From Cinnamomum chago (Eukaryota > Streptophyta > Magnoliopsida > Laurales > Lauraceae), in NCBI GenBank assembly GCA_038049695.1, contig CP142451.1, forward strand, positions 128,298,001 through 128,362,000: a stretch of DNA of 64,000 nucleotides, in the 5' to 3' direction. Shown in pieces: positions 1 through 64,000 of the stretch. The notes beneath the pieces were generated by a model. The model saw only the letters and a list, made by a program, of their open reading frames with translations, had not been told where the DNA came from and searched no databases. A program made the translations under genes and the position numbers. Position 1 is the stretch's first letter; each line of letters opens with the position of its first letter.

Positions 1-346
1 TGAGAAGGAAAACCATAATTATGAGAGAATCTCCACAATTACAATCTACTCTTGTGGTCATTGTTAATCTGATCTTAGCAAATGAAATATATAGGTGTGT
101 TGGGTATAAATCCACCCTCTCTATTGTTTGAATGAGGTTCGCTATATTTTCAAAAAAGTAGAGTATGCAATAGTGATAACAAGCCCACATGATGGTAGAT
201 CTTTTCTGTAACTGCTTTTCCATAGAAATAGAAGGAAAAATAGGATATTTTAGGATTATGAAGGAGATACATTCAGCAGAAACGCAAAAGTATGGAACTT
301 CCATTTCTATGGACACTACACAAGTGTACCCTTAAAAATCCTCTCT
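1..346. other. Intergenic, nothing recognised
   Basis: No reading frame with family resemblance is visible. The stretch is AT-rich and ends where the long inverted-repeat element begins. Confidence 0.5.
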
Positions 347-2405
347 AAGCAGACTTCGGATGAGGTAAGACGGCTCTCGGATGAGGAAGCATCTAGGTAA
401 TTAGTGATGTCTTGTACCAATAATGGGGTAAGAGGCCCTTTTTTTTTATCAAAAATTAACTTGATGTTATTGTTTGGGCTCTGAGAATCAAGATGAGATA
501 TATACATATGTTTGTTGGGGGCCACCTGAAGATTTGCAAATTTTAATTCTGGTCAGTAGCATGTCCATATTAATGATGTAGATAGTGAGGATTCATTTAC
601 CAAATATCTTTGGTGTTTATGATTTAGGGATAAAGTAGATAGGGGATTGATAGTTTACACACACACCCCACTTGCCAAAAAATAAAAAAAGGATGGATAA
701 AGAAAGGAACAGAATTTTAAAATGAGCTGAAAAGGCAGATAGAGATAGGCGAAAGGACTAAATGGTTGAAAGGTAGAGCCTCATTAAAGTTAATAGTGAC
801 TCAGCACAAGACAGCAAGACCCGGACCACAACCTCGTGTATTTTGTGAGAACGTAACAAAGGGTAGAATCGGAAATTCATAACACGTGAATCATATGATA
901 GGGAACATAGATTTTTTCTTTCCACATTTTTTCTCTCTACACCAGTTCCACTCTACTCTACTTGAGCAAAACTCTGAAAAATATTTTTTCACTGGCCTGT
1001 GTGGCCGGGCTAGTTCGAATACCCCTCTGTTTAAGAAAAAAAAAAAAAATTCAGCCACTTGGCAGAAAAAAAAAATCCTATGTTAACTAAATTTAAAATA
1101 CTAGTTATTTCTAACCACCTAATTTAAAATAAAACATCGATACTAATCAAAATAACATATAAAGTCAATATCTATGGATGCTTTGTCGGCAAAGAGTAAG
1201 GGCGCAATTAGAATAAAATTGCCTCGTTATTTTAATAAAAGCAACTCGTGGGATTTTCATAAATCACAATTTAAACGATGGAAATAATGGGTGCACCAAG
1301 ATGAATTTAATAAAAAAAATCCCCACATTGTTTCTCTCTTTCAAACCGAAGTTATTAGTTTATGGCATCTCTCTTTTTAGCAGAGTCCAACTAATGAGTC
1401 TAGGTCCACTATTCTCATCACTGCAATAGATTTTCTATGGTAAAAAGCTGTGTTGTAGATAAATCATCCATAGATATTGACTTTATATGTTATTTTGATT
1501 AGTGTCGATTTTTTATTTTGGATTAGATGGTTAGAAATAACTAGTATTTTAAATTCAGTCAACATATGATTTTTTTTTCTGCCAAGTGGCTGATTTTTTT
1601 TCTTTTTTTTTTCTTAAACAAAGGGGTATTCGAACAATCAACCAATATCCCCAACTAAATATGCCTTAGCCCGGCCTCACACAGGCCAGTGAAAAAATAT
1701 TTTTCAGAGTCTTGCTCAAGTAGAGTAGAGTGGAACTGGTGTAGAGAGAAACAATGTGGAAAGAAAAAATCTATGTTCCCTATCATATGATTCACGTGTT
1801 ATGAATTTCCGATTCTACCCTTTGTTACGTTCTCACAAAATACACGAGGTTGTGGTCCGGGTCTTGCTGTCTTGTGCTGAGTGACTGAGTCACTATTAAG
1901 TTTAATGAGACTATACTTTTCAACCGTTTTGTCCTTTCGCCTTTGGACAGAGGTAGCTCAAGGGAATTGATAGAGAAACCCTATCTCTATCTGCCTTTTC
2001 GGTTCATTTTAAAATTCTGTTCCTTTCTTTATCCATCCTTTTTTTTTTTTCATTTTTTGCTTACAAGAGGAGATAGAGGACAAGTGGGGTGTGTGTAAAC
2101 TATCAGTCCCCTATCTACTTTATCCCTAAATCATAAACACCAAAGATATTTGGTAAATGAATCCTCACTATCTACATTATTAATATGGACATGCTACTGA
2201 CAAGAATTAAAATTTGCAAATCTTCAGGTGAACCCCAACAAACATATGTATATATCTCATCTTGATTCTCAGAGCCCAAACAATAACATCAAGTTAATTT
2301 TCAATAAACAAAAAAAAGGGCTCTTACCCCATTGCTACGAGACATCACTAATTACGTAAATGCTTCCTCATCCGAGAGTTGTCTTACCTCGTCCGAAGTC
2401 TGCTT
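347..2405. mobile_element. Foldback-like element with ~0.85-kb inverted arms
   Basis: Two long arms are near-perfect reverse complements: about 347-1180 and 1465-2405, separated by a loop of about 285 bp. The outer ends match over AAGCAGACTTCGG, and the match continues through many landmarks, for example AACACGTGAATCATATGAT near 880 against its complement near 1790. The right arm carries about 100 extra bases in small insertions. No transposase frame is present, and I found no clean target duplication at the borders. Long-terminal-inverted-repeat elements of Mutator or foldback type look like this. A transcript across it would form a very long hairpin. The element class is inferred; the inverted structure is directly visible. 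Confidence 0.85.
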
Positions 2406-4142
2406 CCCTAACAAGAAGGCCAGGCCCCAACCCAGCCCAGCCCCTAAGATGGGTTGAAAAAAAAAAAAAATTCATTTTTGATTGATGAGCCAATTTGCGA
2501 GCCATGGTAAGACCCTGCATATCACCTCATTTGTTTAGGAGTCTTGAGTTTGTCTTTAGAGTCCATCATTGTCACATTCCAATATTGTTTGATAATGGCC
2601 CTCTAGATCAAATCTGGCATGATCTATATTTTTTAGATACTTTCAATCATACAACTTGAAAAGAACGACGAGATCAGATAAAACTGATTAATACATTAAG
2701 GAATTCTAATATGTTATTAGGGCCAACCAATCACGACTTCGCGGGCCGGCCGTGCCATGGGTTGTGCCGGCATAGTACGAGGGCCGTACTTGAGCCGTGC
2801 TGAGCCTCCGTGCCTATCAGGTCATGGGATTCGTGTGGTTCTTATCTTTGGTGGTTCAAAAATAAAAGTTTTATGCTAAAAAAACAATTAAAAGATATAC
2901 ATAAAGAAGAGTATGACACACAAATTTAAGTGATTTGGTCTAATTCGACTTACTCCATTGATAAGAGAACCATTTGGATCTATCCTAATTGAAGGTTCTT
3001 CAATAGGATTACTTTCGGAATCTTTACAATTTTTTTGAATCATAAAAGAACAAAAAATGAAAAGACTATATCTTTTATATTTATACTAAAAATATTAAAG
3101 ATCCTATGTCGTGCCGTGCCATGCCGGGTACGATTGGACCAAGTGTTATTGGAAATACACACCACTCAAAGCTTCAAGAAAGCTGTACATGAAATGTGAA
3201 ATCCTTCCAGTTACGATTGGACCAAGTCTTATTGGAGTAGACAATACCGTTGGGTCCACTTTACCATCATTTTTACTTTACTATACTTGCTAAATAAAAA
3301 GTATGCCAACACCACTCGGAACTTAATTATATCCTTGGAGCGGTTTTGATTTGCAATCATTAATTAAGTTGTATGGCAGCTGGTAATCAACTTAAAAAAT
3401 AAAATCATGTATCATGAAAGCAGCTTTGTTTCGCAATCATAATTGTTATAATCATATCAATCAATATATAATTAAGTTATAATTGAACCAATCAATTGTA
3501 ATATATTAAAGCCAAGGGTTTTGGCATTAATTTTGACCATCAGTTGCAATTTTGACTTATAACTCAATGAGCATTGCACATTCTCTCTCCACTTCTAATG
3601 ATAACTCTCCACTTATATGTATTCACCCTTTCTTCATGCAACCACTTAAAACTACATTTTAATTTTCTATCTTCCTTTACTAAATAACTCCCCACTTATG
3701 CAACCATGCTCATATATCATGCAACCACTTAAAACTACATTTTACTTTTCTATTTTCCTTTATCTCCCTTTCTACCCAACTTATATGCATTTATGCTTAT
3801 TTTTTTACTCTCTTTGGATCGTACATCTACTTCTCCTCCTTTTCTACTGATGTTCTTAGATTCTTGATTCGGTTACTATTGTCATGGTATTTTTCTTTTT
3901 TCTTTTCTTTCTAAAAATTTACTTTTGTGTATAATATGTTTGCTCACCGTCTAAAGTTAGTTATTCTTCAAAGGTATGGTGTTTTCTTTTGATCATTGAT
4001 GAAGAGAGAAGGATTTTGTTTAATTCATTTCTCTTTCAGTTCCTAATCAATTTGCTTTGATTTTCTCTTTCTTCTCAAAATTGCTCATTTCTTAAATCAA
4101 AGTTAGGTGGAAATTTTGAATCTTTGCAATGATTATTAATTC

Positions 4143-4184
<42 letters not shown>

Positions 4185-5797
4185 TGTATAGATCATTAAT
4201 TGCCAATGTATAGACAGAAGCACGGGTTCTTGTGCTAGTATAGAATTTAGCTATAATGATTGCTGGGTCCAAATTGTAGGGGTGGTAAAATTGGAACATA
4301 AATTAAATTAATCTCTTATACGTATATAATAATTGTAAAATTGTACCATATGATTTATTTACCATATTCATGTTTTTGACAAAATTCTTTTAGGGCATGT
4401 TTGTTTCATGTAATTCCTAGGGTCATATTTCTATATAAATAGTTAAAAATGAAGTGTCAGAGGTGAATATCCAAAATTTAAATTAAACAACCTCCCCTTT
4501 ATAGTGGAAACTTAATCAAGAGAAGATGGAAAATGAAAGTCCAGTCATTACCCTAGTAACTCAAATCCAAGTTAAATGAAGGCCCGCATCTAAATTGCTC
4601 ACACCCCCCAAAACTCTAAACTTAATCAAGGGAAGATGGAAAACAAATACCCAGTCATTACCCTAGTAACTCAAATCCAAGTAAAATGAAGGCCCGCATC
4701 TAAATCATCTAAATTGCTAACCACCCCGAAAGCTCATTTCTTTGATAATCCTTAGATGAAGCTCATTTGACCATAAATTCCCATGCATATATTCTATGCA
4801 AACAAATATAGCCCTTAATATATATCTAAACACTTAAAGAATGATTCCTCCTTGCCCACTGATGGTAAACCCCATAATTTGAACCGCTTAAATTTGCACC
4901 CATGCTTCCGTCCAACTAATCAAAAGAGAAAATCGGGTCTTAGTGTAGGTAGTGTTGTGGAACTTCTTGTTAGACATGAGTGGTCCTCATGACCACATGT
5001 ACAACACTATTGAGTCCTACGGTTTGAGCCCACTAATTTAAGTTACTTTCTCCTTTTAATTTTTTTGCTTTACTAAGTTTATCTTGGATTCAATTTTAGT
5101 AAGCCCAAGTCAAATAGGACTCTTGTTGGCTAATTTGAGGGAATTAAGAAAACCTACTTTTATTAGATTTCTTTGATGGGAAGAAATCTCTCTAGGCATA
5201 TATATATATATGGTTTTCCGGCCCTCTCTCCTCTTAACCTACGAGATCTGAAAGGTAACCATCAACTTCACGTATATTAGAGTGGGTGATAAGGGAGATA
5301 GGGGAAAACCCTATTTGAAAAAAGAAATCTGCTCATCATCAAGATCATGATGCAAGGTATGCTTTTATATTATTTGATATCATATATTGTTTAATGCGAA
5401 AATCTAGATTCATAGGTTTGATTTATATTGCAAACCATATAAGATATTACACTTCCACTTATTTTACTTTCTTTGTGCGCAAATATTAATAGTAGACCAT
5501 AGCTCTAAAACTAAACCACTCTCAGATAGCACACGCAAGTTAGACTGAGTTTTGACAGAGTCAGTCAAACTCACTTGATAGAGTGCCTTCTGAGCCGAGT
5601 TGACTCAACCGAGTCAGGTGAGTCCAGAACTACGGCATAGACACCACTCTCATCATCATATACATTTTACCATTCAAAGTACCCTCAAATACACACTAGA
5701 CAATCGTACACACTAGAAACCAAAGTCCAGATTTTGTAGTCACACGTACACTAGACAAGTTTCCTTTCCCAGTCCACTGCAAGCATGGCCCTTTGGG
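2406..5797. other. Intergenic, repeats only
   Basis: I see no gene. The stretch contains GTGCCGTGCC-type repeat fragments near 2730-2800 and 3105-3130, a short (TA)n run near 4150-4173, two imperfect copies of an AACCACTTAAAACTACATTT segment near 3640 and 3720, and a 110-bp tandem duplication listed separately. The part just left of 5798 is presumably the 3' UTR and downstream region of the annexin gene, which is transcribed leftward. Confidence 0.5.
4511..4725. repeat. 110-bp tandem duplication
   Basis: The segment starting CTTAATCAAG at 4511 is repeated from 4621 with few differences. Both copies contain CAGTCATTACCCTAGTAACT and end in AAGGCCCGCATCTAAAT. Confidence 0.85.
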
Positions 5798-7403
5798 CTA
5801 CTCGACGAGGCTGATAAGAAATGTACGGTAGTCACCCGACGTATCCCTGTGTATGGCATCCTTCAGTGATTTCTTGTATGCCTGGGCATACTCTTTCTTT
5901 ACATCTTCCATATCAATGCCAGCCCTTGTCACCACAGTCCTTATGAGTCTTGTGTCTGAGGTTCCTGCACCTTTCATGGCATTGAACAGCACCTGAGAAA
6001 ATATACAAATTTCAATGCCAAGTGGAAATGAAGTCTTCAATTTTTACTTTTCGGAAAAAAAAATAAAGAAAAGAGAATTACTGTAAAAATAAAATTTCGT
6101 GAAAACTGCTGCACACAAAGGGTGATGGGGGAGACTGATACCTCAGCAAAGTACTTTGCAGGATTCTTGGCACATCTCAAGAGCGTCAAAAGTCCATCCT
6201 CATAAGATCCAGATGTTTCCTTCTCCACTGCCTAAAAGGAATTGATCAATATCAATTTAGCTTATTCATATGGCATGTATGAAGTCTCAGTATACCAATA
6301 TTAAGAATTGTTCCTGGAGTTGAGGCTCGGAAATAAATATATAGTGTGAGATTTATGAACTTAAACTACTTCTTGTTAATTCCCCTTAATTTATAATGAG
6401 AATTCAACATTAATTAAAATAATAATAACCTACCATATTTTCAATAATAACCTACTTTTGAAATAATTTTGGAAAGAGTACCTGACTCTTTCAAGTCTCC
6501 ATGTTAACTCTATCCTAGTCTTTTTTTTTTTTTTCTTTTTCTTCTTTTTCTTTTTTGGCATAAGAGTAAAGTCCGAGTCATAAGTTTTCCAACCTTGCAT
6601 TTGATGATACCGGCTAGAATATTAAAATAATTAGAGTTGAAAACCCAATGACGCAATCAGAATTGGAAATTAAGATGGAGATTTAGAATGGGGAAAAACA
6701 AAAAAATTGTCAAGAATAATCAATAATCAGAGTGGAACGATGCAAAACAGAGGGTTAGACTAGAACATAAAATTCCTAAACCAACTTGCTACATACCCCA
6801 TTCTACTTCTTCTATCTCGTACTCACCAAATATAATTTAAGGGTTCCTTGTAGATTTTATTCCCAAGAATTATTTTATTAAGAATAACGAATGACTATTT
6901 ATCAAATTGCAATGACTATTTTTTTGGGTATAAGAAATACAATGACTTAGAATATAAAACTTAATTACACCCATTACAAGAATCTAATCGCACAAGAAAT
7001 AGAAAATCTAATCAGTTAATAACACTAGCAAAATATAATATAAATCTAACCTTATCATAATCTAAGATGAACTCATCCGTTCCATATCCAACATTATTTA
7101 GAGAAATATTAGATACCTTTTCAAGCGAGTGGCCGTACAGCTTCTGGTAGGCAGCATCAACGGCAGCCAAATGAGGTCTGTTTCGTTTCGTGAAAATATT
7201 AATGAAAGTCCAATCATTTGTTCCCCATATCTTCTCCCCATCTTGGTAGAGCTGTTTCGCATCCTCCTCTGCCATCTTCAGATCAACATTCGTTCCCTCA
7301 TCTCGTGCCTGGTAGTCTAAACATGCAATCAATAGCTGCAAGGCCACAACCCCATCTCTGTCATTACTCGATCTAACTCACAAGTGTGAAGTATCTAATC
7401 CGA

Positions 7404-7451
<48 letters not shown>

Positions 7452-7767
7452 CTCTTTGTGATGGCCGTTGAAGCGGAGATGGCTAGAATTAATTTCCTGT
7501 AAAAGTTGAGAACTGAATTTAGTCCGATAAGCTCGTTGAATATTGCATAGTTGTGATGGGGTCCGAGAACATATGACTTCAGTGACAGCTGCTTTATCAA
7601 AAGAGGTCACTTGTAGTGACTGCCAAACTATAGTTGCATCACGTTCTGATTCCTCAAGCATCCACAGCGAAACAGCTCTCTGTTATGTACATTACACAAG
7701 ACATCATCTGTATTGGAATTTAGATAGATGGGTTCCTTCAATAGCTTAGGATTTAAGTTAAAAAATT

Positions 7768-7817
<50 letters not shown>

Positions 7818-9993
7818 CTATGAATCTGGACTGGATTGATAGACCTTAATGTCACTGCTAAAAGTCCTGCTGAGGGTTCCTGTGGGGTTGGCAGTAAGGT
7901 CCAGACCAACTTTCTCTTTGAAGTCTCCCATCTTGCTAAGCTCTGAAGAGATGCGTTCACTTAGATCCTCTCCGTAGTTCTTTTTGTAATGCTGCTGGAT
8001 CAGTTGACGATGTGTTGCATCGCGCTTGGTAAGAACATGCACGAGCCGACCCACGTCGCACCCACGACCTGGAGTCATATAACAAAACCATCATTATATT
8101 ATAAAGAAAAGCAGCACATGGGTCGAGACTGGCTTCGGACTATATATGTCAGGACTAGAAACAGAGGGCAAAGTATAGGATGGGCTTAGTGGAGCCCTGG
8201 CTGTCCACTGCAGGAGGGTTGCAACCAGGATGAAACCTTCGATCGGAGGCTAATCAGAGATTCAGATATTCATTTCATTTCTGATTGTAGCAGGAGAAAA
8301 GAGTCTGAAACCCTCTTACATTAGAAAAAAAAAATTGTGCCGAAGGAGTGAATATCCATGGTGGGGCCCATGTATTTAAAAATGAGCTGCTCAAAATTGA
8401 ATGCTCTTATCCTTTCTCTTTCCCAGATTTCCTTCATATTTTGTTTTTATCCTTTTAATGACTATTCTTGTTACTGATAAAAAAAAAATTAGTGGAATTA
8501 CTCTAAAATTTTAGAGTAATAGGAGTTGGCCCCACCATAAAATAGACTATATAATGAATTATTGATCATGCTAGTCATCAATTATAGATCATGCTAGTCT
8601 TCGCACCGTAAGTCTTATGGTGGAGTCCAATCATATTGGACTATCAAGAACAATATATGGGTCGAATTATAGACCCAATTAAGTCTTTAAACTAAGGTCC
8701 TACACAACCAGAACAGGATAAAACACAATCATCTTGTATTTGAGTATCGAGAAACCATGCCTGGAAGATGATTTTAAAAAATAACTTAATAAAACATCAA
8801 CTAGTGGGACAATAGAGCAAACTTGAAAGAAGAGAGCGAAAAAGGCCAAAGAGGCCTAGCTGTGAGCTGGTGAGGGACACAAGTGTGCTCGTGTGCAAGT
8901 AGAGTGGGTGGATTCACCGTATAAAAATAAATAAAAAGAAGCAACGAGGTGTGTGTGTGTGTGTAATGGAATGAATGAAAGTGGGTGTACCTTTGAAAGC
9001 TGTATAAAGAGTGGTGGCGTCTTCCTCAGGCGTAGGAAGATTCACAACACCACTTGGAATGGTCCCTTTCTCCCGCACACTAGGATTTGCCTGCGTTTCT
9101 GACTGTTGTTGTGGCTGTGAAGCCGTGGTTGGAGGAGCATCACTTACCTTATTCACTTGTTGCTGTGCCTGTGCCTGAGGAGGAGAGACACTTACCTTCT
9201 GCTGGGGCTGTTGCTGTGGCTGCTGTGCCTGTGGAGTGACACTAACCTTCTTCTGAGTCTGGGGCTGTTGCTGTGGCTGCTGTGCCTGTGGAGTGACACT
9301 AACCTTCTTCTGAGTCTGGCGCTGTTTCTGTGGCCTTTGCCGCGGTTGCGTCGGTGGCTGTGGAGTAGAAACACTTTCCATGGGCTGTTGTTTTTGTGGA
9401 GTAGGATCACTAACCTTCTGTTGGGTCTGTTGAGGTCCCTGAGGCTTTCGCTGTGGCCGTCGTCTCTGTGGCTGTGGCTGTTGCTGTTGGTTTGCAGCAG
9501 CAGGAGTGTTGTTGTTGTTAGATGGAGCAAAACGTCGGCATAACTCTCCTACCTGCTGGTTCACGTCCTTGTATGCATCAAAAACAGTCTTCTGACTGGC
9601 GTCCATCTGCTGCTTGGCGTCCTTGTAGGCATCCGTGCTGCTGTCCATCAGCTCCTTCACAGAGCCCTTTGCATCCGAAGGTGCATCACCTCCTGCACTG
9701 TCGGTTGCAATATTTGGACTCTCTGTTGAGTCCTTATTGATGTTGGTTTCAATGGACGGCGGACCATCACCATCCAAGACCTCTTCATTCTCATCACCAT
9801 CGAAGTCCTCTTCATTTTCATTACCATCTATGGTGTTGTCTTCTTGCCCTTCCTCGACACCACCATCTTCTTCATAATCTTCATCGCCTTGATCATCCTC
9901 CTCTTCCTGAGTGATCTCTTCCACTGTTTCCCCATCAGCATCTTTTTTATCATCACCAACAATGACAGCTGATACAACATCTGTAGTAGCCAT
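5798..9993 (-). CDS. Annexin with long acidic and Gln/Pro-rich N-terminal extension
   Basis: Annexins bind acidic phospholipids in a calcium-dependent way. Six exons were read on the minus strand: 8991-9993, 7845-8068, 7452-7679, 7117-7335, 6142-6231 and 5798-5992, giving about 652 residues (the family norm is about 315). Residues 335-652 form the annexin core. Repeat 1 has the GRGCD calcium-loop motif (335-339), repeat 3 is NDWTFINIF, and repeat 4 has GAGTSD (596-601). Residues 1-312 are extra: acidic Asp/Glu-rich at about 20-76, a helical [18 protein letters not shown] repeat at 121-147, and Gln/Pro-rich at about 165-300 with a duplicated 19-residue unit. Exon 2 is 26 codons longer than in the neighbouring copies. 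An in-frame alternative donor at 7911 would remove 22 of them. The exon 3 donor is GTCCTC and runs into a (TC)n tract. The core assignment is firm. The extension is one open frame with exon 1's annexin start, but expression is unproven. Confidence 0.88.
7409..7448. repeat. (GA)n microsatellite at exon 3 donor of annexin 1
   Basis: About twenty GA units lie directly next to the exon 3/intron 3 boundary. On the transcribed strand the intron therefore begins GTCC followed by a pure CT tract. Confidence 0.95.
7771..7813. repeat. (TA)n microsatellite in annexin 1 intron 2
   Basis: About 21 TA units fill a quarter of the 165-bp intron between exons 2 and 3. Confidence 0.95.
9204..9317 (-). repeat. 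57-bp coding tandem repeat, two units
   Basis: Two adjacent, almost identical 57-bp units start at 9204 and 9261 inside annexin exon 1. Each encodes 19 residues built around [18 protein letters not shown] third, partial unit follows. The near-identity points to recent expansion. Confidence 0.9.
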
Positions 9994-10127
9994 GGGATAT
10001 TGCTACAAGTGAATGACCACAGTTCTATGAGTGCAATAGAGAAAAAGAAACAATAGCAACTAGACACTTATTAACTCTCTATGTATTCACTCTCAACTAG
10101 ACACCAATTGCTGCAACAAATGGTGCC

Positions 10128-10136
10128 CTTATACTG
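10128..10136 (-). promoter_or_regulatory. Candidate TATA box of annexin 1
   Basis: AGTATAAGG on the minus strand lies about 140 bp upstream of the ATG at 9993. A G-box core, CACGTG, lies at 10432-10437. Both are inferred from motif and position only. Confidence 0.4.
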
Positions 10137-11598
10137 AATTCAACTAATGAAAGCATGCCATGTGGCATGTGTTTATTGGGGACACTTGGCATCTCCTTGA
10201 TTTGCCAAGAAAAAGGTAGATTGACTCGAGTCATACTTTATTAAACGTGAAACATACAGTGCACTGTCGTTTAGTTCTTTCAATTTTTAACTGGGTGGGC
10301 TCTGAGTGATCCCATCATTCTGCATCCTTTCATCCGGTGTGGGGCCCAACAAGCACCATCAGTTGAACAAAAAATCAAAGTAAGTGTGGCCCAGTGGCGT
10401 CATCATTTGATGGTCATGGCTGACGGCTATTCACGTGCATGTTGCTTTTCATGTTTAGGCGAATTGGTTTTCTATTGGGTGAGGGCCCAATCCACATTAG
10501 TTTGGGCTCGGACCTCGCTTATAGCTCAGGCCGCAAGATCTACTTAGGCCCAACAGACCCCATTTTACATTTTTCTTCTAGTTTACTCTCATTACCTTTT
10601 CGATATTAAGTGTCCATCCATGCGTAGATTGGTGACCATTCTTTGCAATGAGATGTGTAACTGTCCATAATATGGTTTAGAAACTTCACTTCACTCCAAG
10701 AAAATTTTCTTTTAGCGGCGGAAAAAATCCGAATCAGAGTCAATTAGATAAGACTCGGTGACTTTTCGAGCTCGGTAATTTGGGCCGGTTCCATGAATCG
10801 GAACAAGGTTTTAAAATATGGTCCAAGGTTTACTCTTTTTTTTTCTTTTTCTTTTTTTTTTCATGGTTTTGTTCACTTACCACATGAAAAGTAAAACTAG
10901 ATCACCTTTTTCCTTTTCTTTTTGGTTCCTTTTTGCCACTGCTGTGAAGTGATTTCCATAACAAAAATTAAGGATCAACCAAAATATAAGGAGACTTCGA
11001 AGCCCATCTGGGCCTCGTTATACAAGGCCCAGCCCACTGAAACCCACATCATTGCCTTTCCAATACGTAGCATTAGCAAAAGATCCAGAGAAGTACCCAA
11101 AAACTTAGTCATCCGTGTTAATTAATGCTTTTACCCTGAAGCTAGGCCTACCTATAAGCAATGTTTATTTTGCAAGTGGTCTAGTAAAATTTATCGCAAC
11201 GTAATCTTAGCCATTAAAAACTTAATTTTACCATATTTGGTTGGTCAAAATAGGTGGGAATGTAAAGTTTCAGCTAAAAAAGTTACCAAACCCCAAAAAG
11301 GGTTACCCCATAAAAGCCAACTAAATTAACCTATTACTTTACCATTTGTTGACTTCTCATTTTACTTATCATTTACCTTCGCAGAAAGTATACTTTCCTT
11401 CTAGCTAACCATATCCTTTTTCTTTTCATTAGACATTTACATTGTCTTACTTTACCAATAAATAAAACATACATATTGCAGATTTTGTTGCCTTACGTTA
11501 TTTCTGCATTTAATGTGATTTTTGGCCCAACCCAAAATTTGGGTGGCTTTGATTCCTTGAATTTATGGCAATGTGTTTGTCCATTGTTACAATGCATT

Positions 11599-11970
11599 AG
11601 CGCTGCATCATACTATGGTGCAAAGCCCTTCTTTGATGCATGATGGGGCCCACCTTTTCCAAATCCAAGCCGTTCATTAGATTCAACACCCATTATATTT
11701 GTTAAATCTAAATTTTCAAAGAAACTCTCAGTGGGCAAATCACATAGGAACTCCCTCCATTTTTAGTCCAACAAAAGAAAAGTAAAGCAAGCTCCATCAC
11801 GTGTTTAAGATCAAGACAAATCCAATGGTGGGTATCTTATAATTTTTAATAATAATTTACAAGATGATCATTACCTAGGTTGTGAGGTCTGAAGACGGCT
11901 TGGATTTTCAAAAGGTGGCCCCACAATGCATTGAAGAAGGGCGTTGCATCATAGTATGATGCGGGTGCAC
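11599..11970. mobile_element. MITE-like element with ~55-bp inverted ends
   Basis: The left end (about 11599-11655, containing GCATCATACTATGGTGCAAA) is the inverted, slightly diverged copy of the right end (about 11912-11970, containing GTTGCATCATAGTATGATGC). It has no coding capacity and is about 370 bp long. The structure fits a miniature inverted-repeat transposable element. The superfamily is not assigned because no clear target duplication was seen. Confidence 0.7.
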
Positions 11971-12631
11971 TAAGGGCCTATTTCTTTACTAAAATTCATG
12001 GGGTTTTTGGGACATCAAATTCCTTGTTTCTTGTCAAAATTTTCTAAATTCCAGTAGATGAAACGTCCCAATTGATCTTTGAGAATTTAGGATACACCCC
12101 CTTTACATTTTGATGGAATTCTCAAAAGAGCATTCATGAATTTCACTTTATCTAAAAATCCAGAAATTATCCAGACAAGAATTCCTTGAATTCCAGTAAA
12201 TGATCATGCGCTAAGAGTTATGCCCAAACTAATAATGCTGCGGATACCCTGTGAATTTAATATTTCTCAACATTGATAGATGAATAGCACTTCAGTCTTC
12301 AATAATGATAGCTCTATTATTTTAATATTACTGCCCAGAGTGAATTATTGATGCTGCCATCATTTTCGAAAATCTTGTTGTCGTGATAGTAACGGCTGAA
12401 CATCTTATGTGGGAGATTTTCAAAACTTGGGATTCCTCCCAGGATGTGTTACCAGGAAGAGCCCACAATAAAAGTTAAAATAGCATAACAAAGAGAAAAG
12501 TAAATTCAAAATTAAACAAAATCTCTTTGGAATGTTTGAGTAAAACATAGTTACATTTTAGTAAATCTCACAGAAACAGTGCAAAATATTATCATAATCT
12601 TTTGAGTTTTTGTCTCAATTCATTATTTTCT

Positions 12632-12937
12632 GGCAAGAAAATAGCTTTGTTATAAAAAATTGGAAATATTTGTGATGGTGGTTACCACTTACCATCATGG
12701 TTTCAGTATGGGTCTTGTGAACCTGCACCCATAGTTCAGGATGTTATCCTGCAATACTCATGCATTGTGTTGTGCCTCAACAATACAAGAACATGGACTT
12801 GGTGACTTGGGCTTGACTTGGATGATTGATTGCTTTCACCTTTTTTTATGAAAGGAATGCTATTAAACAGGAGCAACGACTAGAAAAACGTAAATTGATG
12901 AGCCAACGATAAGACGTGGGGGCATGCCATGTGATGG
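12632..12937 (+). repeat. Direct repeat copy 1 (pair with 13532-13804)
   Basis: The segment shares long identical blocks with 13532-13804, such as GGTTACCACTTACCATCATG and CATGCATTGTGTTGTGCCTC, in the same orientation. About 600 bp of ACGGATT-rich DNA separates the two copies. Confidence 0.85.
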
Positions 12938-13257
12938 TTGTCTATTTGGGGTACATAAAAAATCGCTGATCCATAAAGTCGATTTAATCCGCATATTTTT
13001 AACGTAACCGGAGATAAACGAATTGATGACGGGTTGAAAATCTTATAATCCATTAATAATGGATTGATGATTAATTTAAAATCTTATAATCCGTTAGCAA
13101 CGGATTGGTAACGGATTTCACCCTCAATCAGTAGATTCAATCTAATCCGATCCGTTGACATTAAATATAAATAAAAAGAAGCTTAAGGGGTCTAAATATA
13201 AGTTAAGATGTCTAAATATAAAAAAAGAAAATACTTTAGGGGTCAAAATGTCACTCA

Positions 13258-13260
<3 letters not shown>

Positions 13261-13293
<33 letters not shown>
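13261..13293. repeat. (TA)n microsatellite
   Basis: About sixteen TA units lie between the two copies of the direct repeat. Confidence 0.9.
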
Positions 13294-13294
<1 letters not shown>

Positions 13295-13531
13295 CTATAA
13301 CAAATAAAGTCCTAGACCAAATTTCACTCTAGCCTTAAAAGCATGCTCTTCAAAAAAAATTTAACATTAAATTCATCGGATTGAACGGATTAATCCGATC
13401 CGGTCCTCTACGAATCGGATCGGTTCGGTTTTTAACAATTACGGATTTGTGACGGATTTCAAATCCATCAATCCGTAGGTAACGGATTGGTGACGGATTT
13501 GGCCTAATCTACACCAATCCGATTTATTTTT

Positions 13532-13804
13532 TGGCAAAAAAATAATTTTGTGATAAAAAAAAAAGATTGGAAATATTTGTGACGGTGGTTACCACTTACC
13601 ATCATGGTTTCAGTATGGGTCACTATGGGATGCTATCCTGCATATTCATGCATTGTGTTGTGCCTCAACAATATGAAAACATGGACTTGGAGACTTGGGC
13701 TTGACTTGGATGATTGATTGCTTTCACCTTTTTTCTTTTTTTTTTTATGAAAGGGAGAAAGGAATGCCATTAAATAGGAGCAAGTGGGGGTGTGCCATGT
13801 GATG
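13532..13804 (+). repeat. Direct repeat copy 2 (pair with 12632-12937)
   Basis: This is the second copy, with point differences and small indels relative to 12632-12937. The segment that follows it (13809-14030) recurs near 20.2 kb. Confidence 0.85.
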
Positions 13805-15565
13805 TGTGCGTCAGCTAAAGTTCTTGCTTCATTAAACAAGCAATATCGAACTATATCTTGGCTTGGAGAGTAAATGATTACCAGTTGTTTTGGTGTGTAT
13901 CTAGTCATCTTGAGTCATAAAATTTGTCCTGTCCCTGTCTTTGGGCAGCTAGCCATCACTGCATGTCATCGTATGGATGCAATATCAGTGACGACTCACT
14001 CACGGATGCATGGATACGTGGGTCGAGTCCAAATGTGTTGGAAAAAAGAAAAAATTAGTCTAAGGTGAAGCCATATTAATTAGCTTTTTAGAGTCATTTT
14101 CTGAATGTGTTTTTTCAAAAACACATATATGCCTTTTGAATAAAATATACACTTTCTTGGGGCCCATTTGTGAATGTGTATTTTTAAAAATACATATGTG
14201 CATTTTCAATCAAATGTGTCTCTTGGACCCCTTTGTGTGGATGTGACCCAATCTAAATCCAAAGGGATGTCTTCCAACTTTATAAATTAAGGTTATTTTT
14301 AAAGTTTTTATATAGTATTCAAAATGAAAAAAAATGCATACGAATTCTTTTTTTTTTTAAGATGAAATGTGTATGATGACGTAGATTAAGAGAAGAAATG
14401 TTTGATTTTCATAATGTTTTGGTTGATTTTAAATTTATAATTATTTTGTTAAAAATGGATTTATATGAAAGTGATATTAGTTTTAATATATTATTTAGGT
14501 CACATGAGGCTTAACCTGCATCGCACCGGCCGGGCATGCTCCGTCTATACCCTGCTTTCTCTATGAATCTAAGAAGACATAAAGAATCCACCTCAGCTTT
14601 AAGCCCTCCCCTCATATGATCCTAACCCTTCAATTTTGAGTCTTGAAAGTTTCCATAGCCATTCAAATTTGTTGCGTCAAAATCCAACAACGAATGATAT
14701 TCGGAACAGTGCAAAAGTAGAACGAGCACCAATTTGATAGAGGTTTGTGTGAGCATGTTAAACTGATTAAAGGTGGGTCTCAAATAAAAATTACAAAAAC
14801 TTATAAAAGACGTTGAAGAAGTGAGTTATATAGAAATTTTCAAAATGCATATCTATTTTAACAAAATAGGAAGATCCGAATTATGAGACAATATCTCAAC
14901 AATTAAAATGCTCAGAGGGCTTATGTTTCATTATTTAAAGCTCTACTCTTGAAAAAAAGGTGATTTGGATAAAAATGCAGCCCTTCCTAGTGTTTCTACT
15001 AGGCTCACTATATTTTCAAAAGAGGATTTTATCAAAATAAAATACTTTAGATGATCAGTAGATAAAAATGTCACTTTATCCAACATCGCACTAAATTAGC
15101 ATTTTCGCCCAAAAGGACCTTGTATTTTAACTTTTTTTCAAGGGTCGACGTTGACCTTCGCTAAAACTAGTGAGGGTCGACGTCAAGTCGTTGACCCTCA
15201 TTAAAACTAGTGAGGGTCGACGTCGACTATCCCTAATATAAATCATTCCCAGACATCACCCCTCAAACATGCAATGAGAGTTAAAATCCCTTGACTGCAA
15301 GTTCATAGAGTTGATTCAGGACACTAATGCATTAGAAAGTAGAAATGGCAAATGGTTGATGAAGCCATGAGTTAAGCTCCATTTTGATGTGAAAACAAGC
15401 AAAACCATCCAGTTCTTCATCAAAGCAACTACAAAGTAATGATGTGGAAATTACCATTTACCATGTCTATGTTTTGCCATTTGGTTTATTTGATACCAAA
15501 TGATAGTCTGATATGATAAGTTCCATGCAAATTATTTCAACTACAAAGATATGAAAATTGATGAT

Positions 15566-18372
15566 TGTGTGGGGTGTTTTCCTAAGAGTAGGATTACGTT
15601 AGTCTTGGTTGCAATACCAGCTCAGTTCATCCCTATCTCGGTGTCCAAGTTCGGCAATAGTACCAAGATTCATCTAGCTCGGTAGGTACTAGCTAGCTAG
15701 GCATTTCATTTCGGCTCGGCAACAGTGCCAGCAAGCGCCAATAAGGCACATCGGTAATAATGTCATCTCAACCTCGGTATAAGGCACATCGGTAATAATG
15801 TCAGGATGCATCCGAATCTGGTCTCGGTATCATCTTTAGCTCGGTACGTCCACAGAGATGAGTACTAAACCATGATTGTACTTCCATAAAGTTACAGCAA
15901 CGTTGCAGAACGTGCTGACAGACAAGATGGGCGCCGGATAATGATCAGGTGTTGTCTTTATAATCACATCTACATTGATACGAGATGTCATCTTTTGATT
16001 CAACCAGACAGTATCCCCACCTACCCCCATTAAGGGAGCGCCAAGTGAAACCTCTACATATACAAGGGTAAGAATCCCTTCTCACGTATGCAAGAGAACA
16101 TACAATGCAACGTGTTATAGAACGTTATGCAAGATAGCATCTTATGCTAGCATATTTGCCCTTCTTCTCCATCCTTTTGTTCAGTGATAGCACGAACTCA
16201 GGCATCGGAAAGCCTTCGACTGATGGCAGCCAGGGTCTCTGTTCTCCATTTCTCCTTCCCTTTCAGGTTCTAAGGTAATTTATCTTCCCCAAAAAAGCTT
16301 AAACAGCAAATCACGAGTCTGATACTCACCTAATCTAAGTCCATAATTTTTAGGCACTCACAATTGGCGCCGTTTGTGGGGACTGTAAAATTTCTTCATT
16401 TTGGTCTCTTCCTTGCCGAACTCCCAGTTGCCAGAGACGAGCAGACGATCGTCCTCGGCATGTCTGTTTGAGTCCTCCAGGTCGTGGACGAAGGGCTCCA
16501 ACTTCGGCTTCCCCCGGAGATAATAACTATGACCGTCCTCCGCGTTCTTTCAAAGGTCATATACGTCCTCAATGTCATGACACCAAGGTTAATGCCCAAA
16601 ATCTTGTTGAGTTCAGCGATGCCCATTATTATCTTATAGCCATTGGGCATCAGCTAGCATGGGCCGAGGTGTCATGTCCCCAAGTAGGCCCTAAGAAGAG
16701 GGTGGACGGGGAACCTAACCCCTCCCTCAATTATTGAAACTAACGGGAATAACATCCAGCCATCCCGAAATGAGTAATCCTCGAAAAGGTTCTTCGGGTT
16801 ATCTAGTTTGGTTGGGACATCCTCTAGGATCCCATACATCTCCCTGAAACCAGCCATGGCCTCAGCGGTGTCTGCCCAACTCCTATATGATCATATTTTT
16901 CTAACAGATGGAGAAATTGGGAAAGGCAGAAGCAGAAACCCTAAACCCTAAAGCAGAACCCCTAAACAGATAAAAGGTGGTGTGCAAAGAAAGGGATGAG
17001 GAAGAAAACTCACAACGAATAAAAGGAGACAGTTTCCAGACTTAGGTTCGCTAAGTCAAGATTTCAGCAGGGCTCCAACAGGGTTTTCTTCTCTCTTACA
17101 GCAGAGCTCTCTCTGATGAATGCCAAAAGTGAAGAGGCGAAGGAGGAAAAACCCTATTTATAAATGGAATGGCGCCCGTTCAAATTCCAAAAGGCACGCG
17201 TCGCTTCGAATTCGCTGAACAACCAACCAGATGGAAACATGTGGCACTGCCAGTTCATCTCCCACTTAGATCTAGACGCTCTATTAAATGCATTGGGAAG
17301 ACAAAATAGCAACGTGCTATTTATTGCCTCGGGCAGACGAAGCGTCACCAACTTAATATTTATCACCTCGGGCAGACGAAGCGTCACCGACGTGCTATTT
17401 ATTATTTCGAGCAGTCGAACAGACTTCATGATAAAGATCATATGTCATCAGCCAACACCGAAATGAAATTCAAATTGATACCTCAAATTCTCTCAACACG
17501 ATACTTAGCTCCCGACCTCAAAAAGTTGGAGAACTCCAAGAGGTCGCGAGCTATGGGCAATTGTGTGGGGTGTTTTCCTAAGTGTAAGATTATGCTAATT
17601 TCGGTAGCAGTACCAGCTCAGCTCATCCCGATCTCTGTGTCCAAGTTCAGCAATAGTACCAAGATTCATCTAGCTCAGTAATGGTACCAGCTAGGCATCT
17701 CATTTCGGCTCGGCAACAGTGCCAACAAGTGCCAAGCTTGAACTAGTCTCAATAAGAGTACCAACTAGGCTCATCTCGATCTCGATATAAGGCACCTCGG
17801 CAATAGTGTCAGAATGCATCCGAATCTGGTCTCGGTACCATCTTCAGCTCGGGACGTCCACAGAGATGAGTACTGAACCATGATTGTACTTCCATAAAGT
17901 TACAACAACGTTGCAGAACGTGCTGACAGACAAGATGGGCGCCGGATAATGATCAGGTGTTGTCTTTATTAATCACATCCACATTGATACGAGAGGTTAT
18001 CTCTTGATTCAACCAGACAGTATCCCCACCTACCTCCATAAAGGGAGCGCCAGGTGAAAACCTCTATATCTACAAGAGTAAGAATCCCTTCTCATGTATG
18101 CAAGAGAACATACAATGCAACACGTTATAGAACGTTATGCAAGATAGCATCTTATGCTAGCATATTTGCCCTTCTTCTCCATCCTTTTGTTCAGTGATAG
18201 CACTAACTCAGGCATCGGAGAGCCTTTGGCAAATGGCAGGCATGGTCTCTGATTTCCATTTCTCCTTCCCTTTCAGGTTCTAAGGCGATCTATCTTCCCC
18301 AAAGAAGTTTAAACAACAAATCATGAACCTCATACTCACCTAATCTAAGTCCGTAATTTTTAGGCACTCACA
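15566..18372 (+). mobile_element. Non-autonomous LTR retrotransposon (LARD/TRIM-like)
   Basis: The element is complete at its ends. The left LTR is 15566-16362 (797 bp) and the right LTR is 17562-18372 (811 bp). Both start TGTGTGGGGTG and end CACTCACA. The target duplication ATGAT is perfect (15561-15565 and 18373-18377). A primer binding site at 16365-16382 starts TGGCGCCGTT and matches the complement of the tRNA-Asp 3' end at 15 of 18 positions. The 1.2-kb interior has no protease, integrase or reverse transcriptase. It holds a short frame on the plus strand (16468-16737) and, on the minus strand, a 61-residue frame (16672-16857) whose RFPVHPLLRAYLG segment resembles plant retroelement gag-like proteins. 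Mobilisation would need proteins from another element. Confidence 0.9.
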
Positions 18373-19979
18373 ATGATTAAACAAAAGCTTCTATTGTGAG
18401 GCAAGCAAGTGGGGTCACCAAATCATAAATCAAGTGTTCAATATTAAAGAAGTTCATGCTGAACTGATGATTTCAGCAAATCCTAGCATGATACATGGCT
18501 ACACTGTTTCTCATCTGCTCCAAATATGTCAGCCATCAAAACTAAAATGGAACAGAAAGGTTGGACAAAAAGTATCCTAACTAATGTAATTTTCAATTTC
18601 CATGTTGCTTCTACAAAAGAGAAAAAAAAAATCCCCATGTTGCTCTACATACACAGAAGTGATAAACTCAAAATGATGTTATTAAGAGTCACCAGCAAAA
18701 ACTCTGTTTTTCAATTGGCCAGTACTCTTTTTTAACCTTAAACGAGCTATCTGTAATGCCCTACCTTGGAGTGAAATGATCTACAGACTAGAAACTTTCA
18801 TATATGTCTAACACAAGCACCAAAAGACACAGTCCCGTTCGGATCTTGAAAACCAAGTGCAGGTAACTTTCTTTGTGTGTTAATGAGCGTTCGCATGCTA
18901 GACGACCTAAGTTACCTGTGAGTGAAAATTATTGGTTCTTTGCCATAATCAAATGAGTAAATAAAGTTAGATTTACAGGTAAACAAATTCTTGAACAACC
19001 AAGTTTCAAAGATCAATAAAGAGACTTGAGTTTCTAGTTTCAATGACATGCTATCTTCTATAGTTAATATGTTTTACATCTAGATGAGTCAGGAGGTGGA
19101 GAATGCAGAACAAAAGCATCTCCCATGCACAGTATCCATAATCAGTTCGCCTGTAACTCTATTAACCTTTAATTAGCTATGGCAAAGAACAACACTTACA
19201 CGGGCAGTGAATTATAGGCAACTCAGGCTATCCAAACCGATAAACCCTCATTTAAGTGTAAATTAGGAAGACCCAAACTAGCCAATTGGGAAAACAATCC
19301 AATCTGTCCTAATTTTCAAATCGCTTGCAAAATGATGTACATCTAAACGATCCAAATTTACCCATCACCCGTTTCACAAAAATCCTAAACTCCCGCGCTG
19401 CATCCATCCATAACATCAAGAAGAATGGAATTTGCAACATGATGTACTTAGGGAGGGTCGGCATTGACCCTCACGCCGACCCTCACTAGTTTTAGTCGAC
19501 CCTTGAAAATAAAAGGTTTTTTTTTTCCTTTCTTTTGTAGGAGAGAAGGCTGGTTTGGTGTAAGATTTGCTGGAGTGACATTTTTTGTCTACAGGTCATC
19601 TAAAGTATATTTTTTTTATAAAATGCTCTTTTCAGAAATAGTAGAGACAATCGCCATTAGCCATTGATTTCAATGCGTGGTGATCGACGTAAAGCTATTT
19701 CTCACGAAGATCTCCCTAATATCGCAAACCTTTGTTGCGGTATCACCACTTTTATTGAAATACGTGATATTGCTGAGAATTCACACTTTTCTTTGTATTA
19801 CAATGTTCATTTCCAATAACCCAATAAATTTTTGAGATATCATAAAAATGAAGCACTGTCGAAAACTTGCAGAGAAATATCTAGACTTCAGTCACAGGGC
19901 ATGGCATGATTCGGCTCCCATGAAAATTGACTGTTGATTGTGACCGTACAAGAAAAGCACCAGTGTAGATTAAGGAAAT

Positions 19980-20139
19980 GGATTCCCTATTTGGACCAAT
20001 CAGGGAGTGCCACATGGATTTGAGATGTCATAATCCATCTTCTTAAAAAAAATCCCATCTTTCTTAAAAATTTCTCTTTTCATGTGGCACCCCTGATTAA
20101 TCTAAACAGGGCTTTCCTGTTTGGACCAAATAGGAATCC
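19980..20139. mobile_element. MITE copy 1 (pair with 45246-45420)
   Basis: The left end GGATTCCCTATTTGGACCAA is mirrored at the right end (GGATTCCTATTTGGTCCAAA on the complement). A second inner inverted block, GTGCCACATG, is also present. The same arrangement recurs at 45246-45420, which shows a dispersed family. Confidence 0.75.
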
Positions 20140-20504
20140 GGATCCATAGATGGGTGAAGTAGTGATTATCCAAGTGGGTCGTGTCAAAGTTAAAGTCGTT
20201 GCTTCATTAAATAACGCAACTATAGCTTGGCCTGGAGTGTGAATTATTCCCAGCTGTTTTGGTGCATGTCCTAGTCATCTTTGTGAAAAAGTCGCCGTCT
20301 CTCGTCTTTGGATGTCATTGTATGGGTGCAATTTCACTGTCGACTCGGTCTCTATGCATGGATATGTTGGTCGAGTCCAAATCAGATCATGGCCCACTTA
20401 TACGAAAGTAGAACCGAAGCTGTAATTTGCCTTAGATATTTTATAGCCAAATACAATAGCTAAAACCACCCATGGGGACCAGCATACATGGTTGAACATA
20501 TAAC

Positions 20505-21196
20505 TGTACAAAAAAAAATCCGGTATCACCGTAAAATCGGACCGAACCGACCAAACCATACAGTTCGGATCAATTTTATGTAGATCGATTCAGTCAACGA
20601 TATGAAAATCATAAAAATCGTCTTATATCGGTCGATTATCGGTTTGAACCCACAGTTAACCACCTAAACCGAATCGACCGTATGTATTAACTTGAGTGTT
20701 GAGTTTTGACTATTTTAGCTTTAGGATTTCGTGCTTTCATAGTTTTCTACTTTCATTTATCAACTTACATGAAGATTACAGAGTCACTACTAGAGTGCCG
20801 GTAGTTGGGAGTAAAGTTGCTGCTTCTTTGGTTATTTGCTTTAGTTTGATTTGGAATATGTAATGAATTTAAATATTTATTATGTTTTGTGTTGGATTTG
20901 CTTTGGGATTTGATAACTTTAAATATTTCTGTTTGGTTAAAACTTGGTGAGTACTTGTGCTACTACTTTTTGTAGGTATTTTGATGATTTCTCTCACCAA
21001 TTGAACTGCCATTTTTTGTGAAAAAAAAATAATAAAAAAAACAAAAAAACCGTAAACGAACCAAACCGGTTCCTTTCGATTCGGTTTGAGCACATGGGCG
21101 GTTCGGTTCGATTTGGAAAAATAGAAAACCAATGAATTCGATTTGGTTGATGGTTTTTCCTCTAAATCAATCCTAACTGCCCATGTGCACCACGAT
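20505..21196. mobile_element. ACCGAACC-rich dispersed element, copy 1
   Basis: The first 170 bases (for example TATCGGTCGATTATCGGTTTG) and the last 150 bases (ending GCCCATGTGCA) match 30985-31960 in the same order. The middle differs more. Inverted AACCGAACCG-type motifs near both ends suggest a non-autonomous DNA transposon, possibly hAT-like. The class is inferred. Confidence 0.6.
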
Positions 21197-21921
21197 TCAC
21201 TTGAACAAGACATGGGCAATTTACCCATATTTCATTAAATCCTCATAAATTACATCATTCAAAACTTAGAAACCATAAAGTGAATTGTGAAAATTTTATT
21301 AGACAGTCCTAAATAGTGGGGGCGAGGCATCATGCATGGTTAATATGGATTTTAATCAAATCAGCCTAAACATTGTGCTATAATAATAAGTGAAATCGAT
21401 GTTTTGACATGTTTTGAAATGTAAGTTGTAAAGGTGAGTCTAGATTTTGCCTATGGCTGAAATACATCAACCATCCCATCCGTATTGTGAGCTCTTCATA
21501 GTAAGAGCTGCTGTGGGTAAATTGGATAATTTTGCTTTCATGCTTTCTCAAGCAGTTAGATTTTTCGTAGTAGCACAACAATATAGGATTATTCTTGTGA
21601 CGTTTTTTTTAACAAACGAAGACTTCCTTAGAATACAATGATAGTTCCAAAATATTATACCAACCTCTTAAAACTGAATTGGGCATGTCCTGCTATTAAT
21701 ATGATTTGAATCACACAAATAACACTATTTACATCAACTACTGGCCATACAAAGAAAAAAAAAATCAGAGAATACACTACAAGGAATTACATAACTTTAT
21801 AGACACCAACACACAATAAGTAAAATTTACCAAAAACACACAACCTGAAAAAGATTCAAAGATAATAAAGCAAACACAAGTGCCTATCGTTACAGGACCC
21901 AACAAGATATAAGGTGACTGG

Positions 21922-24900
21922 CTAATGATTGGGGCCCACTAGAGAAAGAAGGAAGGTCCGGTAATGGCCGGACGTCTCCGAGTGTACTTCATCTCCCAAC
22001 GCCTTTCTGTATTTCTTCATATATTCTGCTTTTATATACTGCAAATCAATCTCAGTCCTTGACACCACTACCCTTACGAGTGTTGAATCATCAGTTCCTA
22101 GGCCTTTCATTGCCTTGCGCAAGATCTGAGGAATTTTAAGAGTTGGATAAAGGATTGGGTACCATGTTTATGGTCACATGGAACATATGAAAATGCCATA
22201 CAAATTTCATAGGGAAGCAAATGGTTGATTGTTAAAATGCTTTTGATGCACGAGTTAAAACAGCCAAATGCAGTCTCCTAAACCACCATAACGGAACTTC
22301 TATCATCTAGCTATAGTTTGAAATTTAGATGCACAGCAAATCATAATGATGGCTCTTTCTGCAGAAAGTACACATAAGTTTACATTGCAGAGTGAATTGA
22401 AACAGTGCAGTTCAATGTCTGGAAATACCTTAGCAAAGTATTTAGCAGGATTCTCGGCACATCTTATGATTGTGAGAAGTGCAAACTCAAAGTGTCCAGA
22501 TGTCTCGCTTTTCACTACCTGTACAAAGACAATTTTCTCAAGAACCACCGACAAGATAATAAAACAGAATGTTGGCGACCCATAGGATAAAAATGAGAAA
22601 AACTGAAAACTATAACACTAAAGAGGGATTACTGGACCCCAAATAGATCAGAGATGAGGCTTTGAAGATTATGACGATGGCCCCAAAGAAGAAACGGGCA
22701 CTGGAATGAGGAGATCACCTTTTTGAGAGAACTCCCATACAAATGATGGTAAGCAATAGTAACAGCAGCCAAATGTGCCCAGCTCCGTTCACTGAAAATG
22801 CGAATGAAAGTTTTCTCATCTGTTCCCAGCCTTTTCTCCCCAGCTTTAAAGAGATCCTTGGCATCCCTATCTACCATATTTCGATCAACCTCCGGGCCTT
22901 CGTAACGTGTTGTGCTTACATATGCAAGAAGCAACTGCAAGACAGGAATAACTTCATTATTTTAAGCTTTGATCATACCAAAATGCCCCAGTGATAATAT
23001 ACTAAAGCGCCACTCTTTTGATGGATACAATAGTAAATGCCATCTACTGTGCAAAGGACAATAATACCAAAGATTAGTAAACGTTATAGCTCTCCATGCA
23101 CATCTTAGTCATGGCAGGTACATACACTGGTATAGAAAAATGTCAGCAGTGATGACCTTGACCTCATTAGTAGAAGATGAGTGAGAGCACACAAGTAGTA
23201 AGCCTTTGATATCATTAATATGCCTATAGCTTATGTGAATTTGAGCCTTTGATCCAATTGCGACAGCCCCAAGAGTGGAACTTTAAGATAAAGTGTTCAA
23301 ACTCTTCTTTTTTCTTTTTCGTTTTTTTTTTCTTTTTTGATCGTTAGTTCAAACTCAATTGTAAATGCATGTTTGGAAAATGGACAAACAAATGATAATT
23401 ATGCTACACAGGGTCACATGGCTCAGGATTGTTTGGCGAAAGGCAGAAAGCATGATTGAGTTAAAACATGCCCGCACATTTTAGAATATTTTAAAGCCTA
23501 ATTTAACGGAAAAGTTCCTTAACTCATTTTAAATGTGAAAAAATAAACCAATTGACGGAAGTCCATCTATCAAATATGGTCTTAGTGATTAAAAAGAGCA
23601 AGTAATTAATTAAAGAGAAAAAAAAAAAAAAAAAAACTAGTGGGCTACCAACAGCCAATTGACGAAAGTCCATATACCAAATATGGCCTTAGTGATTAAA
23701 AAGAACAAGTAATTAATTAAGGAAAAAAAAAAAAAACGAGTGGGCATTGACAAGGTTGATAGCCTTAGGAAGACAGATTTGTGCGTTGTGTGGGGAAGTG
23801 AAATAACCTTTTTGTGATCACCAGAAGCTTGATAGTTGATGTCATTCTCAAGGTGAACGCCGAACCTTGCATAGTATGCTTGTTTAAATACTTGTATCTG
23901 GGATGACGTCCGGGAACATATCACTTCAGTGGCAGCTTTCAGATCAACAATATCCCCACTTAATGCATTTCTCACTATGGTTGCATCGCGTCCCGCTGGA
24001 TCATGAATCCAGAGCAAAACTGCTTTCTACGATACGAGGGAAATCGTGAGCATGTGTGACACAAGAAAAACCATATTCATTCACAGTTTACATTTTGAAT
24101 TTAAGACCTGACCAGAATTAACATGGAGAGGACGGCAGTCACTACTGAATTATTGCCATTATAATGATACCTTAAGGTTCCCACTAAGCTCTGAAGACAG
24201 ACGCTTGGTGAGTTCTTCTGAATACATTGCTCTGTATTCTTGCTGTATGAGAGCACGCTGCGTTACATCACGATGGGCAAGAATATTGACTACTTGTGCA
24301 GTGTCACAGCCTAATCCTGAGTAGTGATCATAAAAGAGCAGTTGGCTTCAAAGAGAATATTAATAACAGTTTCTCTACTGTAAAAAGAATAAAAAGATAT
24401 ATATATATATATATTTTTTTTTGGGGGGGGGGGGGGGGGGGGGGGGGGGGTTGGCGTGGCGTGGGTTTGCATAGCTTCTCTAATTTGTCACAACCATTAT
24501 CTACCTCGAAGCACTGTAGGGGTCAAAATTTTAAGTCTGCACAAGGTAGCCCATTCAGTTGTAACCTCATTTGTCCCTGGCCCTTTATACAACATGAAGG
24601 ACCATAGCTCGAGGATGAGCATGAAGATCCCCTTTTATCTTCTTTTTTTTTCTATCCCTGGGAGCCTGCTCACAGGGATCTAGGACTTTTGCAGTATAAC
24701 TGTCAAAAATCCCCACATTTTGATGAAGTTGGTGCAAGAAATACAAAGAACGGGTGAAAGGAAGATCATGGTCAATTAGTGAATTATATACCCACATCCA
24801 GATTTAACAAAACCATCTCCTTCATTCTTTTCTTGCTTTATTTTTCTTTTCTTTATATTTTAAGATTTGTGATTTACAAGCACCATCACTAGAACATCCC

Positions 24901-27900
24901 CAAACAGAACCATAGATCCATCAAAAACCTGCACCACTCGATGTGGATACTCCAATACTCCATTAGGACAAGACTTATGGATCTTCCCTTTAACAACAAC
25001 TTGAACAATACACTTAACTGTTCATAACTCTATACCCACTGAATGTTTGAGACTAATGTACTGAATGTTACGGAACTTTTTGTGTTGAAGTAGTTTTTTT
25101 TCTTTTTTTTCCTTTTTTCTTTTGAATGGTGAGGTAGTGTTTTTTGTTAAAAGGACGTTTAAAAGGTTACAAAATTTTCTTCCATGCAATATGCATGCCC
25201 CACCTCATGAGGGGAGTGGCAAAATATTGTGTCCAGGTTATCAACATGTAGGCCTCACCGATGTACACACTGCACATTCATGAGTGCTTGCACGGAAAGC
25301 ATGGCCAGTGATGCCAGCAAATCAAACATTTTATCCAAGCCATCATCATCATCTTAGAGTTAACCCATCAATCAAGATTCGAGGGTCAGCTGGAAGATTT
25401 CTACTATTTAAATAGGGAAAAGGCTCAATCATCTTATTTCCTAACCTTCTAACGTGCAAAAAGTTCTCTATGTGTGCATGATGAGGAAAGTCTCAAGTTG
25501 CCACTTACACAAAATGCCTAGCGTTAAAGGTGCGGCAAACTATCTACTTAACACCCCCCCTCAAGTCGAACCATGGTTCAAAATCACGGTATCAGTCGCG
25601 GTATCGGCCGGGACAAAAAACCGATATCATATCGGTATCAGTCGCGGTGTGAAATTTTTTTCTTATCCAAAAAAATTCGCAAAAAATACCTAAAAAATCC
25701 AGAATATTAGAAAATGCTAGAAAATAATATATATTTTTTCCACTAGTAACAACAATAAATCAAAATATCGGCCATCTTAAGCCATGATTCCCGTTTGTAT
25801 CGCTGACTCGCTGTCTTATTATGGTAAAATAAAAAGAAATGATATATTATAATTCAAATATGAAAAAATCCGAAAATAAAAGAATTAAAAAAATCCAAAA
25901 TGATGTGTATGAGTAGATCTATCATCTATACACTATTAATAAGCCATTAGTATTTAGTATCATAAATACTCCAACAATTGTTTTTTAAAAAAATAGAAGA
26001 TTTAAAAAAAAAAACACATTTTTCTACACCCAAAATCATATATATGATTAGATCTAGTATGAAAGTGTGTAGACCTATGAGAAGAACACAACCCAAACCA
26101 AAAAATGATATGTCAATGATCTTTTCATTCATTTCTATGCTTTATCTAAAAAAAAAAATAACAAATAACACATAATAATAAAAATAAGGGAGTTAAGTTG
26201 ATTTTCTCTTACCAAATAAAATGATTTCTTGAAGAAAGAGTGGTGGAAAAATGGAAGAGAGCCAAGGAGGAGGGGCTGCTCTAAGGAGGTGAGGAAAAAG
26301 GAAGCAGACGAGGGAATGGGGGAAAAGAAAAAAAATTATGGTTTATTCCACTTGGCTGATACTTTCAAAATATCGGAAAATATCAGCCAAAATATCCGCT
26401 AAATCGATATTTTTAAAATATCAGCCGAGATGGTCCGATATTTTGGGATATTTTGGTGGCCGATACCGATTCCAGTATCGCACCAAAATATCGGACCCGT
26501 TCGGACCGATGCCGGTTCATATCAGTCGATATGAACCGGTATCGGCCGATATTTTAAACCATCAGCGGGACACCGCCCATACTCGAAGCACACCCACACA
26601 AGGCACAGCATGGGGCCATTTTGCCCTGCGCATATGCACCTGCACACAAAATGCGACACGGGGCTTTTTTGTTCGATGCACCCAGGACATGTTGGCTCTA
26701 CTACCATCTCAAGTTGCAAGCCATTTCACCCAAAATGCCTATGCATTAAAGGTGTGGCAAATTAACTACGTAGCAGAAAGGAATGTAACGAATGGCATCT
26801 TACCTCAATGGTAAGATATGGCAGTCCTCACCGGGGTGACCACATTTCAAACCTGGCAACCCCCTTCCTTTCATATGCAAGTCCCTATTACCTCGCATGT
26901 ACGAGTTTGTACTCCTTGCATATGCAGGTTGAAAAAGATATTTTTAATGGGTGTCTGCAATTTCTAGATTGGTCTACTCAAACAATCAACTTAAAAGTGT
27001 GCAGAAATAAACAATATGCAGCGGAAATAAAATCAACAAGCACACACCACAAGGACACCAAATTTAAGGTGAAAAACCCTAACTGGGTGAAAAACCACCG
27101 ATCCAAACTGGATCAAATCAAACACTATGAGTCTCGCAATTACAAGAAACTCAGATCTCTTCTCCAGATATCCCCTACTCAAGGATTGAAGTTACCTTGT
27201 GTCGCTTCACGCTTCAACGACTTCACACCGTTGATTGCAACAGATTCAATCCAGCGTCGGACTCCTCAAATCTTCTCGCAAGAAGAAAATCTTCTACAAA
27301 GGATGCAGAAGAACTGGCTCTAGAGAACTTGGCAGCACAACTTCATAAAAACTCTAGAGAAGAAAACTCTCAATGATAATTTCTAACTCAGCACTTTGAG
27401 AGGTGAGGATCTTTTTTTTTGGAAGAGCTCTTGAGTCCTTTAAATAGCCCTTGGGACGTGCTTCAAGTTGCCTAAGATGATTAGGACTCAAACAAGCAGT
27501 TTGAACACAATTATAAAAACAAGTTTCCAAAATTCGTACAGCTCTGCGCCTCGTTCGCTCGAGCGCACGTTACATCCGCTCGAGCAGATGAGCCTCTGTC
27601 TGCACTTCGCTCGAGCGAATCTTGGACCGCTCGAGTGGACCCCATTCTAGACATGATCCGGAAATTCAGCACAATTTCTTCAGCGGACTTCTTCTAATAC
27701 TTTCAAACTTTCATCTTCTGAGTCCTTCCAATCTTCTATCTTCAGAGTCCTTTTCTAAATAAAAAATTACAACTCAAAAGACCCAGAGTTTTGTCCAACT
27801 CATGAATTTAGCCAACACTAAAATTCCTAACACAAGTTCCTCTTACCTCGCATGTGCAAGTCTCTCGGGGACAGGCCCCTTTGCTCGAACACCAAAAAAA

Positions 27901-28916
27901 AAGGAATGTAAACTCCTTGAAAGAAAACATTTCAATATGAAATACTAAAATACTACAACATGCATTATCATATCAATTATACTACCTTGGGTGACTGTTG
28001 CTTCTTTACTTGGCCTATTCAAAACGTCCTTTCTGTAACTCCATAGTCTAAAATGTCTTTCCTCACTGTATAATTATAGGTATTTGCTAGTCTCCCCTTT
28101 TTTTCTAGTTCCCTGAACATGTAACCTCTCAATAAACCTCTTATCAAAGCAATAAACTTATCAAATACAATGTTTGTTTTGCAAAGCAAAGTGTGTCTAA
28201 AACATTCTCCTCGCTAAAGCAATCTTATAAACGCCCCATGATGTTCTCACCCCAAAAAAAGATGCCCTTTCCTGTTACACAAAAAATCTCATGTAGGACC
28301 AAACTCAAAAAAAAAAAAAAAAAAGGGTTTCGGGTTGGGGTTGGGGGAAGTCATAAAAGGGGGAAAACAAGGAATTTAGTACTTTTGACAAATCTGTTGG
28401 CCTTCAATAGAAGGTCTGATTTTCATGGAAAAAAAAAAAAAAAACACATGTCCCTGATGTTAATTACAACCATAAGAGACTAACCCCACTCATCAAATAT
28501 GAAGAAAATAAGAAGAAACCCCATAAAAAAAAAAAAAAAAAAAAAAACCAGAGTTACAGAGAGAGACTCCAATATCCAAAACCTGCTTGAGAAAAAAAAA
28601 AAGATATATCTCCAATACATGAACCCAATAATAGAAACCAACAAGAACCCACAGAGAGAGATTCCAATATCCAAAACCTGCTTGAGAAATACAAAAAAAA
28701 AAAAAGATATATCTCCAATACATGAACCCAATAATAGAATCCAACAAGAACCCAAAACCAATTAAAGAACAAAAAGATAGTTAGAACAAGAACATGTGCA
28801 AAATACTAAGAAAATGAGAAGATGAAGAAGAAGATGATACCTTTGAAAGCTTTGTGGAGGTCAATCGCATCTTGTCGGGGTGAAGTGAGCACCGGTGGAA
28901 CGCTCAGAGTCGACAT
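21922..28916 (-). CDS. Annexin, D5/RJ4-like, intact
   Basis: This is a calcium-dependent phospholipid-binding protein of the cytosol and membrane surface. Exons on the minus strand are 28841-28916, 24171-24316, 23808-24026, 22719-22934, 22429-22518 and 21922-22125. All introns have GT/AG ends, and the product is 316 residues, the normal plant annexin length. The start [10 protein letters not shown] is the only in-frame ATG in exon 1. Repeat 1 carries GLGCD (26-30) and repeat 4 carries GLGTD (257-261), the two calcium loops usually kept in plant annexins. Repeat 3 has [10 protein letters not shown] with the IRI tripeptide discussed for actin or nucleotide binding. The C-terminus is LLSLVGPNH. 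Intron 1 is 4.5 kb and carries two mobile-element insertions. This is the canonical copy of the array. The N-terminal and C-terminal signatures resemble the D5/RJ4 group; that subgroup call is from memory of the family. Confidence 0.95.
24423..24450. repeat. Homopolymer of 28 G in annexin 2 intron 1
   Basis: An uninterrupted run of 28 G follows a T run, about 110 bp on the promoter side of exon 2. It is C28 on the transcript strand. Confidence 0.95.
25573..26562. mobile_element. TIR element with CGGTATCGGCCG termini, in annexin 2 intron 1
   Basis: The ends are inverted copies: ATGGTTCAAAAT on the left, and the complement of ATTTTAAACCAT on the right. GGTATCGGCCG-type motifs lie just inside both. 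The element is about 990 bp, AT-rich inside, with no transposase. Sequence flanking it on the left (25491-25552) recurs on the right (26707-26774) as a diverged direct repeat. It is probably a non-autonomous DNA transposon. Confidence 0.65.
26952..27832 (-). mobile_element. Candidate solo LTR (copia-like) in annexin 2 intron 1
   Basis: Read on the minus strand the block begins TGTTAGGAATTTTAGTG and ends near TTGCAGACA, the TG...CA form of an LTR. The plus-strand segment ACACCACAAGGACACCAAAT is typical of copia LTR ends. A TATTTAAAGG motif could serve as its own TATA box. Four CTCGAG palindromes lie at 27558, 27579, 27610 and 27630. No clean target duplication was found, so the left border is approximate. 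Confidence 0.6.
28555..28752. repeat. ~98-bp tandem duplication near start of annexin 2 intron 1
   Basis: Two adjacent copies both contain TCCAATATCCAAAACCTGCT and ATCTCCAATACATGAACCCA, with an A run of variable length in each. The block lies about 90 bp inside intron 1 from exon 1. Confidence 0.9.
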
Positions 28917-28983
28917 TTTCTCTCTCTATTTCTCTCTCTCTCCCCCTCCCTCTATCTCTCTGTTTTCTCTCTCTCTCTCCCTA

Positions 28984-28994
28984 TCAATATATAA
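28984..28994 (-). promoter_or_regulatory. Candidate TATA box of annexin 2
   Basis: CTTATATATTG on the minus strand lies about 70 bp upstream of the ATG. A GA-rich leader on the transcript strand follows it. Confidence 0.5.
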
Positions 28995-29084
28995 GAAGAA
29001 GAGAAGGGAAAGGATTAAAAAACATGGAACGGGTGGTAGATGATAATGTGCGTCCAACGCATCCCAATACGTGCATCTCCATTA

Positions 29085-29725
29085 CGGATCTCAATCGGGT
29101 CATGTTACCGAATTCGGATTGCGAGTTAAATGAAATCAAATTATAATTATCTCAACCTGAACATGACTCATTAAGAAAACGGGTCACAAAACCAAATACG
29201 AACACAATTTGTTTATTTAACTGGTCATACGACACAATCCGTTAACCCGTTAATTTTGAAAAAAAATATTCATTAATCACTTTATCCTCTATAAATTTAT
29301 CAGAAGACCCCTCGTACGGTCAAACATTGTTATAATTTAAATAAGTACAGCTTCTAAGTAACTGTAATATCTCTTTTCTAAATCATGGAGCCATACTTTA
29401 TGTTTCGAGGCTAGGCCTATTTTATAAGTAACTGTTGTATCTCTTTTGATTAAGTGCATCTTCTACTGAACAAAAGTTACGTCACCCACCCTTTGATTTT
29501 TTACATGGTAATGTGATGCACACTTGGCAGCATGGCTTTTTGGAGGGTTGTATTAGGTCGTAATGGGTTACCGGGTTTATTTGTTAACAACCCATTAATT
29601 TAACGAGTTAACAGGTCCGACCCATTAACGACCTGAACCCATTAAGGGATCACCCAAATCCGTTAATATCGTGTAGATTCGTATCGTGTGAATATGTCGT
29701 ATGACATTTTAACCGCCCTAATCTC
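29085..29725. repeat. AACCCGTTAA-rich repeat, possible DNA transposon
   Basis: Motifs such as GGGTCATGTTACCGAATTCG on the left and GTATGACATTTTAACCGCCC on the right flank a block with many CCGTTAA and TTAACGGG words. It resembles non-autonomous hAT-like elements, but no target duplication was found. Confidence 0.4.
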
Positions 29726-30702
29726 CAGTCCCGCTAGCCCCGATTCAGGATCCTAGGAAGGTTCATGCTCTTTTGAGAAGTTCTGGATTTTAGTAGAAGA
29801 GCAACCTATAGAAAATCATGGACGCTTGTAAAAAAAAAAAAAAGGACTCCTTGCTCATAGGGCGTCCCAGATTTTAACATTGTGAGAATGACAGTTTGCA
29901 AAATCACTATTGGAGTAATATTTCAGGACATCCCATCTATTAGAAGCCTAGATTTTTTAAACTCCAGCCTCATTGTTAGTTCCACTCCCTTTGTGTCATA
30001 GCCTCAAAGGAACTAGACTCTTTTTCAGTAGTGCAAAGGACCCTACAATAAAGATTTGGCGAATGATCCTCTTTTTGGCCTAATTGATAATTGGGTCTCA
30101 GCGTTGAATGCTTAAAAGAGGATCCTTAATTGAATCTTTTTGAAGTCGTGGGCTCATCTTATTTGAAAGCAATAATAATTGTTGAATTGTAAAAAAAAAA
30201 AAAAAAATTTACTTTTTATGCAGTGTGTAAGTGGTCTCATCTTTTTAAAATTGATTAATAATCAAAGCATTATTATTATTTTTTAGAAACATCTGGTTGA
30301 TGTTATATCAAAGCATTAAGTTGGAATTTGAGTTCTTGTTACCTAGCACTAACACTAATTTGAAATTTTCTTTTAGTTTGACAAGGTCTTTAACTTTATC
30401 TTAGCCAAAGTAAATGCCCTACCGTGTCCGTATCCATATGATAATCCTATGCGGCTTTATAGGATTTTGAAACTGTGAGAGACGCACATTGCAGTCAAAT
30501 AATGAATGCAACGCGGGTTCTGACGATCCACCCAACAAAATAAAAGAAGCGTGCACGGCGGGATATGGCAATTTCATGGTCATTTAGCCCAAGATCCTTT
30601 GTTTAACGATTTTGGTAGCAAAACTTCCCTGGCTGACTCTCTTAACACGGTCATGGGTAAAAGGAAAACTTCCTTGACTTTTAAACTTCACCGGCACCCT
30701 TT

Positions 30703-30985
30703 GGGGCCCGTTTGGTAATTTACTTTTAAAATAAAGTGGAGTGAAGTGAAATGAAAAGAATGAATAAAATATAAGTAAGTTATGATGATATTTTGTTTTT
30801 AGTTGTTTGGAATGGAATATTTTTGACTTTTTGAATGGGGAAATGTAGATTTTTTGTCTTTTAGTGAGTAAATGTAGTTGCTTTTTGACTTTTTTTGGAA
30901 AAGATGGAGGGAATGTTTGTAAAAAGTATTTTTGATGGGATGTTTAACTTAACTTGACTTTATTAGTAAATTTACCAAACGGGGC
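30703..30985. mobile_element. MITE with GGGGCCCGTTTGGTAA ends
   Basis: The left end GGGGCCCGTTTGGTAATTTAC is mirrored by TTTACCAAACGGGGC on the right. It is 283 bp and non-coding. The right border is shared with or abuts the next repeat. Confidence 0.75.
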
Positions 30986-31960
30986 TGCATAAAAAAAATA
31001 CCGTAAAGTCGAATCAGACGGTTTGGATCGATTTATAGTAGATCGGTTCGGTTAACGGTTTGAAAATTATAAAAACCGCTTACATCGATCGGTTATCGGT
31101 TTGAGCCTACAGTTAACCGTTTAAACCGAATTGACCGTACGCATAACTTAAGTATTGTTTTTTTATTATTTTAGCCTTAAGGTTTCGTTTTTTACTACTT
31201 TCAAAATTACATTCCACAACTCCATTCTCACAAGAACTCAACCGTTAACACCGTCTCAGTGCATCTCCTCTAATTTCTCAAATGTTTTTTGATACTTCAT
31301 TGCATATGGAATGATTACTGTACAAGGTGTTTTCCTTCCATCATAATTCCTACCTCATTTCAATGAAGTTTTTATCAGAATGTCGCATTCTTGAGAATAC
31401 TAGAAAAGCCAGTAGAGCCTAGCCTTTTGATGATTGATTTTGATCTCACTTAACCAATGTGTTAAGAAACCTTCATTTCTTAAAATACAGTGGGTTCTGA
31501 TACAGATTTCATTTGTGTGTAACTTTGCTTGACATAAACTATTATTCTATTGTAATTCCAAATGGTATCAGGTGGAATGAATGTTTCATTGCAAGCTAGT
31601 TATTGTTTTTTTTTTTTTTTTGTGAGCTTGTGTTTAGTCCAAACTCTCTTTCTAGAGTAGAATTATTTTTTATATGCGTTTAGTTCAGTCTGAAATGTTG
31701 GATTTTTATGTTTGCACTACACATTGGAATAAATGCAAAGGACGATGTATCATCATTTTGAAATTTTCAATGTCTAATTTTTTTAAAAATAAAATAAAAA
31801 ACAACGGTTTAACCGACCGAACCGAACCGTTTGATTTGATTTGGTTCGATTTAAGTCATCTCCATCGATTAGATCAAATCGGTTAATTAAAAAACCGACA
31901 GGTTTGATTTAGTTGTTGGTTTTAGTGTTAAACTGATCCAAAACGCCCATGTGCAGCCCT
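30985..31960. mobile_element. ACCGAACC-rich dispersed element, copy 2
   Basis: Its two ends match those of 20505-21196. The right end is CGCCCATGTGCAGCCCTA, a form seen at ends of some plant hAT-like elements. The middle contains a T run and no transposase. Confidence 0.6.
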
Positions 31961-32793
31961 AGTCTCAAACCATATTGGAATCATTAGGTCATATGTTCGA
32001 GACATGGTACCCACAAAATAAAAACATGACTCTTCCAAATCTTCTAATTTCAATGAATGACCAGGTCCAATATAGGAGAAATCTAGCCAAGTGGTCTCAT
32101 TTAGTAAGTTGTTTTCATTCAAAATTATTTAATAAGTAGTTCTAATTTTAAATAATTAATTTTAATTTTCTAAGTAATTATATACAAGATTTTTAATAAT
32201 CAATTTACAAATGATGACTAGAACATAATTTGAAACTTATATTTGATTTTTCACATTTCAATATTTGGACCGATAAATTATGTAAAATACAATTTTACTT
32301 TTTTTTCAATTATAATTTTTTTGTTACACATACAAATTTATTGATTTGATTTGATTATCATGAATGCATGTAAATAAATGTCTATTATGTTTTTATAAGT
32401 ATTTAACCCATTTTCAAATATTTTTAAAAAAAAAAGTCATGACTCTCTTAAGTTACTATATTGACTCTATACAACCCTTTTTTTTTTTTTTTTTCATATT
32501 GGATGAGTCGAGTCCAAATCACAAACTTTCCAATCTTGGTTCTATGTATTTTTTTTGGATAAGAATACATATGAATTAATTATATAAGGTGGTTAAAATG
32601 AAGGTTTAAAGTCAATTTCCAAAAATGAACGTCTAAAGCATGTTTCATCTTGATCAAAGGCAAATGCGAAATCATTTTATCATCACAATCAATGTAGACC
32701 TTAATCGTGCATGGTTGGGTTGGACATCATCATCATCTTACATATTTATTGATCGGGATATGAAGGGACTGTTGCTGAAGAACGCAAAAAATA

Positions 32794-32800
32794 AAATAAT
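32794..32800 (-). terminator. Pol III T-tract after tRNA-Asp
   Basis: The T-rich run on the minus strand starts about 8 bases beyond the tRNA 3' end and continues to about 32786. Confidence 0.6.
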
Positions 32801-32807
32801 TTGCAGA

Positions 32808-32879
32808 CGCCGTTGCCGGGGATCGAACCCGGGTCACCCGCGTGACAGGCGGGAATACTCACCACTATACTACAACGAC
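32808..32879 (-). tRNA. tRNA-Asp (GUC)
   Basis: The 72-nt cloverleaf reads GTCGTTG at the 5' end, paired with CAACGGC and followed by discriminator G. The anticodon arm is CCCGC-CTGTCAC-GCGGG with anticodon GUC, and the T-arm contains GGTTCGATCC. There is no intron and no encoded CCA. Downstream on the minus strand is a T-rich tract (TTATTTTATTTTTT) suited to RNA polymerase III termination. The gene is isolated. Confidence 0.97.
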
Positions 32880-34522
32880 CAATTGATGAATTTTATTGAT
32901 TCAGTCTTATAATATACTATATGATTTGGCCACTGCCCATTGCGATTTCCATCATTGAACCTACATAGAGATGGGCGGGGCCGTTTAAGATGAATCTCAT
33001 CACCTCCAAGGTGATATCCTTCATTCTCGGCTCAATATGAGTGGATCCCACCGTAAGATTAAACAAATGATTGAAAATGCCAATAGGGGGGATGAGATTC
33101 CTTTTATATTATCTCTATGTGGGGCCCCATGGGATCAGGACTCAGGGTACATAAAAACTAGCTCTATTCAGTAAATGGACATGTGATTAAGCGACCAGAC
33201 GCTGGACCCCTCCTCAGATACTAATGTGTGAAAAAGATATAATTTCCTTGCCATTTTTATGGTTTTGACAGAGAATTGATGGAAGCAATAGAATCAATGG
33301 TGCAGAAACGTTTTGCCATTCGCTTAAAACTTCCAGATTCATGGCCATCATCATAATCATTGTAGCCTTATTCATCAATTAACATGGGTCACCTCAGTAA
33401 GTCTAACTTGTAATAGAACAAGACATGCAAAATGACTCCAATACAAACACACATGAACTTGTATTGTTTTATGTTTATCACTCTTATTATCCAATGCAAG
33501 GATTTTCCTACCAGAGTGAATTGTGCTGTTCAAGCTCTGCTGCATTCAGAATTGGGAGAATTGGACGCACAATATGGTTTGGTCATTCGTCTACATGTGT
33601 GTGGCCTGCATTGACTGTGTACAAGCAGAAAGAAAGAGAGAGAATAGTGCTCAAGTGATGGAAGGGGATGTACCAGAGTAGACACCTCATTTTGAGAAGA
33701 AACCCATAAATTTGGACTCTTAACTTACTCTTACCTGAAGACCTGTTCTTACATCCAAGCAGATGGGACTTGACAGGCATGATTCCTTTTAGTATTTAAC
33801 TTCTTATGAAACAAACATCACAGTCATGAGTTGATTTAGCGTAACCCATGTCCTAAGATCAAATTGACCAGATTGCAAGGTTACTAGTACCTCTTCCATA
33901 TGGACATGTTACCTAAGTTGGGTGGAAATTGACTGTACTTGGGGACCATCTTCAATTACCCACACCCCATATCTCATTACAATCATCATAGTTAATATCA
34001 TCAAAGCCTTATCTCATCTGTGAGTTAGGCCCAACATGACCTATATTATAATCACAGGCATTTATTTGTAAGCAAAACGGTAGATTACGCAATTTTCTGG
34101 AGAAAAAAGGCAAAATTGATGATTTTTAATGCCTTGTAACCCAAAAAAAATGTATTTCCAAGTTCTTCCTTAAAATTTTCGATATACAGACTAGCCTATT
34201 TTTTACCGTCTCATCTGTATTGAGATTTAAATGCGAAAAAACGAACAAATTATTTCACCTTGCATCCACCTCTGAGTACAAACAAGGAGATCCAGCGATA
34301 TCTACTCACATCAGACACAAGAAATAAACAAGTAGAATACATCATCATAGTCATGAAAGCCTTGTCCCAGCTCCCAACTATGTCAGGAAAGAAACAGAAT
34401 ACATGTGCATCATAATTCCCCATTTAACTCACAAGGAAAGAGATGCAGGGTGGAATAGAACACAGCAAACACAAACTTTTGACAATGATACTAGACTAGG
34501 TCTAGGTAAAATCTAAAACTGG
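32880..34522. other. Intergenic, nothing recognised as a gene
   Basis: The stretch contains a possible MITE at 32962-33120, whose inverted ends are ACATAGAGAT and its complement, with GAATCTCATC motifs inside. The remainder shows no family resemblance. The right end is the downstream region of the broken annexin. Confidence 0.45.
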
Positions 34523-35353
34523 CTAGTTGTTGGGACCCACAAGGGAAAGAAGGAAGCTCCTGTACTGACCCGAGGTCTCTGAGTGTATTGCATCTCCCAA
34601 AGTCTTTCCATATTTCTTCCTGTATTCTGCCTTTATATACTGCATATCAATCTCAGTCCTTGACACCACTATTCATGTAAGCGTTGTATCATTGGTTCCC
34701 AGGCCTTTCATAGCCTCGTGCAATAGCTGAGAAATACTCAGAGATAAAAATTAAGTAAGACCTTTCATAGCTCAAGTTGCAAGCGGTTGGAATATTAGGC
34801 ACAGTAGATTTTGAAAATTTTCCAATGCATTTGAGATGATGTAGAATTAAATTATCACCAGACTGATTTTTTGCCTTTTATGTGCGGGGTTTCTTTGTAA
34901 TATTCTGGCTTTAGAGATTCATTTCAACTGTGAGTAGAGGTCAAGTGAGTGTCAAATTAGACCTGGTGCAAGATCATAGTAGTAGTAAGGATGAAAGGGA
35001 TACATTGATCAAAGGTGGGTCGTAGTGGAGCCGATATAGTGATCTAAATTATTAATTTGAAGGGCTCCACTTCTGATCGCGTATAGTAACACTCATGAGA
35101 GACATGCATGACATAATGTTTTAGAATGATTATTTCATGGCCAACAGCACAGATGGCCAGCTCCAATTCGATTTAAATTGGATAAGTTGGTTTCCTATTT
35201 GTACTAGGAACCAGTTTCCTATTTGACTAAATAAATACATCAATATATACTCTCAATCTCATGATAAGAAAGAAGTTCTTCATGGATATTACTGTGTTTC
35301 ATCTTCTTTATGGGGCCCCGCCGAGATTATACCATGAACTTCAGCAATGAAAC

Positions 35354-37702
35354 TGTCACGACCCGGCCCGAGGTCAGAGTGATTAGGGTTAAACCCCGGG
35401 TCGCGATGTTAATCATACTTACTCCCGTAGATCCGAAATAACCGAAGTTAAAACGAATCTACAAGGGATCTTGCATACGTACCTGTCAATGTATAGTGCG
35501 GAATATACAAATAATATACATTGACAACCATTACCAAAACAAATCACACACTTTACTATGAACAGTAAAGTTACTTTACATCATTTCAGTTTTCCTATTA
35601 TCAACCACTGCATATTTAAAATACAATGCAGGGGACATCATTTACATATGTACAATACCAAAATGAATCTATCAAAATCATTTCTAAAAGTTCTCAAAAG
35701 ATTTCCACGTGTCCGCTCTCAAATCATGTCTATTCGGCTAAACCTCCTGGAGGTAGCGACTGGGCTTCCTCCGCTGACGGGACGGCCTCGGAGGTACTGG
35801 CACGGCCAACTGAGCCTGTAACATCATCAGTAATACCATGAACACGACGGTTCAACAAGGTATACATATATTTATGACATTTCATAATTCCTAACAATAT
35901 ATTATCTACAGTGCGAAACAGTTCATAAGAAATACTATTAACAATAATATATGCTGGCAACTACACTAGCAAGGGTTTCAACTCCAATCATTTCTTCCCA
36001 AAAAGGAAACATTTCATATTCATTTATTCATAAGATTCCATATTTTTCAATTCATATTCATTCACTTACTTACATTCAGCATTGATAGGGCTCGTCAGTC
36101 CTATGACCTTTCGGTCCAATGCGGTGAGATCTCCCAGTGTCTTGATCAGAGATCACTGGTGTCCCACGGAGCTCCGGACGCTCCCAATCCCCTCTACTTC
36201 AGTAGGAATAATCATTTCAGTTACTTTTCATAACCATTCATTTATTATTTCTCAATTTTCAGTCAATACGGAGTTTGGAAACCACTAGGTAGTGCCAGAC
36301 CTGTGAACGATTCCTATTCATCTCATTCTAATCCTAAATTAACAATTTAACCAACCACGGAGTGTAACTTTGGTTATCAATGCAAGGATTACTTTTGATG
36401 ACATTACTTATATGATTATGCATTATGATAACCCTAGTTAACACACTTATGGAGGTATAACACTACTCCTAGTCATAATTGACTCATAACGATCTTAGTT
36501 GTTGTAAAAATCCAAAACTCACTGGACTCGATTAGAGTCCCCCAATCGCGAGGACCGTTAGGTCCAAGCGATTGGCTAAATTTTCCTTACTATTAATAAT
36601 TTGGTCACTCACTAAGCGTACACGCTTAATCCCGGAAATTCAGACTCAAAGTCACTTTTCCGAATATTTTCCATTGGGCCGGTTGACCTGGCCCAGGCCC
36701 GGTTAACCGGCAGTTGTAAAGGATAAATACTGAACAGTGTTTTCGTCAGGCTTTTTGGGCCTAACTCAATGGGCCCGGTTAACCGGGCCATAATGGCCGG
36801 TTAACCGGCCACACTGCAGAAACAGAACGTGAGTTCTGTTCTGCAGTGCAGTACATGGGGTTTTCAACCCTTTTCCTTCCTAGTGCCTCCTGGACCTAAT
36901 GAGCAATTAAAACATGCATTTAACAAGGAAATTTAAGACTAATCATTCCAACTAAATCATCTCAACTTAAAGATCATAAAATCCATAAATGGCCTCATAA
37001 ATCAAGTTAACAATGGAATTTTTCCATTTCCTTCCATTCAAATCCATGCAAACTCACTCATAACCATAAACATATGCATGACTTGCCTTAAATGAAGCTT
37101 TGCTCTTTGCTTAGCTTGGATTCACTTCACTTGGAGCTTTAAAAACCAAAAGAACTCTAAAAACTCTATACAATGGATGAAGATGATGCTTAAGAGGATG
37201 AAGATGAAGTCTTCTTAACTTGATGCACCTCAAATCCACCTTTGATGGAGAACGAATGGAAGAAGAAGAAAACAAAAGAAACGGCTGCTGGAGAGTTGCC
37301 TAGGGTTTGATTCAAATGAATCAACTCATTTGCTTATATAAGGTTTCAAATTACATTTAAGCCCATTAATTCCCATTAATTCTATTTCAAGTCAAATCCA
37401 AGCCTACTTGCTTCATTTCTCATCGAATCAATTCAAGTCCTTTACACAATTTATCGTACTCGTCGAAATACACATGTTGGTATCAAGACTTTCCGTATTT
37501 GACGAAATACGTATAAATCCGTATTTATACGCAATTCCTTTCCTAATCTTGTTTAGCACTTCATTAAGCCTAAAGTCTTCATTTTAGGCTAACGCAAATT
37601 CAGTTGGTGATAAATCACCATTAATTCATTTAAACCGGCTTAATTAGTCTTAAGTTCGATTAATTAGAGTTAATTGTAATTAACTCGGGACGGAGTCTAA
37701 GA
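35354..37702 (+). mobile_element. Solo LTR, TGTCACGACCC family, copy 1 (annexin 3 intron 5)
   Basis: The LTR is 2349 bp, starting TGTCACGACCCGGCCC and ending CGGAGTCTAAGA (last CA mutated). It is flanked by the perfect target duplication GAAAC (35349-35353 and 37703-37707). It has no coding region. It aligns along most of its length with 39231-41621, but a central cassette differs and carries GGTTAACC palindromes. TGTCACGACCC starts are common in plant Ty3/gypsy LTRs; the superfamily is inferred. Orientation is set by the TG start and could be reversed. Confidence 0.9.
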
Positions 37703-39230
37703 GAAACCCACCAACAAGACTACCAAGGGTGGCCACTCATGATAAAGATTAATTTTACCAATAGAATATTGGCAGTTTAGCACAGTGAGATTGTATGAAA
37801 ATACCTTGGAAAAATATTTAGCAGGATTCTCTGCACACTTTAAGATCGTTAGAAGCCCAAACTCTAAGTGCCCAGATGTCTCACTTTTTACTGCCTGTAA
37901 ACAAATTCATTTAAGAGTCGCTCACAAGCAACTAACACCAAACATCCTCAGCACAAGGATGAAAAGGAAGAAATGGATTGAAAAGAGCAATCATTAGTAC
38001 AATGAAAACATTTACTAAAACAGAGATAAATTAGAAATTGCAATGAGGACAATAGCTTGTTGAGTGAACTTCCATACATATGATAGTAAGCAATGGAAGT
38101 GGCAGCTAAATGCGCCCAGCTTCGTTCACTGAAAATGCGAATAAAGGTATTCTCATCTGTCCCCAGTTCTTTCTCCCCAGCTTTGAACAGGTCCTTGGCA
38201 TCCTTCTCTATTGTATCTCTATCAACCTCTGGGCTTTCGTAGCGAACTGTACTTACATATACAAGCAGCAGCTGCATCATAAGAAAACTTCATCATTCTG
38301 AACTTAAATCAATACCAAAACAGCCCAGTGCATGCTAAATGCAGTTCTTTGAAAGATGACATACTAAATTTCATCTGAAGTGCAAAAGAGAAATAACACT
38401 AAAAAAAGAACTTTATATGCACACCTTGACCATGGATACATGCCTAGAGAGACTAGAGAGATGTTTGCCACAATTAACTCGAAGGCGTGTGAAACATGAA
38501 ATAGGATGAAAACGATAAGCTACATTGAGTGGAATTCATCCTAACATTATTGAGGACTACATACCAATTTACACAAAAGAATGGATTCATCATCATCTCT
38601 CTTAACCTCTCAACAACCCTCCTGCCTCTAATAAACAAACCTTTAGTTGAAAAGACAATATGCTAATAAGAGTAAGCCTTGTGATATGAAAGCTTTAGAT
38701 TGGTAGTGATGAAGCCACTACAAACAACCTGTTTGCATATCGCTTAACATCAACCGAATCTTTCTAGAGATGAAAGATTGCCTACAAGAGATCAGCTCAT
38801 TGTGCTGGCATATAAGTTCAACAATAAGTACTACCAGAAAACATATAAAGTGATAACTGATGCAAAGTGGAGGCATTTTGTCATATGTTTGTCGATAGAC
38901 CAGCTAAAAGGAGATAGGTTGCATCATATTGGTGGTCACGTATAAAAACCCTGAGACACTTCTATACGAGCTTTATTTTGATAATGACTTAAAATAGGAT
39001 TGGGCGAGAAAGTAGAACTCACAAAGTGAACCCTAATTAGATGAAGGCCTACATAATGACAATGATAATGATATGAGGAGAGACTTCCATTAACAACTCT
39101 GCGTCAGCCACATGGAGTTGAGCACTCACTTTGTCTGTGATGGATTTGAGTAAGCAACTTCAAGGTTAGAGGTTCAAAATCCATGCTTGAGGGATATTTC
39201 ATATTTGGGTAAGTTGGTGACATCTTAATA

Positions 39231-41621
39231 TGTCACGACCCGGAACCGAGATCAGAGTCATTAGGGTTAACCCCCGGGTCGCGATGCTCATACTTACTCC
39301 CGTAAATCCCGTTTAACCGAAGTTACAACGAAGCCTACAAGGGATCTTACATACAACCTGTCAATGTACAGTGCGGAATGCATACAAATAATATACATTG
39401 ACAATACCTAATAAAATGAATCAGAACATTTACTTTAAACGTTAAAGTTTACTTTACATTGGTTCAGTTCCCAACTATCAACCACTGCATATTTACAATA
39501 CAATGCAGGGTATAACATCTACATTACTTACAATACCAAAATGATTCTACAAAAGAATTTCCACAAAGTTTCCAAAAGATTTTATGTTTTCTTCTCTCAA
39601 ATCACGTCCACTCCGCTAGACCTCCTGGAGGCAGCGCATGAGCCTCCTCCGCTGACGAGACGGTCTCGGAAGGACCGGCACGGGTAACTGAGCCTGTAAT
39701 ATCATCAGTAATACCGTGAACACGACGGTTCAACAAGGTATACATATATTTATAACATTTCATAATTCCTAACAATTCACTGCTTAAGAGTGCTAAACAA
39801 TTCATAATGAATACCATTAATCATAACAATATACTGGCAACTACACTAGCAGGGGTTTCAACTCCATTCTATTCATTTAATCTTCCAAAAGGAAGGATTT
39901 CATATTCATTTCAGTGTATGACTTTTTAGTCAATGACCTTTTGGTCCAGTGTGGTGAGATCTCCCAGTGTCTTGATCAGAGATCACTGGTGCCTCACGGA
40001 GCTCCGGACGCTCCCCTTCTCATCTACTGCAGTAGGAATAATCATTTCATTCATTTCTCATTTCATTTAATTCAATGAGTTCAGAAACCACTAGGTAGTG
40101 CCAAACTTGCTAACAATTCCTACCAATCTCAGTCTAGTGTTCAATTCATCCTCGAACCAACCATGGAGTGTAACTTTGGTTATTAATGCAAGTATTACGA
40201 TTGATGATATTACTTATATGATTATGCATTAGAATAACCCTAGTTAACACATATGGAGGTTAGACACTACTATTAGTCATAATTGACTCATAAGCGATAT
40301 CAATTTTCGTAAAATCCAAAACTCACTGGACTCGAATCGGTCAGCTTCGAATAAACTGGTCAATTTCGGCTACCTCGGCGGCTACCTGGCGGTTAGCCGC
40401 GACGGTGCAGGCGGCTAGCCGAAATGCACTGGCGGCTAGCCGAACTAGGTTCGGTTAGCTCGCGGTCAGCTTTCCAGAAGCTGAATTTCTGACAGAAATT
40501 TTCTGACTGATTTCGGTCAGCTCGGCGGTTACCCCGCGGTCACCTCGCGGTCACCCCGCGGCTAGCCGAAATTCCAATTTCGGCTAACCGAATTTTGGCG
40601 GTTAGCTTTCCAGAAGCTCGCCAAAATCAGATTTTCTGGCGGTTAGCTGCGCGGTTAGCCTCGCGGCTAGCCGAAATGCGCCCAGAAACACAGTTTCGAG
40701 CTTCTGAAGCTATGAATGAAAATCACATATTTGAACTCAAGGAGTTCACACAAGTTCCATAAAAGCTTAAATTCATAGAAATGCATATACTTGCCTTAAT
40801 TGAAGCTTGATAAACACTAAACCCTCATTACATAACCTAATCCATGCATAGGGTTTCAACCCTTAATTAAATCAACATCTAATTCATCATTTATTTCCCC
40901 ATTAAAGCCACTATAACTTCTCAACAATCATCAAGCATAAACATATGTATCTACTTGCCTTAGATAAAGCTTGAGTGTTATAAACCCTTTCTTAGCTTGG
41001 ATTTAGAATGGAATTCCCCTCTTTGAAGCTTGGAACTCAATACAAACCCAAGAAGATCTCCAAGAAGATGAAGGAGTTGAATCTTTTTCACTTGCATCAA
41101 CTTGCCTTCACTCTCGACGAAGAAGAAATCAACGAAAGAAGAGAAACGAAGGAAGAAATGAAAAGAGGAAAAGTTGCCTAGGGTTACTGTACGTGGATGA
41201 ACTCAATGAGCTCATTTCTCTTATATAAGGGCACTTTTTACATTAAGCCCCCCATTCACTTGCTCATTTACATTTCGAGTCAATTCAAGGCCCATTTGAT
41301 CCAAGATTCTTCAAATCAATTCAAGCCTTTTATAAAAGTTATCGTACTCGTCGAGATACACATGTTGGTATCAAGAGTTTCCGTATTCGACAAAATACGT
41401 ATAATTCCGTATTTACACACAAGTCCTCAATATGCTCATTTGAGCTTCATTTTCCATTTAATTCTTTTCAATTCATTTCACAACCATAGTTCCTATTTCA
41501 TTAAGCCTAAATAACTCATAGTTAGGCTAATTCAATTTCATTTAATCATTAAACCGGCTTAATTAGTCGTAAGCTCAATTAATTAGAGTTAATCGTGATT
41601 AACTCGGGACGGAGCCTAACA
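39231..41621 (+). mobile_element. Solo LTR, TGTCACGACCC family, copy 2 (annexin 3 intron 3)
   Basis: The LTR is 2391 bp, starting TGTCACGACCCGGAACC and ending GACGGAGCCTAACA. The target duplication TAATA is perfect (39226-39230 and 41622-41626). Shared blocks with copy 1 include CTCCCAGTGTCTTGATCAGA and AACACGACGGTTCAACAAGG. Its central cassette (about 40340-40690) holds CGGCTAGCCG palindromes in place of the GGTTAACC ones of copy 1. Confidence 0.92.
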
Positions 41622-41831
41622 TAATAAAAACAGAATCATAGATAAGGAAGATTTATCTGAAAACATAAAAAAAAAATTGACTTGGACATGTGATGTGCCC
41701 ATTTTTCAATTAACACTGATTCGCACTAAGAACTTTCAATGCCACCTTATCCTTTGTGACTGGCATGCATCGAACTGGGCTCACAAAGGGATTCTCAAAA
41801 TCGATATCGGTGGCCAATTCGTACTCGAAAT

Positions 41832-41840
<9 letters not shown>

Positions 41841-41868
<28 letters not shown>
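41841..41868. repeat. (TA)n tract in annexin 3 intron 3
   Basis: About fourteen TA units lie 10 bp from exon 3. Confidence 0.9.
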
Positions 41869-41870
<2 letters not shown>

Positions 41871-44800
41871 AGATGACCTTTTTGTGATCACCAGAAGCTC
41901 GAAATTCGATATCTTGCTCAAGCTGAACGCCAAACTTTTCATAATAAGCTTGTTTAAATACTTGTATCTGGGATGAGGTTCGGGAGCATATGATCACTTC
42001 AGTAGCAGCCTTCATATCAATGACGTCCCCACTTAATGCCTCTCTCACAATGGTTGCATCGCGTCTTGCTGGATCATGCAGCCAAAGCAGAACAGCTTTC
42101 TACACCATAGCAATTACAGCATGTGATGCCCCCCAATAAATCAATGCAATATTTTCTTTAGGTACAATTTTTAGAGTATGAACAGATGATACCTTAAGGT
42201 TACCACTAAGTTCTGAAGAAAGCCGCTTGGAAAGCTCTTCAGAGTACATAGCTCTGTATTCTTGTTGGATGAAAGCACACTGTGACACATCACGATTGGA
42301 AAGAACATTGACAACCTGTTCAGTGTCACAGCCTAATCCTGAACATAAATCAGAAAAAAATCAGTTGGTCTTAAACAGAGTACCCGTAGAATTTTTTATT
42401 TTTTTGCGAAAACATAGCTTGGATTGGCATTGGAAAGAGAGATAATTGAGCTCCGATCCAAAACAACCAAATTATATAGTTTGGCTGGCTGAAATAATCA
42501 TTGCTCGCTTTTCATTTTGGCCATTTATAAAAAAAAACGCACCTTAACTAATCAGCGGAAGGTAATTGGAAATGGATGCATTACAATTTACAACCCTAAA
42601 CTCAGCTGTTGGGCTAAGTTGTCTCCAAGATACAATGAAGCCTAGCTAAAATTAAAGTTGATATGTGGTTGCTAGCTCGAAAATAACCTTGAACCCAGCA
42701 GGTCGTTAAGTAACCAATACCAAAACCCAAATGATCCTATGCAAAATGTTTGGACAATAACAATCATTGTAGTTAATAACATCATCTCCATGCCCACAAC
42801 ATCCAACCAAGCACAGAAGCAGGCAAGCCCAGTGAACTACAAAACAAAGGCCTCCTCTTTATAGCTTCAAGCTTCAAGCACAAGCCATTATAGTTAGGGA
42901 CCAAGTCTACTAGACCAACATGGTTAGATCTTTTACAAATGTGTACTTCCTTCTCAATTAATCCAATGTGGCATTCTATAAAATGATACGTAAGACAAAT
43001 TTCCAAACAAGAACATTCTAGAAAGGGCTTGTTTTCCAATGGGATTTCAACACTTTCTCTGAACAGAACCGCATGATTATGAAAGAAGCCTTTTCAAAAA
43101 TCACCAACAATGTATGCGACCATTGCAGTACTAAGAGTTGCAACAAAGCTTCACCTTGCGCAGGACATACAGGAAAAAGACTAACCCATTCATTCAAACC
43201 TGAATTCATTCAACCCTTAGATGGAATTAAGCCAAAAACCAAGCACCTCTTAAAACTTTTTCATAAACATAGCATCACTTTGAAAACTACAAAATCATAC
43301 GTCTTCATATAAGCAAATGAAGTAGCAAGAACTCAAAGCTATTCACAGAGATCAAATCACAATTATATAGATATTTAATGACATTTAGCTAGAGAAGAAC
43401 CTTTGAAAGCTTTGTAGAGCTCGATGGCGTCTTGTCGAGCCGAAAATGGCATCGGTGGAACCATCAGACTCGACATGTTCCCAACACCACCAACGAATTA
43501 CGCAACTTTGTCAACAATAAATACTCGCGGCTAAATTAGATATAAGTTTTCTTGGATAACCATTCCTATCAAAACAAAACAAAGATTACATCTCTGCATG
43601 GGATACATTCGTTTTCCAAATTGGTGATCTCTAGGTGTGGTTCATCAATCTTTATTTATTCTTTCATTGACTGACTTCTGGGAAGCTGAAGCTGCATGGT
43701 ATTAAGAAAGCAGATAAGTAAGAGAAAGAATCCACGGCTGTGATTTATAACACATATGAAGAAGCCTGAATAATCAAATCACAGCCGTTAAATGAATAGT
43801 TTAAAGCAGGAGAAAACAAAGATAGCACCACCTAGCTTTGCATCTGATACGATTCGCAAAGGCGCATGTGGGGCCCTTTGGCCTTGGACTTGGACCCACC
43901 ATATACCATCAAGTGGGGTGTGTAAAGGGCATGTAAATATGCTCCCCTTTATTAATATGAGGGTACACTTTTGTAAATCGAATCCCTTCACACATAAACC
44001 TCCCTTGAATTGTCACCAATCTTAATTTCGCATTGTCTCAAACATTAATCACTGTTGAATTTATCAAACAGATTAGATCAATCCATAGGCAATAAACGTT
44101 GAAAACTAAAGTTATGGACTAGGATCATTTGCTCAGCTTGGTATCTCGTATTCTCTTGATTTACATGAGAACATTTACCTTATTTTGTGTTCATTGACAT
44201 GCATCAAAGTGAGGCCAAAAAAAAAGTGGACACTTATTTATTAAGGGGAAATGCCTCTGCATTGTCTAGCATTCCCTGTTATGTATGTTATTCAAATATG
44301 ATTTATGCTCTCCCATGGATAAATGGGTTCCATGAACTGTCGGTACCAACAGCCTTGTGGGTCCGGCCTAGGGCCTGGGGAGGTGGGGGATCATAGGATT
44401 TTGCTGTAACCCACGGTCCCACATAATGCAAGATTTCAAGTCCATTTGTTCATCCTAACCTCTTGATATGCAGCCTTTAAGTTTAATGGTTTTATAATGT
44501 ATCAAGTTTTATAAGATCAATCTAGCAATGTAGTGCTGTTCAGATGGATGTAAAAAAACATGAATCTGCTGTGCAGACGCCCTTAGGAGGAGTATTTTTC
44601 TACAAGCTGATTTATACCTGTGCTTGATTGGCGTCTAGGTCCAAGCCCTTTATGCAGTACAAGTATGGATTCTACTTTTTAATTTTGACTCAGGTACAGG
44701 TGTGGATCCTGTAACTTGGACCCAAATGGGTATGGATTTTAAATTTTTAACTTTTATAATGTTAACATTAAAATTGTGCGCATTTTATTTCCTCTGTTAT

Positions 44801-44911
44801 TTGTGGCCCCATGCATCACTGGGTTTTGGTTTTGATCTCTAGGTGTTGAGAAGTTGTATACTCGTATTGCCTTATAAATTCAATATTTTCTATTGGCTTA
44901 TAAATTCATTT

Positions 44912-45013
44912 TCTATGCAGGCGATTTTTCCCTCTGTGTTGAGAGAGAGAGAGAGAGAGAGAGTTTCTATGCAGGCGATTTTTCCCTCTGTGTTGAGAGA
45001 GAGAGAGAGAGAG
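44912..45013. repeat. Tandem duplication with (GA)n
   Basis: The block TTTCTATGCAGGCGATTTTT...GTGTTGAGAGAG occurs twice in tandem with different GA counts. Confidence 0.9.
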
Positions 45014-45245
45014 CTTACATGTCCAGCGAGAGCCACATGAAGATCATTTGGGTTAAGCTTGTTCAAGTGTGGCTTTGCACTTGAACTTTTAAAGTCTAGT
45101 GAAATATGGGCCAATAAGACCTAAGTATACTTGTATAAGAAATATATTTACATTTTACAATGTTCACTTATATTTCTTGGGCTTTAGTTAGTTTGACGGT
45201 TTGAGTCTTGCTTATTTTTTTAACTCATGATAAGTTTGTGAAAAC

Positions 45246-45420
45246 GGATCCCCTGTTTGGTCCAAATAGGAAACTAGGAAAATCCTGTTTGGACCACTCG
45301 GGGGTGCCACATGGGGGAGAGATGTCAAATCAATGACATCTCATCTCCTTCACAAAAAAGAGAAAAAAATTATTTTCCATGTGGCACCCCCTGATTGGTC
45401 CAAATAGAAAATTCATTTCC
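45246..45420. mobile_element. MITE copy 2 (pair with 19980-20139)
   Basis: It contains CTGTTTGGTCCAAATAGGAA on the left and GATTGGTCCAAATAGAAAAT on the right, plus two GTGCCACATG/CATGTGGCAC blocks in inverted order, as in copy 1. Confidence 0.75.
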
Positions 45421-47137
45421 TAAATTTGTATACTATTTTGTCGTACAATAATTTTGTCTATGACTTCTATAACATAATAAGTTTTCTTTTATAATTATAC
45501 AGAAACATACCAAATGTTCTATTCATAACCAACATCATGCAATATTATTGCACCTCTGTAGTAAGGATTTCAAACTTCATATTTTTCCTCCATCAAGGGC
45601 ATGTTCGGGTAACGTCCTCAGAGAGAAATTCTCTTTAGTTTTTCCCATTTCCAAGAAAAAATCAAGTTCAGGTGAAGAGAGGATAAAAAAATCCTCTTCT
45701 TCACGAACTCTTCAGCTATCACCTTCCCCATCCAATTTTGCAAATTCACACATACAAAGAAGTGCTTGAAATGCAGTGACTCCTCTCCGTTTTTTTTCCT
45801 CTCCATTTTTTTCCCAAGAGGATGGCTAAATCTGTTTACTAGTGTTTCCTAAACCTGTTTACCAGATATGTGCCGAGAATCCTTAAAAGGAAAAAGGCCA
45901 CTGATTTTGGCACATCTTCTTTTCTATTCAACTACCATTATGTAAAAAGATATACGTGTCAGTCTCCCTATATTCGCCACTAGTTTAGGTTCCCTTTTTA
46001 TTCAAATCCAAATTAATTATGTTAAAAGACCAAAAGTGTCCTTTCCATTTGAATCAGTTTCTTTATGTTCTTTATATCATCTTGTCATCTTTTTGCATCA
46101 AAAGTGGCTTCTATGGAATAATCAAAGAGGGAGCAATCGCGCCCATAATAGTAATGGAGGATCATAGATAGAGCAATTCACTATGGAGCTTCTTAATTAG
46201 GCTCATCTATATACATGCTAATCACATGAAAAATGGTCATAAATGATATATATATATATATATATTTAGAGAGAGAGAGAGAGAAAGGAAGTTTGATCAT
46301 CCTATAACTTGATTTAAAGCCTAAAAGTTAAAGAAAATTTGGCTATGGATGATATTTGTGATACTTCTTTTTTTTTATATATATATTTGAGAGTTTCAAA
46401 AGGGAACCTAGTTCCACCATGAGTAAGAAGAATTTTATTCAATTTAAGAAAAAAAAAAAAAACCCACACGCATTAGTTCCACCATGAACATTCTTCATTG
46501 ATAGGAAAGTTAAATGGCCACCAGTAACCTGGTAAACCAATGGGCTCAACCAAAAACCTCTATGGGTTTCATTTTAGGCCCAATAATCGAATTTGAGTCC
46601 ACCATCCAAGTCTATAGCTTGGGTTGATTAATAACTTCAACTAGGTTTAAGTCAAACTACGTATTCCACTTTGTCACGTATATAATAGGAGATTTTCTCC
46701 TACGAGGAGAGTGCACATATTTTATATGTCCAGCTGGTATGCCCCCATTTAGATACAAGTTTACCAATGAAAGAAGAGAAGATGAAAATTTCTTTTACCG
46801 CAAAAGAGGGATCTAATAAATCAGCCCTACCAAATTATCATAATCCTTAATTTAAGAGCCTTAAAATTTAATAGTATCTTAACGTAGAATTTTTTATATA
46901 TATGCAATCCAACGAAGAGTGAAGAGGTTTGGTAAGTGTAAAATTGAGCTTGATGCAAGGTTATGTGATGAAAAGAGGATCAAATGGGCTGCATTGAAGA
47001 AACCCAAGGGTTAGAATTCATCAAGGATCAAGCCACATTAGAGTTGGACCTGGGTCCTATACATTAGACCCATGCACAAAACGTTATGTGGCCAGTTTAA
47101 AATTACAAAAAAGTTCAGACCCCCCTCCCTCTCTAGT

Positions 47138-47147
47138 CTATTTATAG
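47138..47147 (+). promoter_or_regulatory. Candidate TATA box of the lipase gene
   Basis: CTATTTATAG lies about 255 bp upstream of the ATG, with a CT-rich leader between them. Confidence 0.45.
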
Positions 47148-47400
47148 CATTTCCATGCACATCTCCCTCCCTGCCTTCTCTTTCTTTCCTGTAGTTACAC
47201 TGCAGAGAAATCTCTCAGTCTCTTCTTCTGTAAGCATCCCATCAACCCACCATTTTATGGTCTCTTCCGTTACGACCCATCCATAAATCGGACGGCGCCA
47301 CTCCATCTTCCTCCCTCCGAAACCGTTACGTTACAAGGAGCTCCTCCGCTCACACAATTCCCTCATCCGTACGCAACTCCGCTCATCTCCGCCGTCACCT

Positions 47401-50400
47401 ATGGAGTCGACCGCCGCGAAGGTCGCCGGCGCGCCGGCGCTGGTCCTGACGTCCGGCGCGAGCGGCCGCGTCAATGCCCTGCTCTCTCTCCGCTCGCTGC
47501 GCGCGGCGGCGGCGCTGCTGCACGGGCTTTTCCTCCTCCTGACCTTGCCGTTCCTGCGGCGGAAACCGCCGAGCTACTGCATCTCAAAGGAGAAGGAGAA
47601 GGCGATTAAGCGGATGAGTCCGGAGGCGGAGGTGGGGCCCGGGGATCTAGAGGTCGCTGCGAGGCGGGCAATGGCGATCGGGAGGGTGGGCCAGGGATCG
47701 GACGGTCGGATGTCGTTGAGAGAGTTTTCGTTGTTCGCGACATCGAGAGGAGATACCTTGTTCACGCAGTCGTGGACGCCAGCTTCTGTCAAGATCAGGT
47801 CAAAATTACAAACCTTTAAGGGCTTTTTGGCTTTTAAAATATGAATTCATTTGAGCAGATTGTTTGCATTAAAATACATCAGAATTAAATACACGCTGTC
47901 CAATGAAATGAGAATGGAAATTAAAGGCAAATTTCAAAAAATAAAAATAAAATAAAATATTATTTTAAGAGAGAATTTTTATGCTTATAAATTCAATTCC
48001 TATGCAACTTTGTGAGAAATGACATGTAATCCGAAAGACTAACTGAATTATTGGCTGCAACCCACTAGTTAGTGGGTCCCATGATTATTAGTGTGGTCTT
48101 CTATCACATATATCCGATGGACTGGATTGAAGTGATATCTATGGTCAGAACAGTAGATGGTTGAAGATCTTTAGACTCCTAGGGGAAGATCAGAACCGTT
48201 CATTGGGTGTAATTTTTGCTGAGATTAGGATCAAACTAAGAAAGTTTCATATTTGCTTATCGATTGTTTGGATAGAATGGATTTGATCAGGCTCTACACT
48301 AAGAGAGTTATTCCTGAGGTTTCCAGCTCTGTACATGTGGGGCCCATGATATAGTGATAAAAGGAACCATACTGAACTGATACCTCCAAAACATTTGCAG
48401 GATGCTTGGAAGAAAACCCCTTAGTTTTGATTATCTAGACCATCAATTCTTAACCCTTTTTTCTCTCCCAATGTTCCTTTGTTCCTTTTGGAACTTGGCC
48501 ATTTGTATAGCAGACCCCGAATTAATGGGATAAGGCTTCAATGATATTAATTATCATTAGGGGCTTCTGCCAGTCATATTTGGCTGATTATATCAATGGA
48601 ATAGATCACAGCCTTATATGTATTCAATTGGGCCAATTAGCTAATTATACATGTGATGAAGTGATAGGGTCACCTTGTTCCTGGACAAAAGGCTGCTAAG
48701 AGCTTGTTGTGATTAACCATTGATTTTCTCAATTGTGCTGTAGCACAGGATATCCGGTTATGTTTCCAAGGTTGGAGTTCTTAGCATATACTCTATAGCC
48801 AGTTATGTCTGCATTGCCATTGACATTTTCACCTCTACTTTTATTTTGTAATACCTTCTATTCCAAGGAATCTTCCCTATTTATTTGTTTGTTTGTTTAT
48901 TTATTTTTATCTATATCAGTATCATCCCAGAGGGATTACAACATCCAAGGAACCTTAGCCTTGTTGCTTTGGTTATTTCTCCATCCTCCAACTTTTGCTA
49001 TATGGGGTTCCTTGTCTTTTATCTCTGCACCATCACTATCTAGGATTAGCAAATTATGGCCAAGATGCTCTTCTGGTCTTTCTCCTTTTATTCTCTGGAT
49101 GGGTCACCTCTTCTGATTCTATAATAGTACAAGATAACAATATAAAACTGTTAATTCTTATGAAGTGTGGTTTTTGTATTCCAAGACTAACCTTCTGTTA
49201 CAATTACCAGATCTTGATTGGTGATGATAGGATTCAATATAAACCAATGTTATCAGTAAATTTTATTGATAGGGATATACTCCTTCCTACCCGTACCATA
49301 GTTCTGTTTTGGGCAAGGGGAGATTTTTCATTCAAAACATCATCATCAAAGCTTTGTCCCAACTACCTTGCCCCAACTATCTTAGGGTTGGCTACATGAA
49401 TTCTGTTACTATCTGAAATATTTTGGTTGTGACAAAAGTTCTATGCTGCTGTCAACCTACCTAAGGCAACCATCTTGTAGACAAGCTTCGGACCGCCATT
49501 AAAAATTGGCAGAGCTATTTTTCATTTAGACAGAGTTAAAAAAAATGGGAAAGCAGTCCAATAAAAAGAAATCTTTCAGTTCCCCTTTTGCAATGCCATC
49601 TGGAAATCACATTTGCCTTCTCTGAAATGTAAAATGTCCAATCTGTTTTCTGTATTGTGGACATCATCTTATGTAAAAAAATTTATTAGCAATATTCATC
49701 TGATGTACACTTCCTGTTCTACACTTATTCCTAACCTGAACAGAATTTAACTTGGTGTTTCACACTTTTCACTTCCCTCATAATTGAAGTCTTTTTTCCA
49801 CTGTCTATGTTTTAAAACTCTCAAATCTATTTAACTCATCATATAAATGATAATATCCTATGATATTAACAAAAATGTTATTTCATGAAGGCAGATGGTG
49901 TCATGTTTCTCTGTTAATGTCGTTAATCACGATTCAACATCTGGAATGCAACTTCAGTATCCATCTACAATCTATTGCATACTTTAAGTTAAAAGGCAAC
50001 AGCTTGTGATTCTTTTTAGGATGAATATGTTTTCTGCTGCATATTCTGCTACCACATTTGTCAAGAAGCAGTTTGACAGCTTCTCTTTGATTATCAGATT
50101 GTTCTGTGAGAAACTAACAAGAGCACAGTTTAGTCTTAACAACTTGGAGAAAAAAAAGGCCTTTGAGAGCTGGAGCTTATCTATTTGAGAAACATTGATA
50201 TTAATGGAGGAACTGAGTGTTCTGAAAAAGCATGCCAACAGACATAGTTGATTGGTTTTACCATAGTGCCAGTGTTCAACTGATAAGAGGAGATTGTAGT
50301 TGGTTGGACTGCTTTATTTGTTAGAACCCTCTGTTATCACAGACCTGCTAAAACTTACACTACCTTGGTTGTCAAACTCCAAAAATTAAAAATGAAGATG

Positions 50401-53400
50401 ATGTGAGGAATGTATTTAATCGCTTTTGAAGATTCGTTACTAATATCTGACAAGAAGCACATGTAATCACTTCAATTCTGCCATGAATTTTTTTTAGCAC
50501 ATTTTCAATTATATATATTTTTTTCAGTTCAATAGGAGGAGGTTTTTTTATTCATTAAAAAATAATAGATTGGAATTTGAACACTCATCGTCACCCTCTC
50601 ATTTTATTCATTTTTATTTTATTCTATTTTCCATTGGAAAAGATTGTTTTTCCTTCAGGTCAGGTCATTCAGATTATAGACATTAATTAGGATGCCTGTA
50701 TTTTGATGCAGGGGATTGGTGATTCTTTTACATGGACTTAATGAGCACAGGTAGTCGACTTCTTTCTTTCTATCTTTTTTCTAGAACTTCTACTGAATTA
50801 AATGTGAGAACTTTCAATTATTGTTTTAATGCATTTGTTTCATGTGCAATAGTGGAAGATACGATGATTTTGCGAAGCAATTGAATGCTAATGGGTATAA
50901 AGTGTATGGTATGGATTGGATAGGTGAGTTATCACCAAATTTCATGCACCATCCTTCTGCATCTTTTCTTATTGATGAACCACTCATCAACTGTTCTTCA
51001 GAACTCAAAATTATGTCGAGCTTTGGGCATCATGGAAAATGGAAAGCTACGTTTGGAGGGTTTGGCCTTTATTGGTGGTGGAACCCTCAACTATGTGCTC
51101 CTCACAACCATTTGTAGTGGGCAAAGGAGGAAAATTGTCAACCTCTCTGGTACATTTATGCTTTCTGTGCCATCTTAAAACCACTGCAAAAGGGAGTGAG
51201 GTCCATTTCACATTGGAGCTGTTTTATCACTAGTGATGTGGTTTTCATTCATGTTTCTGCATCTCTCTTGCTCTTTAATTGCTTGACACCCTTCATGTAC
51301 TAGAACAGTGTCTCATGACTACCGTGGAATACCATATAGGGTAGCAGAAGCCATATGCAAGAATCTAAAGATGTTCTTATACGTATATTGGCTTCATGCA
51401 ATATATATTTTGAAGATCTTGTTTAAATCCGTTCATTGTTTCTTGGCCTTAATATACATTTTCACCTCAAAGTAGAAAAGTCATTTGCTTCCTTCAGTAA
51501 GCATCTTATGCATTTAGGTGATGTTTTATTATTTTCTTTCTTTTTTTGGTTTCCTATTGTACAATACTGATTAATGCTGTGATCGATATATAACATAAAT
51601 TGAATGAAATCATTGGATTCCTACTCATAGCTTTTCGATTGTTTTTTTCTTGTTTTCTTTTTCCAATTCTTGTCTCCACAAATTCTCCCTTCATCATTAC
51701 GCCTCATATATCTTTTCTTTTGGCTCTGGTAAATACTCACATACGAACACATAGACCCTTCCCAAGTCCCTCACCATGAGCCCTACAACCAGAGATTGAT
51801 CCCTAGTTGTTTTTGTTGAGGGGAAGTGCGCTAGAGCACACTGCATATATCTTGATCTGCTCCAATAGTTTTACATTATGCATTTTTTTGTAAAATGTTG
51901 CTTTGTGAACAATTGCTGCATGCACCATACAGTTCATTTTTGTTTCAAATAATGTTCAAAGAAACTAATATTTCAAATAATGTTGAAAGAAATTAATCTC
52001 TGAAAGACTTATTGGGTGTTCAGTACTATAAAGAAAATAATCAGTTCCACAAATAAATGGGTTATCAACCTTTGTCCAAGATAACAGACTTTCAAAATAA
52101 GGGGAAACAAGGGAAAGAAAATGAAATATAAACCATTGGTTTTAAACAGTAGAATTCAAGTTGTCTGTTTATTTGGTGGAGGGACCAGGACCCGGTAGAA
52201 TGGTCGTTTTCGCCTCTGAAATTTTCTTTTTACTTGAAATTATTTGATTATTTTTCTTCAAGTAAACACCCCCTATGCCACATCCTCACTTTTAATGTTT
52301 CTGAAGTGCCAAGTCATGCCAATTTTGCATGCTTTATCGTCAATTACCAGCTTGTGCTTTTGTTTCTTAGGACACGGAGGCAGTGATGGGTTGCATGGCT
52401 ATGTTCATTCACTTGACGATGCTGTCAGTGACATAGTAAGTACTCATAAAAGCATATTCATCTGGAAATTGTTCCATATATGGTCTATTGACATTTTTAT
52501 TATAATGTTACAGAAAGGATTTATCGAGAAAGTACTAGCAGAAAATTCTGGATATCCTTGCTTTTTGTTTGGACACTCAACAGGTGCAGCCATTCTCCTG
52601 AAGGTAAGATGTGGTCTTCAATGGGTGTTCTAGCTATATTTTGAATTAATTGCTGGCAATTCAAGGAAGAATCCTTTTCATAAATCAATCATTCATTTGT
52701 GCTTCATTCATTTGTGCTTCTTTCCTTTTTCATGGACTTCTGAAGGCAGTACTAGACCCAAAGATTGAAACCCATGTAGATGGCATTGTATTGACATCAC
52801 CAGCAATACGGGTTCAGCCATCTCATCCTATATTTTTGGTAAGCATCTTTCAGTTAATATTTTTACCTTGGTGCAATCTGTTTCCAAGCAGAGATACAAT
52901 GGTTGAATTAGAGAAGTGATACAATTTTGTTCTACAAGATATGGTTCAAGCATGGCATTGATTCATTAATGTGAAACTTTGTCAGATAGGCCTCATCATG
53001 GGGTACACCATATACTAGTGTATACCCTGTTAGATTAATTATATTTATGGCAATTTTATTTGGTTTAAAAAAATGAAAAAGATGTTACCAATCGTATGCA
53101 TTTAATGATGGAAAAAATTGGAAGGCTGGGATCCTCTGAGCAGGAGATTTTATGGAATATCTACATTCCATTAGAAGGCCTTCACAAGATGTTATGATAA
53201 TTGAATATGCATGGTTCCAAACAAGCAAAGACAGTTGAAAATATGTTTGTCTCCATGATGAGCCTATCACAAAATGAGACCTCTACCTCTCTAGATACTT
53301 CCTCTCTTCAATGCCTCATCAGCACTAAAATGTCCATTTGGAAAGAAAATCTAAGAAGTCAATGCCATTACCTGGCACATCTAATTATCCTTCTTCCATT

Positions 53401-56400
53401 TTTGTGAAATGAGAATCATTTGTTGATTCCAATTCTAGATATTAATCTGCTTTTTTCTTTATTGGGTTTGTAGATTGTAATTAAGGAACTATTTGAATTT
53501 GCACGTTTAGATATCCTCAGTCATTTCTTAGACATCAAAGAGTGAATTAGTCATAATGAAGAGAAAAATGATATGGTGTTTGAATAAGCAGTGACAGGAT
53601 GTGGCCCCAGTTTATTGGCCTTCTTGCTATAGAGTTGAAGTCTTGAACATCATTCTTTCTCTGACTGCCAAACATCATATCATAGCCCCATAAGATAATG
53701 ACAGGTGTATGATAGAATGTAACAGTGGAAGCATCTAAATCCTTACTCCTTAACATCAAAGAGTGAATTGGTATCTTTTGATTTGACTCCCCTTATTTTC
53801 TTCTCTCTTGAATTGACCCTTACTTCATTTCATTAACTAAGTAATCTTACCAAACGCAGTGGCCATGCCTTTCTATACAATGACAATGTTTGACACAATG
53901 ATGTCTCAGCAACTATCAAAGAGAGGCGTTAGCATATCCACTGTTTACTACTAGCCATTATTCATGTTGTGATCTAAGGCCTACGGGAATAGATCAATCA
54001 CACACAAGAGAACAAAGAGATTTACGTTGTTCGACTTTTGGCCTACGTCCACGAGAAGACGGGAGAATTCATTATGCAATCAGAAGATGTGTGCATCATA
54101 GAGACTCTTAGTCTTTATTTATAATATCAGCCCCAAAACCTTATTACACCTAAACACTACTTCTAATCACAGTAACTTACAATAATAGACTTAGTTCTAA
54201 CCACAGCAGAACATGGACAATTCAAGGGCTCGGTTTATCAGATTTATTACTTCTATTATGCCATACAGCCTAACAGATCTCCACCTTGGCGAACATTGAA
54301 ACTAATCCTCATGTACAAAATACGTCTCACTGTCTTCACCTGTCCCTTAGGGCACTCAAGTACTGAGCACACCGATCAAGTTGAAGCATTACTTGAACTT
54401 GAATTTAACACATTCCTTCATGAATGCACTAAATCGATGTACCATTATCCAAAAGCTTGCTTCGATTTGTGCAATGATTTCTTTAAATTGCATACCTAAT
54501 TAGGAACCTTAAACTGCACTCTACCTACACTGGAAGCTCCTTCCTCTTCCTCATAAAACTGCTTGCATCCGATGGCCTGATTTTCCTCATTAAGAGACTC
54601 CATCTCTTCAGTCATAGTTGCTGCCTATTAACTACTTTCTAGCCCTTCCATTAATTCAAGAGACTCAGTCGTCAATGTGTATGCAACCATATCATCACTG
54701 CCACTGTTTGATGTCGACGCGTACGTCGTCATATCCTCAAAACCGTATCTAACTGGCGATTTCATTTCTCTCTGCAGTCTACCCTTCTGCGGCATCTGCA
54801 ACTCTGTCTGCTGCATCTGCAGCACAGTTTGACTATCTTCTGTATCTCAGGAGGAGCTGAATGCACTCTCCTTCCTCACTAGGATGTCGAACTCTACATG
54901 AACGGTGTCACTGCTGCTACCTACTTTTGTCTACTCCACTTGCTTTCTTGCTTCGAGTAAAGCATCCTCATGAAATGTAACATCCCTGCTGATGATAAAT
55001 CTAGGTGAATCCTTATCGGTACACCACAACCTGTATCATTTCATCACAGAAGCATATCCCACCAAGATGCACTTTACAGCCCTTAGTTCTAACTTATCGG
55101 TTTTCACGCGAGCATAAGCTGGACAACCGAAGATCCTCAAGTTAGAATAATCAGCTGAATTACCTAACCACATTTCTTTCAGTGTTTTGCAACCAATCTG
55201 TGTGTGGAGATCTATTTATCAAGTAGCATGCATCATTTACTGCCTCAGCCGAAAATTCTTTGGATAATCCTGCAGTAAACAACATACAATGAGCTCTTTC
55301 CAAGATCGTTTTGTTCATCCTCTTTACAACTTCATTCTGCTGTGGAATTTATGTAGTGGTGTAATGCCAAACTATGCCATGATCTTTATAATAGTTCTCA
55401 AATTCTGTCGTTCTGCACTCCTTGTCATTGTCTGTCCTCAACTTCTTCACCTTCCTACTAGTCTGTTTTTGAACCATCTCCTTCCATCACTTGAATGTAA
55501 CAAAGGTCTAATCTTTCGTCTTTAGAGTATAAACCCATACTTTCCTTGAATAATCATCAATAAAAGTCTGCATAAACCGGAACCCGCTTTTGGAGTAAAC
55601 CTTAGAAAGCCCCAGTACATCTGAATGAATATAATCAAGGATACCTTTCGTGCGATAAATACATGTCTTGAAATTGACCTTTCGATGCTTTCCGAAGATG
55701 CGTGTCTCACAAAAATTGGACTTACATGTCTTTGTGCCACATAAAAAATTCCGTTTGCTCAGTATTATCAATCCCTTCTCACTCGTGTGACCCAAGCGCA
55801 AGTGCCATAAATGCGTTGAGATAGATTCATGGTCATCTAAGGAAGTCACTGTTGCTCCACCTGTAACAGTATTTCCTGACAAAACATACAAGTTTCCAGC
55901 TCTATTACCTCTCATAAGAACCAGAGCACCCTTCACAACCTTCATAACTCCACCTTCAGCTAAGAATTTACAACCGTCGAAATCCAAGGCACCAAGAGAA
56001 ACAAGATTATTTTTCAGATCAGGAACATGCCAAACCTCTGCCAACGTTCTGATAATTCCATCATACATCTTGATTTTAACTGTTCCAATTCCAACCGCCT
56101 TACATTCAACATTGATGCCCATCAAGATACTACCACCGTTGATTTCTTTATAAGTAGTAAATCAGTCCTTATTGGGACACATGTGGTAGGAACAACCTTA
56201 ATCAAGAATCCATTCATCCTGACGAAGAATTCCATTTTCAATCACAAGAAGTGCATTGTTAGAACCATAATATGATCTTCCTTCTGCAACATTGACTGAA
56301 TCATCAGATGACGACTCTTCTATTTCTTCCCCCTTCCTCTGCCTTTCAGGACAATTTTTCCTGATATGCCCTTTCTTATGGCAATAATAACACTTAAATT

Positions 56401-58778
56401 TTCTAGTTGGATTTAAACTTCGATCTATGTTTGCCCCTACTACTGGAATCGTTTGTTCTTCCTCGTACTACCAAACCCTCACTCAAACCATCATTTTCAG
56501 CTATTACATTTTTCTTAACTCCTTAGAGTTCAAGGTTGCCTCTATATCCTTTTTGGACAGAGTTTCTCTACCATACATCATGGCATCAATAAAGTGTTCA
56601 TATGAGGGTGGTAATGAGCACAACAACATAATAGTTTAACCTTCATCATCAATTTCAACATTTAGATCCATAATGGCTTTTGTAAAAGAATTAAGGTAAG
56701 TTGAAACAGACGTACCTTCCTGCATTTATAAGGTGAACAACCGCTTCTTCATATACAAGTGATTCGTGAGAGACTTCATGATGTACAAGTTCTCAAACTT
56801 CTGTCATATGCCAGCAGCAGTTTTTTTTTCCTGAGCAACCTTTCATAGTACACCATCACTAAAAAACAGCAGAATTTGACTGTATGCCTTTTCCAGCAAC
56901 TCGTCATTCTCTTCATCTGACAATTTTTCAGATAAAGCATTCTTTCCCCTTAAAGTTTTATGCAACCCATTCTGAACCAACAAGGCATACATCTTCAAAA
57001 GTCACATTCTGAAGTCGTCGTTTTCATTGAATTTTTCAATTTCAAACTTCGCAATCATTCCGCGAATCTTTCACTGTACCTGCGTAAATCTGGTAACCAT
57101 GAGCACGCTGGAAGAAACGGATCTGAAATCCGACTCTGGATGGCTAAGATATCGTAGAAATAAGTTTCTACACTCCAATCATTTAATCTCCTTCATTGAC
57201 CATTGAACAACCAAACTTCTTTTACAACCGCGTAGATCTGCTCGCAACGAGTCTGTAGGTTCAAACGGATCTCCAATCAGACTCTAGATCTCCAAGATAT
57301 TGCGAAAACAAACTTCAGGCGTTGATCGATCAAATATGCCTTTGGCCATACAAGTGCTGACGTGTCGCTGACATCAGCGCCTTTCTATGCAGTCTTTGCT
57401 TCTAGGCTTCGCATGACGGGTCAGGTCAACCTGGACTTGACCCAACCTGGACTGGCCTGGTGGATGGGCTTCTGAAACAGGTCGGGTCAAACCGGACCTG
57501 AAACCAACCCGGAACTACTATAGAGCCCAGGCCCTCCTCCTCCTTCTTCTTCATTCTGTTTCTGCAACCTGACACAAATACCAGGAGCGATCCTTCATTA
57601 TGTTTCAATGTCTCCTCCACTAGAGTTCCAACCAGCGAAACCGAATCCTCGGAGATTGGATCCTTTGAGTCTCGCGTCTGTTAACAGCCTTGGGATCCTC
57701 CGGAATGATGGATGTGGCCCACTGCTCCTTCTCCAATGAAGAGGAAGCAGTCCAGATCCCCTCCCTCATCACTAACCTCAAACAAAACAGAGTCTCGTCC
57801 TCTGTCGCCGATCGACTAGCCCTCTGAAATCCAATTCTTCCAATCTCGCGCAACGCTTTAATACTAGTTTGTTGTGATCTAAGGTCTACGAGAAAAGATC
57901 AATCACGCAAAAGAGAGCATAGTGATTTACGTGGTTAGGCTTTTGGCCTTCGTCCACGGGAAGTTGGAGAATTCACTATGCATTTAGAAGATGTGTGAAG
58001 CATAGAGACTCTTAGTCTCTATTTATAATATCAGCTCTAAAATCCTGTTACACCCAAGCACTACTTCTAATCACACTATAACATGACCCGATTTACCACA
58101 TTTCTATTGAGCCAGACAACCTAACGATTCATCCATGCCTCAGTGGATTGACAATCCACCGAATTATGTCAAGGTGGGATGGCAACACTGCTAAATATTG
58201 GAAGAAGATGCCTTTTACTTGTCTATTGACCTGCATCAAATTCTGAAACCATTTCAATATTCGGTTCACACTAACGCCGTGCATTTGTCATGGGTTCCAT
58301 AACTCTCTCTCAATATTTTTTGATGCAGCTCTCTTTTGACCAGTCTTTTTCTTTGTGGCAGGTACTTGCACCAATATTTTCCTTTTTGTTTCCAAAATAC
58401 CAGTTTGGTGCTGCAAACAAGCAAGGATTGCCTGTATCTCGCAACCCAGATGCACTCGTGGCTAAGTACTCTGATCCTCTTGTATACACAGGTTCCATCA
58501 GAGTCAGAACAGGCTATGAAATTCTCCGCATATCTTCCTACTTGCAGAAGAGCATCAACCGTATCAGTGTTCCCTTTTTAGTTATGCATGGCACTGCTGA
58601 TACTATAACTGATCCGGAAGCTTCTCAGATGCTCTATAAGGATGCATCTTGCACAGACAAATCCATTAAACTATATGAAGGGTTCTTGCATGATCTCCTC
58701 ATCGAACCTGAACGCCAAGAGATTGTGAAAGATATCCTTGATTGGTTGAATTGTAAGCTAGCTCGCTTTTATGATTGA
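47401..58778 (+). CDS. Alpha/beta hydrolase, monoacylglycerol lipase family
   Basis: The enzyme is predicted to hydrolyse the ester of a monoacylglycerol or a related small ester; the plant family also includes caffeoylshikimate esterase. Exons are 47401-47798, 50712-50750, 50853-50923, 52371-52435, 52514-52603, 52746-52838 and 58362-58778, all with GT/AG introns and matching phases, giving 390 residues. LLHGLNEHS (about 138-146) is the oxyanion-hole region. GHSTG (211-215) holds the nucleophile Ser213, HGTAD holds Asp332 and GFLHD holds His362, so the triad is complete. Residues 35-52 are hydrophobic and followed by RRK, which suggests a membrane anchor or transit segment. Exon 1 is far more GC-rich than the other exons. 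The last intron is 5.5 kb because of an antisense copia insertion. Family is firm; substrate is not determinable. Confidence 0.95.
53965..58126 (-). mobile_element. Degenerate Ty1/copia element in lipase intron 6
   Basis: LTRs lie at 53965-54275 (3' LTR) and 57870-58126 (5' LTR, with small deletions). Both start TGTTGTGATCTAAGG in plus-strand reading. The target duplication ATTCA is perfect (53960-53964 and 58127-58131). The polypurine tract is at the inner edge of the left LTR (AAGGTGGAGATC on the minus strand). A decayed tRNA-iMet-type primer site lies inside the right LTR. On the minus strand, in order, come gag remnants, a CCHC zinc knuckle (56347-56394), a protease motif interrupted by a stop (56198-56200), a 205-residue pre-integrase/integrase frame, and integrase C-terminal remnants with stops to about 54920. 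No reverse transcriptase or RNase H is recognisable, so it cannot move by itself. Confidence 0.93.
55508..56125 (-). pseudogene. Copia gag-pre-integrase and integrase fragment
   Basis: This is the longest open stretch of the copia element. It contains the gag-pre-integrase signature [15 protein letters not shown] with its zinc-binding His pair, followed by the start of the integrase core (DYIHSDVLG and [12 protein letters not shown], holding the first catalytic Asp). The frame is broken on both sides: the upstream protease motif carries stops, and the downstream integrase continues only in pieces. Confidence 0.9.
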
Positions 58779-61700
58779 CTGAAGGAAGAGAAGAAATTGC
58801 TAATCGCATGCTGGTTGTGAGAAGCATCACACCGGACTGATGGACAGTTTTTCAATAGAGTCACAGGAGGTGGATGTCGTGGAACATCAGCTGATTATCT
58901 TACTTGGTTATTCAAAGTGATACATGTTTTATGTTAAGAGGGGCGGTTAAGATGACATTCTAGGGGGAGATGTGGTTGTTGTATGTTGTATCTGTGTGAA
59001 GGAATTGGTGCATTGTTGGCTACATCCGAGTTAAGAGACTTGTTTTGGCTAAATGGGTTTGGTATTTTAACACATTACAATTTCGACATAACACAGTAGA
59101 TATGGGTTGCAAACTGGTCGGCATAGTTTGGACTGAGCACTGTGGTAACATGTTTATGCTCAACCCGGACCTGACCCATTTATTAATAACTGGACCTGAC
59201 CTGGAAGTTCAAATGGTGGACTAGACCCAACACGTTAGTAATTAGAATTTGAGAATGTCAACCCGAACCCAGCTCAAAAATAGAAAATGTCCGACCCATA
59301 CTCTGAATTACCAGTTGGGTTCGAGTATTGTAGGTGGGTCGGGTTCGGATTTCCACCCCCCACAGCCACAGTAGTCAAGCATCACAAGCTGTCTTGGACC
59401 TGTCCATTGTGAGACAAAGCCGTATTTGTAATGGATCGGCTGTGTCAGGTAGGAAAACAAGGATAATATGAGTGGCAATTGGTAACTAGTGCCACCTGAA
59501 TTCCATTCTGGTCAGTTTGAACCCACAACCCGACTTGATATTTCTAACACAGTTGAAATCAGGCTTGTGTTCAGGTTCAGTTTAAGCAGGTTTTATCCTT
59601 GGTGCTATGTCCATCCTGTTTAAGAATTTGGCCTTTCCCAGCCTAAGATATTCAGCACAAACAGGCACATTAATCAGGCGTTGAACTTTCAGCTTCCGGG
59701 CCACACCTGCACCTAAAATCTAAATATTAGGTTTCACAACAAAATGGGCTCGAGTTTGAAAAGCTTCAGTTTGGCCGAACCCAGCAATGAACACCCATGC
59801 ATGTAGCCATGCAGGTTTCATAACTGGCTAATTTTTTAAATATTTTGATGGGTTTTGCTTTTGCATTTGTTTTTATTCTTTAAGCCTTATAAACCAGTAT
59901 ATATGTTAGGAATTCATTTCTTTTATTTAAGTCTATGGTAACATTAGATGGAAAAAAAAGAAGAAAAAACCCATGACGCAGTCGTATAAAGCGGTGATAT
60001 TCCAGTAAGTAGGTCCTCATATATGAAATACCTTTTTATGAAAAGATCGTCTCCTGAACCTTTGTTTGATCCAAATTGTCCAAATCATGTGCTATGATAC
60101 CATTCAAAATTTTAATCCGCATGAATTGGCACGCACCATTTGAATGGTTGTGCAGAAAACCTAACAAGACATTTCATACGTATCAATCAATTCTCTTGGA
60201 GTGAAATTTTAGACACTCCTTACAAAATGGGATGGTGTAAAACTTTAACGAGACAAAGGTGGACCTCACCGAAATAGATCATACTAAGATGCCATCATCA
60301 CTATGCAAACGGCAGGTTGAGATTATTACTCTATGCCTTATCAACCAGGACCCAATCTGAATTGTGTTTGGGTCCACTGTTGTGGCCCTTAACCCAGACA
60401 AGAAATTAGAGTGGATCCACTTACCTTTCCATGTATTTGTTTTTCTGTGCCTTTTCTTTTTAGTGTTTAGTGCAATAGGTCTATCCACGAAAAACATATT
60501 TTTTCGGACAATTTTTTCTCCACCGAGAGAAAAGCGGAGTCCATCCCGCCCCGCCTTCTGTGAGTAAGAATTCCAATTAAACGCTAGTAAGGGTGGGTCC
60601 CATCTACAATGTTTGACGTGCTTATCCAATTGGACCCACTCATGATCAGTGGACTATTTTTTTCTTCTTTTCTTCCTTTTTTTTTTAATTGGGGTTGGCT
60701 CATAAACCGAGTCTTGGTGTTCCATCGGCCCCAACTAATTAAAACCTGAAATACTAAAAACCATGGATTCTGACCTTATCGATCCAACATTCGCTTGCCG
60801 GCTTCAAATTTGAACAACAAACACCTTTTTACAGCATCAAACAACTAAGATCATTCCTAAAATACTCATCTTCATTCCCTCCCTAATCGCTAATATCAAA
60901 CTATGATCATCACACACTGCTTCATATTTTACTCTTATTATTAGGATCTCGCCGTAGTTAACTGCCAATACAACACTATAATATTCTGTCGGCACATGAA
61001 GGATTATAGATGAAGCATGAGTTTAAACGTTACAGGGGGCTCAACTAATCGACTGACACTTGAAATTAAATTTTAAGCATTTTCAAGAACATATAGTAAT
61101 ATATATGTACTTGCCTTTGTTTAATCATATCACGATCAATAACCCCATTATAATAATGGGGTGATTAATGGAGACATGTTTGTTTTATTGGTAAAAGATG
61201 TAGTGGGTTTCAAAGAAGATTAAGTTATATTCTTAATCATGACATAATCAAATTAACAAATTTGAGATGATGATACAAGTAACAGTTTTCCGTCCGTCCA
61301 ATGGGAGGCCCTGTTCATGCATGAAGAGACAAATGGGATGCAAAGAGGCATCTACATCCAAGTTACGTGTATTGCATTGCCATTGCCATATAAATCATGG
61401 TCGAATGAAGATTAATAATTTAGGATTCAATAGTACAGCACGTAGGGCGTAATGAATGAAGTCAGAAAGGAACTCACGTGAACTTTGAGGTCTGAAAATT
61501 ATATTGCTTTTTTCTCCCACTTGTTACAGATTAATATTTGAATGTGGGGTAACCCTGGGCCATGGTGATGAGGATGGTGAAGTTAGGACTTGAGTTGTTC
61601 CTTGCGAGTTGTTATTCAGGGTACCTGCCTCAAAACATACGGACATTGGATGCAACCTATATGAGAAATGAGCTCCGAATTGATCAAAATGGAGAAATAT

Positions 61701-62806
61701 AATTCATGTAGTCAATCCCAACATGTTTAAGATAAGACTTTAATATATAGCCGATCCCAATATAATTAGGACATGACTTTTATAATGATAGTAATGATAT
61801 GAGCATTGAATGAGAGTTTGTTGATACATTCAAATTAGGGTTACCTGGATCATCGTACCGGCATGAGATCTGCGAGCTGGGTTGCAGTAATTTGGATCGT
61901 GGGTTTCGATATCAAATGATCTACATAATTCGGGTTAGAGTTAGATTCATTATCCTGTTAAAATGATGATCCGAATTTTCGTAATCCATATCTAACTTAT
62001 AGGATCTATTCATCTGAAAAAAGAGGAAAAGAAAAAAAAAAGGTTGTTTGTCAGATGATGCCCACTGTCAAGTCCGAGGTCATAAAATAGATAGTGAGTA
62101 GAGAAATAGCAAAGTGACTATTTTGATTGTGAGTTTTATGGCCTTTTAGCATATTATTATCAATTCTGTTGGACAACTTTAAAAAAATAAAATAATGATA
62201 GATCCAAATTTTCTCTTATAATTGGTAGGGCAATGAGCCTCACAGAATATTTGTAATGCTCATTTGCGTGCATGAGATTGAATACATAGGAATTCTATAA
62301 TTTTAAAAGAGGCTTAAATTGAAAAAAAATAAAGGTGAAGACCTATGAATGACAAACAAATAATCTCTCGTATAATGAAAAATGAATTTAAGGGGCGTCA
62401 AATCATATGGTAGGTTTATCTAATTGAGCTGATATTTTGCATACCCTACCCAAGAAGAGACCTCTCTATCCATCCTATGGCCAATGATAGTAAAGGATAC
62501 AAGAGGGCCCTATGAACAACAGGATCCCATAAGCATATATGTGGTTTGCTCTTAGGTGAAATTCTGCCATGGCATCATTGGATAAATCATTGTCTACAAA
62601 TGCATTTTCCAACACATTGATCAATTTAACACGGTATGTCACAATGACTTGGGGCCATTCAGCTTTAGGGCATTTTGATGTCGGGAATCCCTGACGGCAA
62701 TGCACTTATTATTCCTTAAAAATTCTGAGTTTCATGTTTGACAGGTTAGAATTTATATAGCTGACCATGTGATTGCCACTTTTGGCTTTCAAAATTTTCA
62801 AAATTT

Positions 62807-63005
62807 AGGGCCCGTTTCTATATTAGAATTTCTCAAAAGAATTTTACATGAAAGGTCCCAAATGACTTTGGAATTTCAAGAATTCCTCCATCTTCGTATT
62901 TTGGTAGAATTTCTGAATGCTCAAGTCCAACAAAACATTTATAATTAATTACACAATATCTAAGAATTCAGAAATTTCAAAATTCTAATAAAAAAACATG
63001 CCCTA
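62807..63005. mobile_element. MITE with AGGGC..GTTT..TATTAGAATTT ends
   Basis: The left end AGGGCCCGTTTCTATATTAG is mirrored by CTAATAAAAAAACATGCCCT on the right. It is 199 bp and non-coding. Confidence 0.7.
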
Positions 63006-63700
63006 AAACAGTACTTCACCGTTTGAAATTCCACCTCTCTGAAAACAGTCCAACAATTCAGAGTCCTCATTCACAAAATTCTTGCAAGCAAAAAGCCCCA
63101 AAACCAAAGTCACACGCAAAGGTGAACCAAAGTCACAAGCTAGAAGATTCAACAGCAGTGTAAATGAAGCATGGAAGATAGCTTCCAACAGTAAATGAAT
63201 ACGTCAGGATTGACTGAATGAAGTTTGAAGGGCATAGAAATCGACAGATTTGCTATCAAAGAACAGGTATTGAATTCTGTGGTTGCCTTTGATCCCAATT
63301 GAATCCCAACCCATCTGGTTAAGAAATCAAAAATCTAGGTCAAAGTCATGTTTAGATATGTAGAAAATAATTTAAAAGAAATAAATGTCTGGGTCACTTC
63401 ATACTATTCTGAAGTCATATGCCCTTCAATATCAAATCCATTGATGGACAGGTTTCCTCCACTATTTCTCCTCTTGGATTTTTTAAGCATGTGCCTTAGA
63501 TTAGCTGTGGCCCCACCCTTCTGACAGGAATAGGAACTGGGTCCCACTAAAAACATGAGGACTGCGGTAGCTGGGACATCATGGTCAGAACCTCTTGCTC
63601 TATTCAAGCCTGCCGTTTAAATATAAACAAACATATAGGTGGGTAGTTATATTAACTATGAAAAAAACTGAGAGAAGGTATGGTGCATTCACCTACACCA

Positions 63701-63702
<2 letters not shown>

Positions 63703-63739
<37 letters not shown>
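63703..63739. repeat. (CT)n microsatellite
   Basis: About eighteen CT units. Confidence 0.95.
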
Positions 63740-63743
<4 letters not shown>

Positions 63744-64000
63744 AAAAAGGCAGGATTCAAAGCTACACTAGTGGGGTTGAACTGCCCATTTTTCTACTTT
63801 GGCTCAAAAATCATTTAAATTTGCCGTTGGTACTTTTATTATCATCATCAAAGTCTTATTCTATCTAACTACTACTAGCGAAAAGAATTCAACTCTAACT
63901 CAACTCTTAACTCGAAACAAATTCACTTGAATAACTCAACTCTAAAATCAACTCTTACCATAAGCTAGTTTTGAACGATCATATGCAATCAGCAGAATAA

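Follow-up and report, generated by a model that had tools for sequence, protein, structure and literature searches.

The 64,000-nucleotide stretch of Cinnamomum chago DNA analysed here (the window) was found to carry annexin genes on its minus strand, designated A, B and C. Gene A was modelled as six exons encoding 652 amino acids, with no internal stop codon and with all introns bounded by GT-AG. Exon 1 (positions 8991-9993, 1003 nt) encodes a 334-residue tail and the first base of a split glycine codon, and ends at a canonical donor. Exon 2 (7845-8068) encodes annexin repeat I, with an insert of approximately 28 residues placed at the helix D/E boundary by alignment of genes A to H (D to H being described below). 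It is followed by exon 3 (7452-7679; repeat II), exon 4 (7117-7335; repeat III, starting with a GEKIWGT motif), exon 5 (6142-6231; containing KETSGSY) and exon 6 (5798-5992; repeat IV, with KGAGTS and RDTSGDY, up to the stop codon).

Exon 1 of gene A is open from its ATG to a phase-1 donor (TTCAAAG^GTACAC, with ^ marking the junction) and joins in frame to the acceptor at 8068, whereas 9 and 27 stops interrupt the two remaining forward frames. A frame open by chance was ruled out, as a fully open frame was obtained in 0 of 5000 simulations from the composition of exon 1 and in 0 of 5000 from that of the window (second-order Markov). The tail ATG is the first downstream of a TATA-like box at 10133-10128, none lying between this box and 9993, and the start context of the exon is common to the paralogues F and G. 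Subtracting the approximately 25 residues of an ordinary annexin N-terminus from the 334 residues preceding the donor leaves a tail proper of approximately 310 residues. The first-pass annotation had described a plant annexin with an N-terminal tail of approximately 312 residues, encoded by a 1003-bp exon 1 that is open throughout and ends in an annexin-type donor; the gene model and the simulations bear this out.

The core of gene A contains four PF00191 annexin repeats (Pfam, E 1.2e-64). In the available part of PMC3487801, plant annexins are described as having a first intron in phase 1 and later introns in phase 0, and as being without a long N-terminal region. The complete models with canonical splice sites (A, D, E, G and H) all have the first core intron in phase 1 and the later ones in phase 0, and all depart from that description by their long N-termini.

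Three blocks were distinguished in the tail of gene A, following 14 residues that appear weakly hydrophobic by eye. The first is an acidic block of 61 residues (residues 15-75, positions 9769-9951, minus strand) with 23% Asp and 30% Glu, and thus 53% acidic residues. The second is a helical repeat part (residues 108-155, 9529-9672, minus strand), which by eye contains two units of approximately 18 residues of the same kind as those expanded in F and G, where such units are numerous. The third is an Asn/Gln/Pro block (residues 156-316, 9046-9528, minus strand) with 30% Gln, 17% Pro and basic patches, and with no Tyr, Phe or Trp. AlphaFold2 run on the single sequence of the tail returned a mean pLDDT of 53.5, with one confident helix at residues 108-155 (block pLDDT 68-92) and mostly low confidence elsewhere. 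The acidic block, the short helical repeat and the Gln/Pro-rich block with basic patches proposed from the first reading were therefore recovered by composition and by the predicted helix. The tail is predicted to be largely disordered; of the earlier claim of a disordered tail, the length is established by the gene model, whereas the disorder is deduced from low pLDDT, which fits it and is weak evidence by itself. Derivation of the tail from a known domain was rejected, as the tails of A, G and H matched no Pfam family at its cut-off.

Gene B (21922-28916, minus strand; exon 1 at 28916-28841) encodes an ordinary annexin of 316 amino acids with a short N-terminus. Gene C (34524-43476, minus strand; exon 1 at 43476-43401) is of the ordinary type, and is probably a pseudogene, as its last exon contains an in-frame TGA and its exon-4 donor is lost. 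Both are presumably plant annexins of the D5 / RJ4-like type. They share with gene A the same core, exon order and intron phases (phase 1 for the first core intron and phase 0 for later ones), and differ from the tailed genes in their N-termini of 25 residues and in lacking both the repeat I insert and the promoter block described below.

The genome (1.06 Gb, 14 contigs) was searched using the annexin family and the tail of gene A as queries. The tandem array was found to extend beyond the window, with four same-strand paralogues carrying long tails, namely D (495 amino acids, tail of 174), E (562 amino acids, tail of 241), F (tail of 558, with two in-frame stops, TAA and TAG, in tail exon 1b) and G (810 amino acids, tail of 488). 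On another contig, gene H (C3:24168311-24173668) encodes 660 amino acids with a 332-residue tail in one exon. This gives six tailed genes (A, D, E, F, G and H) with tails of 174-558 residues, five of them intact by sequence, a count that is a lower bound as the first exon was not identified at a minimum of four further annexin places. Ordinary N-termini were found in the 11 other annexins with an identified first exon, namely B, C and nine elsewhere, these nine having been detected through their similarity to ordinary first exons. The earlier view of gene A as lying in a tandem array with an ordinary copy holds insofar as B and C are real, but gene A is no singleton, and the tailed family is older and larger than gene A alone. 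Two partial tailed copies were also observed near C1:128245-128248 kb and 128199-128201 kb, at which a core was not detected.

Two further features were found to accompany the tail. Upstream of the tail ATG, the elements TGACTCGAG, CACATGG and a TATA box occur in this order in 6/6 tailed genes and in 0/2 ordinary neighbours (B and C), with the motifs having been picked after looking at the sequences. In gene A (minus strand) these correspond to the palindrome TGACTCGAGTCA at 10222-10233, CACATGG at 10158-10164 and TATAAG at 10128-10133, the last lying 140 nt upstream of the tail ATG; the tailed genes all have TATAAG or TATAAA after CACATGG. A BLAST search with the 600 bp upstream of gene A matched H (82% over 56 bp, E 2.6e-11). 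The second feature is the repeat I insert of approximately 28 residues between helices D and E, present in 6/6 tailed genes and 0/2 ordinary ones and located on the same side as the Ca2+ loops. The leaders of D, E, F and G were also observed to contain a short upstream ORF (ATGGAG...TGA), which gene A does not have.

Comparison of core exons 3, 4 and 6 (with D to G excluded) identified H as the best match to gene A in each, among the annexins compared. H was followed by C and then B for exon 3, and by B and then C for exon 4. For exon 6, B came next, and C, with its broken last exon, ranked behind four matches from other annexins. In 3/3 core exons tested, B or C is thus the untailed annexin that best matches gene A, from which it follows that the tail arose inside plant annexins and is independent of the tails of animal ANXA7 and ANXA11; the independent plant gain proposed earlier is supported. 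In a tree of the core, H and the array were placed apart from B and C with a support of 0.997, while the branch placing A received only 0.43. Core dS was 1.02-1.56 between tailed genes and B or C, and 0.87-1.00 between the array and H (0.87 for A and H). The tail was probably gained once the tailed lineage had separated from B and C (core dS 1.0-1.6) but before A and H diverged (0.87), a bracket that is thin and in which dS values of such size are rough. The gain can therefore be dated by comparison with the ordinary copies, as had been anticipated, but only roughly.

The tail of A aligned with those of E, F and G far above shuffled sequence (0/300 shuffles reached each score) and with that of D at 9/300. 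Sequence homology between the tails of A and H was not supported, as their alignment was no better than that of window-shuffled sequence (147/300 reached it), and none of the D, E, F and G tails aligned with that of H above shuffles (182-255/300). As the A and H tails cannot be aligned above shuffles, their common origin is one that we infer from position, from the promoter and from the order of the blocks, which is similar in A, F, G and H. Acquisition of the tail from another gene was rejected: among the best candidates scored, all 11 genomic matches of A's tail fell within the array or among the tail copies of contig C2, and H's tail matched itself alone.

These matches include tail-exon units separate from an annexin core. 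A minimum of nine were identified at C1:128090814-128117790, upstream of gene G and mostly approximately 2.5 kb apart with one gap, and eight fragments were identified at C2:83058057-83062315, mostly at a spacing of approximately 608 bp. The units at both places comprise the end of the tail exon and the first 45-49 nt of its intron without the repeat part of that intron, and the annexin-family search of the genome detected no annexin repeat there. At least five of the nine C1 units have TGACTCGAG upstream. Five C1 units can be read from their start; two of these carry a frameshift and two others a single stop, while the fifth is open (466 codons). The readable C1 units look like mostly decaying partial copies, the C2 array seems to be satellite-like and grown from an annexin tail exon, and we read the C2 and tail-only copies as derived from F/G-like genes. 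As the copies end in donor-like sites, they could serve as alternative first exons giving one core several arms. This belongs to a broader idea, namely that plants possess a tethering annexin class of their own, in which arm, repeat I insert and promoter are inherited as one package, with a portable arm whose copies act as alternative first exons or as free arms associating with tailed annexins. With 4/5 readable units broken, the units were rejected as working alternative first exons, and the broader idea is considered very improbable.

In the models of D, E, F and G the tail is split by a phase-0 intron that is lacking in A and H, with donors AAG^GTTAGT (E), GAG^GTTAGT (F and G) and TCG^GTAAAA (D). 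The intron of E (L010:3497-3680) is 184 nt in length. Of its 41 matches, 17 are dispersed and lie away from both the array and the C2 copies; they cover positions from approximately 45 to 182 at 70-85% identity, with 12 of them starting at position 41-45. The simplest reading would be insertion of a dispersed repeat into a coding exon in which GTTAGT and a CAG-rich stretch were already present, followed by removal of the repeat through splicing. Loss of the intron in A, which was first favoured, was dropped since the outgroup H also lacks it and the intron of E matches dispersed copies. The matches suggest that D to G gained the intron by repeat insertion, a step that we infer given the low support for the branch placing A.

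How far the tail is maintained was considered through its indels and substitutions. Indels in the tail exon were multiples of three in 16/16 cases for the pair F-G and 5/5 for D-E (21/21 in total), compared with 9/36 and 6/15 in the introns of the same pairs (15/51; Fisher p 1.4e-8), although in one intron control, D-E intron 3, 5/5 were also multiples of three. The tail-exon indels include lengths of 54 and 162 nt, equal to one and three 18-residue units, and the frame is kept in the F-G tail indels although F has two stops. The frame is clearly kept, as would be expected of translated sequence, and constraint on the tail residues appears modest at best: tail dN/dS was 0.60 (0.39-0.85) for F-G, 1.15 (0.76-2.22) for the recent pair D-E, and 0.47-0.73 for A against the other tailed genes, values that are uncertain as these alignments are poor. 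The D-E figure is compatible with neutral drift, and the tail might accordingly be seen as a neutrally drifting, repeat-grown extension tolerated since it is disordered, with the core alone being functional. The range of lengths (174 to 558 residues), the broken state of F, the failure of the A and H tails to align above shuffles and the nearby tail-only units, 4/5 of the readable ones being broken, would agree with this, and it is given an appreciable but minor share of the probability; the preserved frame, the F-G ratio, the similar block order in A, F, G and H and the retained promoter speak against it. It is far less probable that gene A is itself a dying copy in an array consisting mostly of pseudogenes. 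C and F do carry stops, A has a weak donor (exon 2, GTCTAT) and tail-only fragments exist, but A, B, D, E, G and H are without internal stops and have canonical introns. Core dN/dS was 0.41-0.54 for A against D to G and 0.30 for A against H; that of the broken F toward H (0.29) is not above the latter, and so this measure reflects old constraint and is no proof that A is maintained now. Core dN to H is 0.26 for A, the lowest among the array copies (0.27-0.31 for the others), which argues against decay.

Gene A could also yield the 652-residue protein as a minor product only, with its Gln/Pro block partly spliced out at donors within the exon or with intron 2 often retained. Five in-frame, phase-0 donor look-alikes of the form AAG^GT(A/T)AGT were identified in this block (minus strand, first base at 9414, 9303, 9246, 9195 and 9147). 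They match 8-9 of 9 positions of the donor consensus, two of them at 9/9, compared with 6/9 by hand count for the true donor, and in the model of E the donor is likewise AAG^GTTAGT. The five allow 24, 13, 6, 3 and 0 in-frame internal removals, respectively, of at least 60 nt and ending at a CAG or TAG, and the exon-2 donor is weak. Joining any of the five to the acceptor at 8068, however, shifts the frame and gives a stop after 22 codons, and the longest possible internal removals contain 13-16% T compared with 35-44% in the modelled introns of A. Base composition thus stands against removal of the block as an intron despite the in-frame possibilities, and splicing of this kind is held to be unlikely. 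On account of the frame shift and the T-poor block, we think that the look-alikes are read as Lys-Val-Ser. Resemblance to animal annexins raises another explanation, in which gene A would be a plant counterpart of ANXA7 and ANXA11, with condensates driven by its Gln/Pro block and anchored on membranes or organelles by the annexin core. In human annexins A7 and A11, a head exceeding 100 residues precedes the four core repeats (PMC3588008, available part), an arrangement shared by gene A. As described in the accessible portions of PMC10634317 and PMC10955470, these heads are Pro-rich (180 and 196 residues, PMC10634317; about 24% and about one third Pro, both papers) and phase separate. Gene A likewise has a long, probably disordered tail with a Gln/Pro-rich low-complexity block on an annexin core, but that tail, at 334 residues, combines acidic, helical and Gln/Pro blocks and has little proline (10.2%, with 16.9% in the tail of H). 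Its Gln/Pro block is devoid of aromatic residues, whereas a 30-residue stretch of ANXA11 printed in PMC10955470 has four by hand count. The blocks also vary much among the paralogues. Of the likeness to ANXA7 and ANXA11 claimed in the first-pass annotation, the layout of a long tail on an annexin core thus survives, while the composition, with its low proline, strong acidic block and lack of aromatics, does not; the resemblance is weak, and a condensate-forming counterpart is rather doubtful.

Group 3 LEA-type helical repeats have a period of 11. The tails of A, F and G resemble them in having charged repeats, with an AlphaFold2 helix in A and units of approximately 18 residues multiplied in F and G, and differ from them in that this period is 18, with no Pfam LEA match in the tails of A, G and H. 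Dictyostelium and fungal annexins also have long N-termini, with a low-complexity head on an annexin core; they belong to other lineages. Among the matches listed in a literature search largely confined to papers outside subscription, no tailed plant annexin was found. A Cinnamomum transcriptome paper labels eight genes as 'annexin A7/11' via a KEGG number (PMC6231050), which is taken as a default label, tails being unmentioned in the available part of that paper. Similar annexins of other plants may sit unremarked in databases.

With regard to function, Ca2+-site motifs were identified in repeats III and IV of gene A, and the pattern that detected them gave fewer in D, G and H. The D/E loop of annexins carries a Ca2+-coordinating acidic residue (PMC3588008, available part); repeat I of A reads GRGC, and its insert lies beside the acidic residue. 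From what is known of the family, Ca2+-dependent membrane binding by the core is likely. The reading preferred here is that the tailed annexins form a subfamily in plants, bind membranes in a Ca2+-dependent manner and bear a disordered arm, which possibly acts as a tether. Its anatomical and evolutionary part is advanced with high confidence, the statement as a whole is judged reasonably probable, and the tether mechanism itself is offered tentatively. Under this proposal, the core of A would bind acidic membranes via repeats III and IV when Ca2+ is present, with the arm extending into the cytosol to provide flexible spacing and binding. Within it, the acidic block may tune the timing of core binding, the helical units may add weak contacts with membranes or partners, and the Gln/Pro block may permit weak self-association or partner binding, the whole amounting to a Ca2+-gated membrane tether. 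As the sequences show, the arm changes in length by frame-keeping steps, some of them whole 18-residue units.

If these genes are expressed, plants would possess an annexin that acquired a disordered arm independently, and the contribution of such an arm to a Ca2+-dependent membrane binder could be read from the tailed annexins as a natural test. The intact copies of the array carry arms of 174-488 residues on related cores. Furthermore, the array seems to record the appearance of an intron in a low-complexity coding exon through insertion of a dispersed repeat.
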